From assembly GCF_015689175.1 (NCBI RefSeq), contig NZ_CP065047.1, positions 3,906,001 through 3,970,000 on the forward strand: a stretch of 64,000 nucleotides of DNA, read 5' to 3'. Below, in pieces: positions 1 through 64,000 of this stretch (positions are counted from its first letter, which is position 1; every line of letters starts with the position of its first letter). This DNA is from Mycobacterium kubicae. Lineage in GTDB: Bacteria > Actinomycetota > Actinomycetes > Mycobacteriales > Mycobacteriaceae. The position numbers and the translations under genes are program-made. The notes beneath the pieces are model-generated. The model searched no databases. It was not told the DNA's origin and was given only the letters and a program-made list of their open reading frames with translations.

Positions 1-203
1 GCGCGCCGCATCGGCAGCGCGGTCAGCGGCTCATAGGTGGAGTTGAGCAGCAGCACGCGGCGCCGGTTCCAGATTGATGCGCCGTCGTGGCGGTTGGGGG
101 GATGTGTTTCGACGCTATGCAGGCATGACGTGGTCGGGGGCCCCATCCCGCCTGCCGCGGCACCGGTACTGCGGTGGCTGCGGCGTTTCTTGCCGTGCGC
201 CAT
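1..203 (-). CDS. HNH endonuclease family protein, N-terminal part (cut by window edge)
   Basis: The ATG lies at 203-201, preceded by GGAGG at good spacing. The visible 67 codons begin MAHGKKRRS and reach RRVLLLNSTYEPL, the stretch that opens the HNH endonuclease-like domain of the Rv2469c family. The catalytic HNH residues lie beyond the window, so activity cannot be judged. The first ~45 residues are basic and low in complexity, probably a disordered leader. The gene is divergent from glbO, with about 140 bases between the two starts. A competing frame on this strand gives no recognisable protein. The family assignment rests on the VLLLNSTYEPL block and on the position next to glbO. Confidence 0.75.
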   Translation of the reverse strand, partial: MAHGKKRRSHRSTGAAAGGMGPPTTSCLHSVETHPPNRHDGASIWNRRRVLLLNSTYEPLTALPMRR

Positions 204-342
204 AAATCCTCCGCCGACAGTCCACCATGATTCGCGGCCGACTGCACGCCTAATTGTCCGCCACGCCGTGTCGAACCGGTGAACAGCAGGCGCTCACAAC
301 GCCCCGGGTCGCAAATGGCCCACAATGGAGGGGATGGATCAG

Positions 343-729
343 ATGACAGAGTCTTTCTACGATGCGGTCGGCGGCGCCAAGACGTTCGACGCGATCGTGT
401 CGCGTTTCTACCAAGAGGTCGCGCACGACGAGATTTTGCGCCCGTTGTATCCCGAGGAGGAGCTGTCGGGCGCCGAGGAACGCCTGCGGATGTTCCTCGA
501 GCAGTATTGGGGCGGCCCGCGAACCTACTCCGAGCGGCGCGGCCATCCGCGCCTGCGGATGCGGCACGTGCCGTTCCGGATCACGCCCATCGAGCGCGAC
601 GCCTGGCTGCGGTGCATGCACACCGCGGTGGCGTCCGTGGACTCCGACACCCTCGACGACGAGCGCCGGCGCCAGTTGCTGCAGTACCTGGAGATGGCCG
701 CGCACTCCCTCGTCAACTCGGCTTTCTGA
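343..729 (+). CDS. glbO: Group II truncated haemoglobin GlbO (trHbO)
   Basis: A 128-residue haem protein with the 2-on-2 fold, associated in mycobacteria with oxygen and NO chemistry. Visible markers are the B10 Tyr in RFYQEV, the CD1 Tyr in QYWGG, the proximal His in MRHVPF and the G8 Trp in RDAWLRC. The ATG at 343 is chosen because the SD GGAGGGG (327-333) sits 9 bases upstream and the protein then has the usual family length. The upstream ATGs at 325 and 334 overlap or touch that SD. The stop TGA overlaps the next ATG (TGATG), so glbO and the glucosidase gene are coupled. This pairing is conserved in M. tuberculosis (Rv2470-Rv2471). Confidence 0.96.
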
Positions 730-2300
730 TGGCGGCCGAGGCACCCTGGTGGTCGCACGCGGTCTTCTACCAGGTGTATCCGCGCTCGTTCGCCGACAGC
801 AACGGTGACGGCGTCGGCGACCTGGACGGTCTGGCGGACCGGCTGGACCATCTGGTCGACCTCGGGGTCGACGCCATCTGGATCAACCCCGTCACCGTCT
901 CGCCGATGGCCGACCATGGCTACGACGTCGCCGATCCCCGCGATATCGACCCGCTGTTCGGCGGGATGGCCGCCTTCGAACGGCTGATCGCCGCGGCACA
1001 CCAGCGCGGCATCAAAGTCACCATGGACGTGGTGCCCAACCACACCAGTTCGGCGCATCCGTGGTTTCAGGCGGCACTGGCCGCCGGCGCCGGCACCGAT
1101 GCCCGGCAGCGCTACTTCTTCCGCGACGGGCGCGGCGAGCGCGGCGAGTTGCCGCCCAACAACTGGAAGTCGGTGTTCGGCGGGCCGGCCTGGACGCGGG
1201 TCGTGGAACCGGACGGCAACCCGGGCCAGTGGTACCTGCACCTGTTCGACAGCGAACAGCCCGACCTCAACTGGGACAACCCCGAGGTTTTCGACGACTT
1301 CGAGAAGACGCTGCGGTTCTGGCTGGAACGCGGCGTGGACGGCTTCCGCATCGACGTAGCCCACGGCATGGCCAAGCCCGAGGGGCTGCCGGACGCGCCG
1401 GAATCAGACATTTCGGTGTTGCACCACAGCGACGACGACCCGCGCTTCAACCGCCCCCACGTGCACGCGATCCATCGCGACATACGGACGGTCATGGACG
1501 ACTATCCCGAGGCGGTCACCGTCGGCGAGGTATGGGTTCGCGACAACGCCCAGTGGGCCGAATACGTGCGGCCCGACGAACTGCATCTCGGCTTCAACTT
1601 CCGGCTCACACGCACCGATTTCGAGGTCGGCGAAATCCGCGACGCGGTGCAGAACTCGCTCGAAGCCGCCGCTCTGGAAGACGCCACGCCGACCTGGACG
1701 CTGTCCAACCACGACGTGGGCCGGGAGGTGACCCGCTACGGCGGCGGCGAGGTCGGGCTAAGCCGGGCCCGCGCCATGGCGATGCTGATGCTGGCCCTGC
1801 CGGGCGCGGTGTTCATCTACAACGGCGAGGAACTCGGATTGCCCGATATGGACCTGCCCGACGAAGTGCTGCAAGACCCCACCTGGGAGCGCTCCGGGCA
1901 CACCGACCGCGGGCGCGATCGGTGCCGGGTTCCGATCCCCTGGTCGGGCGACACTCCCCCGTTCGGCTTCTCCACCAACGCCGACACGTGGTTGCCGATG
2001 CCTGCGGACTGGGCGGGTCTGACGGTGGAAAAGCAACGCGCCGACCCCGAATCGACCTTGTCGTTCTTCCGCCGGATGATCGAGATACGCAGTGACCGCA
2101 ACGAATTCGACGGCACCCAGATCGATTGGCTCGCTGCACCCGCCGACGTCCTGATCTTCCGGCGCCGCGGCGGCGGGCTGGTGTGCGCACTGAATGCCAG
2201 CGGCGTCCCGGTGCCGCTGCCACCGGGCGAGCTCATCCTGTGCAGCGCCCCGCTGCGCGATGGCCAGTTGCCGCCCGATGCCGCGGCGTGGTTGGTCTAG
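729..2300 (+). CDS. aglA: GH13 alpha-glucosidase AglA
   Basis: A 523-residue glycoside hydrolase family 13 enzyme that cleaves alpha-1,4 (or alpha-1,6) glucosidic bonds in maltodextrins or related sugars. The (beta/alpha)8 barrel starts immediately (FYQVYPRSFADSNGDGVGDL). Catalytic residues are visible: the nucleophile Asp in DGFRIDVAHG, the acid/base Glu in VGEVWV and the transition-state Asp in LSNHDVGR; MDVVPNHTS is conserved region I. The C-terminal beta domain ends near AAWLV. There is no signal peptide, so the protein is cytosolic. The same frame is open for 150 codons upstream through glbO, but that extension is noise: the domain begins at MAAEAPWW, at the TGATG junction with glbO. Confidence 0.93.
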   Translation: MAAEAPWWSHAVFYQVYPRSFADSNGDGVGDLDGLADRLDHLVDLGVDAIWINPVTVSPMADHGYDVADPRDIDPLFGGMAAFERLIAAAHQRGIKVTMDVVPNHTSSAHPWFQAALAAGAGTDARQRYFFRDGRGERGELPPNNWKSVFGGPAWTRVVEPDGNPGQWYLHLFDSEQPDLNWDNPEVFDDFEKTLRFWLERGVDGFRIDVAHGMAKPEGLPDAPESDISVLHHSDDDPRFNRPHVHAIHRDIRTVMDDYPEAVTVGEVWVRDNAQWAEYVRPDELHLGFNFRLTRTDFEVGEIRDAVQNSLEAAALEDATPTWTLSNHDVGREVTRYGGGEVGLSRARAMAMLMLALPGAVFIYNGEELGLPDMDLPDEVLQDPTWERSGHTDRGRDRCRVPIPWSGDTPPFGFSTNADTWLPMPADWAGLTVEKQRADPESTLSFFRRMIEIRSDRNEFDGTQIDWLAAPADVLIFRRRGGGLVCALNASGVPVPLPPGELILCSAPLRDGQLPPDAAAWLV

Positions 2301-2351
2301 CCGGGCGCGCGACGACATGCATTGCGCCGCGCGGTGCTCTATACGTGGTAC

Positions 2352-3386
2352 ATGGCACCCTACGCGTGGACAGTGATCGGAGCCGGGCCCGCCGGAATCG
2401 CGGCGGTGGGCCGGCTGCTCGATCACGGCGTCCCGGACGAGGCCATCGCCTGGGTTGATCCGGCGTTCGCGGCGGGTGATCTGGGGCAGAAGTGGCGATT
2501 AGTCTCCAGCAACACCATCGTCGGCACGTTTCTGGAATACCTCAACGCCTCCAAAGCATTCCGGTTTTCCGAGGCTCCTCCGTTGGCGTTGCGCGAAGTC
2601 GATCCCGAGGAGACGTGTGCCCTTGCCCTGGTAGCCGAACCGCTGGTGTGGATCACCGAGCATCTACGGGAGCGGGTACCGGCCTTTGAGGCGACGGCAA
2701 CCGCGCTGCGCCTGACCAGACGGCAATGGCATATCGAGACCACAGGTCCAGAAATCGTCTCGGACAATGTGATTCTCGCCGTCGGCGCCGTGCCGAAGAA
2801 GCTCGACTATCCGTTGCAGGAAATCCCGGTCGAAGTCGCGCTCGATCCCGAGAAGCTTGCCCAGGAGCCGTTGGAAGGGGCGACGGTCGCGGTCTTCGGC
2901 TCGTCGCATTCGTCGATGATCGCTTTGCCGCACTTGCTGCGTCACCCCGTCGAGAAGGTGATCAACTTCTACCGCAGCCCGTTGAAATATGCCATCTACC
3001 TCGATGATTGGATACTTTTCGACGACACCGGCCTGAAGGGCCGAGCGGCGGTGTGGGCGCGGGAGAACATCGACGGGGTGTATCCGAAGAAGCTGGAACG
3101 GTATTCGGTTTCCAGTCCCGAGTTCGAAGAGCAACTGCGAACATGCGATCGCGTGGTCTACACCGTCGGCTTCGAGCGCAGGAAGCTGCCCGAGACGCCG
3201 CAGTGGGGCCCGCTGGATTACAACCAACAGAACGGCATCATCGCTCCCGGGCTCTTCGGGCTCGGCATCGCATTCCCGGAATATGCCGAAGACCCTTATG
3301 GCTACGGGCAATACCGAGTCGGGCTGAAGAAATTCATCAACTACCTGGATTCGGTTCTGCCGCTGTGGCTCGTCTACGGCACCTGA
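2352..3386 (+). CDS. FAD/NAD(P)-binding oxidoreductase (pyridine nucleotide-disulphide type)
   Basis: A 344-residue protein that opens with a Rossmann dinucleotide motif (VIGAGPAGIAAVG, residues ~8-20). A second nucleotide-binding stretch is around GATVAVFGSSHSSMIALPHLL (residues ~178-198). There is no CxxxxC redox pair, so it is not a classical disulphide reductase and may be a monooxygenase- or opine-oxidase-like flavoprotein. The substrate is unknown. The ATG at 2352 starts directly before the Rossmann strand; the frame is open 10 codons further upstream without support. The gene lies 51 bases after aglA on the same strand and may be cotranscribed with it. I do not recall it at this position in M. 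tuberculosis. Confidence 0.8.
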   Translation: MAPYAWTVIGAGPAGIAAVGRLLDHGVPDEAIAWVDPAFAAGDLGQKWRLVSSNTIVGTFLEYLNASKAFRFSEAPPLALREVDPEETCALALVAEPLVWITEHLRERVPAFEATATALRLTRRQWHIETTGPEIVSDNVILAVGAVPKKLDYPLQEIPVEVALDPEKLAQEPLEGATVAVFGSSHSSMIALPHLLRHPVEKVINFYRSPLKYAIYLDDWILFDDTGLKGRAAVWARENIDGVYPKKLERYSVSSPEFEEQLRTCDRVVYTVGFERRKLPETPQWGPLDYNQQNGIIAPGLFGLGIAFPEYAEDPYGYGQYRVGLKKFINYLDSVLPLWLVYGT

Positions 3387-3427
3387 TCGGCTTCGGCTGC
3401 CGCCGCCATAAAATCAACCTGATTCGT

Positions 3428-3446
3428 TGACGAGTAGCGCTCGTCA
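3428..3446. terminator. Small hairpin between convergent genes
   Basis: TGACGAG / CTCGTCA form a 7-bp perfect stem with a 5-base loop (TAGCG). It sits between the oxidoreductase stop (3386, plus strand) and the stop of the minus-strand gene at 3444. There is no T-tract, which is common for mycobacterial terminators. It could serve both strands. Confidence 0.4.
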
Positions 3447-4130
3447 GCGCAGCACCAGCGCCGGATCACCGCGTCGGCGGTATACCGAGCCGAACTTGGC
3501 GTCGATGCGCAGCCACGCCGGCAGGATCCGGACCCGGATCATCTCCTCGGCGCCGATCGCCTCCGGTGACTGCGGCAGAAAGCCCATGGCCGTCAGAGCG
3601 AATACGCAGCGCATCGGCAACCCGACGGTGAAGTCGGCCGAGCTGACCTGAATGACCTCCTGGTCCAGCAGGGAGACCGGCGGACCGTGCGCGCCGCTGT
3701 GCTGCTTGGCCAGTTGCGCACCGGTCTGCGACAGCTCCAGGATCACCCGGGCGGGGACGTCGTCGAGGTGGGTGAACCCCGATTCCGGCGGCAGAGCGCC
3801 CCGCCAGGCCGAGTCCATCGAATAGCCGGGATCGACGTAGCCCGATGCGGTGTCCATGGCGGCCAGTCCGCGCGCCAATGCGTCCGCGCCGACCGACATA
3901 TCGGCGGGCTGCATTGTGCCGGAGACCACCCGGCTGGCCAGCACATCGAAACCCGTTGCCACCCAAGCGCTCAGCAGCCCAGATGAGCGAGACCGCAACC
4001 GGATCACCGCGGCGTCGTCGAGCCTTAAGGCACGATCGACGAATGCGGCCAGGTCCGCGCGGTGAGCTGCCGGCGCGTCCGGGCCCAGCCACAGTCCGCG
4101 CTCGGTCGCCCCCGCTATTCCCGCAGCCAC
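3444..4130 (-). CDS. Conserved hypothetical protein (Rv2474c-like)
   Basis: A 228-residue protein with a GTG start at 4130, lying inside the 3' end of the thioesterase gene (16-base overlap). It has no clear catalytic motif, no signal peptide and no strong membrane segment. The C-terminal half (ARVILELSQTGAQLAKQHSG to the end) looks like a compact folded domain rich in short strands. Position and length fit the M. tuberculosis Rv2474c family, whose function is unknown. It is cotranscribed with the thioesterase and gdh. A function in acyl-CoA or glutamate metabolism would be guesswork. Confidence 0.75.
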   Translation of the reverse strand: MAAGIAGATERGLWLGPDAPAAHRADLAAFVDRALRLDDAAVIRLRSRSSGLLSAWVATGFDVLASRVVSGTMQPADMSVGADALARGLAAMDTASGYVDPGYSMDSAWRGALPPESGFTHLDDVPARVILELSQTGAQLAKQHSGAHGPPVSLLDQEVIQVSSADFTVGLPMRCVFALTAMGFLPQSPEAIGAEEMIRVRILPAWLRIDAKFGSVYRRRGDPALVLR

Positions 4131-4531
4131 CGTTGCAAGTATTCCCGGTGGTGTGGGGCCAACCGCACCAGCCGCTGCTCGTCGATGTGGAAGGCGGCCA
4201 GTTGGGACTCGGCGATGACCGCAGGCTTGGAGTCGGGCGCGGCGTTGACTGACCGGACCTCGTACCCGAGGGTGAAGTCCACCGCCCGCAGGCGTTTCAC
4301 CCAGATGGTGACCTGCAGCGGCGAATCCATCAGGCGCAGTTGGCCTTTATAGGTGACTCTGACGTCGGCGATCAGCAGCCCGATGGTGATGATGTCCGAG
4401 GCGAACGCGTCCTTGAGGAACGGCACCCGAGCCTCTTCCAGGATGGTGACCATGGTGGCGTGGTTGACGTGCTGGTACATGTCGATGTCCGACCAGCGCA
4501 CCGGCACCTGCGCGACGAAACCTGTGCTCAC
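4115..4531 (-). CDS. Hotdog-fold acyl-CoA thioesterase (4HBT type)
   Basis: A 138-residue protein of the 4-hydroxybenzoyl-CoA thioesterase/YbgC group. The diagnostic N-terminal block is [16 protein letters not shown], with the conserved Asp and the HVNH signature, followed by the central hotdog helix and the strand region [11 protein letters not shown]. Such proteins hydrolyse acyl-CoA thioesters in the cytosol as multimers. The GTG start at 4531 overlaps the gdh stop (GTGA), so its translation is coupled to glutamate dehydrogenase. It corresponds by order to Rv2475c. The acyl-chain specificity is not visible. Confidence 0.88.
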
Positions 4532-7500
4532 CCGGAGGATCCCCGTCCACTAGTACGCGTCATTCGGCGGATCTGCCGCGCCGCGACCGACAGCGTCGCC
4601 AAGTCCATGGCACCGCTTTCCCGTATTTCGCTCAGGGTGCGGCGAGCCCGGTCGACACGGGATGCGCTGATGTGCTCCCACTCTGCGATCTTTTCTTCGC
4701 CGCTCTCGTCAGGCTCGCCCACGGCCAGCACATCGAAGCACAACGACCGCAGCGAGGCGTAGATGTCGTCGCGAATCGCCAACCGCGCCAACGAATGCCA
4801 CCGGTCGTTGCGGGGCAGTTCGGATACCGCAGTCAGCAGCGCGTCGGTGCCGAGCCGGTCCATCAGCGCGAAATAGGTGTCGGCGACTTCGGCGGTGTCG
4901 GTGTCGGTGATGTCGGCGATGTCGATGATGTCCAGCAGGCTGTAGCGGTAGAGCCCGCTCGCCACCCGGTAGGCCAGGTCGTGCGGGGCACCCAGCGAGG
5001 TGAACTCCGCGACTTCCCTTTCCACGATGGCTTTGTCGTCACCGCGCAACCACTCCCCCATCCGCGGTGTCAACGCCTTCACTTTGGCGGCGAACCGGTT
5101 GATCTCGGCGCCGACAGCCAGCGGCTGAGGACGGTAGTTGAGCAGCCATCGCCCGGCGCGGTCGATCAGCCGACGAGTGTCCAAGGTCAACCGATCCGAC
5201 AGTGCCACAGGCAGATTCGCGGCCCGGACGCGCCGCCAGATGTGCCCGACGCCGAAGATGGCGTCGGTTGCGGCGTAGGTGCGGACCGCGTCGACCGCGC
5301 TGACGCCGACGTCTTCGGTGATCCGGAACGCATAGCTGATGCCCGCGGTATCCACCAGATCGTTGATCAGCATGGTGGTCACGATTTCCCGGCGCAGTTG
5401 GTGTGAGCGGATTTCCGGGGTGAACCGTTCCCGCAGCGGCGCCGGGAAATAGCGCGGCAGCCGCGCGGCGAAGACGTCTTGGTCGGGCAGCTCGGTGCGC
5501 AACACATCGTCTTTGAGCGCCAGCTTCACGTGCGCCATCAGGGTGGCCAGTTCGGGTGAGGTGAGACCGAGGCCGATGTCACAACGCCGCTCGATTTCCT
5601 TCTCCGACGGCAGCGCCTCCAATTCGCGGTTGACGCCCCGCTCGGACACCAGGTAGTCAATTTGCCTGGCGTGCACCGGCAACAGGCTTGGCGCGTTGGC
5701 GCGGCTGGTACCCATCAAGTCGTTCTGGTCCTCGTTGTCGGTGAGGACCAGATGGGCCACTTCGTCGGTCATCGACTCCAGCAGCGCGCTGCGCTCCTCG
5801 GGATCGACCTTGCCGGCGGTGACCAGCGAGTCGATGAGGATCTTGATGTTGACTTCGTGGTCGGAGCAGTCGACGCCGGCGGAGTTGTCCAGCGCGTCGG
5901 TGTTGATCCGTCCGCCCGACAAGTCGAATTCGACGCGGCCCCGCGCCGTCACCCCGAGGTTGCCGCCCTCACCGATCACCTTGACGCGCAACTGATTCGC
6001 GTTCACCCGCACCGGGTCGTTGGCGCGGTCACCCACGTCGGCGTCGGATTCGGATTCGGCCTTGATGTAGGTGCCGATGCCGCCGTTGAACAGCAGGTCC
6101 ACCGGCGCCAGCAGGATGGCCTTGATCAGGTTGGGTGGGGCCATTTCGGTGACGTCACTGTCGATGCCCAGCGCGGCGCGGACTTCCGCACTGACCGGAA
6201 CGGTTTTCTGCTCACGGCTGTAGACGCCGCCGCCCTGGCTGATCAGCGACTTGTCATAGTCGTCCCAGCTGGAGCGGGGCAGGTCGAACATGCGCCGGCG
6301 CTCAGCCCAGGACGACGCCGGATCGGGATCGGGGTCGAGGAAGATGTGCCGATGGTCGAAGGCGGCGATCAGCCTGATGTGCTTGCTCAGCAGCATCCCG
6401 TTGCCGAAGACGTCGCCGCTCATGTCACCGACTCCGACCACGGTGAAATCTTGGCTTTGGGTGTCGACACCGATTTCCCGGAAGTGGCGCTTGACCGCTT
6501 CCCACGCGCCGCGGGCGGTGATGCCCATGGCCTTGTGGTCGTAGCCCACCGATCCGCCGGAGGCGAAAGCGTCGCCGAGCCAGAATCCGTAGGACTTGGC
6601 GACGTCGTTGGCGATGTCGGAGAAGGTGGCGGTGCCCTTGTCGGCGGCCACCACCAGGTACGCGTCGTCACCGTCGCGGCGCACCACTTCCGGCGGCGCG
6701 CTGACGTTTCGGGTGGCGTGGTCGACGTTGTCGGTCACGTCGAGTAGGCCCGAGATGAACAGCTGGTAGCACGCGACGCCTTCGGCGCGGGTGGCGTCGC
6801 GGTCGACGGCGGCGTCACCGGTGGGCAGCGGCGGACGCTTGACGACGAATCCGCCTTTTGCTCCGACCGGAACGATGACCGCGTTCTTGACCGCCTGCGC
6901 CTTGACCAAACCGAGGATCTCGGTGCGGAAATCGTCGCGGCGGTCCGACCACCGCAACCCACCGCGGGCGACGTGGCCGAACCGCAGATGCACCCCTTCG
7001 ACGCGGGGCGAATACACGAAGATCTCGAATTTCGGCCGGGGCAGCGGCAGTTCGTCGATCAGCTGCGCATTGAGTTTGACGGCCAACACATCTCGACTGC
7101 GAGCCGAACCCGCGCGCGTCACGAAGTAGTTGGTCCGCAGGGTGGCCTGTACCAGTGAGGCGAACGCACGCAGGATGCGGTCGGTGTCCAGGCCCACCAC
7201 CGCGTCGATGTCGGCGGCCACCGCTGCGGCGGCCGCCTGGGCGTCGCGGCTCGCCGGGGATCCCGACGGTCGCGGGTCGAACAGCGCTTCGAACAACGTG
7301 ACCAGGGAGCAGGCGGTGGAGGGATGCTCGTTGAGCACCGACTCGATGTGGGACTGGCTGTAGGGGAAGTTGGCCTGCCGCAGATATTTCGCGTAGGCGC
7401 GCAGCAACACCACCTGCTGCCAGTTCAACCCGGCCCGCATGACCAGTTCGTTGAACCGGTCGATCTCGACGCGGCCCTGCCAGATCGCGGTGACCGCATC

Positions 7501-9354
7501 GGCGAATCGTTTTGCGGTGGCTTCCCTTTCGGCTGTGGTCTGGGCCAGCGGCATGGTGGGATGTGGCGAGATCTTGAACTGGTAGATCCACACCGGCAAC
7601 CCGTCGGGCCGCGTCACGGTGAACGGTCTCTCTTCGAGCACCACGACGCCCATGCTCTGCAGCATCGGCAGCAGTTGGCTCAGGGAGGCGGTGCGTCCCC
7701 CCAGGAACCAGGTGAGTTGGGCGGCGCGTTCTGCACCACCGTCGGAGAACACCAGCTTGACCGAGTCGTCGCTGAGCTCTTCGATGATCTTGATGTCGTC
7801 GATGGCGTCGGCCGGGCTGACCACCTGCTTGTAGGCCTCAGGGAAGGCCGCGGCGTAGTGCTCGGCGTCGGCGTGCGTGATCGAAGCGCTTGCAGCTTCA
7901 CCGATCAGCCGGTCGGCCCAGGTGCGCGCCGCTTCACTGAGCAGCGCCTGGATGCGTAGCCGGTTGGCTTCGGAGACGTCGACCGCGCCGGGCGCAGCGG
8001 CCGTATCATCGGTGGGCAGCCGCACCATGAAATGCATGAGCGCCCAGGGTGATTCGCTGACCCGGGCGGTGAATTCCAGTCGCGTGCCGCCGAATTCGCG
8101 GACCAGGATGTCCTCGATTTGCAGGCGCACCGCGGTGGTGTAACGATCGCGTGGCAGGTAGACCAGACACGAGACGAAGAACTGCAGCCGGTCGGCGCGC
8201 AGGAACAGCAGAGCGCGTCGTTGCGATCCCATATCCACGACGGCTTTGGCCATCGTCAGCAGTCGCTCGGCGCTGAGCGTGAACAGCTCGGGGCGCGGCA
8301 TGGTTTGGATGACGTCGAGCAGGAGCTGGCCGGGGTGGCTGGGGTCGCTGCCGGCCATGGTGAGCGCCTGACGAACCCGTTGGGAAATGGTGGGGATTTC
8401 CAGGACGTCGGCGTTCATGGCCGCGACGGTGAACAGCCCGACGAAGCGGTGCTCGAACACGCCGTCGTCGACGTTCTCGCGCACGGCGATGGCATACGGG
8501 TAGGCGCCGTAGCGCAGGTAGCTGCCAACCGCGGCCTGGGCCAACACCAGCAGCTTGTTGTCGTCGGTCAGCCGGGGGCGGGTGCCCGAGCGGGCCCGCA
8601 GCACGCCGAAGCCGGTGGACCCGTCGCCGGAGACCTGGCCGTCATGCACCCGGCAGCGCTGGTAGCCCAGCAGCAGGAAGTTGCCGTTGCCCAGCCAGCG
8701 CAGCAGCGCGGCCACCTCTTCCCGATCCGGGGCGGCGTAGTGGCCGTCGGCGTTGGTGTCGACGTCGGCGGCCACTTCGGCCAGGGTGGCGATCAGCGCT
8801 GTCGCGTCGGTGGCCACCCGCTCGACGTCGGCGAGGACCTTGGGCAGCAGTCGTTCGACCTCGGCCAGCGCCTTGCGGTCGACCGACGCGGACAGTTGGA
8901 CGTGGATCCAGGCCTCACCGACGTAGGGGGACGTGTCGTCGGGTTTCGGGCCGATGCTGATCAGGTCGCCCGCGCGATCGCGACGGACCTCGAAGACGGG
9001 CGTCATGATCGCGGTGTAGGCCACGCCGAGTCGGTGCAGCAGGACCGTGACCGAGTCCATCAGCATGCCGCCGTGCTCCGTGACCACCTGGAGCGCCGGC
9101 CCGAACCCGCCCGGGTCGTCGGCCAGGTAGACGGCCACAGCGCTTTCTCCGGCCGGTCGGTGCTGACCGAGCCGATAGTGCGCGGACAACAAGGCCGGTG
9201 TCACCAGTGAGGCGGGCGCCCCGGAGTCAGCTTCCTGGTCGTTCTGCGGTCCTCGATAGCTGTCGAAATAGGCCTTCGAGACCCACTCCGGGATATCGGA
9301 GTTCTCGGTGGTCCACGCGTTGACCTCTTGTTTGGCCCCGGGATCGATCGTCAT
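4528..9354 (-). CDS. gdh: Large NAD-specific glutamate dehydrogenase (GDH-180 type)
   Basis: About 1608 residues, the size of the 180-kDa class of NAD-dependent glutamate dehydrogenase, which deaminates glutamate to 2-oxoglutarate and ammonia. The N-terminal half carries ACT-like regulatory domains. The catalytic region lies around [15 protein letters not shown] (Lys-rich substrate site), after [17 protein letters not shown]. The NAD domain follows ([24 protein letters not shown]). In mycobacteria this enzyme is inhibited by unphosphorylated GarA, so it belongs to nitrogen/TCA control. The ATG at 9354 follows GGGAG at good spacing and begins [11 protein letters not shown] like other mycobacterial orthologues; five upstream codons in frame are ignored. 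The downstream genes overlap it and share its transcript. Confidence 0.95.
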
Positions 9355-9481
9355 GCCGTTCGCTCCCAACTCGCGACAGATAGTAGGCCGGATCGGTTCC
9401 GCTCCTGCGCGGCCGTTCCGGCCGCGTCATTGCGGAGCGGGTCCAATTCGCCCCGCTCGGGAAGCGGGGGCAGAGCTGACA

Positions 9482-11158
9482 TTAGTCGCGAGTCAGCCTG
9501 CGGTGGGTCACTCGATGCGGACGGGCGGCTTCGATACCGAGCCGTTGCACTTTGTTCTCCTCGTAAGCACCGAAGTTGCCTTCGAACCAGAACCACTTGG
9601 CTTCGTTGTCGTCGTCGCCCTCCCACGCCAAGATGTGCGTGCAGGTGCGGTCGAGGAACCAGCGGTCGTGCGAGATCACCACCGCACAGCCGGGGAAGTT
9701 GACCAGGGCGTTTTCCAGCGAGCTCAGCGTCTCGACGTCGAGGTCGTTGGTCGGTTCGTCCAGCAGGATCAGGTTGCCGCCCTGCTTGAGGGTGAGCGCC
9801 AGGTTCAACCGGTTGCGTTCACCGCCGGACAGCACACCTGCGGGCTTCTGCTGGTCGGGTCCCTTGAACCCGAACGCCGACACGTAGGCGCGCGACGGCA
9901 CTTCGGTCTGACCTACCTCGATGTAGTCCAGGCCGTCGGAGACCACTTCCCACACGGTCTTCTTGGGGTCGATGCCGGACCGGGTCTGGTCGACGTAGCT
10001 GAGTTTGACGGTTTCACCGACCTTGACGGTGCCGCTGTCGGGCTCCTCGAGACCGACGATGGTCTTGAACAGCGTCGTCTTGCCCACGCCGTTGGGGCCG
10101 ATGACACCGACGATGCCGTTGCGGGGCAGGGTGAAGGACAGGTCCTTGATCAGCGTGCGCCCGTCGAAGCCCTTGTCGAGGTGCTCGACCTCGACCACCA
10201 CCGAGCCCAGCCGCGGTCCCACCGGAATCTGGATCTCCTCGAAGTCGAGCTTGCGACTCTTCTCCGCTTCGGCCGCCATCTCCTCGTAGCGCTGCAGCCG
10301 GGCCTTGCTCTTGGCCTGGCGCGCTTTCGCGCCGGACCGGACCCAGGCCAGCTCGTCTTGCAACCGCTTTTGCAGCTTGGCGTCCTTGCGACCCTGCACC
10401 GCGATGCGTTCGGCCTTCTTCTCCAGGTAGGTGGAGTAGTTGCCTTCGTAGGGGTAGGCGCGGCCGCGGTCAAGTTCCAGGATCCACTGGGCGACGTTGT
10501 CCAGGAAGTACCGGTCGTGGGTGACCGCCAGGATGGCGCCGGCGTAGCTGGCCAGGTGCTGCTCGAGCCACTGGACGCTTTCGGCGTCGAGGTGGTTGGT
10601 CGGCTCGTCCAACAGCAGCAGGTCGGGTTTGGACAGCAACAGTTTGCACAGCGCGACCCGGCGACGTTCGCCACCGGACAGGTTGGTGACCGGCTCGTCG
10701 GGCGGCGGGCAGCGCAGCGCGTCCATGGCCTGCTCCAGCTGGGAGTCCAGATCCCAGGCGTCGGCGTGGTCCAAGTCCTCTTGCAGCCGGCCCATCTCCT
10801 CCATCAGCTCGTCGGAGTAGTCGGTGGCCATCAACTCGGCGACCTCGTTGAAGCGGTCGAGCTTGACTTTGATCTCGCCCAGGCCTTCTTCCACGTTGCC
10901 GCGGACGGTTTTCTCCTCGTTGAGCGGAGGCTCCTGTTGGAGAATGCCGACCGTGGCCCCGGTGGCCAGGAACGCATCGCCATTGTTGGGCTTGTCCAGC
11001 CCGGCCATGATCCGCAAGACGCTCGACTTGCCCGCCCCGTTTGGGCCGACGACACCGATTTTGGCGCCGGGGTAAAAGCTCAACGTGACATCGTCGAGGA
11101 TCACCTTGTCGCCGTGCGCCTTGCGGACCTTCTTCATCGTGTAGATGAACTCAGCCAT
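9482..11158 (-). CDS. ettA: ABC-F translation factor EttA
   Basis: A 558-residue soluble twin-ATPase of the ABC-F family (energy-dependent translational throttle), which acts in the ribosomal E site and has no membrane partner. ABC1 has Walker A GPNGAGKSS (residues ~39-47), signature NLSGGERRR and Walker B LLLLDEPTNHLD. A basic arm/linker follows (KAERIAVQGRKDAKLQKR, RSGAKARQAKSKAR). ABC2 has GPNGVGKTT, VLSGGERNR and LILLDEPTNDLD. All catalytic Glu residues after Walker B are present. It is the orthologue of Rv2477c by order. About 127 bases separate its stop from the gdh start, so the two may have independent promoters. Confidence 0.95.
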   Translation of the reverse strand: MAEFIYTMKKVRKAHGDKVILDDVTLSFYPGAKIGVVGPNGAGKSSVLRIMAGLDKPNNGDAFLATGATVGILQQEPPLNEEKTVRGNVEEGLGEIKVKLDRFNEVAELMATDYSDELMEEMGRLQEDLDHADAWDLDSQLEQAMDALRCPPPDEPVTNLSGGERRRVALCKLLLSKPDLLLLDEPTNHLDAESVQWLEQHLASYAGAILAVTHDRYFLDNVAQWILELDRGRAYPYEGNYSTYLEKKAERIAVQGRKDAKLQKRLQDELAWVRSGAKARQAKSKARLQRYEEMAAEAEKSRKLDFEEIQIPVGPRLGSVVVEVEHLDKGFDGRTLIKDLSFTLPRNGIVGVIGPNGVGKTTLFKTIVGLEEPDSGTVKVGETVKLSYVDQTRSGIDPKKTVWEVVSDGLDYIEVGQTEVPSRAYVSAFGFKGPDQQKPAGVLSGGERNRLNLALTLKQGGNLILLDEPTNDLDVETLSSLENALVNFPGCAVVISHDRWFLDRTCTHILAWEGDDDNEAKWFWFEGNFGAYEENKVQRLGIEAARPHRVTHRRLTRD

Positions 11159-11225
11159 GCCGCAGTAGTGCCTTTCTGGTCTTTCGGAATTATCTCGCCG
11201 ACCATCCTAGGCACCGCCAGCAGCG

Positions 11226-11735
11226 TCAAGCCGATAAAGGCAGCCCACCCACGCCAGCAGCGGCCCCGCCGGTGTCGGCGTCTGCGGCGGCGTCCGGCGC
11301 GGTGACCGCGTACTCGTCACCGATAACGGCGCCGGCGACCACTGTGGCGGCGGCCTCGTCGGCGTTGGGACCGGTGTGTGTCGGCTTGTCGACGATCCGC
11401 ACGAAGACGCGCGACACATCGGGTCCCACGGCGGTCGCTCGCATCTCCAGCGAGGACCGGCGGTTGCCGTCGCGGTCCTCGTACTCGCTGGTGTAGACGT
11501 GACCGACCACGATTACCGGTGAGCCCTTGCCCAGGGCGGCGCCCACGCCGCTGACCAGCCGGCCCCAGCAGTTGACGGTGACGAACAACGAGTTGCCCGG
11601 TTCCCACCCGCCGTCGCTGGTTCGCCGGCGCGAATTGCTGGCCACCCGAAACTTGACGACCTCTTGGTCACCGACCTGCCGGCGTTGCAAGTCGTTGACG
11701 ATGTGACCGACCACGGTCAGCGGTGTTTCGAACAT
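11226..11735 (-). CDS. Second single-stranded DNA-binding protein (SsbB-like)
   Basis: A 169-residue OB-fold protein of the SSB family: MFETPLTVVGHIVNDLQRR, then KFRVASNSRRR and VTVNCWGRLVSGV. The tail (from ~125) is acidic and Ala/Gly-rich but ends GGLPLSA, without the DDDIPF-type tip that recruits repair partners. This fits the paralogous mycobacterial SSB (Rv2478c position) rather than the essential Ssb. It is expected to bind ssDNA in the cytosol, possibly in recombination or stress. The gene stands 67 bases before ettA in the same direction. Confidence 0.85.
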   Translation of the reverse strand: MFETPLTVVGHIVNDLQRRQVGDQEVVKFRVASNSRRRTSDGGWEPGNSLFVTVNCWGRLVSGVGAALGKGSPVIVVGHVYTSEYEDRDGNRRSSLEMRATAVGPDVSRVFVRIVDKPTHTGPNADEAAATVVAGAVIGDEYAVTAPDAAADADTGGAAAGVGGLPLSA

Positions 11736-11888
11736 TGATTCACGGTCCTTTCCCAGATGTGTCAGTTAGCGCTCGTGTTGAGGGCCATTGAGCCCCGCAG
11801 CGCCGACACACCGCGCCGACGAGGGACGGCTAGGGGTGGCATTTGTGGAAAAGGTCGTGACTGTGGAGAGAAGGGCCGGGCGGCTGCC

Positions 11889-13913
11889 CTAGGAGCGGCG
11901 CGGCGTTTCGCGGCGCGCCAGTTCGGCCAGCATCGCGTTGTAGGCGGCGAGGTCACTGTCGTCGTCGCGGTCGGCCGCGCGGTCCAAACGCCGCGCAGTG
12001 CGCTGGTCGCTGCGCGCCCATTGCACCAACAGCGCCAGAATCACGATTACCAGCGGCACTTCACCAGCCGCCCAGGCGATGCCGCCGCCCAATCGTTGAT
12101 CGCCGAGTAGATCGGTGTGCCATCCCAGGCCCAAGGAGCGGTAGTAATTGGCGCCTAACACGGTTCGGGTGCCCATCAGCAGCACGCCGAAGAAGGCGTG
12201 CAGCGGCAACGACGCGAACACCACCGCGACCTTGGCTAGCGGCGGGATGGGCCGCGGGGTGGGGTCGGCCCCGATGATGACCCAGTAGAACAGGTAGCCG
12301 CTGAGCAGGAAGTGCAGGTTCATGGCCAGGTGTCCGGCGTGGCTGCCCGCGGCGGCGTCGAAGATTCCGCCGAGATAAAGCCCGTAGAAACCGCCGACGA
12401 ACAGGATGGTGGCCACGATCGGGTTGGTCAGGACACGTGAGACCCGGCTGTGCAGTGCGGCCAACAGCCATTCCCGCATGCCCGGCGGCTCGCCGCGTCC
12501 GGCGGCGGGCAGCGCCCGTAGCGCCAGGGTGACTGGCGCGCCCAACACCAGCAGGATCGGGATCAGCATCGACAAGCCCATATGGGCAACCATGTGCATG
12601 CTGAACATGGCCGGCATGTATCGCCCGACGCCCGAAGAGGTCACGAACAGCAAGCTCGTACAGCCCAGCAGCCAAGCCAACGTGCGGCCCGGCGGCCAGC
12701 TGTCGCCGCGGCGACGCAACCGCCGTACCGCCGCCACATACAGCGCGGCGGCGACAATGGCCGTAGTGCCGAAGATCAGATCGAACCGCCAGTCGAACAG
12801 CACGCGCGTCACCGTGGGCGGTCCGTCGAAGTCGTAGCCGATCTCGGCCTCCGCGATCGAAGGAAGGCGGGTCGGGGGTGGCGGCGGCGCGGTGCGGCCC
12901 AAACCGACCGCGACCCCGAAGGTGAGGCCGAAGGCGGCAGCCTCGGCAACGGCCAGACGAACCAACGCGCGGCGCGAACCCGGATCCGCTTGCAGCGCAG
13001 CGACACCCGCGCGCCGTTGCCGCCAGCCCAACACACCGAGCACGCCCAGCGCGAGCACCTTGGCCAGAACCAGGCGCCCGTATCCGGTAGTCACCAGCTG
13101 CGCTGGCAGCACACGCACCGCCCCGTTGACGACACCGCTGAGCGCCATCGCCAGCCAGCACCACAGGGCCAGGGCGGAAAAACGCTGTGCGGCAAGGCCG
13201 GTATGCGCGCCGCCGCGCATTGCGTGGCCCAGGAGAGCCAACAGGCCACCGGCCCACAGGCTGGCGGCGACGAGGTGGATCAGCAGGCTGTTGGTGGCCA
13301 GGTCGTGAGCACCACCGGCCGACGAGTGACCGGTCAGGCCCAATGGGATCAGCGTGATCAGGGAGCCGGCCAGCAGCAGCGGTGTCCACGACCAGCGCAG
13401 CACCGGCCAGCTCGCCAGCGTCACCAGCCCGGCCAGCACAGCGGTCCAGCGCCAGGCGTCCGCGGTGCTGACCAAGCCGGTCAACGACCACAGTGTGATC
13501 GGGTTGAGCTGTTGAGCCAGCGGTCGACCCGACACGTCCGAAATGGTCAGCGGCACAAGCAGTGCGGCGCAGACGGTCCACGTCAACGACGCCATGGTGC
13601 CCAGTCGAAGCGCGCGGTACCCGTCGGCGTCGAGGACCCCGTTGGGCTGCGGCGGCACCATGAACGCTGCGAACAGAAAGGAGCCGACGGCCAGTACCGC
13701 GGCAATCTCACCCACCGCACGCACAAACGGCAATCCCAGGGTGGTCGCCGGGCCCGGATTCGGTAGCCCGGTGGCGGTGAGCGTCTCGGCGAGCGACAGC
13801 GCGGCGATCCCGGCGGCGGTGCATCCGGCCAGCACCGCGACGCCGACGAGCAACGCCGGTATTGCGACGGCGGGGCGGTTGGGCACGCTACCGGGCTGCG
13901 GCTTGTCTCGCAT
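11889..13913 (-). CDS. CopD/CtaG-like polytopic membrane protein (Rv0102-like)
   Basis: A 674-residue membrane protein. The N-terminal half has ~8 hydrophobic helices with a CopD-type copper-resistance domain (around [20 protein letters not shown]). The C-terminal half is a caa3-type CtaG-like cytochrome oxidase assembly domain ([29 protein letters not shown]) with histidines typical of copper handling. The ATG at 13913 lies inside the 3' end of plsB2 (26-base overlap), and the much longer open frame upstream is plsB2 antiframe. Rv0102 of M. tuberculosis has the same architecture. A role in copper delivery to cytochrome oxidase is inferred from the family. In M. tuberculosis, as I recall, this position holds an IS6110 copy and a short ORF. 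Confidence 0.85.
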
Positions 13914-16251
13914 GTCGCGCCTGGGACTCGCGGGCGAAGAACTGGTTGCGCGCGATCTGTTCGACGTAGGTGCAGTCGCGCAGGATGCTGCGCAACTCGC
14001 GGCGGAAGGCAATTCGGCGCTCGACCAGATCGGCGGCCGGTGCGATCAGATCCTGATCGGCCACTACCTGGCGGGCGGTCGCGAACAGTAGGGTCGACAC
14101 CGACTCACTGCTGCGAACCCTGCCTTGGGCCACGTATTGACGTCCGACACCGAGCGCCGAATTCGTGAGCTCCTTCTGGTCGACGTCGGCGGGCGCATCA
14201 CGCAATACGTCGGCGACGATTTCGTAGGCTTCGAAGAAGACCCGCAACATTGCATCCGACATCAGCGGTCGCTTGGCGTACAGCAGCGCGTCGATCTCCT
14301 CGCCGCCGGCGGCCACGTGAGATTCCCAATCGTGTTGCCATTCCATCTCTTCGGCGATGTGGGCCCGGAATGCGGCCGAGTCGGCGAAATAGAAGTCGAA
14401 CTTGAGCAGATCGCGCAGTCGCATCGCCTGATCCCAGAACGCCGCGACGCGGTCCCCCTCGCTGTGGCGGGCGTGGGCGAGCGCCAGTTCCACGATGGAG
14501 GTCTCCAGGAACGCATGGATCACCGAGTTCCGGTAGAACGCCGCGGCATGTTCGTGCTCGGGTGCGATGTACCACACGGGCTCTCGACCGCTATCGACGC
14601 ACGTGACTGGGTGTCCGTTGGACAACGCATCGACGGCGGCGCGCACCCCGTCGCGTGAGCGTAGCCGCAGCGCGCTGGTCGACATCGGCGTCTGCTTGCG
14701 ATCCAGATAGTCCAGCGAATCCTGCAGCGTGTGGTGCAACTGGTCCAGCGTCAACGCCAGTCCACGAGTGGTCAGCAACAACGCCGACACCAGACCCGTC
14801 GCCGTGATCGGCGTGGCTTGCAAGATCCGCCACGCCACCTCGAAGGACATCTTCTGCAGGGCAAGACGTTTGGCATCTTGATCCTGCGCCAGCGGGCCTT
14901 GCGGTGGCCCCAGATACTGGCGCATGGACACCGCTTCGGGGAAGCGGACATAGATCTTGCCGTAGTTGCGCTCTCCCTGCGCTTTGATGAAGTTGTAGAG
15001 CCAGCCGAAACCCTCGGGGGTTTTTTCGGCACCGCGCGCGTAGGCCGCGTATTCGGCGATCTCGTGCAGTTGGTCAAAGCAGATGGCGACGCCTTGCAGC
15101 AGGATGTCGTCACTGCGGCCGTCCAGATAGGCGTCGGCCACGTAGCTCATCAATCCGAGCTTGGGGGGCAACATCTTTCCGGTGCGCGACCGGGTGCCCT
15201 CGATGGACCAGCTGAGGTTGAACCGCTTCTCCACGACGTAGCCGACGTACTCTTTGAGCACGTACTTGTAGACCGGGTCGTCGCCGATATTGCGCCGGAT
15301 GAAGATCATGCCGGACCGCCGCAACAGCGGTCCCATCACGCCGAAGGACAGGTTGATGCCGCCGAACATGTGTACCGGCGGTAACCGGTTCTCCTGCATT
15401 GCCACCGGCACGACCGCCCCGTCGATATAGGACCGGTGGGAGAACAACAGGACAGCCGGATGCGCTTCGAGCGCGGTCCGCATGGCGGCGATCTGGTACT
15501 CGTCGTAGTCGATCTGGGGATCAAATCCGCGGCTGACCAGTTTGCCCAGGACGGAGATGACGTCCACTGAGGCCTGGCTCCAGCCCGTCGCCAACTCGTC
15601 GAGCATCTTGCCGGCTTCCTCGACCGTCGCGCCGGGAATCTTCTTCAGTCCGGCACGAAATCGGGCCGACGCCATGATCTCCGGCTTCACCAAGCGCGGC
15701 GACTTGTATTGCGGACCCAGGATTCGGTACTCCGAGCGTGCCAGCGCGAGCACTGCTCGGCGGATCACGAATTGCGCGAAGTCGACCTGTTCGTCGCCCA
15801 CGGTGGTGTCGCGCCACTGCTTGCGCAATTCGGACACCTTGGCTGACTCGCCGGCCAAGACCCGAGCGCGCCACGGCTCGGTGCGCAAAATGCGTTGTTG
15901 CTGGCGGTGATTGGGATGATACGGATCGCGTCCGGGCAACAGGGCGGTCACCTTCGCTACCTTGCCGCGATCCGCAGACGGCAACCAGAACACTTGCACC
16001 GGAACCACGGAGCGGTCTTCGGCGGCATCGGAACCGATCTCGAGCTGCTCCACGAGCTCGGTCAGGGCCGCAGACGGCGCATCGCGGGCCGGCAGCTCCA
16101 ACAGATCAAATTGGATCTCGGGGTGTCGCGAGCGCTGCTCCCCCAGCCATTCTCGAATCAATTCCGACTCGACCGGTGTTCCCATGCTGGCCAGTACCAA
16201 CGTGTCTTCGGCGATCAGGACTGCGCTGGCGTCGGCGGCCGGCTTGGTCAC
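13888..16251 (-). CDS. plsB2: Glycerol-3-phosphate acyltransferase PlsB2
   Basis: A 787-residue GPAT that acylates sn-glycerol 3-phosphate, the first committed step of phospholipid and triacylglycerol synthesis, at the inner membrane. The HxxxxD catalytic motif is SHRSYID (H272, D277). Block II is [15 protein letters not shown] and block III is [11 protein letters not shown] (E351-K359), which binds the phosphate. The C-terminal ~350 residues are the typical PlsB extension. The GTG at 16251 overlaps the plsC stop (GTGA). PlsC catalyses the next step, so the two acyl transfers are encoded in one coupled pair. It is the orthologue of Rv2482c. Confidence 0.95.
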
Positions 16252-18071
16252 GGCCGCCCTCTGGGCCTCGACGCTTCCGTCGCGGCGGGCGGGTCCTCCT
16301 TGGGGTGGTGCGCCTCGCCGTCACGCAGAGAAATCTTGGACGCGTTCGGATTCGCCGTTGCGGCGGCCTTTTTGGCTGGCGCTTTCTTGGCTGGGGCCTT
16401 CTTGGCGGCGGCTTTCTTCGCCGCCTTCTTGGCCGGACTTTTGGCAGCGGCCTTGGTGGTGGTGGTGGTGGTGCTCGGCTGCGCCTTTTTTGCGGGCGCC
16501 TTGGCAGCCGTCTTCTTCGCCGCAGGCTTGTCGCTGCCGCTCTTGGCCCTCTTGGCGGCCTTCTTCTGCGCGTACAGGCTAACCTCGGGCAGTTCGTCGA
16601 CGGGCCAGTGCCGCAAGGTGTCCAGATATAGTTGGCGCACTTCGGCGATGCGGTCCGGCAGGGTGTCCAGGGTCCAGTCCTCGACGGAAATCGGCGGGAA
16701 AACGGCCACGTCGACCCGGCCGGGATTGATGGTGGTCGAGTTGCGGGAGGCGACGAACTCGGCGTTGCGAATCACGATGGGAACAATGGGTATACCCACC
16801 GCCATTGCGATGCGGAACGGCCCCTTCTTGAAGGGGCCCACCTCGGTGGTGTCCAACCGCGTGCCTTCGGGGGCCATCATGATCGATAAGCCGTTCTTGG
16901 CGCGCTCTTCGACGGTGTGCAGCGTCTCCACCGCCGCGACCGGGTCGTCACGGTCGATGAATACGCCGTCGAGCAACTTGCCGAGCGGACCCATGATCGG
17001 GTCGCGTTCCAGTTCCTTCTTGGCCACAGCCACCCAGTTGTCGCGGATCAGCGAACCCGCGATGATCGGGTCAACCTGGTTGCGGTGGTTGAAGATGAAC
17101 ACCGCAGGGCGCTGCGCGGTGAGGTTCTCCCGGCCGATGACGTTGAGCTGCACACCGCTGGTCGCGAGCACCAACTGCGAGAAGGTCGAGGTGAAGAAGT
17201 TCACCCCGCGGCGGCGATTGCGGGTCAGCAGGCCGATGCCCACCGCGCCCGCCCCGACCGGGAACATGGAACCGAAGCCGGCAAGTGTCCGCAGCTGCCG
17301 CTGCAGGCCTACCCCGCCGCGGCTGTTGAACTTCAATATCGGCCAGCCGCGGCGTCGGGCCACTGCGGCCATCTTGCCTTCTGGGTTGGTCGGCCGCGGG
17401 TTGCCGACCAGATACATCAACGCGACGTCCTCGTCACCATCGGCGTAGAAGTAGCTGTCTTTGAGGTCGATGTCATGTTCGGCCGCAAACCGTTGCACCG
17501 CAGCGGCTTTGCCCGGTCCCCACAGGATGGGTTTGACCACCGCACCGGTGAGCAGACCGTCCTCGTTGACCTCGAACTTGTTGGTGAGCATGTTGTCGAT
17601 GCCCAGGAAACGGGCTACCGGTTCGACCTGGATGGTCAGCGCTGACGAGCTGAGCACCACGGTGTGGCCGCGAGCGACGTGCGCACGCACCAGCTCGCGC
17701 ATCTCCGGGTAGATCCGCGACTCGATGCGCTGGGCGAACAAGCGCTCGCCGATCTCCTGCAAGTCGGTGAGTTGCCTTCCGCGCAGGGCATGGGCGGCTT
17801 TACCGATGAGGTCTTCGAATTCGATGCGCCCCAGCGTGTGGTTGAGCCCCGCCTGCACCATGCTGAGCAACTCGCCGACGCCGATGTCGCGGCGGCGCAG
17901 CCGTTCCTGCGTGAGGATGACGGCGGTAAATCCGGCGACCAACGTGCCGTCGAGGTCGAAAAATGCGCCGATTTTCGGGCCTTCGGGACTGGCCATGATC
18001 TCAGCCACTGAGCCGGGCAGCCGCAGGTCCCGCGCCGGTGGTGTTCCGCGCTCGTCGTGGGAAACGCTCAT
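16248..18071 (-). CDS. plsC: Bifunctional HAD phosphatase / 1-acyl-G3P acyltransferase PlsC with Lys/Ala-rich tail
   Basis: A 607-residue fusion. Residues ~30-240 form a SerB-like HAD phosphatase (DLDGT, nucleophile D39; [13 protein letters not shown] loop). Residues ~300-500 form a PlsC lysophosphatidate acyltransferase with FNHRNQVD (H329, D334) and PEGTR (401-405). Residues ~503-571 are a histone H1-like Lys/Ala/Pro tail (repeats of AAKK and APAKK, with a TTTTTT run). The ATG at 18071 overlaps the upstream WS/DGAT stop (ATGA); 60 upstream codons in frame are out-of-frame WS/DGAT. The order phosphatase-LPAAT-GPAT suggests lysophosphatidate and phosphatidate handling for lipid storage. It is the orthologue of Rv2483c. 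Confidence 0.93.
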
Positions 18072-19540
18072 GAGCCCGACACCGATCGCGACGCCGAACC
18101 GGTGGGGGCGGCGAAGGAGGCGGGCACCGCTCGGGGCGCCGGTTCCCCGGCGAGCGCAAGGATTTCGTCGAATCCCTCGAGCAGGCACCGGGCGAACAAT
18201 TCGTCGTTGCGTACCGAGGCCCGGTCGTAGCGCACGGTGATGGTGCACCAACCGCCGCGCGATATCAGCACCACCATCATCGCCACACCCGGTAATGGTC
18301 CAATCCCGTATTGGCGCAATATCTTTGCGCCCGCGATGTAAGTGTCGCCCGGATAGACCGGGACATTGCTGGCCTGCACATCCGAACCGATCACCGAGCC
18401 GCTGATCCCTTCCAACACCGCGGTGGGCAACACGCTGAGCACCGGCGCCATGGCACCGACCACGTTCATGGCAGGTTCGTCACGACGCTGTGTCATCTGC
18501 GCGCGGATTTTCTTCATGCGCGACACGGGGTCGATGGTGCCTACCGGGGCGGCGAGATTGACTCCGGTGAAACGGTTTCCGCCGGCCCCGTCGGCATCGG
18601 CCCGCAGGTTCACCGGCACCGCCATGGGCAGTGTGCTGATCGGCACGCCGAGCGCCTCGTGGTAGCGGCGCAGCGCGCCGCACAACCCGGCCAAGTAGGC
18701 ATCGTTGATGGACCCGCCCCCGGCCTTCGCGGCCTTGTGTAGTTCGGAGAGCCGGATGTCGATGGCCTCGGTGCGGCTGGTCAAACTGCGCCGACGAAGA
18801 AGCGGCGACGGCTCGGCGGCCCGGTTCATCACCCGCACACTCGACATCGCGTATCCCACCAACCCCGACACCGTGGATGCCGGCTCCAACACCGCACGTC
18901 CGGCAACGGTTACCGCCCCCGACAGTGCCCCCAGCGCGCTGTTGACGAGCGCGACGGGCAACCGGTTGAGGCCCTGGCGCATCAAGTCGTTGGGAGTTAG
19001 ATCCCGCGGAATAGGTTGCGGAGCAACAGGTTTGGCGGGCGGATCGCGCTCCAAGTCGTAGATTTCGGCGAACATCTCGACGCCACCGACGCCGTCGGTC
19101 ACCGCGTGGCTCACGTGCAACAACGTCGCCGCCTTGCCGTCTTCCAGACCCTCGACCAGCGTGGCCGTCCACAGCGGGCGCGAGATGTCCAGCGGCGACT
19201 GCAGAATCACTTCGGCGAGGTCGAATACCTCGCGCAGCGTGCCCGCTCCGGAGACGCGCAGCCGGCGCACATGGAAATCCAGATTGAAGTCGGGGTCGAC
19301 CACCCAGCGCGGCGCGGCCGTCGGCAGCGTCGGCACGACCACCTTCTGCCGCAGCCGCAGCACCCGCCGCGAGGCGTTTTCGAATCGGGTCCGGAAGCGG
19401 TCCCAATCCGGTGTGCTGTCGAGGACTTCCAGCGCCATAATCCCCGACCGGGTCCGCGGATTCGCCTCGCCCCGGTGCATCAGATAGTCGACGGGGCCCA
19501 GTTCGTCGGACAGCCCTGCGGCCTCGGCGGGCTCAGCCAT
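18068..19540 (-). CDS. WS/DGAT-type acyltransferase (triacylglycerol synthase family, Rv2484c-like)
   Basis: A 490-residue wax ester synthase/diacylglycerol acyltransferase family protein. Family blocks are DYLMHRGEANP, PLDISRPLW (residues ~116-124) and, near the C-terminus, GGWCTITVRYD. The active-site motif, normally HHxxxDG, reads SHAVTDG here (S144, H145, D149): the general-base second His and the DG are kept and the first His is Ser. The ATG at 19540 follows GGGAGGAC. It heads a four-gene coupled operon (WS/DGAT-plsC-plsB2-copD/ctaG) that could make triacylglycerol from glycerol-3-phosphate. Activity may be weak given the changed His. Confidence 0.9.
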   Translation of the reverse strand: MAEPAEAAGLSDELGPVDYLMHRGEANPRTRSGIMALEVLDSTPDWDRFRTRFENASRRVLRLRQKVVVPTLPTAAPRWVVDPDFNLDFHVRRLRVSGAGTLREVFDLAEVILQSPLDISRPLWTATLVEGLEDGKAATLLHVSHAVTDGVGGVEMFAEIYDLERDPPAKPVAPQPIPRDLTPNDLMRQGLNRLPVALVNSALGALSGAVTVAGRAVLEPASTVSGLVGYAMSSVRVMNRAAEPSPLLRRRSLTSRTEAIDIRLSELHKAAKAGGGSINDAYLAGLCGALRRYHEALGVPISTLPMAVPVNLRADADGAGGNRFTGVNLAAPVGTIDPVSRMKKIRAQMTQRRDEPAMNVVGAMAPVLSVLPTAVLEGISGSVIGSDVQASNVPVYPGDTYIAGAKILRQYGIGPLPGVAMMVVLISRGGWCTITVRYDRASVRNDELFARCLLEGFDEILALAGEPAPRAVPASFAAPTGSASRSVSGS

Positions 19541-19728
19541 CAGACCGTCCTCCCGTGAGCCGGGTAACTCGACACGCCAACCCTTCCACCGTCGATCAAG
19601 CCTCCTGCTTCAGCCCGCCACCCGATTGCCAACACAACGCTAGTCCGGTTAGTGCAGTGGTGAAAGCAGTAGTCGCCTGAGTCACCCGCCACGCTGTTGC
19701 GGGTGTCGCGGTTGCAGGGGTAGTGGAA

Positions 19729-20991
19729 TTAGCTGGCCGGTGATGCCGACAGTGCCAGCGATTCCAGCAGCGCATGTTCGCGCCGGCCGTAGACGACCCC
19801 CAGGAAGTCCGACACCGCGTCGGCGGCCAGCCGGGACCGGACCGTCGGCGTGATGTCGAACGCGTGGTGGGCATTGGCCAGTTCGGCGTAGGCCACCGTC
19901 GCTGCGCCGGCGTCCTTGAGCGCCGCACAGAAGGATCGGGACTGACCGCTGGGAACCAATTCGTCCTTCTCGCCGTGCAGAACGAAGAACGGTGGCGCGT
20001 CGCGGTGCACATACGAGATCGGGGATGCCGCCGCGAACCGCTCGGGCTGGTCGGCGTAGCGGGCTTTCATCACGAAGTGCTCCAGGAACGGCAACATCAT
20101 CTCGTGCATGTTGTCGAAGTCGGTGAAGTCGTAGACCCCGTAATAGGGCGCGACGGCCTGCACTGTGGTGTCAGCGCGCTCGAAGCCGGGCTGGAAGGCG
20201 GGGTCGTTGGGTGTCAGCGCGGCCAGGGACGCGAGGTGCGCTCCCGCCGAGCCGCCGGTGATTGCGACGAAATCCGGGTCACCGCCGTAGTCAGCGATGT
20301 TCTCGCGCACCCAGGCGATGGCCCGCTTGACGTCGATCAGGTGCGCCGGGAACGCGCAGCGCGGACTCTTGCTGTAGTTGATCGAGACGCAGATCCAGCC
20401 GAGTTCGACCATCTTGCTCATCAGTGTGTAGGCCTGCGGGCGCTTGCCGTTGACCGCCCACGCGCCACCGGGTACCTGGATGAGGACCGGAGCTCGGCTT
20501 CCGGGTGACAAGTCGGGACGGCGCCAGATGTCCAGCAGGTTGTCGCGGCCGGCCGGGCCGTAGGAGATGTCGGACGTCTTGGCCGCGTAGCGGCGATGCG
20601 GCCCGGGCTTGGGCTTGGGAAGCAGACCGCCGCGGCGTGCCCGCACAGCCGGGTTGGCGGTCGGGTGCATCACCTGGTCGCGGAAGTCGGCGCCGAAGGA
20701 TTGCGTGAGGGCGGCGCTGAGCGCCTGGTCTGCGCGCTGAGCTGCCCAGGTGGTACCGACCTTGTTGATCGCCGCCGGTGACACCCGGGTCAACGCATGC
20801 CCGGTCACCACGTGCGGAGGGAACTCGGTGGCCAGCCAGCCTGCGACCCAGCCGACGGCAAACGGCGAGCCTCGTAGCAGCAGGGCGCCGGCCCGGTAGG
20901 TGTCTTTGACGTCAGCGGCGAGCTGCGCCCCCTGCCGGAGGGCTTCGGCGCCCGCCCGCGAGCACCGCGAAGTCACACTGGCCATGCACAT
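19729..20991 (-). CDS. lipQ: Carboxylesterase/lipase LipQ (HSL-type alpha/beta hydrolase)
   Basis: About 420 residues. The oxyanion motif IQVPGGAW replaces the usual HGGG. The nucleophile elbow is GGSAGAH, the acid lies in LHGEKDELVP and the catalytic His is in NAHHAFD. This is the hormone-sensitive-lipase/BD-FAE fold that hydrolyses short to medium acyl esters. The N-terminal ~120 residues are helical and family-specific. I take ATG 20991 because GAGGGG lies ~11 bases upstream. A GTG at 21003 has no room for an SD, and an ATG at 20985 is also possible. The position matches Rv2485c, though M. tuberculosis carries further genes before its echA14. Confidence 0.9.
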   Translation of the reverse strand: MCMASVTSRCSRAGAEALRQGAQLAADVKDTYRAGALLLRGSPFAVGWVAGWLATEFPPHVVTGHALTRVSPAAINKVGTTWAAQRADQALSAALTQSFGADFRDQVMHPTANPAVRARRGGLLPKPKPGPHRRYAAKTSDISYGPAGRDNLLDIWRRPDLSPGSRAPVLIQVPGGAWAVNGKRPQAYTLMSKMVELGWICVSINYSKSPRCAFPAHLIDVKRAIAWVRENIADYGGDPDFVAITGGSAGAHLASLAALTPNDPAFQPGFERADTTVQAVAPYYGVYDFTDFDNMHEMMLPFLEHFVMKARYADQPERFAAASPISYVHRDAPPFFVLHGEKDELVPSGQSRSFCAALKDAGAATVAYAELANAHHAFDITPTVRSRLAADAVSDFLGVVYGRREHALLESLALSASPAS

Positions 20992-21177
20992 TCGAAAGCC
21001 CACCCCTCGACGTCAGGCACACGCATCGTTGCGGTAAACGGCCGATTGCCGGCCGGTGTTGCACGTGTGTCGAGGCTCACACCATAACCCATTCTTGAGG
21101 CGGTCAAACACTTTTCGCGCGCGTTGCGCCGGCTGAACCGAACTTCCTGCGGCGTTGGATACACTGACCTGCACATT

Positions 21178-21251
21178 GCCTCCGTAGCTCAGGTGGATAG
21201 AGCAAGGGCCTTCTAATCCCTAGGTCGCACGTTCGAGTCGTGCCGGGGGCA
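21178..21251 (+). tRNA. tRNA-Arg (anticodon TCT)
   Basis: The cloverleaf is readable. The acceptor arms GCCTCCG (21178-21184) and CGGGGGC (21244-21250) pair with one G-T. The D arm is GCTC/GAGC. The anticodon loop CTTCTAA gives anticodon TCT (codon AGA). The T arm is GCACG-TTCGAGT-CGTGC, and the discriminator is A. CCA is not encoded. The last anticodon-stem pair (31:39) is a C-T mismatch, an oddity that may reflect drift. The accessory stretch begins downstream of it. Confidence 0.92.
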
Positions 21252-21466
21252 CTTTGGTGGGTGTATGACTTCGGTTGATGTCTGACATTTCTGCTTCGGG
21301 TGATCATCGCCAACCTCCGACGAGCTGGTCGGGCTTGCCCACCGAGCTGACACGGCGGAGCGGTCCGCGAGGTGCGGGTGTCACGTCGCAACCGGATTGG
21401 CGATTCTCGATCTTCCATGGTCGAAAGTGGATAGGATTTGTTTGCTGAATACAGCAAGGTGAGCGC

Positions 21467-21961
21467 GTGGCAAGAGGCAACATGACGATGAAGGTGACAA
21501 TCTTCGCCGCCTTCTCTGTCTGCGCTGTTTCGACAACGGTTCTCGGCACAGTCGCTGGATTTTCCGCGCGCGCAGACGATTCGGGGAGCGCGTTGTACAG
21601 CGGCGTCAACCGGCTCCGCCAGTCGTGCGGCCTTCTCGGCGACGACCCGCGTTTGACAGAAGCAGCGCAACGGCACGCCAACGACATGCTGAAGAACGGT
21701 GTGGACGGCCATATCGGTTCGGACGGCTCGTCACCGCAGGCGCGTATCGCGGATGCGGGCTACACCAGGACTGGCCACACAGGTGAGATCGTCTACTGGG
21801 GCACTGGATCCGCCGCAACTCCGAGCGCAGCCCTCGACGCGTGGATGGGAAGTCCACCACACCGAACGATCATGTTGAACTGCGTGTTCACCGCAGGCGG
21901 CTTTGCCACCGCCAGGGACGGCAACAAGATGACCGCCGTCGTTGACTTCGGGGGTCCTTAA
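21467..21961 (+). CDS. Secreted CAP/SCP-domain protein
   Basis: A 164-residue precursor. Residues ~6-35 are a Sec signal peptide (MKVTIFAAFSVCAVSTT..) with a cleavage site after SARA. The mature part is a small CAP (cysteine-rich secretory/antigen 5/PR-1) domain: VNRLRQSCG, LTEAAQRHANDML, GHIGSDGSS, GEIVYWGTG, ALDAWMGSPPHR and IMLNCVF. It holds the CAP His residues and a likely Cys-Cys pair. Bacterial CAP proteins bind or remodel lipids or act extracellularly; the function here is unknown. The GTG at 21467 has AAGG 7 bases upstream; ATG 21482 with AGAGG is an alternative. A strong hairpin follows the gene. It lies alone downstream of tRNA-Arg, which hints at acquisition. Confidence 0.88.
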   Translation: MARGNMTMKVTIFAAFSVCAVSTTVLGTVAGFSARADDSGSALYSGVNRLRQSCGLLGDDPRLTEAAQRHANDMLKNGVDGHIGSDGSSPQARIADAGYTRTGHTGEIVYWGTGSAATPSAALDAWMGSPPHRTIMLNCVFTAGGFATARDGNKMTAVVDFGGP

Positions 21962-22032
21962 AACCCACGCCGGGCCAAGCTGTCCCCTCACCACCGCCCT
22001 CCGCAGAAGTCATCAGCCCGGTGACATTTATT

Positions 22033-22080
22033 TTGCCCGCCTCCGAGCGACACTTTCGGTTGTCGCTCGGAGGCGGGCAA
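22033..22080. terminator. Perfect 20-bp hairpin, bidirectional terminator
   Basis: The arms 22033-22052 and 22061-22080 are exact reverse complements (20 bp, GC-rich, starting TTGCCCGCC and ending GGCGGGCAA). The 8-base loop is CTTTCGGT. It sits between the convergent CAP gene (ends 21961) and the AbrB-type gene (ends 22154). The flanks ATTTA/TTTT and CTTACAA give short T-runs on both strands. Confidence 0.85.
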
Positions 22081-22153
22081 CTTACAACCCCTCCGGGCAG
22101 AGACTCCTGTGGCTCAAGTGACCTGAGGTGCAGAGCCGGCGCCGGTCCGCAAC

Positions 22154-23179
22154 TCACGCGGGAAGTGGGACCAGCCTTCTGCTCACCAACCTCGGCATCG
22201 CGATCCGCGGGGTGAACCGGGTGAACAGCCGCGCCACGAACGGCGCGGCGAACAGCATTACCACTACCCGGATCACCTGGGACGCCATCACGAACGTCAC
22301 GTTGGAGCCCGACCCCGCGGCGGTGCCGAGGACCGCGTAGATGCCGCCCGGGCTGGTCGACAGGTAGCCGTCGAGCATGCTCAGCCCGGCCACCTTGGCC
22401 AGGACCACACCGAGACCGGCCGCCGCGACATTGATCACCATGATCAGCGCGAACGCGCCGGGCAGGATCCGTCGCACAGCACGCAGCGACTCGCGATCGA
22501 ACGCGAACACCGTCTGCCAGACGATCATCACGATCCCGGCTTGAACCAGCACCATCGGAACCGTCAGGTTGCCCGCCAGCCCGGAGAATTCCAGCATGAT
22601 CGTGATCGCCATCGGGATCAGCAGCCCTGCTCCGGGCAGTCGCACATAGCGGCCGACCGCCGCGCCGACCACCACAATGGCCGCAAGCAGCAGCAGCCCG
22701 GAATAGGAGGTCTGCGAACGGGTTTCGCCGACCTGCGATCCACTGCCCTGGGTGCCGTGGTAGACGACTGTCGCAACCACTGGCATGGCCGCCGTGACCA
22801 GCGCGACGCGCAGGTATTGCACCGCGGCGACGACACGGTCGTCGGCGCCCAGGTCGCGCGCGATGGCGACCAGCCCGGTCGAGCCGCCGGCCACCAGCGC
22901 CAGTCCCCCGGTCAATGGGGTGACGTCGCGGTGCATGCCGAGCAGCGCGCCGCCCGCCACGCTGATGATCAGGGTCCCGACGGCGACCGCGATGACGATC
23001 GGCCAGTTGGAGCCCAGCGCGCCGAAGGAGATCTCGCGCGCCATCAGCCCGGTGTAGACGCCGATCACACCCTGGGCCGCCAGCCCTGCTGTCGACACCG
23101 TCTTCGGCGCAAACCGGGCCAACGACCAGGTGAGAACACCGCAGGCAAGGGCGATGACGATGAGCTGGTACGCGTTCAT
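22154..23179 (-). CDS. AbrB-family polytopic membrane protein (putative exporter, PF05145 type)
   Basis: A 341-residue integral membrane protein with ~10 hydrophobic helices and an internal duplication of the AbrB-duplication fold. Repeated glycine-rich re-entrant blocks are GALLGMHRDVTPLTGGLALVAGGSTGL and, in the second half, MLDGYLSTSPGGIYAVLG. Despite the name it is not a DNA-binding AbrB regulator; the family is listed as putative ammonia monooxygenase/transporter of unknown substrate. The ATG at 23179 follows CAGGGACC. About 100 bases upstream lies a CCAAGG-N5-CCAAGG repeat shared with the hydrolase and dioxygenase promoters, so it is probably in the same regulon. Confidence 0.85.
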   Translation of the reverse strand: MNAYQLIVIALACGVLTWSLARFAPKTVSTAGLAAQGVIGVYTGLMAREISFGALGSNWPIVIAVAVGTLIISVAGGALLGMHRDVTPLTGGLALVAGGSTGLVAIARDLGADDRVVAAVQYLRVALVTAAMPVVATVVYHGTQGSGSQVGETRSQTSYSGLLLLAAIVVVGAAVGRYVRLPGAGLLIPMAITIMLEFSGLAGNLTVPMVLVQAGIVMIVWQTVFAFDRESLRAVRRILPGAFALIMVINVAAAGLGVVLAKVAGLSMLDGYLSTSPGGIYAVLGTAAGSGSNVTFVMASQVIRVVVMLFAAPFVARLFTRFTPRIAMPRLVSRRLVPLPA

Positions 23180-23278
23180 GGTGTGGTCCCTGTTCTGATG
23201 GCGCCGGCCGCGATCGCGGGTTCGGCGGTGATTGGCCTAGGGCTCGGGCGCTGCATGCACTAGAGCGTCCAACAGCCG

Positions 23279-23295
23279 CCTTGGCGAATCCTTGG
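23279..23295 (-). promoter_or_regulatory. Direct repeat CCAAGG-N5-CCAAGG (11-bp period) upstream of AbrB-type gene
   Basis: Read on the minus strand, CCAAGG occurs twice with starts 11 bases apart (spacer ATTCG). It lies between the hydrolase stop (23304) and the AbrB-type ATG (23179), ~100-115 bases before the start. Same-face direct repeats of one helical turn resemble activator sites (SARP/BTAD or OmpR type). The binding protein is unknown. Confidence 0.5.
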
Positions 23296-23303
23296 TAAGC
23301 GCC

Positions 23304-25067
23304 TCAGTAGCCCGCGGCCGCCTTGGCCACCACGGCGTCGATTTCTTCGGCAAGCAGGAACCCGTTGGCGGCAAGTGATTCGGCGGCCGCGCGAACCGCA
23401 ACGGCGTAGTCCTCGCGTGTCGACCATCTTTCGGTGACCGACGGCCGCCCCGGCGGGAAAGCCAACTTGCTGCCGATCCGCTCGTAAAGGACGTCGGGCA
23501 ACTCGTCGACGTGCTTCCTGGAGTTCCACCCGGTGTAGGTGGCCAGCGGCGCGGCGATGGCGGGCAGGCGAATGCCGGCCACTTCGTTGCCGTCCGCGTC
23601 GACCGCCGAAACCAGGTCGACGTAGGTTTCGCCGAGTTGGACCGGCCAGCGACCGATGCCGCGGTCGGCGTCGGGGCCAAGGTCGACACGGCGCGCGTAG
23701 CGCAGCGACGCGGGGTCCGGCGCCGCGGCGTGGGCGAAAGCCGACAGCACCTCCTTGCGGGAGACGGCGGTGCCGTTGCCGGTCCGCGGGACCTGGCTGG
23801 CCGGCGGTTCGACGCCGTCGCTGACCCACTGGTCGAGCGCGATCAGCAGGGCCCGGTTCACGGGCGTGACGTCCAGGCGGTGCACCGGGTTGGCGGCCGG
23901 CAGCGCGTCTTTGATGGGGCTGCTGCCGAAGTGGTCGGCGCCCGCGATCAGGTAGGTGCGGACGTCGGGGTCTTCGGGCAGGTCTTGGCCGGTGTCAGGG
24001 TCTACGTGCAGCAGTGCACCGTCGCCATGCCAGTACTCGGACGCGCTGTTGGTGAAGATCGTCTTGGGCACACCGCCGAGTTCGCGCTGCCGGGCCAGCA
24101 GGTCCGCGTGCCCGAACGGGGCGAGATTGCCGAAGCCGTTGGTCTGGGTGACCGACGGCTGTGCGTAGCGGTGGTTGAACTCGCCGGTCGCGGCACCGGC
24201 GAAGTCGCTGAACACCCCGTCAAAAACCGGCATGCCGGACTCGTCGACATTCAAACCCTCGTAGAGGAAGTGGCGCAGCAGGCGACCCGACTGGGAGACG
24301 CCGTAGGCGAAGGTGTGGTCGATGCCGTCAGCCCGCAGATGCGAGACGATGTCGCGGATCGCGAGCAAGCCGCAGCCGACAACGGGTGCCAGCGAGGTCC
24401 GGTACACCAGCTCATAGGTGTGGAAGGGCTGGAACCCGCCGTCGACCGTGACGTGCGTCTGGTCGGTGAACCGCCAGGATTCCCGGGGAATCGTGGTGGG
24501 CTCAGCGTCCGGAGAGGTGCGCACCGTCAGGACGGCCTCGGCGTCGTTGACGTCAACCGTCGGGTAGTCGGTGAACGTGAACAGCGCCTGGGCGCCGGGC
24601 ACGGACTCGATTTCGGGAGCCGAAAAGCTCAGCGCGTGAACCTCATTGGCGCTGTCCGAGCGCCATTCCAGGCGCAGGAAGCCGGCCGGCACGTCGGCCT
24701 GGGGGGCGGTCAACCCCAGGGTCGCCGGTCCGCGTTGCACGTCCCACTGCCAGCCGCACGAGGCGATCGTCCACCCACGCTCGAGCAAGAAGCCGTTCTT
24801 GAACCACGGCGCATAAGTGGGGACGCCACGGTTGGGGACGACGAACAGCAGTTTGCCGTTGCCGCCACCGACCGGGCGAAGCAGACGCAGGTCAGCGTCG
24901 TAGCGAACGAGCCCGTCGGCGTCGCGAGGCGCGTGCTCGAGGTCGACGATGCGGTTGTTCGCGGGACTGTCGGGGTCGACGGCGAAGTTGACGGTCGCCT
25001 CTACCCACTCGTAGCGGCTGTCAGTGTGCGAATACACCTTGTGCGTGTGAACTGACTCGACGGTCAT
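23304..25067 (-). CDS. Large alpha/beta hydrolase domain protein (Abhydrolase_10 family)
   Basis: A 587-residue protein of the alpha/beta hydrolase domain family PF20091, typically 450-650 residues and of unknown substrate. The nucleophile elbow is AYGVSQSGRLL (likely S258), followed by DGVFSDFAGAATGEF. The acid/His end lies around AGADHFGSS. The N-terminal ~220 residues form beta-rich domains (LLFVVPNRGVPTY, ESWRF). There is no signal peptide. Relatives are often found near steroid or xenobiotic degradation genes, which is weak evidence for an ester/lactone substrate. The ATG at 25067 follows AAGGGGGACC. Its promoter has a four-unit array of the 11-bp repeat. Confidence 0.87.
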   Translation of the reverse strand: MTVESVHTHKVYSHTDSRYEWVEATVNFAVDPDSPANNRIVDLEHAPRDADGLVRYDADLRLLRPVGGGNGKLLFVVPNRGVPTYAPWFKNGFLLERGWTIASCGWQWDVQRGPATLGLTAPQADVPAGFLRLEWRSDSANEVHALSFSAPEIESVPGAQALFTFTDYPTVDVNDAEAVLTVRTSPDAEPTTIPRESWRFTDQTHVTVDGGFQPFHTYELVYRTSLAPVVGCGLLAIRDIVSHLRADGIDHTFAYGVSQSGRLLRHFLYEGLNVDESGMPVFDGVFSDFAGAATGEFNHRYAQPSVTQTNGFGNLAPFGHADLLARQRELGGVPKTIFTNSASEYWHGDGALLHVDPDTGQDLPEDPDVRTYLIAGADHFGSSPIKDALPAANPVHRLDVTPVNRALLIALDQWVSDGVEPPASQVPRTGNGTAVSRKEVLSAFAHAAAPDPASLRYARRVDLGPDADRGIGRWPVQLGETYVDLVSAVDADGNEVAGIRLPAIAAPLATYTGWNSRKHVDELPDVLYERIGSKLAFPPGRPSVTERWSTREDYAVAVRAAAESLAANGFLLAEEIDAVVAKAAAGY

Positions 25068-25142
25068 TTGTCGGTCCCCCTTGGCGGTGAGTGTCGGCCG
25101 GTGTCGACCTGTTCGGTAACTCGCTCAAGGTTTTCGTGACCG

Positions 25143-25181
25143 CCTCAAGGCATCCTTGACGCATTCTTGGCGGATTCTTGG
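25143..25181 (-). promoter_or_regulatory. Four-unit 11-bp direct repeat array upstream of the hydrolase gene
   Basis: On the minus strand the units CCAAGA, CCAAGA, TCAAGG and TTGAGG start exactly 11 bases apart, the first two separated by ATCCG. The array is ~75-115 bases upstream of the ATG at 25067. The first two units match CCAAGR-N5-CCAAGR seen before the AbrB-type and dioxygenase genes. It probably binds a transcription activator cooperatively. Confidence 0.55.
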
Positions 25182-25213
25182 AGGACCCGCCGCGGCGGCC
25201 GCAGGCCCGGCGC

Positions 25214-28200
25214 TCAGCCGTGTTGCTGACGCAATGCGTTGACGCAAATCGCGTGTGCGAGGTTGTTTCGCGATGGCGCGCCGTAAACGCGGGCCGCCGG
25301 CACCCGCCGCGGTGACTGGTACCGCACATCGGCTCGTGGGCTGGAGTGCGGCTCGTCGCCGACGGACAGGTGTAGCCGCAGGATCCGACCGCCGAGTTGG
25401 ACGAAGGCGCCGGGCCGCCATGTCACAGGCTCCCAGGGGGCGAGTCTGGTCCAGCCCTGCTGCGCGGTTTCGCGCAGGAAGACGCCGTTGGTGGAATTGC
25501 GGTCGACGACCACGACCGCTCCGTCGACGATCCGGACTTCTACGTGGGCGCGGGACATTTCGCCCGTGTGGTCATCGATGCGGATCGGGCGAAGTCCGCG
25601 TTTGGCGGCATCCGATCCGTGCGGATCACGGCCGATCACGCAGTCTCGGTCGAGTTCGAATCGAGAACTGTCGTCTAGCACAACCCATCGCTTGGGCAGT
25701 GACTTCTCGACCGTCTTTGCGGTGGAGAAGTTGTCGTCACCCGCAGGCGACACCGGCGCGACGGGAACGGCCGGCGCCTGCCGCGGTGCCGACGTGGCCT
25801 GCGTCGACCACACGACGGCGCCGTGCCCCGGCACGGTTCCTTCGGCGAGCTTGTACACGCCGCTCTCAACAGCCGGGGGCTGCGCCCGCTGACCCACTTC
25901 GTCGACGGTGATGACCGCCGCCACCGCGGGTACGGGCACGGATCGGTGCAACAGGCGGCCGCGGCCGTGCAACACCGTTTGCCGGACGCCGTCGTCGAAC
26001 GCGACGGTGACACTGCCGCACAGCAAGACCTCGAGACCGGCCGCGGTGGGGATGATGATGCCGACGTCGACCAGGGTGCGCGTCCAGGTTGTTTCCCGAG
26101 CGACTTGCAAGAATGCGCTGACCATTTGCTGGGCGTCGGTGCGCCGCACCATTTCGGTCAGCGCCGCCATCTGCTGTGCGGCGACGGATTGGGCGGTCAG
26201 CGGCGAACGCTCGCGGTGCGCGACGACGATGACCGCACCGTTGACGTTGGACACCAGGTGCTGACCGGGGATGACCTCGATCTCGCGCGGAGGCAGGACC
26301 GGCACCGGACCGCTGGGCAGCGGTTCCTCGACTGGGGCCGGCACCTCGGCCTCGCGGGCCGCCTCCGCCTGGGCCTCGGGTGCTTCGCTGATGCCGATGC
26401 GCGAGTGCAACCAGCGCAGTGGGCGCGGGGCCCACCAGTTGAGGTCGCCGGCCAGGCGCAGAAACGCCGGTACCACGACGCCGCGAATGATCGTCGCGTC
26501 GATGACGACGGCCAGCGCCGTCCCGATGCCGAACATCTTCATGAACGACAGGCCGTTGGCGAAGGAGATGAACGTGATGGTCAACAGCAGCGCGGCGCTG
26601 GTGACGATCCGCCCGACCCGGCCCAACCCGATGACGGTCGACGCGGTGTTCGACAAACCCGAGTCGCGGGCTTCCTTGATCCGGCTGAGCAGGAATATCT
26701 CGTAGTCCACCGACAGGCTGAATGCGATGGCGCAGAGCAGCACGACCATGGACAGGTTCAGCGGCGCAGGAGTGATTCCCAGGACCGAGGCCAGATGCCC
26801 TTCCTGGAAGATCCAGACCATGATGCCCAGAACCGCGCTCAGGACAAGGAGATTCAGCAGCAGCGCCTTCACCGGTACCACGACGCTGCCGGTGAACAGG
26901 AACAGCAAAATGAACGTGGAAACCGCGATCAGGCCGATCGCCAACGGCAGCTTCTCGGCGATCGCGGCGCGACTGTCCAGCAGCGTGGCGGTCGGTCCGC
27001 CGACTTCGATCTGGTGGTTGGTGATCTTCGCCCGGATGTCACGCACCAGGTGTTGGGCAGTGTCCGAGTCCGCCTGAACCGACAGGTAGACGACCGCATA
27101 GCTGGCCCCCGACACTGCCGGCGGCTGTCCTTCCGCCTGGCCATGCTGGTAGCGGCCGACGGGGCCGGTGACCAGCACGACGCCGTCCATGCGCGACACC
27201 TCCGGCGCCAGGGTCTGCAGCGCGCCGGCGTCGTTGCGGGTGACCAGCGTGATGGCTTGGGAGGGGTCCAGCGTGAAGTCCCGTTGCAGCGATTCGGCCA
27301 CCAGACGCGCACTGGAGTCCGTCGGCAGCGCGCGCTCGTCGGGCGTGGCGAATTCGACTTTGAGGAACGGAATCCCGAGCCCCAACAGCATCGCCACCAC
27401 CGGCAGCGCGAACAGCGTGGGACGACGTGTGACCACCTCGGCGAAACGTCGCCAGAACATGGAATCGGCTGAGGGCGCGACCTTTCGGCGGATGATGGAC
27501 AGGGAGTCGACGCGCTTGCCGAGCAGAGCCAGCAGTGCGGGCAGGACGACGATCGCGCTGAACGCCGACAGCAGGACGGTGGCGGTCGCGGCCAGCCCGA
27601 CCGACCGCAGGAAGTAGGTGGGGAACACCAGGAGGCTGGTCATCGCGAGCGTGACAGTCGCCGCGCTGAACAGAATGGTGCGGCCGGCGGTGATGACGGT
27701 GGCGACGATGGCCTGCTGGTGATCTCTGCCGTTGGTCAACTCCTCGCGGAATCGCGACACCATCAGCAGGCCGAAGTCGATGGACAAGCCGAGACCGAAC
27801 GCGGTCGTCACCGTCAGGGCGTGCACAGAGACGTCGGTGATGGTCGTCATGAGCAGCAACACCGACAGGGTGGAGACGATCGAGACGACGCCCACCACCA
27901 CCGGTAGCACCGCGGCGACGAGGCCTCCGAAGACGATGACCAGGACGGCAAGGGAGATGGGCACCGCGATGCTCTCGCTGGTCTTGAGGTCCTGTTTGAC
28001 CTTGTCCCGGATCTCCTGCTGAACGCCGAGGGCGCCGCCGGCGCGCACGGTGACATTGGTGTCGTGCGGCAGGCTGGCGATGATCCGCTTGGCCGTGTCT
28101 GCGGCCTCGTCCGCGGTTCCGCCGACGTGCACGAGCACCAGGCCCGAGCGGCCGTCCTTGCTGCGTAAGTCCCCGGCGCCCTCGTCGCCGAAGGTCCTGG

Positions 28201-28507
28201 TGACCTTGGCTTTCGGTTCGGCCGCGATGGCCCGCAGTACCTGGTCCCGGACCGCTGCGGCCTCGTTGCTGTCGACGGTGCCCTCGCGGGGGAGCAACTG
28301 AATGACCAAGTTGGAGGTCGTGCCGAAATGCTGGTCCAGGAATTCGTCGGCCTGCGACGATTCCGACTTCGGATCGGTGTTGCCGCCCGTCCCGAGCTTG
28401 TCGGACACGGAGCCGCCGAGCACGACGCTGATGCCGAGCAGGACCAGAACCGCCGCCAGCACCAACTTGGGGCGACGCACGGAGTTTTCGGCCAAACGCC
28501 TCAACAT
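25214..28507 (-). CDS. MMPL/RND-family transporter fused to a C-terminal FHA domain
   Basis: A 1097-residue protein. Residues 1-~725 are an MMPL transporter with 12 predicted helices in two halves (start RRPKLVLAAVLVLLGISVV; SSD-like blocks TTAFGLGLSIDFGLLMVSRFREEL and AFSLSVDYEIFLLSRI) and two periplasmic loops. Residues ~755-930 are a cytosolic linker domain. Residues ~939-1049 are a complete FHA phosphothreonine-binding domain: VIGRDPHG (G959-R960), MSRAH (S985, R986, H988) and DRNSTNG (N1004, N1007). MMPL proteins export envelope lipids in mycobacteria; the FHA domain suggests docking of a Ser/Thr-kinase-phosphorylated partner. The gene stands between hydrolase and dioxygenase genes on the same strand. 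Confidence 0.92.
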   Translation of the reverse strand: MLRRLAENSVRRPKLVLAAVLVLLGISVVLGGSVSDKLGTGGNTDPKSESSQADEFLDQHFGTTSNLVIQLLPREGTVDSNEAAAVRDQVLRAIAAEPKAKVTRTFGDEGAGDLRSKDGRSGLVLVHVGGTADEAADTAKRIIASLPHDTNVTVRAGGALGVQQEIRDKVKQDLKTSESIAVPISLAVLVIVFGGLVAAVLPVVVGVVSIVSTLSVLLLMTTITDVSVHALTVTTAFGLGLSIDFGLLMVSRFREELTNGRDHQQAIVATVITAGRTILFSAATVTLAMTSLLVFPTYFLRSVGLAATATVLLSAFSAIVVLPALLALLGKRVDSLSIIRRKVAPSADSMFWRRFAEVVTRRPTLFALPVVAMLLGLGIPFLKVEFATPDERALPTDSSARLVAESLQRDFTLDPSQAITLVTRNDAGALQTLAPEVSRMDGVVLVTGPVGRYQHGQAEGQPPAVSGASYAVVYLSVQADSDTAQHLVRDIRAKITNHQIEVGGPTATLLDSRAAIAEKLPLAIGLIAVSTFILLFLFTGSVVVPVKALLLNLLVLSAVLGIMVWIFQEGHLASVLGITPAPLNLSMVVLLCAIAFSLSVDYEIFLLSRIKEARDSGLSNTASTVIGLGRVGRIVTSAALLLTITFISFANGLSFMKMFGIGTALAVVIDATIIRGVVVPAFLRLAGDLNWWAPRPLRWLHSRIGISEAPEAQAEAAREAEVPAPVEEPLPSGPVPVLPPREIEVIPGQHLVSNVNGAVIVVAHRERSPLTAQSVAAQQMAALTEMVRRTDAQQMVSAFLQVARETTWTRTLVDVGIIIPTAAGLEVLLCGSVTVAFDDGVRQTVLHGRGRLLHRSVPVPAVAAVITVDEVGQRAQPPAVESGVYKLAEGTVPGHGAVVWSTQATSAPRQAPAVPVAPVSPAGDDNFSTAKTVEKSLPKRWVVLDDSSRFELDRDCVIGRDPHGSDAAKRGLRPIRIDDHTGEMSRAHVEVRIVDGAVVVVDRNSTNGVFLRETAQQGWTRLAPWEPVTWRPGAFVQLGGRILRLHLSVGDEPHSSPRADVRYQSPRRVPAARVYGAPSRNNLAHAICVNALRQQHG

Positions 28508-28613
28508 GTCAGCTGCCTTTCCCCCGGTGATCGTCGCACCTCAGGAGTGTGTCGGGAAGGGCTTGACGCTTTCTAAACGCCGTCGGGCGGCGGCGAGGGT
28601 CCGGGTGAGGAGC

Positions 28614-29606
28614 TCAGTTCAGCGGCTCACCGGCCAGCCACAGGCGTACCAGGCAGCGCCGCTGCGCCACCTCGGTGGCGTCGACGAACCCACGCCGGTT
28701 GTGCAGCGTCACGTGGTTGTCGGCGAACAAGACGTCACCGGGCGTCAGCGTGAACTCGACGAAGTTGGCCGGGTCGTTGAGGGCACGGTCGAACGCGTCG
28801 AGTGCCTGTCGCTGCCGGTCGGTGAGCGGTTTGCCGCCGCGGTAGTGGCCCAGTTCGATGTGCAGGCGGTTGTAGCGGATCTTCACGCCCTCGTTGGTGT
28901 CGGTGAAGATCGAGCCGACGGTGATGGGGTCCTCGCCCAGTTCGGTCTCGTGCGAGCGGTCGAAGCAGAACTCGCCGTAGAGCTCGTCGACCAAATCGGG
29001 GTGTGCCTGCAGCAGCGTGTTGTACGCGGTGTGGCCGCTGATCATCACCGATTCCCCGCCGGATACCGACTTGCGCAGGCACAGCAGGCCCAGGACGTCG
29101 GGAAGGCTGCCGGCGTAGGCGCACGCCGAGTCGGTGTGAAAGATCAGTTCGGAGTTGGTCTTCGAGCCGCGGGCCTCCGCGACCGACTGGCCGGTGTCCT
29201 GGACGAGGTAGACGCGATCGCCCTGCCGGTTCTGCGGCTGCGGGGCACCGAGGTATGTGCCCAGGCCCCAGTACAGCATCGACGCTTCCTCGTCGGTCCA
29301 GTCCTGCAAGGGCAGGCCGCGCAGCACGCAGAAGCCGGGACCCAGGCCCAGGCAGTGGCGGATGCCGCGGGCGATCTCGGTGAGTGCGGGCTCTTGGAAG
29401 TCGGAGGCCTCGATGGTGTCGAGCCGCCGGCCGCGGCGGCGCAGCCGGTCGCGGATCCGCAGGCAAGCGGCGGCCTGTTGCGGCTCTACCGCGATCATGT
29501 AGTCGTATTCGCCCAGGCTGGCGCTGTCCCAGACAGTGGGTCCGGCCATTGACTGCCGCTGGGCAGCCGGCATCGTGTGCGTCGCTTTCTTGACCGAAGT
29601 GGACAT
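28614..29606 (-). CDS. TauD/TfdA-family Fe(II)/2-oxoglutarate dioxygenase
   Basis: A 330-residue non-haem iron oxygenase. The facial triad is HTD (H157, D159) and a distal His in TLHNRRGF (H302). A downstream Arg in RRCLVRLWL can hold 2-oxoglutarate. Further landmarks are GFCVLRGLPL near 91-100 and FADNHVTLHN. Relatives hydroxylate taurine, gamma-butyrobetaine or other small acids, and this one resembles the broad TauD superfamily rather than TauD itself. The ATG at 29606 follows GAGGGGATG. An 11-bp direct repeat lies 55-70 bases upstream, and the EBP-like gene diverges from the same region. The substrate is unknown. Confidence 0.9.
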   Translation of the reverse strand: MSTSVKKATHTMPAAQRQSMAGPTVWDSASLGEYDYMIAVEPQQAAACLRIRDRLRRRGRRLDTIEASDFQEPALTEIARGIRHCLGLGPGFCVLRGLPLQDWTDEEASMLYWGLGTYLGAPQPQNRQGDRVYLVQDTGQSVAEARGSKTNSELIFHTDSACAYAGSLPDVLGLLCLRKSVSGGESVMISGHTAYNTLLQAHPDLVDELYGEFCFDRSHETELGEDPITVGSIFTDTNEGVKIRYNRLHIELGHYRGGKPLTDRQRQALDAFDRALNDPANFVEFTLTPGDVLFADNHVTLHNRRGFVDATEVAQRRCLVRLWLAGEPLN

Positions 29607-29660
29607 TTGTGCTCATCCCCTCTCGACGTGGCTTGATTTCTATGAAGTTTCAATGCCAGG

Positions 29661-29677
29661 TCTTGGAAAGTTCTTGG
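29661..29677 (-). promoter_or_regulatory. Direct repeat CCAAGA-N5-CCAAGA in the dioxygenase/EBP-like divergent promoter
   Basis: On the minus strand CCAAGA occurs twice, 11 bases apart (spacer ACTTT), 55-71 bases upstream of the dioxygenase ATG (29606). It is about 130 bases from the divergent EBP-like start (29804), so it could act on both. It matches the repeats at 23279-23295 and 25165-25181. Confidence 0.55.
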
Positions 29678-29803
29678 CGTCATGACAGGGGGTTTGGCGA
29701 GGTTGCGAAGCGCGCTCATGGGAGGTGCGACGGCGGTCTTGACGGCACCTGGCCGTGGCCATAATGTCAAGTACCTGATATTCGACGTCGAACGAGGTGA
29801 GCC

Positions 29804-30607
29804 GTGTATTCGCCAGAGCTAGCCCGCCCCTTCGCACCGCACCGCCAACGCACGTATGTCTGGCTTCTGTCGATCGTCGGGGCGGTGTTCGTGTTCATGA
29901 CGATCGCCGAGGCCACCGGATTGTTGCCGCCCACCCGCACGGTCGACGTGGCGGCGAACGTCATCTTCGGCGTTCCGGTGATTGTGCTGCCGCTCATCTT
30001 GTTCTGGAAGGCCCGCGGCGAGCAACGCTCACGGCTGGCGTTGGCCGCCGAGCTCACCTTGATCTACGTGCCGCTGACCATCGGCAGCCAGCTGACGTAC
30101 GAATTGCCTTTCCTCATCGGTCACCCGTTCCATCTCTGGGAGCCGACCAGCGACCCGGGATGGCGATGGTTGTGGTGGCAGTACGGCCTGGCCGACACCC
30201 GCTATCGCAGCGACAACAACTGGATATTCGGCCTGGAATTCGGAGCGGTAGTGGTTGGGCTGGTGCTGGGCGTCGTGTGGCTGCGTCTGCTCCGCAAAGA
30301 CCTGCCCGACGAGTCGCGCATCAAGTGCCTGTGGCTGACATTCTTCGGCATCACGGTGCTGTTGGCCGGCACCGTCGTCTACTACGTGTCGGAGATCCGC
30401 GCCTTGTTCGGCGACGTCGAGCAAGGCGCTTACGGGCTGTGGTTCAAGTTCGTCGGAGAGAACGTGCCGTACATGATCTTGCCGTTCTTCGTCCTCTACG
30501 CCATATATCTGCAAGTGGACTTCCTGACTCGACGGGCCGGTGCCCAAGCCGGGTCGGCGGCCGCCAGTGCCGCCACTCCCCGACCGGCCGAGCCGCTACC
30601 GGCTTAG
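29804..30607 (+). CDS. EBP/EXPERA-like integral membrane protein
   Basis: A 267-residue protein with ~6 hydrophobic helices and a cytosolic Ala/Pro tail. By eye it aligns with eukaryotic emopamil-binding protein (sterol delta8-delta7 isomerase): ADTRYRSDN (130-138) matches the GDSRY..DN block. E100, E145 and N220 fall where EBP has catalytic or binding E80, E122 and N193. VVYYVSEIR (191-199) matches LYFLTEHR. The residue at the EBP H76 position is Gln, so isomerase activity is uncertain. The GTG at 29804 has GAGGTGA just upstream. It is divergent from the dioxygenase, and its 3' end overlaps the IclR gene by 12 bases. Confidence 0.75.
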   Translation: MYSPELARPFAPHRQRTYVWLLSIVGAVFVFMTIAEATGLLPPTRTVDVAANVIFGVPVIVLPLILFWKARGEQRSRLALAAELTLIYVPLTIGSQLTYELPFLIGHPFHLWEPTSDPGWRWLWWQYGLADTRYRSDNNWIFGLEFGAVVVGLVLGVVWLRLLRKDLPDESRIKCLWLTFFGITVLLAGTVVYYVSEIRALFGDVEQGAYGLWFKFVGENVPYMILPFFVLYAIYLQVDFLTRRAGAQAGSAAASAATPRPAEPLPA

Positions 30608-31264
30608 GTACTCGCGCAGCGACTCGGCGATCCGTTCGGCCGCCCAGCGAGTGGCGGCAAGCATTTGGTTCGGCGGACGTGGGGCGGGGATCAACGTCGC
30701 GACGACCGCAATGCCCGACGACGACCCGAACGGGATGCCCATCGCCACACAGCTGTGGTCGACGGCCACTTGACCGGCATCCACTAGGGGCACCGTTGTC
30801 GCGAGATGGTCGTGCGCGCGCCGTTGCGCCGTTTCCGGCGGAACATGAGCGCCGGCCTTCGCGACGAATCGGGCCGGCGAGCGGGCATCGACGGTGTCGA
30901 GATAGACAGGGCCGTCACCGAGGTCCGCGGACAGACTCACCGCGGCTCCGGTGATGGTGGCCAGCTCGGCCATCGGTCTGCGGGCCGCAATGCGCAGCCT
31001 CGACGCGGGGGTTACCGAGGCGCCGAGGCGTAACAAGCTCGTGCCCAACGCATAGCGCGATCCTTCGCGCCGAACCGCTCCGGTCTCGACCAGCTGCCGC
31101 AGCAGGCGATGCACCGTGGGGTGGGGAATGGCCGAGGCCGCGCTGAGGTCTACCAGCCGTACCGGCTGCAGTTCGGCGACAAGGTCGAGAAGAATGAACG
31201 CACTCTCGATGACACTCCGGGCCTTTCCGGGCGCGGCGCTACGATCGGGCTCCTTGAAGGTCAT
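30596..31264 (-). CDS. IclR-family transcriptional regulator
   Basis: A 222-residue protein with an N-terminal winged helix-turn-helix (VIESAFILLDLVAEL, DLSAASAIPHPTVHRLLRQL, GAVRREGSRYALG). A C-terminal effector domain follows (PMAELATITGAAVSLSADLGDG, CVAMGIPFGSSSGIAVVA). It is slightly short for the family (usually ~250). IclR proteins bind palindromes and respond to small carboxylic acids. It is convergent with the EBP-like gene, with a 12-base overlap of coding ends, and is the only regulator in the 22-31 kb locus. It may control the locus, but the 11-bp direct repeats there are not typical IclR operators. Confidence 0.9.
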   Translation of the reverse strand: MTFKEPDRSAAPGKARSVIESAFILLDLVAELQPVRLVDLSAASAIPHPTVHRLLRQLVETGAVRREGSRYALGTSLLRLGASVTPASRLRIAARRPMAELATITGAAVSLSADLGDGPVYLDTVDARSPARFVAKAGAHVPPETAQRRAHDHLATTVPLVDAGQVAVDHSCVAMGIPFGSSSGIAVVATLIPAPRPPNQMLAATRWAAERIAESLREYLSR

Positions 31265-31346
31265 GACCCTGGCCTGCCTTTCCCGATGGCGAGCTACGGG
31301 TTCGACAGTAGTCTCCGAGGTGTTCGCCCTTGCGCCGCATCGATTT

Positions 31347-31865
31347 TCAGTGGGCCTGCCGTAGGTACCCGCAGACTTCGGACAGCTCGGGCAGCGCTAC
31401 GCCGTTTGCCGAGAGCAAGCCTGCTTGTCCCAGGACTTGGGCCTGGTCCCAGTAGAGCGTTTCGCTGGCCATCAGGGCGCCGCGAAACTTCACCACCACG
31501 ACGAACGGAACCTCCAGTAGCGCGCCCGTCGGTGGCACGCCAGGAAGAAGGTGCGGCATCTCGCGGTCGTGGGTGAGCCGCATGATGCACTCGTCGACCA
31601 AGACGTCGTCGCCGAGTGATCGCGCCACGAACTCGAGGGCGATGTCGCGCGGTTGAGCTGGAATGAAGACCTCGGCGTAGTAGTCGCGCAACGCATCACG
31701 GCCCGACGCTCCGCTCATCGTCGGAAGATGCATGACGCGTGCGTCGGGAACCATCGTCGAGACCGTGAGGTCGGCGTCTCGGAGTTCGAATTCGTAGCTG
31801 GTGTGCCGCTCCCACATAGCGACCATCGCGTCGTGGTCCATCGCAGGTGTGCTGACTTCGGTCAT
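31347..31865 (-). CDS. NTF2/SnoaL-like small protein
   Basis: About 172 residues with the cone-shaped NTF2/SnoaL pattern: an N-terminal helix pair (MDHDAMVAMWERHTSYEF), then alternating strands (VMHLPTMSGASGRDALRDYYAEVF, LVDECIMRLTH, VPFVVVVKFRGALMASETLYWDQAQVLGQ). Such folds serve as ketosteroid isomerases, polyketide cyclases or ester hydrolases. SETLYWDQAQVLGQ resembles dienelactone/carboxymethyl-type NTF2 members. No SD is obvious; ATG 31865 is the best start, with ATG 31841 next. It is divergent from echA14 with ~128 bases between. The function is unassigned. Confidence 0.75.
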   Translation of the reverse strand: MTEVSTPAMDHDAMVAMWERHTSYEFELRDADLTVSTMVPDARVMHLPTMSGASGRDALRDYYAEVFIPAQPRDIALEFVARSLGDDVLVDECIMRLTHDREMPHLLPGVPPTGALLEVPFVVVVKFRGALMASETLYWDQAQVLGQAGLLSANGVALPELSEVCGYLRQAH

Positions 31866-31993
31866 GTAACCGAACGGTAGAAAGACCGGTGGCGGCATCA
31901 CCAACCGATGTTCGGTGAGTGAACAATCGTCCCGCACGGGGCCGATCGGCGGCTAACGCGATGGGCCGTCAACGCGTTCTGGATACTTGTCCG

Positions 31994-32764
31994 ATGGCGC
32001 ACACCGACTTCGTCCTCTACCGCACAGCTGACCGCGTCGCACTCATCACCGTCAATGACCCAGACCGGCGCAACGCGGTCACCGACGTGATGTCGGAACA
32101 ATTGCGCGCCGCCGTGCAGCAGGCACAAGATGATCCCGGCGTGCACGCCGTCGTGATCACCGGAGCGGGTAAGGCTTTCTGCGCCGGCGCCGACCTCAGC
32201 GCCTTGGGGGCTGCCGGTGGCGGTGGCGCGGAATCGGGGTTGCAGCGGCTGTACGACGGGTTCATGGCGGTCGGTAACTGCACTTTGCCAACCATCGCCG
32301 CGGTCAACGGCGCGGCCGTCGGCGCCGGTCTGAATCTGGCGTTGGCCGCCGACGTGCGGATCGCCGGGCCCGCGGCGATGTTCGACGCGCGGTTCCAGAA
32401 GTTGGGCATTCACCCCGGTGGGGGTGCCACCTGGATGCTGCAGCGCGGGGTCGGACCGCAAGTCGCAAGGGCCGCACTGCTGTTCGGGATGCGCTTCGAT
32501 GCCGAAGCCGCTGTGCGACATGGGTTGGCATTGCAGGTTGCCGACGATCCCGTGGCCGCGGCCCTGGAACTGGCGGCCGGCCCCGCGGCCGCGCCCCGCG
32601 AAGTGGTGTTGGCCACCAAGGCGACCATGCGCGCCACCGCCAGCCCGGGCGCCCTGGACAACGAGCAGCACGAGTTTGCGAAGAACACCGAACTCGGGCC
32701 GCAGGCCACTTCGATCCAATCTCCGGAATTCGCGGCCCGATTGGCCGCGGCTCAACGTAGGTAG
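31994..32764 (+). CDS. echA14: Enoyl-CoA hydratase/isomerase family protein EchA14
   Basis: A 256-residue crotonase-fold protein. It has [15 protein letters not shown], the first oxyanion block [13 protein letters not shown] and the second [27 protein letters not shown]. The hydratase Glu positions read [13 protein letters not shown], so the first catalytic Glu (E144 in rat hydratase) appears replaced by Ala/Gly, making a standard hydratase reaction doubtful. ATG 31994 gives the same length as M. tuberculosis EchA14 (Rv2486); the upstream in-frame region is rejected. It is convergent with the cyclase gene, 15 bases apart. Confidence 0.88.
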
Positions 32765-32779
32765 TGCCGCGCGCTCGAG

Positions 32780-33598
32780 TCAGTCCTCGGACTGGGGCCA
32801 CCCGACCGGATAAATCCGATGGATACCGCGCAGCCCTTTGAGCTCCACTTCGCGCGGCGGGCCCAGCGTCATGTCAGGTGCCCCGTCGACCGCTTCGCGA
32901 ACGGGCTCGCTGACCAGAATCTCGCCCCCGTCTGCCTGTGCGGCCACCCGCGCGGCCATCGCGACGTTGCGCCCGAACAGATCGTCTCCTCGCCTGACCG
33001 AGCTCCCCATGTGCAGTCCGATGCGTACCCGAATACCGTTCCACCGCTCGGGATCTTCCAGCAGCGCACGTTGTACGGCGATGCCGCAGCGCACGGCTCG
33101 CCCCGGGTCGGCGAAGGCGATCATGAAGCCGTCGCCCTGGGTCTTCACCACGTGCCCGCCGTGAGCCTCGACGTGCTTGTTGATCAATTTGTTGTGCCGC
33201 TCGAGCAACTTCACCCAGCCCCGGTCGCCCAGCTCTTCGTTGAGTTCGGTGGAACCTTCGATGTCGGAAAAGACGATCACGACGTCGCCGTCCGCGGTCA
33301 GCCGCGCGAGGTTGGGACGTTCGACCTGAGCCCAGCCGGCGAGGTCTTCGATCGAGTTACGCACCGTCGCGCCGATGCCCTTGTTGAGCAGGGAATCCGC
33401 GGTGCGCCAAACGGTTCGAAGCGCAACTGGGGCCGGCCCGGGTCGGCGCCGCCGACGAGGCTTGTCCTGGCGCAGACGCTCGATGGTTACTCGCGCACCG
33501 GACAGTTGACGCCGCGACACGATGAGCACGATTCCGGTGGCTACCAGGCCGGCGAATTCGGCGGCGGCGACGAGGGCCCAGACGACGGCCGCGCTCAC
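32780..33598 (-). CDS. Class III adenylate/guanylate cyclase with N-terminal membrane anchor
   Basis: A 272-residue protein. Residues ~5-28 form one hydrophobic helix followed by a basic cytosolic patch (KPRRRRRPG). Residues ~105-265 are the CHD catalytic domain: FSDIEGST with metal Asp D112, KTQGDGF with adenine-selecting K152 and second metal Asp D156, DDLFG with D206, and NVAMAAR with transition-state N211 and R217. All catalytic residues are present, and the Lys/Asp pair predicts cAMP rather than cGMP. The GTG at 33598 overlaps the citE stop (GTGA), so the cyclase is made together with the branched-acyl catabolic operon. It occupies the position held by bkd genes in M. tuberculosis. Confidence 0.93.
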
Positions 33599-34434
33599 GG
33601 GTTGGTGGTTGCCGCCGGTGGAATCGATTCACCGGCGCGCCGCAGCATCATCTCAGCGTGCCTGAGCACCGGCGAGTCGACCATCTGACCTTCGAAGGCG
33701 AAGACGCCGCGCTCACTGCGAGCGGCAACGAGAACCCTTCGCGCCCAAGCGAGCTTCTCGTCGCTGGGCCGATAGGCTTTGCGCACCAAGTCGACTTGGC
33801 TGGGGTGAATGCACACCGTGACGTCGAAGCCCACCGCCGCGGCGTCGATCGCCTCTTCCTGCAACCCTTCGATGTCGCGGATGTCCAAGTGCACGGCATC
33901 GAGAGCGAGCCGGCCGAACGAGGACGCTGCCAACAGGACCGTCGATCGGACGTGGCGGGCCACGTCGCGGTATGTGCCGTCGGCGCGGCGGCTGGAGCTG
34001 CCGCCCAAAGTGGCGACCAGATCTTCGGCGCCCCACATCATCGCCACGGTGTTCTCAGCGGCCGCAATCTCGGTGGCGAACAACGCCCCGCGCGGTGTTT
34101 CCACCAAAGCGATCACGTCGCGCGGCGCCAACGCCCGCACCTGCTCGGCTGACTCCGTCTTGGGCAGCATCACCGTCGTGTAGGCGGTGTGCGCAAACGC
34201 CTCGAGATCTTGAGCGTGCTCGGGCGTGCCAGCGGCGTTGATCCGCACCACGGTGCGGGCAGGGTCCAATGGGGTTGCCTGAAGTGCTTGCCGCGCAGCC
34301 GATTTCTCCGCTTGGGCCACTCCGTCTTCGAGATCGAGGATCACCACATCGGCGGCGGCCGCGGCCTTGGCGAAGCGTTCGGGCCGGTCGGCCGGACAGA
34401 ACAGCCATCCCGGGCCGGCGCCACGCAAACTCAT
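33595..34434 (-). CDS. citE: CitE-like acyl-CoA lyase
   Basis: A 279-residue TIM-barrel protein of the HpcH/HpaI-citrate lyase beta family, orthologous by position to Rv2498c, described as a stand-alone beta-hydroxyacyl-CoA lyase and not a citrate lyase subunit. Landmarks are [45 protein letters not shown] and [13 protein letters not shown]; the metal-binding Glu and Asp are present. In a leucine pathway it would cleave (S)-HMG-CoA-like or related hydroxyacyl-CoA species to acetyl-CoA plus a keto acid. The start overlaps the maoC-like stop (ATGA), and the stop overlaps the cyclase start. Confidence 0.92.
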
Positions 34435-34925
34435 CGGACCGCTTCCTGGCTGGGCCGCTTTTGCACCAGCGTCGTGCGCACCGCGCGCGCCACCACGTCA
34501 CCATGCTGATTGCGGCCGGTGTGTTGCAGGGTGACGATGCCTTCACCCGGGCGGCTTTTCGATTCACGCTTGTCGGTGCAGACGGTCTCGGCATACAACG
34601 TGTCGCCGTGGAACACCGGCTTGGGGAACGACACCTCCGAGAAACCGAGGTTGGCGACAATGGTCCCCAGCGTCAACTGCGCGACCGACAGCCCGACCAA
34701 GGTCGACAGGGTGAACATCGAATTGACCAAACGCTCCCCGCGGAAGCCCGGTTGCTCGGCGGCCCAGGCCGCGTCGAGATGCAGCGATTGGGTGTTCATC
34801 GTCAGCGTCGTGAACAACACGTTGTCGGCCTCGGTCACGGTGCGGCCGGGCCGGTGCAAGTACGTCGTACCGACCTCGAATTCTTCAAACCACAAGCCGC
34901 GCTGGACAATCGACTTGTCGGTCAC
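34431..34925 (-). CDS. MaoC-like hydratase (Rv2499c family)
   Basis: A 164-residue hotdog-fold (R)-hydratase-like protein: [28 protein letters not shown], with the hydratase-2 motif Asp/Asn-His partly kept ([10 protein letters not shown]), then [17 protein letters not shown] helix text ([11 protein letters not shown]). In this operon it most likely hydrates an unsaturated branched acyl-CoA such as 3-methylglutaconyl-CoA; this is inferred from neighbours. The GTG start at 34925 overlaps the fadE19 stop (GTGA). Confidence 0.88.
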
Positions 34926-36088
34926 GACAGACCCAGCGATCGCGCGATGAGCATGAGCTGCACCTCGGTGGTCCCCTCCCCGATCTCGAGGATCTTGCTG
35001 TCCCGGTAGTGACGGGCCACCGGATACTCGTTCATGAAGCCGTAGCCGCCGTGGATCTGGGTGGCGTCGCGCGCGTTGTCCATCGCCGCTTCCGATGCGA
35101 TCATCTTCGCGATCGCGGCTTCCTTCTTGAACGGTTTGCCGGCCAACATTTTGGCCGCGGCCTCGTAATAGGCGGTACGGGCCACGTGGGCGCGGGCCTC
35201 CATGCGTGCGATTTTGAAGCTGATCGCCTGGTAGCGGCCGATCGGCTGGCCGAACGACTGGCGCTCCTTGGCGTACTTGACACTTTCGTCCACACAGCCC
35301 TGCGCGGCGCCGGTGGCCAGCGCCGCGATGGCGATGCGGCCCTCGTCCAAGATGGACAAGAAGTTTCCATAGCCGCTGCCGCGCGCGCCGAGCAGATTCT
35401 CCTCGGGAACGCGGGCATCGTCGAAGGACAGCGGGTGGGTGTCAGACGCGTTCCACCCGACCTTGTTGTAGACCGGTTCCACGACGAATCCCGGTGTGCC
35501 GCTGGGCACGATGATCGTGGAGATCTCCTTCTTTCCATCACCTATGGTGCCGGTGACCGCGGTGACGGTGACCAGCGAGGTGATGTCGGTGCCCGAGTTG
35601 GTGATGAATTGCTTGCTGCCGTTGATCACCCATTCGCCGTTGTCCAGGCGGGCGGTGGTGCGGGTGCTGCCGGCATCCGAGCCTGCCCCCGGCTCGGTGA
35701 GCCCGAAGCCGGCCAAGGCCCGCCCGGCCACCAGATCCGGTAGCCACTTTTGTTTCTGCTCCTCGCTGCCGAACCGGTAGATCGGCATCGCACCGAGACT
35801 GGCGCCGGCCTCGAGCGTGATGGCCACCGATTGGTCCACCTTGCCCAATTCCTCGAGCGCGAGCGACAGCGCGAAGTAGTCGCCGCCCATGCCCCCGTAT
35901 TCCTCTGGGAACGGCAGGCCGAACAGTCCCATTTCACCCATCTTCGCCACGACCTCGTACGGGAAGCTGTGCTCCTCATCGTGTTTGGCCGATACCGGCG
36001 CGACCACGGTGCGCGCGAACTCAGCGACGGTGTTGCGCAGATCTTCGTATTCCTTGGGCAGCGTGCCCGCCGTGATGGTTGTCGTCAT
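34922..36088 (-). CDS. fadE19: Acyl-CoA dehydrogenase FadE19
   Basis: A 388-residue flavoprotein that oxidises acyl-CoA to 2-enoyl-CoA and passes electrons to ETF. Blocks are [15 protein letters not shown] (FAD/substrate), [27 protein letters not shown] and [19 protein letters not shown]. The catalytic base is probably the Glu of GEGTTEVQ, the short-chain/medium-chain position, whereas isovaleryl-CoA dehydrogenase uses a Glu in an earlier helix, here part of [11 protein letters not shown]. The operon with MCC subunits still argues for a branched short-chain substrate. The ATG at 36088 is 2 bases after the accA1 stop. Confidence 0.94.
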
Positions 36089-36090
36089 GA

Positions 36091-38097
36091 TCAGTCCTTG
36101 CTTTCTGCTGCGGAGTCTTCGGCCGGGGTGAGCCGGGCCAGCACCTGGTCGACCGTCACTTGATCACCGACGGACACCAGCACTTCGACGTGTCCCGAAA
36201 CCGGTGCGGTGAGCGAATGTTCCATCTTCATGGCCTCGACGACCACCACGACGTCGCCCTCGGCGACCTGCGCGCCGGAGTCGGCTGGTACGGCTATGAC
36301 GTTGCCGGGCATCGGGCTGACGACCTCGGCCTCCCGCGTGCCCACGGCGCGATGGATCCTGTTCGCCTCGGCCTCACGCAAGTGCCAGGTGCCGCGCTCG
36401 TCGGCGATCCACAAATGCCGGTGATCTTCTGCGCAGTGGTATTCGCGACGCAGGCCGTTCAGCGTTGCGGTCAGCTGTCCCGCCGCGACTTGCACGCTCG
36501 CAGAGAGCGTTTCGCCCTCACCGACCTGTACTGTCGCGGCTTCGGGAAGTCCCCACACCGACACGGTCTGGGCGCACAGCGGCGTCTGCATCGCGGTGCG
36601 GACCGGCGCGGTGACTCCACCCACCCGCCATCCGCTGGGCGTTGCCCATGGGTCGGCCCAGGTGTTGTCAGTGGCCCGGCGGGCCAGGGCCCATTGCCGG
36701 TAGAGCGCCCCGGCGGCCAGCACGTCGTCGGGCGCGGCCTGGGGCGCGAAGTCGGCCAATCGTTCGTCCAGCAACGCGGTGTCCAGATCCCCGGCTTGCA
36801 CCCGCGCATCGGCGAGCAGAAATCGCAAGAACTCGACGTTGGTCTGGACGCCCAGCACCGCGGTTCGCGCCAGCGCCTGGTCAAGCCGAGCCAACGCCTG
36901 CTCGCGGTCGACGCCGTGTGCGATGACCTTGCTCAGCATCGGGTCGTAGTCACTGCCGACTGTCGTGCCCGCCAGCAGCGAGGAGTCCACCCGCACACCG
37001 GGACCGGTGGGTTCGAGCACCTGCAGAACGCGTCCGCCGGTGGGGAGGAATCCCCGACCCGGATCCTCGGCGTACACCCGCGCCTCGATCGCGTGACCGG
37101 TGAGTTCGACGTCGTCCTGCGCGAATCCCAGCTTCTCCCCGGCGGCCACCCGCAGCTGCCACTCCACCAGGTCCAGCCCGGTCACGGCTTCGGTGACCGG
37201 GTGTTCGACCTGCAGCCGGGTGTTCATCTCCATGAAGAAGAATTCGTCGGGCCGCTCGGCGGAGACGATGAATTCCACCGTGCCGGCACCGACGTAGTCG
37301 ACGCTGCGGGCCGTGTTGCACGCCGCCAGCCCTATCCGGTCGCGGGTCTGGGGATCCAGCAGCGGTGAGGGCGCCTCCTCGATGACTTTCTGGTGGCGCC
37401 GCTGCAAACTGCACTCGCGTTCGCCCAGATGGACCACGTTGCCGTGTGTATCGGCCAGTACCTGCACCTCGATGTGTCTGGGGCGCAATACGAATCGCTC
37501 CAGGAACAGGGTGTCGTCTCCGAATGAGGAGGCCGCTTCGCGCCGGGCGCTGACCAGCGCCTCACGCAGGCGGGCCGGATCGTGCACCAGTCGCATGCCC
37601 TTACCGCCGCCCCCGGCCGAGGGTTTGATGAGCACGGGGTAACCGATTTCTTCGGCGGCCGCGGCCAGGTCGTCGTCGGTCAGCCCGGATTTGGCGACTC
37701 CAGGCACCACCGGCACGTCGAAGGCGGCGACGGCGTTCTTGGCGGTGATCTTGTCGCCCATCACCTCGATGGCGCGGGTGGGCGGACCGAGGAACACCAC
37801 CCCCGCGCGCTCACACGCAGCGGCGAAATGGGCGTTCTCCGACAAGAACCCATAACCGGGGTGGATCGCCTGCGCTCCGGTGCGCAGCGCCGCGTCGACG
37901 ACCTTGTCGATGGCGAGGTAACTGTCGCGCGCCGCGGCCGGCCCCAGCCGCACGGCGGTGTCGGCCTCGACCACATGGCGCGCGGCGGCGTCGGCATCGC
38001 TGTAGACCGCCACCGACCGGATACCCAGCCGGCGCAGCGTGCGGATGACGCGGACAGCGATCTCGCCGCGGTTGGCCACTAATACCGTGTCGAACAT
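36091..38097 (-). CDS. accA1: Biotin carboxylase/BCCP subunit AccA1
   Basis: A 668-residue alpha subunit of an acyl-CoA carboxylase: biotin carboxylase domain ([19 protein letters not shown]-grasp loop [27 protein letters not shown]), a middle BT-like domain and a C-terminal biotinyl domain with EAMKMEH, the biotinylated Lys being ~K624. With AccD1 it forms the 3-methylcrotonyl-CoA carboxylase of leucine degradation in M. tuberculosis. Only 4 bases separate it from the accD1 stop. It is fully conserved, with no sign of decay. Confidence 0.95.
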
Positions 38098-38101
38098 GGC
38101 C

Positions 38102-41066
<2,965 letters not shown>

Positions 41067-41090
41067 GACAGTAGCGCCTCTCGACAATTT

Positions 41091-41110
41091 CAGTTAATGT
41101 TCATTAACTG
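41091..41110. promoter_or_regulatory. TetR operator 1 (perfect palindrome) at the scoA promoter
   Basis: CAGTTAATG-TT-CATTAACTG is a perfect 9-bp inverted repeat with a 2-base spacer. It lies 25-44 bases upstream of the scoA ATG, in the intergenic region shared with the divergent TetR gene. The half-site GTTAATG recurs in operator 2. Confidence 0.8.
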
Positions 41111-41181
41111 GGCCCGAGAATACCATTCTGGGCACGGTGCGTCCAGCGCCGAAAGCCCTCTCAGCAGCGCCAACATGCTAA

Positions 41182-41197
41182 GTTAGTGGCCATTAAC
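41182..41197. promoter_or_regulatory. TetR operator 2 (one mismatch) at the TetR gene promoter
   Basis: GTTAGTG-GC-CATTAAC repeats the operator 1 core with one mismatch and the same 2-base spacer, 21-36 bases before the TetR ATG. This suggests autorepression. Confidence 0.75.
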
Positions 41198-41217
41198 CGA
41201 CCTGTCCAGGAGGCGGC

Positions 41218-41844
41218 ATGACAGCGTCCATCCCGGACGGGCAGGCCAGCCAGCCCGAAACGCCAAATCGCCGCAGCCAGTTGAAGTCTGACCGCCGGCT
41301 ACAACTTCTGGCGGCGGCCGAGCGGCTGTTTGCCGATCGGGGGTTCCTCGCGGTGCGGTTGGAGGACATCGGCGCAGCCGCGGGCGTCAGTGGCCCGGCG
41401 ATCTACCGGCACTTCCCGAACAAAGAGTCGCTGCTCGTCGAGTTACTGGTGGGCATCAGCGCTCGGCTTCTCGCCGGGGCTCGTGCCGTCACAGCGCGGA
41501 GTCCGGATTCGGCCACCGCACTCGACGGGCTGATCGACTTTCACCTCGACTTCGCCCTCAACGAGCCGAACCTCATCCGCATTCAAGATCGCGATCTCGC
41601 GCACCTGCCCGCGCCCGCCAAGCGGCAGGTACGCAAAGCGCAGCGGCAATACGTCGAGGTTTGGGTGGGTGTGCTGGGTGAGCTGCACCCGGATCAACCG
41701 GAGAGCGATGCCCGGCTGATGGCGCATGCCGTCTTCGGCCTGTTGAACTCCACGCCCCACAGCGTCAAGGCTGCCGACCCGCAGCGATCGCGCGCCGTCA
41801 TGCGCGCGATGACGATCGCCGCGTTGAGTGCCGCCGATCACTGA
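41218..41844 (+). CDS. TetR-family regulator of the branched-chain catabolic operon (BkaR-like)
   Basis: A 208-residue TetR protein. The HTH is in residues ~25-75 (LLAAAERLFADRGFLAVRLEDIGAAAGVSGPAIYRHFPNKESLL) and an all-helical ligand domain follows. It is the Rv2506 orthologue by position. Rv2506 was named BkaR as a repressor of this branched-chain keto-acid region. It starts ~150 bases from scoA on the other strand, with two matching palindromes in between. The probable ligand is an acyl-CoA or keto acid of leucine breakdown. The ATG at 41218 follows AGGAGGCGGC. Confidence 0.93.
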   Translation: MTASIPDGQASQPETPNRRSQLKSDRRLQLLAAAERLFADRGFLAVRLEDIGAAAGVSGPAIYRHFPNKESLLVELLVGISARLLAGARAVTARSPDSATALDGLIDFHLDFALNEPNLIRIQDRDLAHLPAPAKRQVRKAQRQYVEVWVGVLGELHPDQPESDARLMAHAVFGLLNSTPHSVKAADPQRSRAVMRAMTIAALSAADH

Positions 41845-41998
41845 CGCGTGAAGTCGCGTCAGTCGCGCTGGCAAGATGGTTGTCGACGACGATCGCAAGC
41901 ACAGCCCAAAGCACGGCGGTCCGACTACACCCGACATCCGAAATGCTCGGCAATGCTTCCGCGAGCTGCCCGGGTACCCTGCAATTCATGAGGTGGAC

Positions 41999-42778
41999 AT
42001 GAGCGATCCACGTGGCCACGAGCGGTACGGTCCGCCTCAGCCGGCACCGACCTGGTCCCAAGGACCGGTGTATCCGCCGACCGACCCGGCGTATGCCGAC
42101 CAGGCACCGTATGCGGCCACCTACGGCGGCAGCTATTCACCCTGGGCGCCGAACGAAGCCAATTCCACCCAGCAGTTGCCCCCGTATTGGCAGCAAGGAC
42201 AGGCCGTCACCGGTGAACCGCCCGAAGCCGGGGCACCGCCACCGGAAGGGCCTCGAACGCCGCGGTGGTTGTGGTTCGTCGCCGGTGCAGCAGTGCTGTT
42301 GGTCATTGCCCTGGTGATCGCACTGGTCGTCGCCAACATCTCCACCAAGAGCCAGACCGCTGTCGAGCCCCTGCCGCCGATGCCCACGCCGAGCACGAGC
42401 GCTCCGATGCCGACGAAGAGGACCTCGCCGACCAGCCCCAGCCTCACCCCGTCGCCCACCACCACCACCGAATCGGGCGTTCCCGCGCCCACTGCCACGA
42501 CCGGCCAGGGCGCCATGCAGACCGTTGTCTACACCGTCTCCGGTGACGGCCGCGCCATCAGTGTCAGCTACATGGATTCGGGCAACGTCGTCCAGACCGA
42601 GTTCAATGTGGCATTGCCCTGGAGTAAAGAGGTCAGCCTGGCCAGGTCGACCACCAGCCCGCCCAGTGTCACCATCATCAACATCGGCCACAACGTCACC
42701 TGCTCGGTCACCGTGGGCGGCGTGCAGGTACGTCAGCGCACCGGAGTCGGTCTGACCATCTGCGACGCCCCGCTCTAA
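41999..42778 (+). CDS. Proline-rich single-pass membrane protein with MmpS-like outer domain (Rv2507-like)
   Basis: A 259-residue protein. Residues ~1-85 are a cytosolic Pro/Tyr/Gln-rich disordered region. Residues ~90-113 are a membrane helix (WLWFVAGAAVLLVIALVIALVVA). Then comes a Pro/Thr/Ser linker (~115-165) and a C-terminal extracytoplasmic beta domain (VVYTVSGDGRAISVSYMDSG.., HNVTCSVTVGG) like MmpS proteins. ATG 41999 has AGGTGG directly upstream. It ends in a 4-base tail-to-tail overlap with the MFS gene. A role in envelope assembly is plausible but unproven. Confidence 0.87.
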   Translation: MSDPRGHERYGPPQPAPTWSQGPVYPPTDPAYADQAPYAATYGGSYSPWAPNEANSTQQLPPYWQQGQAVTGEPPEAGAPPPEGPRTPRWLWFVAGAAVLLVIALVIALVVANISTKSQTAVEPLPPMPTPSTSAPMPTKRTSPTSPSLTPSPTTTTESGVPAPTATTGQGAMQTVVYTVSGDGRAISVSYMDSGNVVQTEFNVALPWSKEVSLARSTTSPPSVTIINIGHNVTCSVTVGGVQVRQRTGVGLTICDAPL

Positions 42779-44190
42779 GACGGTTCGGTCACCACCGCAT
42801 CGCCATGGCGCGGCACGCGCACGGCCAGCATTGTCAGCAGGCCGACCGACAGCACCACGCAAATGCCGGCCAAGCCGGCGCGTACCGCGTTGAAGACGTC
42901 GACGAACACCGAGAACAACCACGGTCCGAGGAACGCCACCGCTCGGCCGGTCATGGTGTACAGGCCGAAGGCCATGCCTTCTTTGCCGTGCTGCGCCATG
43001 CGCAGCAACAGGGCGCGCGCCGATGACTGCGACGGCCCGATGAACAGGCACAGCAGCAATCCGCACACCCAGAAGGCCAGGGCGCCGGACAGCGTCATCA
43101 GGGTGAACGCCGCGGCGAGGATTGCGGCCAGCGACGCGATGATGACGGGCTTGGAGCCGACGCGGTGATCGACGAACCCGCCGGCCACTGCGCCCAGTGC
43201 GGCGACGGTGCTGGCTGCCACGCCGAACATCAGCACGTCGCCTTGGCTGAGGCCGTACACACTCACGCCCAGCACCGCGCCGAAGGAGAATATCGCCGAG
43301 AGCCCGTCGCGGAAGATGGCGCTAGCCAACAGGAAGTAGACGAGGTTGCGGTCGCGGCGCCATTCGGCGGCGACGTCCGCCCGTAACTTGCGGTAGCCGC
43401 CCAGCATGCTGGTCGGGTGCGACGACTCACCGGTGTTCGGCAGCCGATGGGCGACGAAGAGCAGCGGTAGGGCCAGTATCGCGAGCCACGCCGCGGCCAG
43501 CAGCATCGCGACCCGAACGTTGAGTCCGTCGCGCACGGGAATGTGCAACAGGCCGCGGACCTCACCGGTGCCGGATATGAAGCCCAGGTACACCAGGATC
43601 AGCAACGAGACGCTGCCCAGGTAACCCGCCGCCCAGCCCAGGCCGGAAATCCGGCCGGCGGTGTCGGGGGTCGAGAGCTGACGCAGCATCGCGTTGTAGG
43701 GAACGCTGGACAAATCGCCGCAGGCGGCCGTCGCTGCCAGCAGTGCCAGCCCCGCCCATAGATAGCCGGGGCTGTCCCGAATGAAGAACATGCCGCAGGT
43801 CAGCGCAACCGCGAGGCCGGTCAGTGTGCTCAAGGCCACCCGTCGCCGGTGCGGGGACTCGACCCAGACTCCCAGGGCCGGCGCCAGGATCGCGATCGTC
43901 AGCCCCGCGACCGCACCGGCCCGGCCCAGCCAACTTGCCGGGGAGGTACCGCCGGGCAGGCCTTCCCCGACGCTGCTGGTCAGGTAGACCGAGAAGACGA
44001 ATGTCGCCACGATCGCGTTGAGGCCGGTCGAGCCGGAGTCCCATAGCGCCCAGGCGGCTACCCGCGAGCGCTTGAGAGTGACCGGCTCGCGCCCAGCCTG
44101 TAATTTTGCAGCCCCGTACTCGAACTTCTGCTGCTGATTTACCGGTTCGGTGACGTGGTGTTCAGCTGAATCCGACTCCGGCTGACTCAT
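42775..44190 (-). CDS. MFS transporter (UMF1/Atg22-like, Rv2508c position)
   Basis: A 471-residue, 12-helix major facilitator: WALWDSGSTGLNAIVATFVFSVYLT opens the UMF1/Atg22-like subfamily, followed by GVWVESPHRRR between helices 2 and 3. A cytosolic mid-loop (NTGESSHPTSMLGGYRKLRADVAAEWRRDRN) links the halves. The substrate is unknown; Atg22 relatives move amino acids. The ATG at 44190 has only a weak SD, and GTG 44199 is an alternative. Its upstream flank is a tandem repeat array shared with the divergent SDR gene. Confidence 0.87.
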   Translation of the reverse strand: MSQPESDSAEHHVTEPVNQQQKFEYGAAKLQAGREPVTLKRSRVAAWALWDSGSTGLNAIVATFVFSVYLTSSVGEGLPGGTSPASWLGRAGAVAGLTIAILAPALGVWVESPHRRRVALSTLTGLAVALTCGMFFIRDSPGYLWAGLALLAATAACGDLSSVPYNAMLRQLSTPDTAGRISGLGWAAGYLGSVSLLILVYLGFISGTGEVRGLLHIPVRDGLNVRVAMLLAAAWLAILALPLLFVAHRLPNTGESSHPTSMLGGYRKLRADVAAEWRRDRNLVYFLLASAIFRDGLSAIFSFGAVLGVSVYGLSQGDVLMFGVAASTVAALGAVAGGFVDHRVGSKPVIIASLAAILAAAFTLMTLSGALAFWVCGLLLCLFIGPSQSSARALLLRMAQHGKEGMAFGLYTMTGRAVAFLGPWLFSVFVDVFNAVRAGLAGICVVLSVGLLTMLAVRVPRHGDAVVTEPS

Positions 44191-44205
44191 GCCCGGCACT
44201 TTATG

Positions 44206-44430
44206 CGGTTTGGTAGCGACCCGCTGCGCCCGGCTGCGCCGCGCTTGCGATCGCTACGATGCCCTTTGGTAGCGACCCGCTGCGCCCGGCTTCGGCATCG
44301 GCGGCGACCCGCTGCGCCCGGCTTCGCCGCGCTTGCGATCGCCGCGGCCGCGCTTGCGATCGCTACGATGCGGTTTGGTAGCGACCCGCTGCACCCGGCT
44401 GCGCCGCGCTTGCGATCGCTACGATTGCCG
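44206..44430. repeat. Tandem repeat array, ~52-bp units, in a divergent promoter
   Basis: About four imperfect units built from GGTAGCGACCCGCTGCGCCC, then a CGGCTGCGCC/CGGCTTCGCC variant, GCGCTTGCGATCGCTACGAT. Units start near 44207, 44265, 44300 (degenerate head) and 44372. Full units begin GTAGCGA and end TCGCTAC, so each can fold as a hairpin. The array fills the whole gap between the MFS (44190) and SDR (44432) starts, leaving no ordinary promoter sequence. Direct orientation is kept throughout. Confidence 0.85.
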
Positions 44431-44431
44431 C

Positions 44432-45238
44432 ATGCCGATCCCCGCTCCCAGTCCTGACGCGCGCGCGGTTGTCACCGGAGCTTCGCAGAACATCGGTGAA
44501 GCGCTCGCTACCGAACTCGCCGCGCGCGGCTACAGCCTGATCATCACCGCACGGCGCGAAAACCTGCTGAACGAGTTGGCCGGCCGCCTGTCCGACAAGT
44601 ACCGCGTCACCGTGGACGTTCGACCGGCCGACCTCGCCGATCCGTCAGACCGCGCCAAACTGTGTGAGGAATTGGCCTCCCGGCCCATCTCCATCCTGTG
44701 CGCCAACGCCGGCACCGCGACGTTCGGCCCGGTGTCCGGACTCGACCCGGCGGGCGAGAAGGCTCAGGTGCAGCTGAATGCGCTTGGCGTGCACGACCTT
44801 ACGTTGGCGGTCTTGCCCGGAATGGTCAAGCGCGGAGCCGGCGGCATCTTGATATCGGGCTCGGCGGCGGGCAATTCACCCATCCCCTACAACGCGACCT
44901 ATGCCGCGACCAAGGCCTTCGCGAACACCTTCAGCGAATCGTTGCGTGGTGAGTTGAAGAATTCCGGTGTGCATGTGACGCTGCTGGCGCCCGGGCCCGT
45001 GCGCACCGAGATACCCGAGGGTGACGAAGCGTCGCTGGTCGAAAAGCTCGTGCCGGAGTTCTTATGGATCTCCACCGAGCACACCGCGCAAGTATCGCTG
45101 GATGCGTTGGAGCGCAACAAGATGCGCGTCGTTCCGGGGTTGACTTCCAAGGCGATGTCGGTGGCAAGCGGTTACGCGCCGCGCGCCATCGTTGCCCCGA
45201 TCGTCGGCGCCTTCTACAAGAAACTCGGCGGCGGTTAG
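44432..45238 (+). CDS. Short-chain dehydrogenase/reductase (Rv2509-like)
   Basis: A 268-residue classical SDR: cofactor motif VVTGASQNIGEALA (TGxxxxIG), NAG motif LCANAGTATFG, catalytic Ser in ISGSAAG, and YxxxK in YAATKAFAN. The ARRE stretch after beta-2 (TARRENLLNEL) suggests NADPH preference. Rv2509 and its relatives reduce mycolic acid-type beta-keto products (mycolyl reductase annotation CmrA), so an envelope lipid role is likely. ATG 44432 is chosen; the in-frame upstream 33 codons are repeat-derived. It is convergent with the HerA-like gene, 7 bases apart. Confidence 0.9.
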   Translation: MPIPAPSPDARAVVTGASQNIGEALATELAARGYSLIITARRENLLNELAGRLSDKYRVTVDVRPADLADPSDRAKLCEELASRPISILCANAGTATFGPVSGLDPAGEKAQVQLNALGVHDLTLAVLPGMVKRGAGGILISGSAAGNSPIPYNATYAATKAFANTFSESLRGELKNSGVHVTLLAPGPVRTEIPEGDEASLVEKLVPEFLWISTEHTAQVSLDALERNKMRVVPGLTSKAMSVASGYAPRAIVAPIVGAFYKKLGGG

Positions 45239-45245
45239 ACCCGCG

Positions 45246-46841
45246 TCATCTACGGCGGCGACGCCCAGTACCGAAGATGCTGCGGGTTATCTCGCGCACG
45301 CCGGTGTTGATGGCGCTTTTCACCGTCGGGTTCTTCAGCACCTGTTCCCACACCGGGGGGCCCTGCGGCTCCGCGGGCGCGGGCATGGGCGGCAGTTGCA
45401 GATCGTCACCGGGCAGTGGATCGTACTGGCCGCGCGGCATCGGCGCTTCCGGTGCCGGCGCGGGTTGGTCCGGCTCAGCCTGCGGGGCAGGCGAGTACTT
45501 CTCGTGCAGCATCTCGTAGGCCGACGGCCGGTCGATGGTCTGGCCGTATCGCGCGTGTAGCGGGCTGGCTTGGGCGGCGGCACCGATCGCCTCGGTGCCG
45601 ATGGCTGCCATCAGGGACCGCGGCACCCGGATGCGGGTCCAGGCAACCGGTGTCGGCGCACCGTTTTCCGACAGCACGGTGACGACGGCCTCGCCGATGC
45701 CCAGCGACGTCAAGGCCGACTCCAGGTCGTACACATCGGTTTTCGGGTAGGTACGGACCGTTCTAGTGAGCGCCTTCTGGTCGTCGGGAGTGAACGCGCG
45801 CAGCGCATGCTGGATGCGCGCGCCCAGCTGCGACAGCACCTCCTTGGGCAGATCGGTGGGCAGCTGGGTACAGAAAAACACCCCGACGCCTTTGGATCGG
45901 ATCAGCTTGACCGTCTGCTCCACTTGCTCGAGGAAGGCTTTCGAGGCATCGGTGAACAGTAGGTGCGCCTCGTCGAAGAAGAAAACCAGTTTGGGCTTGT
46001 CCACGTCACCCACCTCGGGCAGGAAGGTGAACAGGTCCGCGAGCACCCACATCAGGAAGGTGGAGAACATCACCGGGCGCAACGACTGGCTGCCGAATTC
46101 AAGCAGCGTGATGACGCCGCGGCCGGCACCGTCGACACGCATCAGATCCTGCGGGTCGAGTTCGGGCTCCCCGAAGAAGGTATCGGCGCCCTCGGCTTCG
46201 AGATTGACCAACGCCCGTAGGATGACGCCGGCGGTCGTCGGTGACACTGCCCCAAGCGATTTCAGCTCAGCCTTGCCCTCGGCGCTGAGCAGGTGACTGA
46301 TGACCTCGCGCAAGTCCTTCAAGTCGAGTAACGCATACCCGTTCTGATCGGCCCAGTGGAAGATCAAGCCGAGCGTCGACTCTTGAGTGGCGTTGAGGCC
46401 CAGCACCTTTGACAGCAGGATTGGCCCGAAGCTGGAAATGGTGGCCCGCACCGGGACGCCGGCTCCGTCGGTGCCCAGCGACAAGAACTCCACGGGGTAG
46501 GCCGTCGGCTCCCAGGCATCACCCGTGTCCTTGGCACGGGCCAGAATCTTCTCGTCGCCTTGGCCCGGGCGCGCCAAACCGGACAGATCACCTTTGACGT
46601 CGGCCATTAACACCGGCACCCCGGCCGCGCTGAGCTGTTCGGCGATCAGCTGCAGTGTCTTGGTTTTGCCCGTTCCAGTGGCACCGGCGACCAGTCCGTG
46701 CCGGTTGATCGTGGCCAGCGGGATGCGGATCGGCGCGGCGGTGTCGGATTGACCGTCGATGACGACGGTGCCCAACTCCAAGGCCTGGCCTTCGACGGCA
46801 TAACCCGCCGAGATTCGCTGCGCCGCCGATTCGGTGCTCAT
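45246..46841 (-). CDS. HerA-like ATPase/helicase (DUF853 family, Rv2510c-like)
   Basis: A 531-residue P-loop ATPase of the FtsK/HerA clan: Walker [10 protein letters not shown] (residues ~55-63), Walker [13 protein letters not shown], sensor [11 protein letters not shown]. After ~residue 430 the tail is Pro-rich and ends with a basic GTGRRRRR. Members are presumed DNA translocases; the partner nuclease is unknown. ATG 46841 follows GGGGAAGG. It is divergent from orn. Confidence 0.9.
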
Positions 46842-46942
46842 CGTGCCTTCCCCCGGTTGTGAGCCGTCCAGTAGGGCAACCCTCACCCTACTTGTCAGGG
46901 GGAAAGGCGCTCGATCCTCGCGCGGCCTTTACGCTGAGCGCT

Positions 46943-47590
46943 GTGCGCGATGAATTGGTGTGGATCGACTGCGAGATGACCGGGCTCAACCTGGGCTCGG
47001 ACAAGCTGATCGAGATCGCTGCCCTGGTCACCGATGCCGACCTGAACATCCTGGGCGACGGCGTCGACGTGGTGATCCATGCCGAAGACGCAGCGCTATC
47101 CGACATGATCGACGTCGTCACCGAGATGCATACGCGCTCGGGGCTGATCGAGGAAGTGAAGGCGTCGACGGTAGACCTGGCAACCGCGGAGAAAATGGTG
47201 CTCGACTACATCAGTGAGCACGTCAAGCAACCCAAGACCGCGCCGCTGGCGGGCAATTCGATTGCCACCGACCGTTCGTTCATCGCCCGCGACATGCCGC
47301 AACTCGACTCGTTCCTGCACTACCGCATGATCGACGTCAGCTCCATCAAGGAGCTGTGCCGGCGCTGGTATCCGCGGATCTACTTCGGCCAGCCACCTAA
47401 GGGACTCGCGCACCGGGCGCTGGCTGACATTCGCGAGTCGATCCGCGAGTTGCAGTACTACCGGCGCACCGCGTTCGTCGCCCCGCCCGGCCCCTCTACC
47501 AGCGAAATCGCCGCGGTGGTCGAGGGTCTTGAGGAAGGCGCGGGGGTCTCGGGTGATGTCGATTCGGCCGACGAGCGTCCGAACAGTTAG
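46943..47590 (+). CDS. orn: Oligoribonuclease Orn
   Basis: A 215-residue DEDDh 3'-5' exonuclease that degrades 2-5-mer RNAs and pGpG. Exo I is WIDCEMTGL, Exo II sits around [15 protein letters not shown] and Exo III is HRALADI (His of DEDDh). Start GTG 46943 gives exactly the family N-terminus ([11 protein letters not shown]); an upstream open frame of 28 codons is not supported. The last ~35 residues are the acidic mycobacterial tail. tRNA-His follows. Confidence 0.95.
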
Positions 47591-47639
47591 TATCGACGTC
47601 GCCGCTCGTTAGCCCGCGCCGGGCCGGCTGGCGGTCGTG

Positions 47640-47715
47640 GTGGGTGTAGTTCAGTTGGTAGAGCGTCAGGTTGTGATCCTGAATGTCGCGGGTTCGAGTC
47701 CCGTCACTCACCCCA
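47640..47715 (+). tRNA. tRNA-His (anticodon GTG), CCA encoded
   Basis: Acceptor GTGGGTG (47640-47646) pairs with CACTCAC (47705-47711). The anticodon loop TTGTGAT gives GTG. The T arm is GCGGG-TTCGAGT-CCCGT, with one non-canonical pair. Discriminator C73 (47712) is followed by a genomic CCA (47713-47715). A G at 47639 supplies the extra -1 G of tRNA-His. Confidence 0.95.
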
Positions 47716-47903
47716 CTCGATGAGGCCCCGTCCTCGTCGTCGTCCGCGTCGAGATTGCCGCCGCGGTAGTACTTGGCGCCGCTGCCACGGCCCGTGCGGC
47801 AATCTCAATGCAAAATCTTGTGATCGGTAGCGATCGCATCGCTGTCTAGTTGCCCAACACGCCGAACCAGGCCAGAAGGCAACACGGGAAGGACAGCACA
47901 CGT

Positions 47904-48242
47904 ATGACCACCGCTAAGATCAAGCGCGCACTCGCCGGGGCGTTGTTATCAGGCGGGGTCGCGGCCGCCGCAGTGGGACTCGGCGCAGGTGCCGCACAGG
48001 CCTATACCTATCCGATCGGTGTCTGCAACGGCATGGCGTGTAGCTACGAATGGTGCCCGGGCATGCCGCTGCCGACGGCTTTCGGCACTCCCAACTGGGA
48101 CATGGGCGTCTGCCACCACTTCATGATCGGCACGATGAACGACAACTCACCGGCGTGGGTCAGCAATGGCGGCGTCAACAGGCAAGTCGCTGCCATGCTT
48201 ATCGAGGGTGACCCCGGCCCCTGCCCGGGGTGCGTTAGCTAA
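47904..48242 (+). CDS. Small secreted cysteine-rich protein
   Basis: A 112-residue precursor. The signal peptide MTTAKIKRALAGALLSGG.. is cleaved after AAQA (~residue 33). The mature protein has six Cys: three near the N-terminus (GVCNGMACSYEWCPG), one in MGVCHHF and a terminal CPGC, so three disulphides or a CxxC redox/metal site are possible. Small mycobacterial secreted families of this kind have no assigned function. ATG 47904 follows GGGAAGGAC. It lies 188 bases after tRNA-His. Confidence 0.85.
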   Translation: MTTAKIKRALAGALLSGGVAAAAVGLGAGAAQAYTYPIGVCNGMACSYEWCPGMPLPTAFGTPNWDMGVCHHFMIGTMNDNSPAWVSNGGVNRQVAAMLIEGDPGPCPGCVS

Positions 48243-48246
48243 CCCG

Positions 48247-48519
48247 TCACTCGAACCCGACGAGCGTGATACGCGACGCTTCGTCCATCTGCACATGGAA
48301 CGGCCGACTCTCGTCGGAATGCGCGGTCAGCCAGCGGTCGAGCACGAATTTTACTGTGGGCAAACTGGTATGGACCATCAGCGCGGGACGGATGTCGGTC
48401 GCCGGATCGACGCCCACGCGGGCGCCGACGTGCTCGATGAACTTGAGCTGATCGTCTTTACCGACCAGCGTTGACTTGCTCAGCAAATGAGGCGCCGCCG
48501 ACCGATGGACGTCCGACAA
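48247..48519 (-). pseudogene. TetR-type regulator remnant (C-terminal domain only)
   Basis: The open frame of 90 codons reads like the last third of a TetR regulator (FIEHVGARVGVDPATDIR, VLDRWLTAHSDES), but the DNA-binding HTH and most of the ligand domain are missing. The first ~15 codons (SDVHRSAAPHLLSKS) look unrelated. No SD is evident. This is best read as a relic. It is convergent with the secreted protein gene. Confidence 0.5.
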
Positions 48520-48620
48520 GGTCTATTCCGGCGCCTACCGGGCCTGGGCGCTCACGCCCCGACGAATTTATTCTGTACATGCCCGACTATCCGGCGTTGA
48601 GCTCGCTGCTGCGCGTCTGA
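48491..48620 (+). pseudogene. Unidentified gene relic with a frameshift
   Basis: Two adjacent frames carry protein-like text: ADRWTSDKVYSGAYRAWAL (from 48491), then after a shift near 48560 RPDEFILYMPDYPALSSLL with a TGA at 48618. There is no start codon or SD. It partly overlaps the TetR relic on the other strand. It is probably the C-terminus of a lost enzyme gene; the family is not recognised. Confidence 0.3.
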
Positions 48621-48630
48621 TTCTGATGGG

Positions 48631-49830
48631 TCAGTCGTTGGCGTTACCCGCGCGCCACTGGTCCCACGGGATGTTCCAGTCCCCCAGACCCTCGGTGCCG
48701 GGCAGCGTGCCGCCCACGGTGTTCATTATCTCGACGATGTCGCCGCGCTTGATGTGGTCGTAGAACCACTGCGCATTGCTTGGGCTCACGTTCAGACAAC
48801 CGTGGCTGGTGTTGGTGTGCCCCTGCGCGCCCACCGACCAGGGCGCGGAGTGCACGAAGACTCCGCTGTAGGAGATCTGCGTCGCCCAATCTACGTCGGT
48901 GCGGTAGCCGTTGGGTGAGTTGACCGGCACCCCGTACGTCGACGAGTCCATGATGATGTGCTTGAACCGCGCGCCCACCGTGTAGATGCCGTTGGCCGTC
49001 GGGGTGCTGTCCTTGCCCATCGATGTGGGCATCGTCTTGACGACTTCACCGTTGACCCGCACGGTCAGGATCTTGGTGGTGTCGTCGGCTGTGGCGATCA
49101 CCTCGTCGCCGATGGTGAAGTGGGTCTTGACGTTGTCCTCACCGAACATGCCGTCGCCCAGGTCGACGCCGTAGGTGTTGACCGCGACGTCGATGTTGGT
49201 TCCCGGCTTCCAGAAATGCTCGGGGCGCCAACGGACTTCGCGGTTGTTCAGCCAGTAGAACGCGCCTTCGACGGGCGGGTTGGTGGTGATTTTGACGGCC
49301 TTCTCGGCGGCCAGGCGGTTGGCGATGTTCTCGTCGAACCGGATCGCCACCGGTTGACCGACCCCGACGACCTCACCGTCACCGGGCACCACATAAGGCA
49401 TCGTCAAGTGCGCGGGCGAGCTGGTCTGGAAGGTCATCTGGCGAGTCGCCGCACCACCGAGTCCGAGCGCCTTCGCGTTCAGGGTGTAGCGGCGGTTGTA
49501 GCCGAGTTGTTCGGTGGTCTGCCAACGCAGGCCGTCGGGGCTGAGTTGGCCGCCGATTGACCGGCCGTTGTCGTTGACCATGGTGACCGAGGCAAGGACG
49601 CCGTCGGCGACCGTCACCGTCACCGGTGCATCCACAGTGACACCGACGGCGCCGTCGGCCACCGAGGCCGTCAGCTTGGGAACCAGCAGGTCCGCGAAGG
49701 GCGTGCCCTTGTCAGAGATGACCTTCGCCGGCGCTGCGGTGCCGCCTCCACTGCTGCAGGCGACAGCGAACAGAGCTACCGGGATGATGACCGCAGCCAG
49801 CCACGATCGACGTCTGAGCAAAGGCGCCAT
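48631..49830 (-). CDS. ldtB: L,D-transpeptidase LdtB (LppS), lipoprotein
   Basis: A 399-residue YkuD-type L,D-transpeptidase (Ldt-Mt2 orthologue, Rv2518c) that makes 3-3 crosslinks in peptidoglycan and is the target of carbapenems. The signal peptide ends in lipobox VAC (ACSSGG). Two Ig-like domains (~40-240) precede the catalytic domain with [12 protein letters not shown] (nucleophile C~345) and an upstream His. Start: ATG 49830 with AAAGGT 6-8 bases upstream; GTG 49845 is the alternative. It stands alone, divergent from tRNA-Lys. Confidence 0.96.
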
Positions 49831-50036
49831 CAAGTGACCTTTCACATAATTCGCGTATCTCGGTCACCACTGACCCTGGATTGTTTCCAGCATTGTAGTG
49901 CGTGTCCGGGACAGCTTGTGGCATTCTCGGCCGGTTGGTCCGGCTGGCTGAGGCAAGTCGGCCGGGCCCGAACGTAGGAATTCGCTCTGCGGCAGGAAGC
50001 CTGTTATTGTCGCCTACGCGGTCTTGGCCGTCCAAG

Positions 50037-50109
<73 letters not shown>

Positions 50110-50619
50110 CTTTCAAAGCACATTTGTGCCCGCGCAGGCGGGCCGCCTTCGCGCTACGGTTCACCCTATCCCCTGGTAGTCCCGCACTCGCGTCCCGAAG
50201 TAGGGGAGCTGGTGGGCGCCAGGAACCTCATCCCGGCCATCAGGAGTCGGGCGATGCGACGCCATCATCGGCGCCATCAACCAAGACGGCTCCATTCCGC
50301 GCGGCACCATCCGTGGTTGGCTGCCCGAAACCATCGCCGATTGGAACGCGGCGCGGCCCGGCCGCGGACACCGCAGCGATCTCGCAAGCTCGACGTAACA
50401 ATCACGCGAAAGGTGCCCCGGCAGCCGCCATCATGACTTGAGAGTCCAAGCAGGACAGGCCGGCCCGCGCTACCTAGTACTGTCCCGTTCACGGAAACAC
50501 CGCGCGTGGACCGAAACCCCTTACAGCAGACGAATTCTGATTCGTCTTTGCCTTGCTCGCCACGTACCACCCGGTCGCCGGGAATCGGCTGGCGGATCAT
50601 GTTCTAGGCTTTGCGAGAT
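50110..50619. other. Gene-free 510-base stretch after tRNA-Lys with a possible ORF relic
   Basis: No supported gene. Between 50261 and 50398 (plus) a frame reads AIIGAINQDGSIPRGTIRGW, then WLPETIADWNAARPGRG, then a TAA. Just upstream, another frame reads YPLVVPHSRPEVGELVGAR. This looks like a frameshifted remnant of a lost protein gene of unknown family. The rest shows no repeat, RNA or regulatory signal I can support. Confidence 0.35.
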
Positions 50620-51138
50620 ATGGGTGATCCGGACCAGGAACGAGTCGGCAGATGGTCACGCCGGAATCGTTGGCGTTGGGTTTTGATGGGTTTCACGGTG
50701 ATCCTTCTCGCGGCGTCCATCACCTTCTGGGCGTTACACGACGGTCACGGCTCCACTCCGCAAGGTGATTGCGCTGTCATAGAACAGCTTGGGCATGAGT
50801 GGGCCGCGATGAAGAAATCCATCACTGCGCTGTCCAACGGAGCCGGTGAGACGAAAGATCTTATTGCTATTGCTGATCAGGAATCCGCGATGAGTTCGAA
50901 GATCCGCGCCGCGGAATCGTCGGTGTCCGCTCAGACGCTGAAAGAACAGCTCATCCGTTGGGCCGACGGCGCAGCGTTGTCGGCCCAGGTGCAACGTGCT
51001 GCCGCCACTTCGTCGTCTGGCCAGAATGGGCAGACCTCTACGAACAGTACGGACGCCGATGCGGTACGTGCCGGGACGATGACGTACTCCGCGACGGCGG
51101 CACTGCATCAAGCCTGCCCCAACCTCCCCGTTTCGTGA
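50620..51138 (+). CDS. Hypothetical single-pass membrane protein
   Basis: About 172 residues: a short basic cytosolic start (RWSRRNRWR), one membrane helix (WVLMGFTVILLAASITFWAL, ~20-39) and an extracytoplasmic helical part (CAVIEQLGHEWAAMKKSITAL..). Two Cys (CAVIEQL and the terminal HQACPNLP) could pair. The pattern matches a common mycobacterial small membrane protein type without known role. ATG 50620 is taken; TTG 50611 is possible. It lies next to, but not in line with, the ABC operon. Confidence 0.6.
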   Translation: MGDPDQERVGRWSRRNRWRWVLMGFTVILLAASITFWALHDGHGSTPQGDCAVIEQLGHEWAAMKKSITALSNGAGETKDLIAIADQESAMSSKIRAAESSVSAQTLKEQLIRWADGAALSAQVQRAAATSSSGQNGQTSTNSTDADAVRAGTMTYSATAALHQACPNLPVS

Positions 51139-51316
51139 CGAGCGGCGACGGCGTTGATGTTGCTTACGGTTGTGTTGATGTTCTCAAGGCCGCGTTACTG
51201 GTGTTTGTCGGTGCGCGAACGCGATCGTCGTCCGCGTTTGAGGCAGTCGAGGGCGAGCGGTCAGTTCACCTTTGGCGGCGGTGTTCCTACTTGGGGAATC
51301 AACCTCCCCCGACCAT

Positions 51317-52144
51317 CTATCCCGCGCGTGAGCCTCTCAGCGCTCGCCGCGCAGCAAGGTCCAAGACATAGCCGATGACGCCGATGACGACGATGACCGC
51401 GACAACCTGACCATAGGCCAACTGGTCGCGGGCGTTGAGGATCTGGTAGCCCAAACCCGAACGCACACCGAGCATCTCGGCGGGCACCAGCACCACCCAG
51501 GCGATACCCAGCGCGACCCGCAGACCCGTTTGCAGGTGACCCCGAATCGCCGGCAGCACAATGACGGTGAGCTGCTCGATGCGGCTGGCGCCGAACGACC
51601 GGGCCACCTGCAGGTAGCCGGGGTCTACCGCGTGCACGCCTGCGGCGGTGTTGATCAGGATCGGCCACACCGACGCCGCGGCGATCAGGAAGATGACCGG
51701 CTCGTTGCCAATCCCGAATAATGCCACCGATATCGGCGCCCACGACAGCGGCGAGATCATCCGCAGGAACTGGACAACGGGGCGGGTGGCGCGGTCGGCG
51801 ACGTCGTTCGTCCCGATGAGGAGCCCCGCGGGGATGCCGATGACGGCACCGACGAGTAAGCCAATCAGCAACCGCCACAGGCTGACTCCGGTGTCGGGCA
51901 GCAGCACACCCCGGTTGTACAGGTCGGCCAACGCTTTGACCACCTGCACCGGTGTGGTTTCCCGCAACAACGACTGCGCGGGAGCCAGCACCGCGGTGCC
52001 CAACCACCACAACCCCAGTGCCGCCGCGATGGCCAGCGTGGGTGGCCACCAGCGTTGCACGAGTGACCATCTGGCGGCCGTCGGTGCCCCCGGCTGCCCG
52101 GGCGCTGGCAATCCGGTCGTGGCGCTGGTCTGTTCAAGAGTCAT
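51317..52144 (-). CDS. ABC transporter permease (SsuC/TauC type)
   Basis: A 275-residue BPD-type permease with ~6 helices. The EAA cytosolic loop is around VDPGYLQVARSFGASRIEQLTVIVLPAIRGHLQTGLR. Subfamily: aliphatic sulfonate/taurine/nitrate importers. The ATG at 52144 overlaps the substrate-binding protein stop (ATGA). It is the third gene of an ATPase-SBP-permease operon. No oxygenase (SsuD/TauD) is in the operon itself. Confidence 0.92.
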   Translation of the reverse strand: MTLEQTSATTGLPAPGQPGAPTAARWSLVQRWWPPTLAIAAALGLWWLGTAVLAPAQSLLRETTPVQVVKALADLYNRGVLLPDTGVSLWRLLIGLLVGAVIGIPAGLLIGTNDVADRATRPVVQFLRMISPLSWAPISVALFGIGNEPVIFLIAAASVWPILINTAAGVHAVDPGYLQVARSFGASRIEQLTVIVLPAIRGHLQTGLRVALGIAWVVLVPAEMLGVRSGLGYQILNARDQLAYGQVVAVIVVIGVIGYVLDLAARRALRGSRAG

Positions 52145-53313
52145 CGCGGTTGTACCTGTTCGGTGCGAGTGAGGTCGGACGGAATGCCGAAGGTTTGCGG
52201 GCCACCGTGGGCGGTCAAGGCGCTGCGCACGAAGCTGTCGACCACCAACTCCGAGTGCACGGCGGCGGGGTCCAGCCGGTCCAGGAAGTTGCGGTCGCCG
52301 TCGACGACGGTGTCATGCATCGCCTCCACCAGTCGTTGGGTGAAGCTCGGGAACGGGAAGGGTTGATACCCGAGTCGCTGTGGTTGCCAATCGGGATGCA
52401 GGAATCGGTAGTCCTGAGGTCGGTAGGTGAGCGCGGTCTTGATCGCCGGCAGCGGTTGCGGCAGGTAGGACCCTTTCGACAGGGTCGCGGCGGCCACCGG
52501 CCGGTCGGTGTTGATGCGTTGCTGGGCGCCGACGATCGAATTGACCAGCGAGGCGGCGGCTTCCGGGCGGTGCTCGATGAGGTCGTCGTGGGCCAACACC
52601 ACGCAGCAGGCGTGGTCGCGCCACACATCACCCAGGAAGGTGTGGATGCGCCCGATCTTGCGCACCTGAGCCATGGCGTTGAACGGGTCGGCCACCACGT
52701 ATCCGCTGATCGACCGGTTCGCCAACGCCGGCACCATGTCTGACGGGCTCATGACGATCAGTTCGACGGTGCGGGCGCTACGCGAGGCGCTGCGGCGCAC
52801 CACCGGCACCAGATCGTGGGCGCGTAGCAGTTGCTGAAGGATGATGTTGTGGATCGACCACCAGAACGGGATGGCCACCTGCGTTCCGGCCAGCTGCCCG
52901 AGATCGGTGATGTTCGGCGCAACCGTCAGTGCCGACCCGTTGGTGTGATTCCAGCTCAGCACCCGCACCGGGCTCTTGAGCAGAAAGCGCAGCTGGATGG
53001 CCGTCGGCATCAGCATGTGCACCGCGTCGACCTGTCGGGTGACGAAGGCTTCGGCCAGCGATGCCCAGCTGCGGAACAGCACGGGCTTGGCCGGACTGAC
53101 CACGCCGCGCTGGTAGAGGCCGTCGGCGTGGGCGATGAGCAGCGGCGCGGCGTCGGTGATCGGTAGATAGCCGACCCGCAGTTGGCCGCTGGTGTTGGTG
53201 CGGTCGACGCTGGCCGCACGCGCCAGGTCGGCGACCCCGGCCAAACCGCCGGCGGCGGCGACGGCGACCGTACCGGCGAGCAAGGACCGCCGGCTGACCA
53301 GACCACCGGTCAT
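52141..53313 (-). CDS. ABC substrate-binding protein with twin-arginine signal (NMT1/SsuA-like)
   Basis: A 390-residue periplasmic-binding-type protein: the Tat-like leader SRRSLLAGTVAVAAAGG is cleaved near ARA (residues ~1-34). The binding fold is QLRVGYLPITDAAPLLIAHADGLY, then AVHMLMPTAIQLRFLL and VAIPFWWSIHNIILQQLL. WWSIHN resembles NrtA/CmpA-type nitrate/bicarbonate or organosulphur binders, so the ligand is open. Length exceeds SsuA (~320), closer to NrtA/CmpA. The ATG at 53313 overlaps the ATPase stop (ATGA). Confidence 0.9.
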   Translation of the reverse strand: MTGGLVSRRSLLAGTVAVAAAGGLAGVADLARAASVDRTNTSGQLRVGYLPITDAAPLLIAHADGLYQRGVVSPAKPVLFRSWASLAEAFVTRQVDAVHMLMPTAIQLRFLLKSPVRVLSWNHTNGSALTVAPNITDLGQLAGTQVAIPFWWSIHNIILQQLLRAHDLVPVVRRSASRSARTVELIVMSPSDMVPALANRSISGYVVADPFNAMAQVRKIGRIHTFLGDVWRDHACCVVLAHDDLIEHRPEAAASLVNSIVGAQQRINTDRPVAAATLSKGSYLPQPLPAIKTALTYRPQDYRFLHPDWQPQRLGYQPFPFPSFTQRLVEAMHDTVVDGDRNFLDRLDPAAVHSELVVDSFVRSALTAHGGPQTFGIPSDLTRTEQVQPR

Positions 53314-54044
53314 TGTTCGACCAGGCGATATTGGTCGAGGATCTGCTGGCGGAGTTCCTCGTTGCCGCTGCGGACTTCGGCGGTGAGCGCCGGTTGCCAT
53401 TCGCGCCGGATCCGCCCGTCGGGACCGAGCAGCACGACGCGGCTGGCCAGCAACAACGCCTCGTCGACGTCGTGGGTGACCAGGACGACCGTGATACCCA
53501 GTTCCGCCGCCAGATTCGCCAGCCAAGACTGCAGATCAGCGCGAATGGCGGGGTCCAGGGCACTGAACGGCTCATCCAAAAGCAGCAGCCGGGGGCGGGT
53601 GGCAACGGCACGGATGATCGCGACGCGTTGGGCCTGCCCACCGGAGAGCTGGTCGGGATAGCGATCGGCGACGCGTTCGAGATCGAAATGGCGCAGCAGT
53701 TCTTCGGCGTACTCGCGCTGAAACGACTTCTTGTGTGCGGCGAAACGCCCGGCGAGCATGACGTTTTCCCCGGCGGTCAACCACGGCATGAGCAGCGCCT
53801 GTTGGAAGACGACGCCGGTGTGTGGCCGGGCCACCCCGTTGCCGCTGGACCATTCCACGGTCCCCGACGTCAACTTCTCCAGGCCGGCGATCACCCGCAG
53901 CAGGGTTGATTTGCCGCTACCGCTGCGGCCCAGGATCGCCAGGAAGTCGCCCTCCTCGACAGTCAGGGTGATATCGCTCAAGGCGTGGCTATCGCCGTCG
54001 AAACTCTTGTAGCCACCGACGATCTGTACGGTGCCGGCTCCCAC
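53310..54044 (-). CDS. ABC transporter ATP-binding protein (SsuB/NrtD type)
   Basis: A 244-residue ATPase: Walker A GRSGSGKST, Q-loop VFQQALLMPWLT, signature LSGGQAQRV, Walker B LLLLDEPFSALD, switch His THDVDEA. The QQALLMPWLT block is typical of nitrate/sulfonate importers. GTG 54044 is preferred because GAAAGGA lies 8 bases upstream. The frame is open for 66 more codons without coding character. It is the first gene of the operon. Confidence 0.92.
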   Translation of the reverse strand: MGAGTVQIVGGYKSFDGDSHALSDITLTVEEGDFLAILGRSGSGKSTLLRVIAGLEKLTSGTVEWSSGNGVARPHTGVVFQQALLMPWLTAGENVMLAGRFAAHKKSFQREYAEELLRHFDLERVADRYPDQLSGGQAQRVAIIRAVATRPRLLLLDEPFSALDPAIRADLQSWLANLAAELGITVVLVTHDVDEALLLASRVVLLGPDGRIRREWQPALTAEVRSGNEELRQQILDQYRLVEQ

Positions 54045-54517
54045 GTGAGCAGTCCTTTCGAGGGTCACTGGACGGGCAGCCCGAGGAATCCTCAAAGGCG
54101 CCGCGCATCCCAGACGGTTGAGGCAACGCTGCCATTGCACCGGCGCGTCTGTCGAACGCGCCGATTGGTCCGCTGCGGCGATCCCGGAACCGGCGGCGCC
54201 GCATGCGCGAGCGTCCCGTGCGCACCGTTGCGATCGCCCCAACCGGGTGAATGGATGCTAGCTTGCGACGAACTGACTTGCAGTGCAGGAAGTTTTGCTG
54301 CCGGTCGCCGGAGAGGCGACTGAGCAAGTGGGGGCGCTACTGCAGCGACGGCGGCGTGGGCCCTCGCGGCCGGAACAGAATCGGATCGGGCTGATCGGAA
54401 GGTTGCACCCGGTGTGCGGTCAGGGCTTCGAGTGTGCGGCTAGGGCGCAGTTTTGGCGATTTTCCCGCCGTAGGTGCACGGCCGAAGCCGCTGATGCACT
54501 CTCGACGGCCGCCCGGC
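54045..54517. other. 473-base gene-free stretch upstream of the ABC operon
   Basis: It holds the leader of the ABC operon (minus strand). A 7-bp hairpin GGCGCGT-N7-ACGCGCC lies at 54142-54162. A TAGCAT element near 54256-54261 (minus) could be a -10 box. No conserved riboswitch core was found, and no coding frame looks real. Confidence 0.3.
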
Positions 54518-54745
54518 TCAGCGGTTTCTGACCCGGTGGACGACCACCACGACGACGAGTGCTCCCACCCCGGCCAGAGACACCGTCACGGCGGGCTTCT
54601 TGACGAATTCGATCAGTCGGGCCTTGACGTCGTCGGCCAGACGACGGGGGTTGGCGCGCACAGCCAGCGAATCAACGGTCGCGGCCAGCTGGTCGCGGGC
54701 GACGTCGATCTCCTTCTTGATGGTCTCGGGATCGCGGTCCGCCAC
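54518..54745 (-). CDS. DUF3618 small membrane-anchored protein (Rv2520c-like)
   Basis: A 75-residue protein: an acidic N-terminal helix (RDPETIKKEIDVARDQLAATVDSL), a basic segment (RANPRRLADDVKARL) and a C-terminal membrane helix ([19 protein letters not shown]). This is the DUF3618 architecture and the length of Rv2520c. The GTG at 54745 with GGAGG 9 bases upstream fixes the start; ATG 54784 in frame is not needed. The function is unknown. It is divergent from bcp. Confidence 0.88.
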   Translation of the reverse strand: MADRDPETIKKEIDVARDQLAATVDSLAVRANPRRLADDVKARLIEFVKKPAVTVSLAGVGALVVVVVVHRVRNR

Positions 54746-54854
54746 GTGTCTACCCTCCAAGTCGCCCACACACTGGGTGCTCATTCACCTACCCGCACTA
54801 CCCTAAATCAGCCGGTGCAAGGCCTAACGCTCCGGTGAACAGAAAGGACGCACC

Positions 54855-55328
54855 TTGACCGAGACCACACGGTTGTCCCCCGGGGACAAAGCTCCTGCCT
54901 TCAGCCTCCTCGACGCCGACGGCAACAAGGTGTCGCTGGCCGACTACCAGGGGCGCCGCGTCATCGTGTACTTCTACCCCGCGGCGTCAACCCCCGGATG
55001 CACCAAGCAGGCCTGCGATTTCCGCGACAACCTGCACGAACTCAACGACGCGGGCCTCGACGTCGTCGGCATCTCTCCCGACAAGCCGGAGAAACTGGCC
55101 AAGTTCCGCGACGCCGAAGGCCTGACCTTCCCGCTGTTGTCCGACCCTGACCGCAAAGTGCTCACGGCCTACGGCGCCTACGGCGAGAAGAAGATGTACG
55201 GCAAGACGGTGCAGGGCGTGATCCGCTCGACGTTCGTCGTCGACGAGAAGGGCAAGATCGCCGCCGCGCAGTACAACGTCAAGGCCACCGGGCATGTCGC
55301 GAAGCTGCGCCGGGACCTATCGGTCTAG
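54855..55328 (+). CDS. bcp: Thiol peroxidase Bcp (bacterioferritin comigratory protein)
   Basis: A 157-residue atypical 2-Cys/1-Cys peroxiredoxin that reduces hydroperoxides: STPGCTKQAC with peroxidatic C49 and possible resolving C54, plus the conserved Arg in VIRSTFVVDE. It uses a TTG start at 54855 with AAAGGA 5-7 bases before it, as the family N-terminus (MTETTRLSPGDKAPAF) requires. It is the Rv2521 orthologue. The DUF3060 gene follows after 2 bases. Confidence 0.95.
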   Translation: MTETTRLSPGDKAPAFSLLDADGNKVSLADYQGRRVIVYFYPAASTPGCTKQACDFRDNLHELNDAGLDVVGISPDKPEKLAKFRDAEGLTFPLLSDPDRKVLTAYGAYGEKKMYGKTVQGVIRSTFVVDEKGKIAAAQYNVKATGHVAKLRRDLSV

Positions 55329-55330
55329 CC

Positions 55331-55867
55331 GTGACCGGTAAGGCGGGCGATTCGGCGATGGATCCCGACGATCCTGAGCAGTACATCCGCAACCTCGAAC
55401 AGCGGGCCGGCCAGCCCCTCGGACCCTCGTCCCAGCCGCCGAACCCCGACAACGACTCACTGGTGCGGTGGTTGCGAGGCGCCGCCGGTTATCTGAACAC
55501 ACCCTCGAGACGGCGGGTAATGGTCTTCGCCGCCGCGGCCGTGGTCGCCATCGCGTTGTTCGTGGCGTACTCGCACCACAACACCACCGTGCACGGCAAC
55601 CTCGTGATGATCAATAGCGGCGCCAAGGACACCATCGACTGCAACGACGGCAGCGTCAAGCTCGACGGCGACAACAACACCTACACCATCACCGGTCGCT
55701 GCCGCAGGCTCGAGGTCTTCGGTAGCGCCAATCACGTCACCGTCGACAGCGCGGACAGCATCGACATCTTCGGCGACGACAACGAGGTGACGTACCACTC
55801 CGGCTATCCGAGGATCAACAAGACCGGAAACAACGACACCGTCTTTCAGCGCCCGAACAGCCGCTGA
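55331..55867 (+). CDS. DUF3060 protein with membrane anchor
   Basis: A 178-residue protein: a cytosolic disordered N-terminus (~1-60), a membrane helix (VMVFAAAAVVAIALFVAY, ~64-81) and an extracytoplasmic DUF3060 beta-helix (GNLVMINSGAKDTIDCNDGSV.., ITGRCRRLEVFGSANHVTVD.., IDIFGDDNEV..). Two Cys (DCND, GRCR) probably pair. GTG 55331 starts 2 bases after the bcp stop, so they are cotranscribed. The DUF3060 role is unknown; the repeat pattern resembles polysaccharide-facing domains. Confidence 0.85.
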   Translation: MTGKAGDSAMDPDDPEQYIRNLEQRAGQPLGPSSQPPNPDNDSLVRWLRGAAGYLNTPSRRRVMVFAAAAVVAIALFVAYSHHNTTVHGNLVMINSGAKDTIDCNDGSVKLDGDNNTYTITGRCRRLEVFGSANHVTVDSADSIDIFGDDNEVTYHSGYPRINKTGNNDTVFQRPNSR

Positions 55868-55879
55868 CGCGCGCGGGCG

Positions 55880-57214
55880 TCAGGCCAGACTCGCCAGCAG
55901 CAGCGCCTCGGCGATCGCGGCACGCTCCAAAACACCCAGGTGCAAGCTCTCGTTGATGCTGTGTGCCTGGGTGTTCGGGTCCTCCACCCCCGTGACCAGA
56001 ATTTTGGCCTGCGGGAATGCGGCGGCGAACTCGGCGATGAAGGGAATCGATCCGCCCATGCCCATATCGATCGGCGCTACGCCCCATGCTTCGCGGAAGG
56101 CCTCCCGGGCGGCGTCATAGACAGCCCCGCTCGCCTCGACGGCGTAGGGCTGACCGAGTTCACCGCGGGTGATGGTCACTTCCGCACCCCACGGCACGTG
56201 CCTTCGCAAGTGATCTTCCAGCGCAGCCAGATGCGCGGCAGCGTCGCCGCCGGGAGCCACGCGCATGCTGATCTTGGCGCGCGCCCGCGGAATCAACGTA
56301 TTCGACGACGCCGCAACCGAAGTCGTGTCGATACCGATCACGGTGATGGCCGGTTTGGCCCACAACCGCTGCGGCACCGAACCGGATCCAATCTCGGACA
56401 CGCCGTCGAGCAGGCCGGAATCGGCGCGTACCCGTTCGGGCGGGTATTCGGGAAAGTTGAGGTTGGCGATGTCGGTCTCGTGTAGGCCGGCCACGGCCAC
56501 ATTGCCGTCGTCGTCGTGCAAGCTGGCCAGCAACCGCACCAGGACGCTGAGCGCGTCGGGAACGACGCCGCCCCACAAGCCGGAGTGCAGACCGTGGTCC
56601 AGCGTGGCCACCTCGACCACGCAGTCGGCCAATCCGCGCAGCGACACCGTCAAGGCCGGAACGTCGCTACTCCAGTTGTCGGAGTCGGCGATGACGATCA
56701 CGTCGGCGGCCAGCGCGTCGCGGTGCGCCGCAAGCAACCGGCCCAGGGTTGGTGACCCGGATTCTTCCTCGCCTTCGACGAACACCGTCACCCCCACCGG
56801 CGGTCGGCCGCCATGGGCGCGAAACGCCGCCAGATGCGTTGCGATGCCGGCCTTGTCGTCGGCGGTCCCCCGCCCGTAGAGCCGTCCGTTGCGTTCGGTC
56901 GGCTCGAACGGCTCCGATTGCCACTGACCGCGATCACCCTCGGGCTGGACGTCGTGGTGGGCGTACAACAGCACGGTGGGGCCCCCCGGCGGCGCGGGGT
57001 GATGGGCGATGACCGCCGGAGCGCCACCTTCGCTGACTATCCGTACGTCATCAAAACCGGCCTGGGACAACAGCTCTGCCACCGACCGGGCGCTGCGCTG
57101 CACCTCCGCGCGTCGAGCCGGGTCGGCCCATACCGATTCGATGCGCACCAGGTCCTCGAGGTCGCGCCGCACCGACGGCAGCACCTCACGTACCCGCTCA
57201 ACCAGTTCCGTCAT
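55880..57214 (-). CDS. M20-family peptidase (dipeptidase-like, Rv2522c)
   Basis: A 444-residue metallopeptidase with two-zinc sites: LLYAHHDVQPEGD, GRGTADDKAGIATHL, and catalytic Glu in FVEGEEESGSP. The dimerisation/lid domain is inserted around 190-330, and the zinc His is near the end (THNAQAHSINES-like text GVEDPNTQAHSINE). It cleaves small peptides or acyl-amino acids in the cytosol. It is convergent with the DUF3060 gene and divergent from the histidine kinase. Confidence 0.9.
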   Translation of the reverse strand: MTELVERVREVLPSVRRDLEDLVRIESVWADPARRAEVQRSARSVAELLSQAGFDDVRIVSEGGAPAVIAHHPAPPGGPTVLLYAHHDVQPEGDRGQWQSEPFEPTERNGRLYGRGTADDKAGIATHLAAFRAHGGRPPVGVTVFVEGEEESGSPTLGRLLAAHRDALAADVIVIADSDNWSSDVPALTVSLRGLADCVVEVATLDHGLHSGLWGGVVPDALSVLVRLLASLHDDDGNVAVAGLHETDIANLNFPEYPPERVRADSGLLDGVSEIGSGSVPQRLWAKPAITVIGIDTTSVAASSNTLIPRARAKISMRVAPGGDAAAHLAALEDHLRRHVPWGAEVTITRGELGQPYAVEASGAVYDAAREAFREAWGVAPIDMGMGGSIPFIAEFAAAFPQAKILVTGVEDPNTQAHSINESLHLGVLERAAIAEALLLASLA

Positions 57215-57254
57215 GGCTTCGAGGCTAACGAACGGGTGCCCTTAAGCTGGCCGT

Positions 57255-58394
57255 GTGCCGAGCGACGGTCCTGATCCGACGACACCGCTGTGGCGGGCCG
57301 CGCAGCTGTTTCGGCTGCTCAGCTGTCTGTACGCGCTCGGCTTTCACATCGCCATCAGCTCCGATTTGCACCGGCCCGGTCTCGGTTGGGCGCTGTTCGC
57401 CGTGTTGATCGGGTGGAGCGCGGCCTGCGCCGTCGCCTACCTGCGGGGCTTCGGGCGGCGACCGGGGTGGGTGATCGCCGAAGTGATCGTCGTGGTGCTG
57501 CTGATGGCGTCCACCAACGTCGTCGCCTCGGGGCCGTGGGCGCTGAACAACCAGACCTGGCCGACCACGTTGTGGGCCAGCAACGCCACCATCTCCGCTG
57601 CGCTGCAGTTCGGCCCGACCGGTGGCATGTTGACCGGCATCGTGGTCACCGCCACCCATGAAGCCGTCCGCGGCTACGTCAACGTCAACCTCGGGCGCAA
57701 CGCCACCATCATCGTCGAGTTGGCGGTCGGACTGGCGATTGGGCTGGCGGCCCGCACCGCACGACGCGCCCACAGCGAATTGCAGCGGGCGGCCCAACTA
57801 TCGGCCGCCGTCGAACAGCGCGAGCGCCTCTCCCGGCAAGTGCACGACGGCGTCATCCAGGTACTGGCCCTCGTCGCCAAGCGCGGCTATGAAATCGGCG
57901 GCGACACAGCGGAATTGGCGAGGCTGGCCGGTGAACAGGAACGCGCCTTGCGCAGCTGGCTCACCTCCACCGACATGGAGGTCGACGACGACGCCGCCAC
58001 CACATTGGACCTGCGCACCTTGCTGCGCCGCCGGGAAACTGATCGGGTGTCCATGAGCCTGCCGGGGACCCCGGTGCTGTTGCCCCGCGCGGTGGCCGCC
58101 GAACTGGACGCTGCGGTCGGCAATGCCCTGGACAACGTACGGTTGCACGCCGGACCGGACGCCCGCGCGTTCGTGTTGCTGGAAGACCTCGGCGAATCGG
58201 TCGCGGTGAGCGTCCGCGACGACGGTGTCGGTATCGCCGCCGGGCGGCTGGACGAAGCCGCTAGCCAAGGACGCCTGGGCGTTTCCCAGTCCATTGTGGG
58301 ACGGTTGACATCGCTGGGCGGTAGCGCCGAGGTGCACAGCGACGTCGGCGAGGGAACCGAATGGGAACTGCGGGTGCCGCGGAGGACAACATGA
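57255..58394 (+). CDS. Sensor histidine kinase (NarX/DesK-like, MacS family)
   Basis: A 379-residue membrane kinase: ~6 N-terminal helices, then a DHp with RLSRQVHDGVIQVLALV (phospho-acceptor H197, HisKA_3 type) and HATPase with NALDNVRLHAG, VRDDGVGIA and GVSQSIVGR. The domain order fits MacS-like kinases. GTG 57255 is used. The stop overlaps the response regulator start (ATGA). The signal is unknown; the sensor is buried in the membrane. Confidence 0.92.
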   Translation: MPSDGPDPTTPLWRAAQLFRLLSCLYALGFHIAISSDLHRPGLGWALFAVLIGWSAACAVAYLRGFGRRPGWVIAEVIVVVLLMASTNVVASGPWALNNQTWPTTLWASNATISAALQFGPTGGMLTGIVVTATHEAVRGYVNVNLGRNATIIVELAVGLAIGLAARTARRAHSELQRAAQLSAAVEQRERLSRQVHDGVIQVLALVAKRGYEIGGDTAELARLAGEQERALRSWLTSTDMEVDDDAATTLDLRTLLRRRETDRVSMSLPGTPVLLPRAVAAELDAAVGNALDNVRLHAGPDARAFVLLEDLGESVAVSVRDDGVGIAAGRLDEAASQGRLGVSQSIVGRLTSLGGSAEVHSDVGEGTEWELRVPRRTT

Positions 58395-59047
58395 CGCAGG
58401 ACGCCGCACCGACGGTGATGGTGGTCGACGACCATCCGATTTGGCGCGACGCGGTGGCCCGCGACCTGGCCGATGACGGGTTCGAAGTGGTGGCCACCGC
58501 CGAGGGCGTGGCCGCGGCGCGCCGCCGGGCGGCCGTGGTCAAGCCCGACGTCGTGGTGATGGACATGCGACTCGCCGACGGCGACGGGGTGGCGGCCACC
58601 AGGGAAGTGCTCGACGTGTCGCCGTCCTCCCGAGTGCTGGTGTTGTCGGCTTCCGACGAACGCGACGACGTCCTCGAGGCCGTCAAAGCCGGCGCGACCG
58701 GCTACCTGGTCAAGAGCGCATCGAAGTCCGAACTGGCCGACGCCGTGCGAGCCACCGCGGCAGGCCGCGCGGTCTTCACCCCGAGTCTGGCCGGGCTGGT
58801 GCTCGGTGAGTATCGGCGCATCGCCCAGACCCCCAACGCGGGGCCGGCGACACCGAGTCTGACCGAACGAGAGACCGAAGTGTTGCGGTACGTGGCAAAA
58901 GGCTTGTCCGCCAAGCAAATTGCCGACAAGCTTTCGCTGAGCCACCGGACGGTGGAAAACCACGTGCAAGCGACGTTTCGGAAGCTGCAAGTCGCCAATC
59001 GGGTGGAGTTGACCCGCTACGCCATCGAACACGGGCTCGACCAATGA
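58391..59047 (+). CDS. NarL/FixJ-family response regulator
   Basis: A 218-residue protein: receiver domain with MVVDDHPI (D13, D14), phospho-acceptor D58 in VVMDMRLADGDG and K in YLVKSAS. The C-terminal LuxR-type HTH is SLTERETEVLRYVAKGLSAKQIADKLSLSHRTVENHV. It is coupled to the kinase by an ATGA overlap. The stop is 6 bases from the convergent flavoprotein stop. Confidence 0.94.
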   Translation: MTQDAAPTVMVVDDHPIWRDAVARDLADDGFEVVATAEGVAAARRRAAVVKPDVVVMDMRLADGDGVAATREVLDVSPSSRVLVLSASDERDDVLEAVKAGATGYLVKSASKSELADAVRATAAGRAVFTPSLAGLVLGEYRRIAQTPNAGPATPSLTERETEVLRYVAKGLSAKQIADKLSLSHRTVENHVQATFRKLQVANRVELTRYAIEHGLDQ

Positions 59048-59053
59048 GCCGGC

Positions 59054-60253
59054 TCAGACCCTGCCGTTGAGGATCAGGTTCCAGTACATCGCGGGCAGGG
59101 CGAAGCGGTCGAACGCCCACGCGCTGCGCCGCGGTTTGAGGGGGTCCACAAAGGACGGCAGGGAGGACGTCACCGCGCCCGAGCGGTCGAACTCCCCGGC
59201 GATCAGGCGGTGCGCGTCAGTCGCTATCGGCGCCACCGTGTAGCCGTCGTAATCGGTGAACTCCCCTGCGCTGCGGGCGGCCAGCAGATTGTCCACCAGG
59301 ATGGCCACCTGTCGTCGCAGCGCCCCGCCGGACGGGTCGGTGTCGACGGCGGCACCGTCACCGATCGCCCACACGTCGGCGTGGGTGCGGTGGCGAAATG
59401 TCTTGGGGTCGATGTCGACCAGCCCGTGTGCCTGGTCACCGGTGAGGCCGGACTCGGCGATCCATCCGGGTCCTCGAAACGGCGGCACCAGGTGGAGCAT
59501 GTCGTACGTCAAGTCTGCCGGGGCGCCGCCGGTCACGGTGATGCGGCGCTGGGCGGCATCCACGGCACTGACCGCGGCGCCCTGCAGCACTGCGACGTTG
59601 AGATCGGTCAGCATGCGGCCCAGTCGCTCGTCCAGGTCTGGTACACCCAGGAAACCTGCCCGGTCGACGACGAGGGTCATACTCACGTCACGTTGGTTGC
59701 GCTTCCAGTAGGCGGCGGCCAGGAACAGCGGTTTGACCGTGGTGCCTGTGCAGCTGACCGGGGGGCGCGGCACGGTGAACACGGCGTGTTGGCCGCTGCG
59801 CATCGATTGGACGAGTTGCCAGGTCTTTTCGGCGCGGTCGAGGTAGTTGCTCGCCACCGCTGGACTGTCGGCTGCGGCGTCGACGTCGGGCAGCGCGTCG
59901 TCGTCCGGAACCAGGCCGGCGCAGACGACGAGGTCGCGGTAGCGGTAGGTCGCGCCGGAGGCGCAGCGCACGGTGTGCTGCGCCGCGTCGACGGCGACCG
60001 CGGAATCCCGCAGCCAACGGCACTTCCGTGGGGTCACCGACCGCTGGGTACGCTCGGCACTGCGCATCGATGCCTGACCGCCGCCGACGTACGAGAGCAG
60101 CGGTCGGTAGGTGTGCACCTCCTGCGGTTCGATGACGGCGACGTTGGTGATTCCGCGCTTGATCAGGCGCGCGGCCGTGCTGATTCCGGCGTTGCCGCCA
60201 CCGATCACGAGCACATCGAACAGCCCGTCGGTGCGCGGGGTTGCTGCGGACAT
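59054..60253 (-). CDS. NAD(P)/FAD-dependent oxidoreductase (SQR-like)
   Basis: A 399-residue two-dinucleotide-binding flavoprotein: LVIGGGNAGISTAARL, then YRDLVVCAGL and HADVWAIGDGAAV. SQR-like text RPPVSCTGTTVKPLFLAA contains a Cys where sulphide:quinone reductases have a catalytic Cys. A second Cys partner is not evident (other Cys are in KCRWL, RCAS, VVCAG). The C-terminal hydrophobic region PAMYWNLILNGRV may touch the membrane. Quinone reduction is plausible; the substrate is uncertain. The upstream gap with the DUF2339 gene is 111 bases. Confidence 0.85.
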   Translation of the reverse strand: MSAATPRTDGLFDVLVIGGGNAGISTAARLIKRGITNVAVIEPQEVHTYRPLLSYVGGGQASMRSAERTQRSVTPRKCRWLRDSAVAVDAAQHTVRCASGATYRYRDLVVCAGLVPDDDALPDVDAAADSPAVASNYLDRAEKTWQLVQSMRSGQHAVFTVPRPPVSCTGTTVKPLFLAAAYWKRNQRDVSMTLVVDRAGFLGVPDLDERLGRMLTDLNVAVLQGAAVSAVDAAQRRITVTGGAPADLTYDMLHLVPPFRGPGWIAESGLTGDQAHGLVDIDPKTFRHRTHADVWAIGDGAAVDTDPSGGALRRQVAILVDNLLAARSAGEFTDYDGYTVAPIATDAHRLIAGEFDRSGAVTSSLPSFVDPLKPRRSAWAFDRFALPAMYWNLILNGRV

Positions 60254-60364
60254 CCTCAGAGCGTTACCCGGAAGACGCGGTCGTCAATCTGGGGCGGCAG
60301 CATCCGCGGCCGATTGGGTAGTCCTACTCATCCATTTTCCGGCGTTGCTCGGCAAGGTGGCACC

Positions 60365-62209
60365 ATGACCGAATCGCACCGTGCTGTCATCAGTCGACTT
60401 TCCGAAGAATTCGAGGCGTTGTCGCGTCAAATGTCGCGCGTGTCGGGCGAACTCACTCAGCTTGACCGCCTGTTTTCACAACAGCAGCCGGCCCCGCCTG
60501 CCGCCGCTCCCGCGCCCAGCCCGCCACCGCCACCGCCACCGCCACCGTACTTCGAGCAACACTGGCCTTACTGGACACCGCCGGCCGCCTATGCACCGCC
60601 GCGGTTCCCCGCTCCCGTCGAGCGACCCGCTCCCCCACCGGTCCAGCCGCCACCATCGACGCCGCGCGCTGCCCCGACGAACGACACCCCGTCCGGCTGG
60701 ATCGGCAAACTGCTCGCCGTCGCCGGGGTGGCCGTGACGCTCATCGGCGTGGTGTTGCTGCTCGTCTTGGCCGCGCAGGCCGGACTGCTTCGTCCCGAGA
60801 TCCGGGTAACCGGCGGCGTCGTGCTGTCCACGGCACTGATCGGCATGGCCGCCCGGTTGCGCCGGCGACCGGGTGGACGCATCGGCGCAATTGCCATGGC
60901 CGCCACGGGGATTGCCGCGGCGTATCTCGACGTCCTTGCCTTGACCACCATTTACCACTGGGTGTCGGCACCCGTGGGGCTCATACTCGCCGCGATAGTC
61001 GGCGGCGCCGGGCTGACGCTGGCCAGGCGGTGGGACTCTCAGGAGTTGGGGCTGCTGGTGCTGGTACCGCTGATCGCGTTGGCGCCAGTCGTCACCAAGG
61101 GCGTCGACCTGTTGTTGGTCTCCTTCATGCTGGCGCTGTCGGCCGCTGCTCTGCCGGTTCAGCTGGGCAAGGACTGGATCTGGATGCATGCCGCGCGGAT
61201 CGCGGCGACGACGCTGCCGATGCTAGCGGCTCTGGTGGCGCTCAGCCGCCACGACAACCCATGGCTGGTGGGCGGAGCATGTGGAGTTGCCGCCGTCCTG
61301 GCCATCGTCAGCGGTCTGATCCTGTTGCCTTCCACCGAGAATGCCGCGGCGCTGGCGTTACTGACTGCGATCGGCACGGTACCGGTCTTGGCAGCCGGAA
61401 TCTCGGTCGATCGGGCATTGTCCGCGGTCCTCGCGGCGGCGCTGGCCGCCGGCATGCTGGCCGTCGTCCTGGTCGGGGACCTGCCGCGAATCGTCGTTCA
61501 GGTCTGGTCCGGGCTGTCGGCGATCTCGGCGCTGATTGCCGTCACGGTTGCTTTCGACGGCCACGTCGCGGGCCCGGTGTTGTTGGCTCTGGCCGTCATC
61601 ATTGCCATCGTCGGCCAGCGTTCCAGCGAATCGCGCTGGGCAGCAGCAGGATTGGGCGTTGTAGGTGTTGGCTTCTGCTACGGCTACACCCCGCCCACAG
61701 CCCTCATGGCGGCGACCGTGTTGCCCACGCCAGTGGCGGTATCGACCCTGGCCTCCAGCGTGCTCGTCATCGCGTTCGCGATTCTGATGGCACGTGCCTG
61801 GCTCGGCGCGGGCCATCGCAGCCCCGACGCGGTCAAGACCGTCGGCGCGGTGGCGGGCGCGCTGGTGATCTACGCCGTCACGGCCTTCACCGTGACCGCC
61901 GGTGTACTTGTCGGCGGCACCAGCGGCGGCTTCTTGGCCGGCCATATGGCGGCGACGATCTGCTGGATCGCGATGGCGGCCGCGCTATTCCGCTACGCGC
62001 AGCGCCCGACCAGGCGGGTCAACCGCACGGCGCCGATCACCGCCGGGTTGGCGCTGACCGGGGCCGCCACGGCCAAGCTGTTCTTGTTCGACCTGGCGAC
62101 GCTGGACGGGATATTCCGCGTGGCGGTGTTCATCGTGGTTGGGCTGGTGCTGTTGAGCATGGGCGCCGGCTACGCCCGCAGCCTCGCCCAGCAGAGCCCC
62201 GCCAAGTAA
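60365..62209 (+). CDS. DUF2339 polytopic membrane protein
   Basis: A 614-residue protein: an N-terminal coiled coil (~1-38, MSRVSGELTQLDRLFSQQ), a Pro-rich region (~40-105, nine consecutive Pro) and then ~15 membrane helices of the DUF2339 type (GKLLAVAGVAVTLIGVVLLLVL..). ATG 60365 with AAGGTGG just upstream is the start; the same frame is open for 385 more codons through the antisense of the flavoprotein gene, which is not real. A transporter-like or envelope role is presumed. A 24-bp hairpin follows. Confidence 0.88.
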   Translation: MTESHRAVISRLSEEFEALSRQMSRVSGELTQLDRLFSQQQPAPPAAAPAPSPPPPPPPPPYFEQHWPYWTPPAAYAPPRFPAPVERPAPPPVQPPPSTPRAAPTNDTPSGWIGKLLAVAGVAVTLIGVVLLLVLAAQAGLLRPEIRVTGGVVLSTALIGMAARLRRRPGGRIGAIAMAATGIAAAYLDVLALTTIYHWVSAPVGLILAAIVGGAGLTLARRWDSQELGLLVLVPLIALAPVVTKGVDLLLVSFMLALSAAALPVQLGKDWIWMHAARIAATTLPMLAALVALSRHDNPWLVGGACGVAAVLAIVSGLILLPSTENAAALALLTAIGTVPVLAAGISVDRALSAVLAAALAAGMLAVVLVGDLPRIVVQVWSGLSAISALIAVTVAFDGHVAGPVLLALAVIIAIVGQRSSESRWAAAGLGVVGVGFCYGYTPPTALMAATVLPTPVAVSTLASSVLVIAFAILMARAWLGAGHRSPDAVKTVGAVAGALVIYAVTAFTVTAGVLVGGTSGGFLAGHMAATICWIAMAAALFRYAQRPTRRVNRTAPITAGLALTGAATAKLFLFDLATLDGIFRVAVFIVVGLVLLSMGAGYARSLAQQSPAK

Positions 62210-62210
62210 C

Positions 62211-62274
62211 CCGCGAGCAGACGCAGAATCGCACCAAAACGTGCCGTGCCGTGCGATTCTGCGTCTGCTCGCGG
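62211..62274. terminator. Perfect 24-bp hairpin between DUF2339 gene and acpS
   Basis: Arms 62211-62234 and 62251-62274 are exact reverse complements over 24 bp (starting CCGCGAGCAGACGC, ending GCGTCTGCTCGCGG) with a 16-base loop. The gene on each side is convergent (stops at 62209 and 62286), so it can terminate both. The arm sequence is of the kind seen as a dispersed intergenic palindrome in mycobacteria, by recollection. Confidence 0.85.
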
Positions 62275-62285
62275 ATATGGGTGAC

Positions 62286-62678
62286 CTAGGTGCTTTCGAG
62301 GATCGCGACCGCGGCCGCGGTGTCGCCTTCGTGGGTGAGCGACACGTGGATCGTCACGTTCGCCAAATGCTCAGCGACGGCCCCGCTCAACCGAACTCGG
62401 GGCCGGCCCCACATGTCGGTGACCACCTCGATGTCGCGGTGGATGTCCTCAGGCAGCACCGGCCGCTGCGCGAACCGCGACCCCGACCACGCCTTGATCA
62501 CCGCTTCCTTGGCGGCCCACCGGGCCGCCAGATGCCGCGCCGCCGACGAGCTCTTGTCCGAGGCGTCGCGGCGTTCACCGGGGGTGAACGTCTCGGCGAA
62601 CACGGTGCCGGGTTGGTCTACCTGCTCCGCGAAATCAGGTATGGAGACAACATCGATCCCCACGCCGACGATGCCCAT
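62286..62678 (-). CDS. acpS: Holo-[acyl-carrier-protein] synthase AcpS
   Basis: A 130-residue phosphopantetheinyl transferase: GVGIDVVSI (metal Asp), RWAAKEAVIKAW (Glu and Lys of the active site), VSLTHEGDTAAAV. It transfers 4'-phosphopantetheine from CoA to the ACP domain of FAS-I and to AcpM. Start ATG 62678 gives the family length; 13 upstream codons are unsupported. It lies 49 bases after the fas stop and is expected to be coexpressed. Confidence 0.95.
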   Translation of the reverse strand: MGIVGVGIDVVSIPDFAEQVDQPGTVFAETFTPGERRDASDKSSSAARHLAARWAAKEAVIKAWSGSRFAQRPVLPEDIHRDIEVVTDMWGRPRVRLSGAVAEHLANVTIHVSLTHEGDTAAAVAILEST

Positions 62679-62727
62679 GGCTGGCCAGGCTAGCTGACGA
62701 CCGAGCCGGGCGGGCAATCCGGCGACA

Positions 62728-64000
62728 TCATCGGACCGAGACGTCGTAGACGTCGCCGTCGCCGAGACGCGCGTTCGGATTGAGCAGCATGGCTGCCTCC
62801 TGCCGCTTCTCCGACGCGTCGTGGTCGAAGCGACGGTCCGGTGGCCGCTGGTACATCGGCGGTCCGCCGGCGATGGCCTTGACCAACCGGCGCTGACCGG
62901 CCAGCAAGCGCGCCTCGGCCCGACGCTGGTAGTCCTCGCGCTGGCCGGCGTCCAGTGAGGCGATGAACGCCTGCGGGTGCACCAGCGCCACGAGCCCGGA
63001 CACGTGACCGAATCCCAGGCTGGTCACCAACCCGGCCTTGAGCGGGAACTTGTCGCCGAGCCGCAACGTGTCCCGGACCCACACGAAGTGGGCCGACCCG
63101 GCGAGCTCGTCGTCGACGCAATCCAAGCTGCGGTTGGGCGGGATGACACCGTCGCGCAGCATCTGGCACAGGCCCATCATCTGGAAGACCGCCGCGCCGC
63201 CCTTGGCGTGCCCGGTGAGGCTCTTCTGCGACACGATGAACAACGGCGCGCCCTGGGAGCGGCCCATCGAGTCGGCCAGCCGCTCGTGCAGCTCGGTCTC
63301 GTTGGGATCGTTGGCCAGCGTGGAGGTGTCGTGCTTGGAGATCACCGCGACGTCGTCGGGGGTGACGCCCACCTTGGCCAGCGCGCGCGCCAGCGGAGAA
63401 TCCTTGCCGCCGCGGCCCGCGCCCAATGCGCCGAGTCCGGGCGCCGGGATGGAGGTGTGCACACCGTCGGCGAAGGACTGCGCGTAGGCCACCACCGCGA
63501 GCACCGGCAACCCCATCTTGAGCGCCAGGTCACCGCGGGCCAGCAGGATGGTCCCGCCGCCCTGTGCTTCGACGAAGCCCAGGCGCCGGCGGTCGTTGGG
63601 GCGGGAGAACTTCGAGTCGTGAATACCCCGGCCGCGCATCATGCCGGTGTCGGCGGTGGCGGCCATGTCACCGAAGCCGATGATGGCCTCGAGCGTCAGG
63701 TCGTCCAGCCCGCCGGTCACCACCAATTCGGCCTTGCCCAGCCGGATCTTGTCCACGCCCTCCTCGACCGATACCGCCGCGGTGGCGCAAGCCGCCACCG
63801 GGTGGATCATCGAGCCGTAACTACCGACGTAGGACTGAATAACATGCGCGGCAACAACATTCGGCAGCACTTCCTGCAAGATGTCGTTCGGCTTGTTCCG
63901 GCCCAGCAAGTTGCCGTGGTACATGGTCTGCATCGAGGTCATGCCACCCATACCGGTGCCCTGAGTGCTGGCGACCAAACTGGGGTGCACGTAGCGCATG
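62728..64000 (-). CDS. fas: Type I fatty acid synthase, C-terminal ketosynthase part (cut by window edge)
   Basis: The visible ~424 residues are the 3' end of the ~3000-residue multifunctional FAS-I; the start lies beyond 64000. The ketosynthase active-site Cys is in HPVAACATAAVSVEEG, and the two His are in SKHDTSTLANDPNE and SLTGHAKGGAAVFQ. It makes C16-C26 acyl-CoAs for phospholipids and mycolates. The tail ends LGDGDVYDVSVR. Its ACP domain is the substrate of the neighbouring AcpS. Confidence 0.97.
   Translation of the reverse strand, partial: MRYVHPSLVASTQGTGMGGMTSMQTMYHGNLLGRNKPNDILQEVLPNVVAAHVIQSYVGSYGSMIHPVAACATAAVSVEEGVDKIRLGKAELVVTGGLDDLTLEAIIGFGDMAATADTGMMRGRGIHDSKFSRPNDRRRLGFVEAQGGGTILLARGDLALKMGLPVLAVVAYAQSFADGVHTSIPAPGLGALGAGRGGKDSPLARALAKVGVTPDDVAVISKHDTSTLANDPNETELHERLADSMGRSQGAPLFIVSQKSLTGHAKGGAAVFQMMGLCQMLRDGVIPPNRSLDCVDDELAGSAHFVWVRDTLRLGDKFPLKAGLVTSLGFGHVSGLVALVHPQAFIASLDAGQREDYQRRAEARLLAGQRRLVKAIAGGPPMYQRPPDRRFDHDASEKRQEAAMLLNPNARLGDGDVYDVSVR

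What the first reader, a model, noticed from the sequence alone, without database searches (positions are those of the whole stretch)
25214..28507. MMPL transporter with a C-terminal FHA phosphothreonine-binding domain
A complete FHA domain (GR, SRxH, NxTNG all intact) is fused in one frame to a full-length MMPL/RND transporter through a ~180-residue cytosolic linker. Transporter and phospho-reader are usually separate proteins. The fusion implies that envelope lipid export here is gated by, or scaffolds, a Ser/Thr-kinase-phosphorylated partner. The linker (GAVIVVAHRE.., LEVLLCGSVTVAFDDG..) resembles the domain preceding FHA in some actinobacterial FHA proteins and may be a degenerate phosphatase-like module.
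Basis: partly seen in the sequence, partly recalled or inferred. Interest (0 to 1): 0.75.

Follow-up and report, generated by a model that had tools for sequence, protein, structure and literature searches.

The report
Lipid-exporter-type transporter fused to phosphothreonine reader
Some mycobacteria carry a membrane exporter of the type that builds their waxy coat, joined inside the cell to a dead-phosphatase-like domain and a phosphothreonine-reading domain, which suggests that kinase signalling steers the exporter, although I found no test of this.

The parts
25214..28507 (-). complete gene: MMPL - pseudo-PP2C - spacer - FHA, 1097 aa
   Evidence: ORF; Pfam; same one-frame layout in 33 of 33 fetched loci with linker and FHA, 24 distinct genomes
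26303..28507 (-). MMPL/RND transporter domain, residues 1-735
   Evidence: PF03176 E 2.2e-72, two stretches; best PDB sequence match MmpL3 E 2.4e-97; hydropathy
25799..26284 (-). cytosolic PP2C-fold domain, predicted inactive (pseudophosphatase), about residues 742-903
25700..25798 (-). variable spacer, residues 904-936
   Evidence: pLDDT under 50 for most of it; dN/dS 0.33-1.9 over 3-31 codons
25358..25696 (-). FHA domain, residues 938-1050
25628..25633 (-). FHA motif GR (G959 R960)
   Evidence: nearly invariant
25544..25555 (-). FHA motif SRAH (985-988)
   Evidence: nearly invariant
25484..25495 (-). FHA motif STNG (1005-1008)
   Evidence: nearly invariant
25214..25357 (-). unconserved C-terminal tail and stop
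28614..29606 (-). upstream neighbour, TauD/TfdA dioxygenase, 106 bp gap, possible operon partner
   Evidence: PF02668 E 2.5e-36; a homologue near the fusion in 15 of 26 distinct loci
23304..25067 (-). downstream neighbour, Abhydrolase_10 protein, 146 bp gap
   Evidence: PF20091 E 2.2e-36; a homologue near the fusion in 11 of 26 loci, in varying orientation
22154..23179 (-). AbrB-family (PF05145) protein
   Evidence: a homologue near the fusion in 14 of 26 loci

Best explanation
The gene makes an inner-membrane MMPL (RND-superfamily) exporter whose cytosolic C-terminus is a two-domain signalling adaptor: a PP2C-fold domain that has probably lost its metal site (a pseudophosphatase) and an FHA domain that keeps the phosphothreonine pocket. 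Shown here: architecture, conservation, purifying selection on all three folded parts, PP2C fold of the predicted model, intact FHA pocket motifs. Inferred: a Ser/Thr kinase encoded elsewhere phosphorylates a threonine on another protein; the FHA docks that pThr in trans; the docking, sterically or through the pseudo-PP2C, places the pump where it is needed or changes its activity. A trans ligand is preferred because the only T[VQI]x[LIVMF] site in the protein's own cytosolic part lies in a linker strand; other FHA ligand types, such as TxxD, were not scanned. Cargo is unknown; a lipid or lipid-like molecule is likely from family membership alone.
Against: No binding, phosphorylation or transport data for this protein. 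No kinase match lies in the window, and a kinase-motif scan found none in 28 of 28 MMPL-fusion loci, so the kinase cannot be named. FHA, linker or both are missing in many close MMPL relatives (21 FHA only, 10 linker only, 19 neither, of 133), so the module is not needed for every pump of this clade. In the 8 repeat-tailed relatives whose FHA start was printed, the key Arg is lost (GR to GC or GS).
Confidence: 0.55

Rival explanations
1. Kinase-docking model: the FHA binds an autophosphorylated Ser/Thr kinase and brings it to the transporter, which is the real substrate, as proposed for PknF and Rv1747.
For: [quoted passage not shown] Rv1747/PknF precedent (listing, passages).
Against: A kinase-motif scan found no kinase near the fusion in 28 of 28 loci.
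Confidence: 0.2
2. Cis switch as in GarA/OdhI: a phosphothreonine of the same chain folds onto its own FHA.
For: Several members carry a TVxI/TVxL-type motif shortly before the FHA, and MFS-FHA relatives carry TVQI, TVHM, TVRI or TVRM.
Against: The window protein has TVEK there, and its only T[VQI]x[LIVMF] is in the folded linker; the spacer is not conserved.
Confidence: 0.12
3. The FHA and the pseudo-PP2C are passengers without present function.
For: FHA and linker are missing in many close MMPL relatives; L080 and L081 have no significant FHA match.
Against: Purifying selection and intact pocket over the main clade.
Confidence: 0.1
4. Assembly or annotation artefact joining two genes.
For: None found.
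Against: 33 of 33 fetched loci with linker and FHA, 24 distinct genomes, have the same single frame.
Confidence: 0.01

Closest known systems
Rv1747-type FHA-ABC exporter (PknF partner)
   Same: Transporter and FHA in one chain in the same genus; regulated through pThr binding and PknF according to PMC5549992 (passages). The own genome has five ORFs with two FHA matches each (not identified further).
   Different: ABC transporter with two FHA domains and a linked kinase gene (pknF); here an RND/MMPL pump, one C-terminal FHA, a pseudo-PP2C before it, no linked kinase found.
MmpL3 (trehalose monomycolate exporter) and other MMPLs
   Same: Same transporter superfamily; MmpL3 is the best PDB sequence match; MmpL3 Thr893 and Thr910 are listed as phosphorylated (PMC4389566, passages).
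   Different: 405.6 bits against a cut-off of 1400 for the MmpL3 model; the genome has its own MmpL3 at 1656 bits, 30% identical over the MMPL part.
MFS-FHA fusions in the same genus (L090-L093, L095-L099)
   Same: FHA 55-62% identical to this one, also C-terminal on a transporter.
   Different: MFS permease (Pfam on L091; the other eight 89-99% identical over the permease part); no linker match.
Free-standing pseudo-PP2C + FHA proteins of the order
   Same: Homologous linker (hhalign E 1.8e-18; both sides cut from one multiple alignment, so the value may be flattered) followed by FHA.
   Different: Not MMPL-fused; some with a Cys-rich, zinc-ribbon-like stretch; 13 of 19 loci with a kinase motif nearby.
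PstP and other PP2C/PPM phosphatases
   Same: Fold of the linker model.
   Different: No sequence-profile similarity found; two metal-binding Asp positions not kept (by eye); about 165 against about 235 residues.
GarA/OdhI
   Same: Solved actinobacterial FHA domains with the highest identity in the structural rows, 30-33%.
   Different: Small soluble regulators of central metabolism; no transporter part.

Membership tests
MMPL / RND transporter | Two MMPL repeats with membrane helices | tested here: met
   PF03176 E 2.2e-72, two stretches; hydropathy
MMPL / RND transporter | Proton-driven export of lipid-like cargo | not testable with these tools
   no biochemical data
MmpL3 (NF052608) | Score over the equivalog cut-off | tested here: not met
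   405.6 against 1400 bits; own MmpL3 elsewhere 1656 bits
FHA domain (PF00498) | Score over gathering threshold | tested here: met
   23.6 against 20.7 bits
FHA domain (PF00498) | GR, SxxH, NG motifs of the pThr pocket | tested here: met
   G959 R960, S985 H988, N1007 G1008
FHA domain (PF00498) | Binds phosphothreonine | not testable with these tools
   needs a binding assay
PP2C/PPM phosphatase | PP2C fold | tested here: met
PP2C/PPM phosphatase | Profile similarity to PP2C sequences | tested here: not met
   hhalign probability 6% or less against 25 mycobacterial PP2Cs
PP2C/PPM phosphatase | Metal-binding Asp of the ADG and DN motifs | tested here: not met
   in the window protein ADG reads AHR and DN reads HG; mapping by eye, guided by strands; four MMPL-type relatives read DG at the second place; the third Asp (SDG) reads VDE and may be kept
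Rv1747-type FHA exporter | ABC ATPase with FHA domains | tested here: not met
   no ABC_tran match
Rv1747-type FHA exporter | Linked Ser/Thr kinase gene | tested here: not met
   no kinase match in the window; no kinase motif in 28 of 28 fusion loci
GarA/OdhI | Short soluble protein with N-terminal phospho-acceptor motif and FHA | tested here: not met
   OdhI model 14.9 bits against 200; architecture differs

The most novel reading that the evidence does not exclude
The pseudo-PP2C+FHA pair is a portable cytosolic adaptor with which Mycobacteriales wire unrelated exporter classes to Ser/Thr kinases: fused to MMPL pumps here, free-standing near FHA-ABC exporters, and FHA alone on MFS permeases. 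On MMPL pumps the FHA would read phosphorylated tails of other exporters, for instance the MmpL3 tail (SDAATQQLN) or the nearest MMPL paralogue's tail (DEAETVRLE), so that kinases assemble mixed exporter complexes. The pseudo-PP2C would shield or time that bond.
Probability: 0.15. Interest if true: 0.8.

Novelty: new variant of a known kind. Interest (0 to 1): 0.52.

Why it matters
MMPL pumps build the mycobacterial envelope, and how Ser/Thr kinases control export is poorly understood. A pump with a built-in phosphothreonine reader and a pseudophosphatase-like domain gives a single gene in which phospho-dependent control of an RND pump can be tested directly, by pocket mutation and pull-down. 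It also points to a regulatory cassette shared across three exporter classes.

Tried and rejected
Assembly fusion: rejected. MmpL3 orthologue: rejected. The neighbouring 1015-aa MMPL, which I take to be MmpL11 from recall of gene order, is about 31% identical over 565 positions. Cis GarA-like switch: not supported for this protein. Sequence-only proof that the linker is PP2C: failed (hhalign; 25 of 30 fetched loci used, 5 dropped by a motif filter). The weak beta-lactamase rows (E 0.02 and above) overlap the linker and were taken as chance.

Thr-rich repeat tails as partner: a search for such a tail matched 1 of 297 genus genomes, not the window's own, so I did not pursue it. P0061 and P0149 report equal contig lengths and may be on one contig; not checked. 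L151, a second genome of the second genus, has only the later part of the MMPL in frame with linker and FHA (755 aa ORF); what lies upstream was not examined, so I do not count it. L076's 1516-aa frame was not matched by the Pfam FHA model at E 0.001 although BLAST shows the domain.

Limits. The own-genome tail survey scanned 35 loci but its filter caught only 4 MMPL tails, so the TxxL observation rests on 4. MFS-FHA and MMPL-FHA did not occur in the same genome; chance overlap would be under one, so no inference. The tree (129 tips) puts the complete form at the base and losses within, but that branch has support 0.594 only, and some short forms look frameshifted. Counts are lower bounds (8000 best candidates scored; one search listed 120 of 2660), and so are, which scored 7 to 9 of the first-look candidates per genome. 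The lk and fh profiles were built from this family and its free relatives. Plain Foldseek never ran, so there are no Foldseek E-values or TM-scores. The full-length structure was not predicted. That the rows are all PP2C-fold rests on titles for most and on recall for some (for example 3zt9, 4jnd, 4iik, TAB1, HAB1 and ABI1 complexes).

Full report
WHAT IS THERE. Window 25214-28507 (-) is a single ORF of 1097 aa. Pfam finds MMPL (E 2.2e-72, two stretches) and FHA (E 7.1e-5, 23.6 bits, cut-off 20.7) and nothing significant between them. The pocket motifs GR, SRAH and STNG are present and nearly invariant (90% or more) among 23 aligned relatives, of which two lack the FHA. The genome has 6.02 Mb in 3 contigs, 17 FHA matches, 49 MMPL half-matches and 27 kinase matches, 26 of them over the cut-off. 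No kinase match falls in the window.

NOT AN ARTEFACT. A search with residues 740-1060 gave 82 proteins; 73 have linker and FHA by family profiles built here, 70 of them at least 950 aa long. The FHA is divergent: the precomputed Pfam list shows PF00498 for 35 of the 82 only. A named-genome scan gave 14 loci, for example M. asiaticum, M. gordonae, M. intermedium, M. barrassiae and Mycolicibacterium tusciae. In the genus, 297 genomes were searched and 59 had some match; 18 had the whole module in one hit and 2 in two hits of one ORF, giving 20 with the fusion, own genome included. Two further genomes have MMPL plus linker without FHA (L080, L081). In the family search (251 genomes; 70 matched at E 1e-8) a second genus has the module: L150 is a complete MMPL-linker-FHA protein of 1044 aa, Pfam-checked; L151 shows only the later part of the MMPL in frame. 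In the order search (249 genomes; 82 matched) no single-hit full-module match in an MMPL-sized frame lay outside the genus. So the architecture is patchy, about 7% of the genus genomes sampled, and seen only in this family as far as tested.

SELECTION. Pairwise Nei-Gojobori estimates of the window gene against 12 relatives give dN/dS of 0.11-0.36 (MMPL), 0.13-0.49 (linker) and 0.13-0.49 (FHA), against 0.33-1.9 for the spacer (3-31 codons) and 0.5 and above for the tail where it could be computed (6-34 codons). So linker and FHA are constrained domains separated by a free tether.

THE MODULE ELSEWHERE. The linker is homologous to the domain before FHA in free proteins (hhalign E 1.8e-18, both sides from one alignment; alignments). 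In one search, 11 of 14 fetched loci have linker and FHA in an ORF that is not MMPL-fused by what I saw; some of these ORFs are over-extended at the start, and most were not Pfam-tested. With L082-L089 that makes 19 free-module loci. A kinase motif lies in 13 of the 19 (L082-L089, L152, L156, L159, L160, L162), against 0 of 28 MMPL-type loci; six kinases were confirmed by Pfam. Rv1747-like ORFs lie in 6 of the 19 (L152, L154, L155, L157, L158, L162; Pfam on L152 and L158). A similar FHA (55-62% identity) sits on an MFS permease in 9 loci (Pfam on one).

EVOLUTION. Among 133 proteins whose MMPL end was covered: 83 linker+FHA, 21 FHA only, 10 linker only, 19 neither; some short forms look frameshifted or truncated and were left as they are. 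A 129-tip FastTree suggests that the complete form is old and parts were lost several times, with weak support at the base. Relatives without FHA often end in tandem Thr-rich repeats (DEETQRL, EPDTIRHP); in the 8 repeat-bearing members whose FHA start was printed, the GR motif has become GC or GS. So repeats and a working pocket do not go together, which speaks against a simple cis bond.

NEIGHBOURHOOD. Among 26 distinct loci (24 complete, 2 without FHA) a TauD/TfdA homologue lies near the fusion in 15, AbrB-family in 14, Abhydrolase_10 in 11 (contig ends make these lower bounds). In 7 of 26 a sigma-70 factor gene lies upstream on the same strand, at a median of 56 bp (Pfam on one). Neighbours change, so they do not name a cargo.

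MECHANISM. Best supported: an FHA-steered MMPL exporter that reads a pThr in trans. The only T[VQI]x[LIVMF] site in its own cytosolic part lies in a linker strand. Candidate ligands in the same genome are the MmpL3 tail and the tail of a close MMPL paralogue (39% identical). MmpL3 Thr893 and Thr910 are listed as phosphorylated in M. bovis BCG and M. tuberculosis (PMC4389566, passages seen). Whether FHA binding gates, localises or clusters the pump is not decided.

PRINT. The listings showed no paper on an MMPL-FHA fusion or on this pseudo-PP2C+FHA pair. I saw listings and abstract starts, and passages of PMC4389566, PMC5549992 and PMC4238996. Three of the listings were partial, and most subscription papers are not held. 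PMC5549992 calls Rv1747 the sole FHA-bearing ABC transporter and one of six FHA proteins of M. tuberculosis, which is the nearest precedent.

VERDICT. Real, conserved and, as far as I could search, uncharacterised; a new variant of FHA-bearing exporters rather than a new kind.

Noticed in passing
G000:C1:5071084-5073738 and C1:5175776-5178430 (outside the window): Two MMPL genes with identical scores 104.7 kb apart, followed at the first copy by MMPL fragments, one with an in-frame stop: looks like a recent duplication with decay.
   Followed up: no
L052:3697-4623: In 7 of 26 MMPL loci a sigma-70-type factor gene lies a median of 56 bp upstream on the same strand (Pfam on this one).
   Followed up: partly
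L084:7417-10518: A 1034-aa ORF with FHA, 2Fe-2S and NAD(P)H oxidoreductase domains beside a free pseudo-PP2C+FHA gene and a kinase.
   Followed up: partly
L090-L093, L095-L099: MFS permease with a C-terminal FHA similar to the one in the window, 9 loci of the genus.
   Followed up: partly
P0143, P0148, P0149, P0151, P0153-P0156, P0160, P0163, P0164, P0169, P0170, P0172, P0174, P0175 (proteins): MMPL relatives without FHA that end in tandem Thr-rich repeats (DEETQRL / EPDTIRHP) resembling kinase sites; P0154 looks frameshifted at its end.
   Followed up: partly
L161:4628-5992: FHA followed by a PP2C domain in one 455-aa ORF of the genus, the reverse order of the window protein.
   Followed up: no
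L082, L152, L153, L154, L155, L156, L162: Free linker-FHA proteins with a Cys-rich, zinc-ribbon-like stretch between the two domains (sequences).
   Followed up: no
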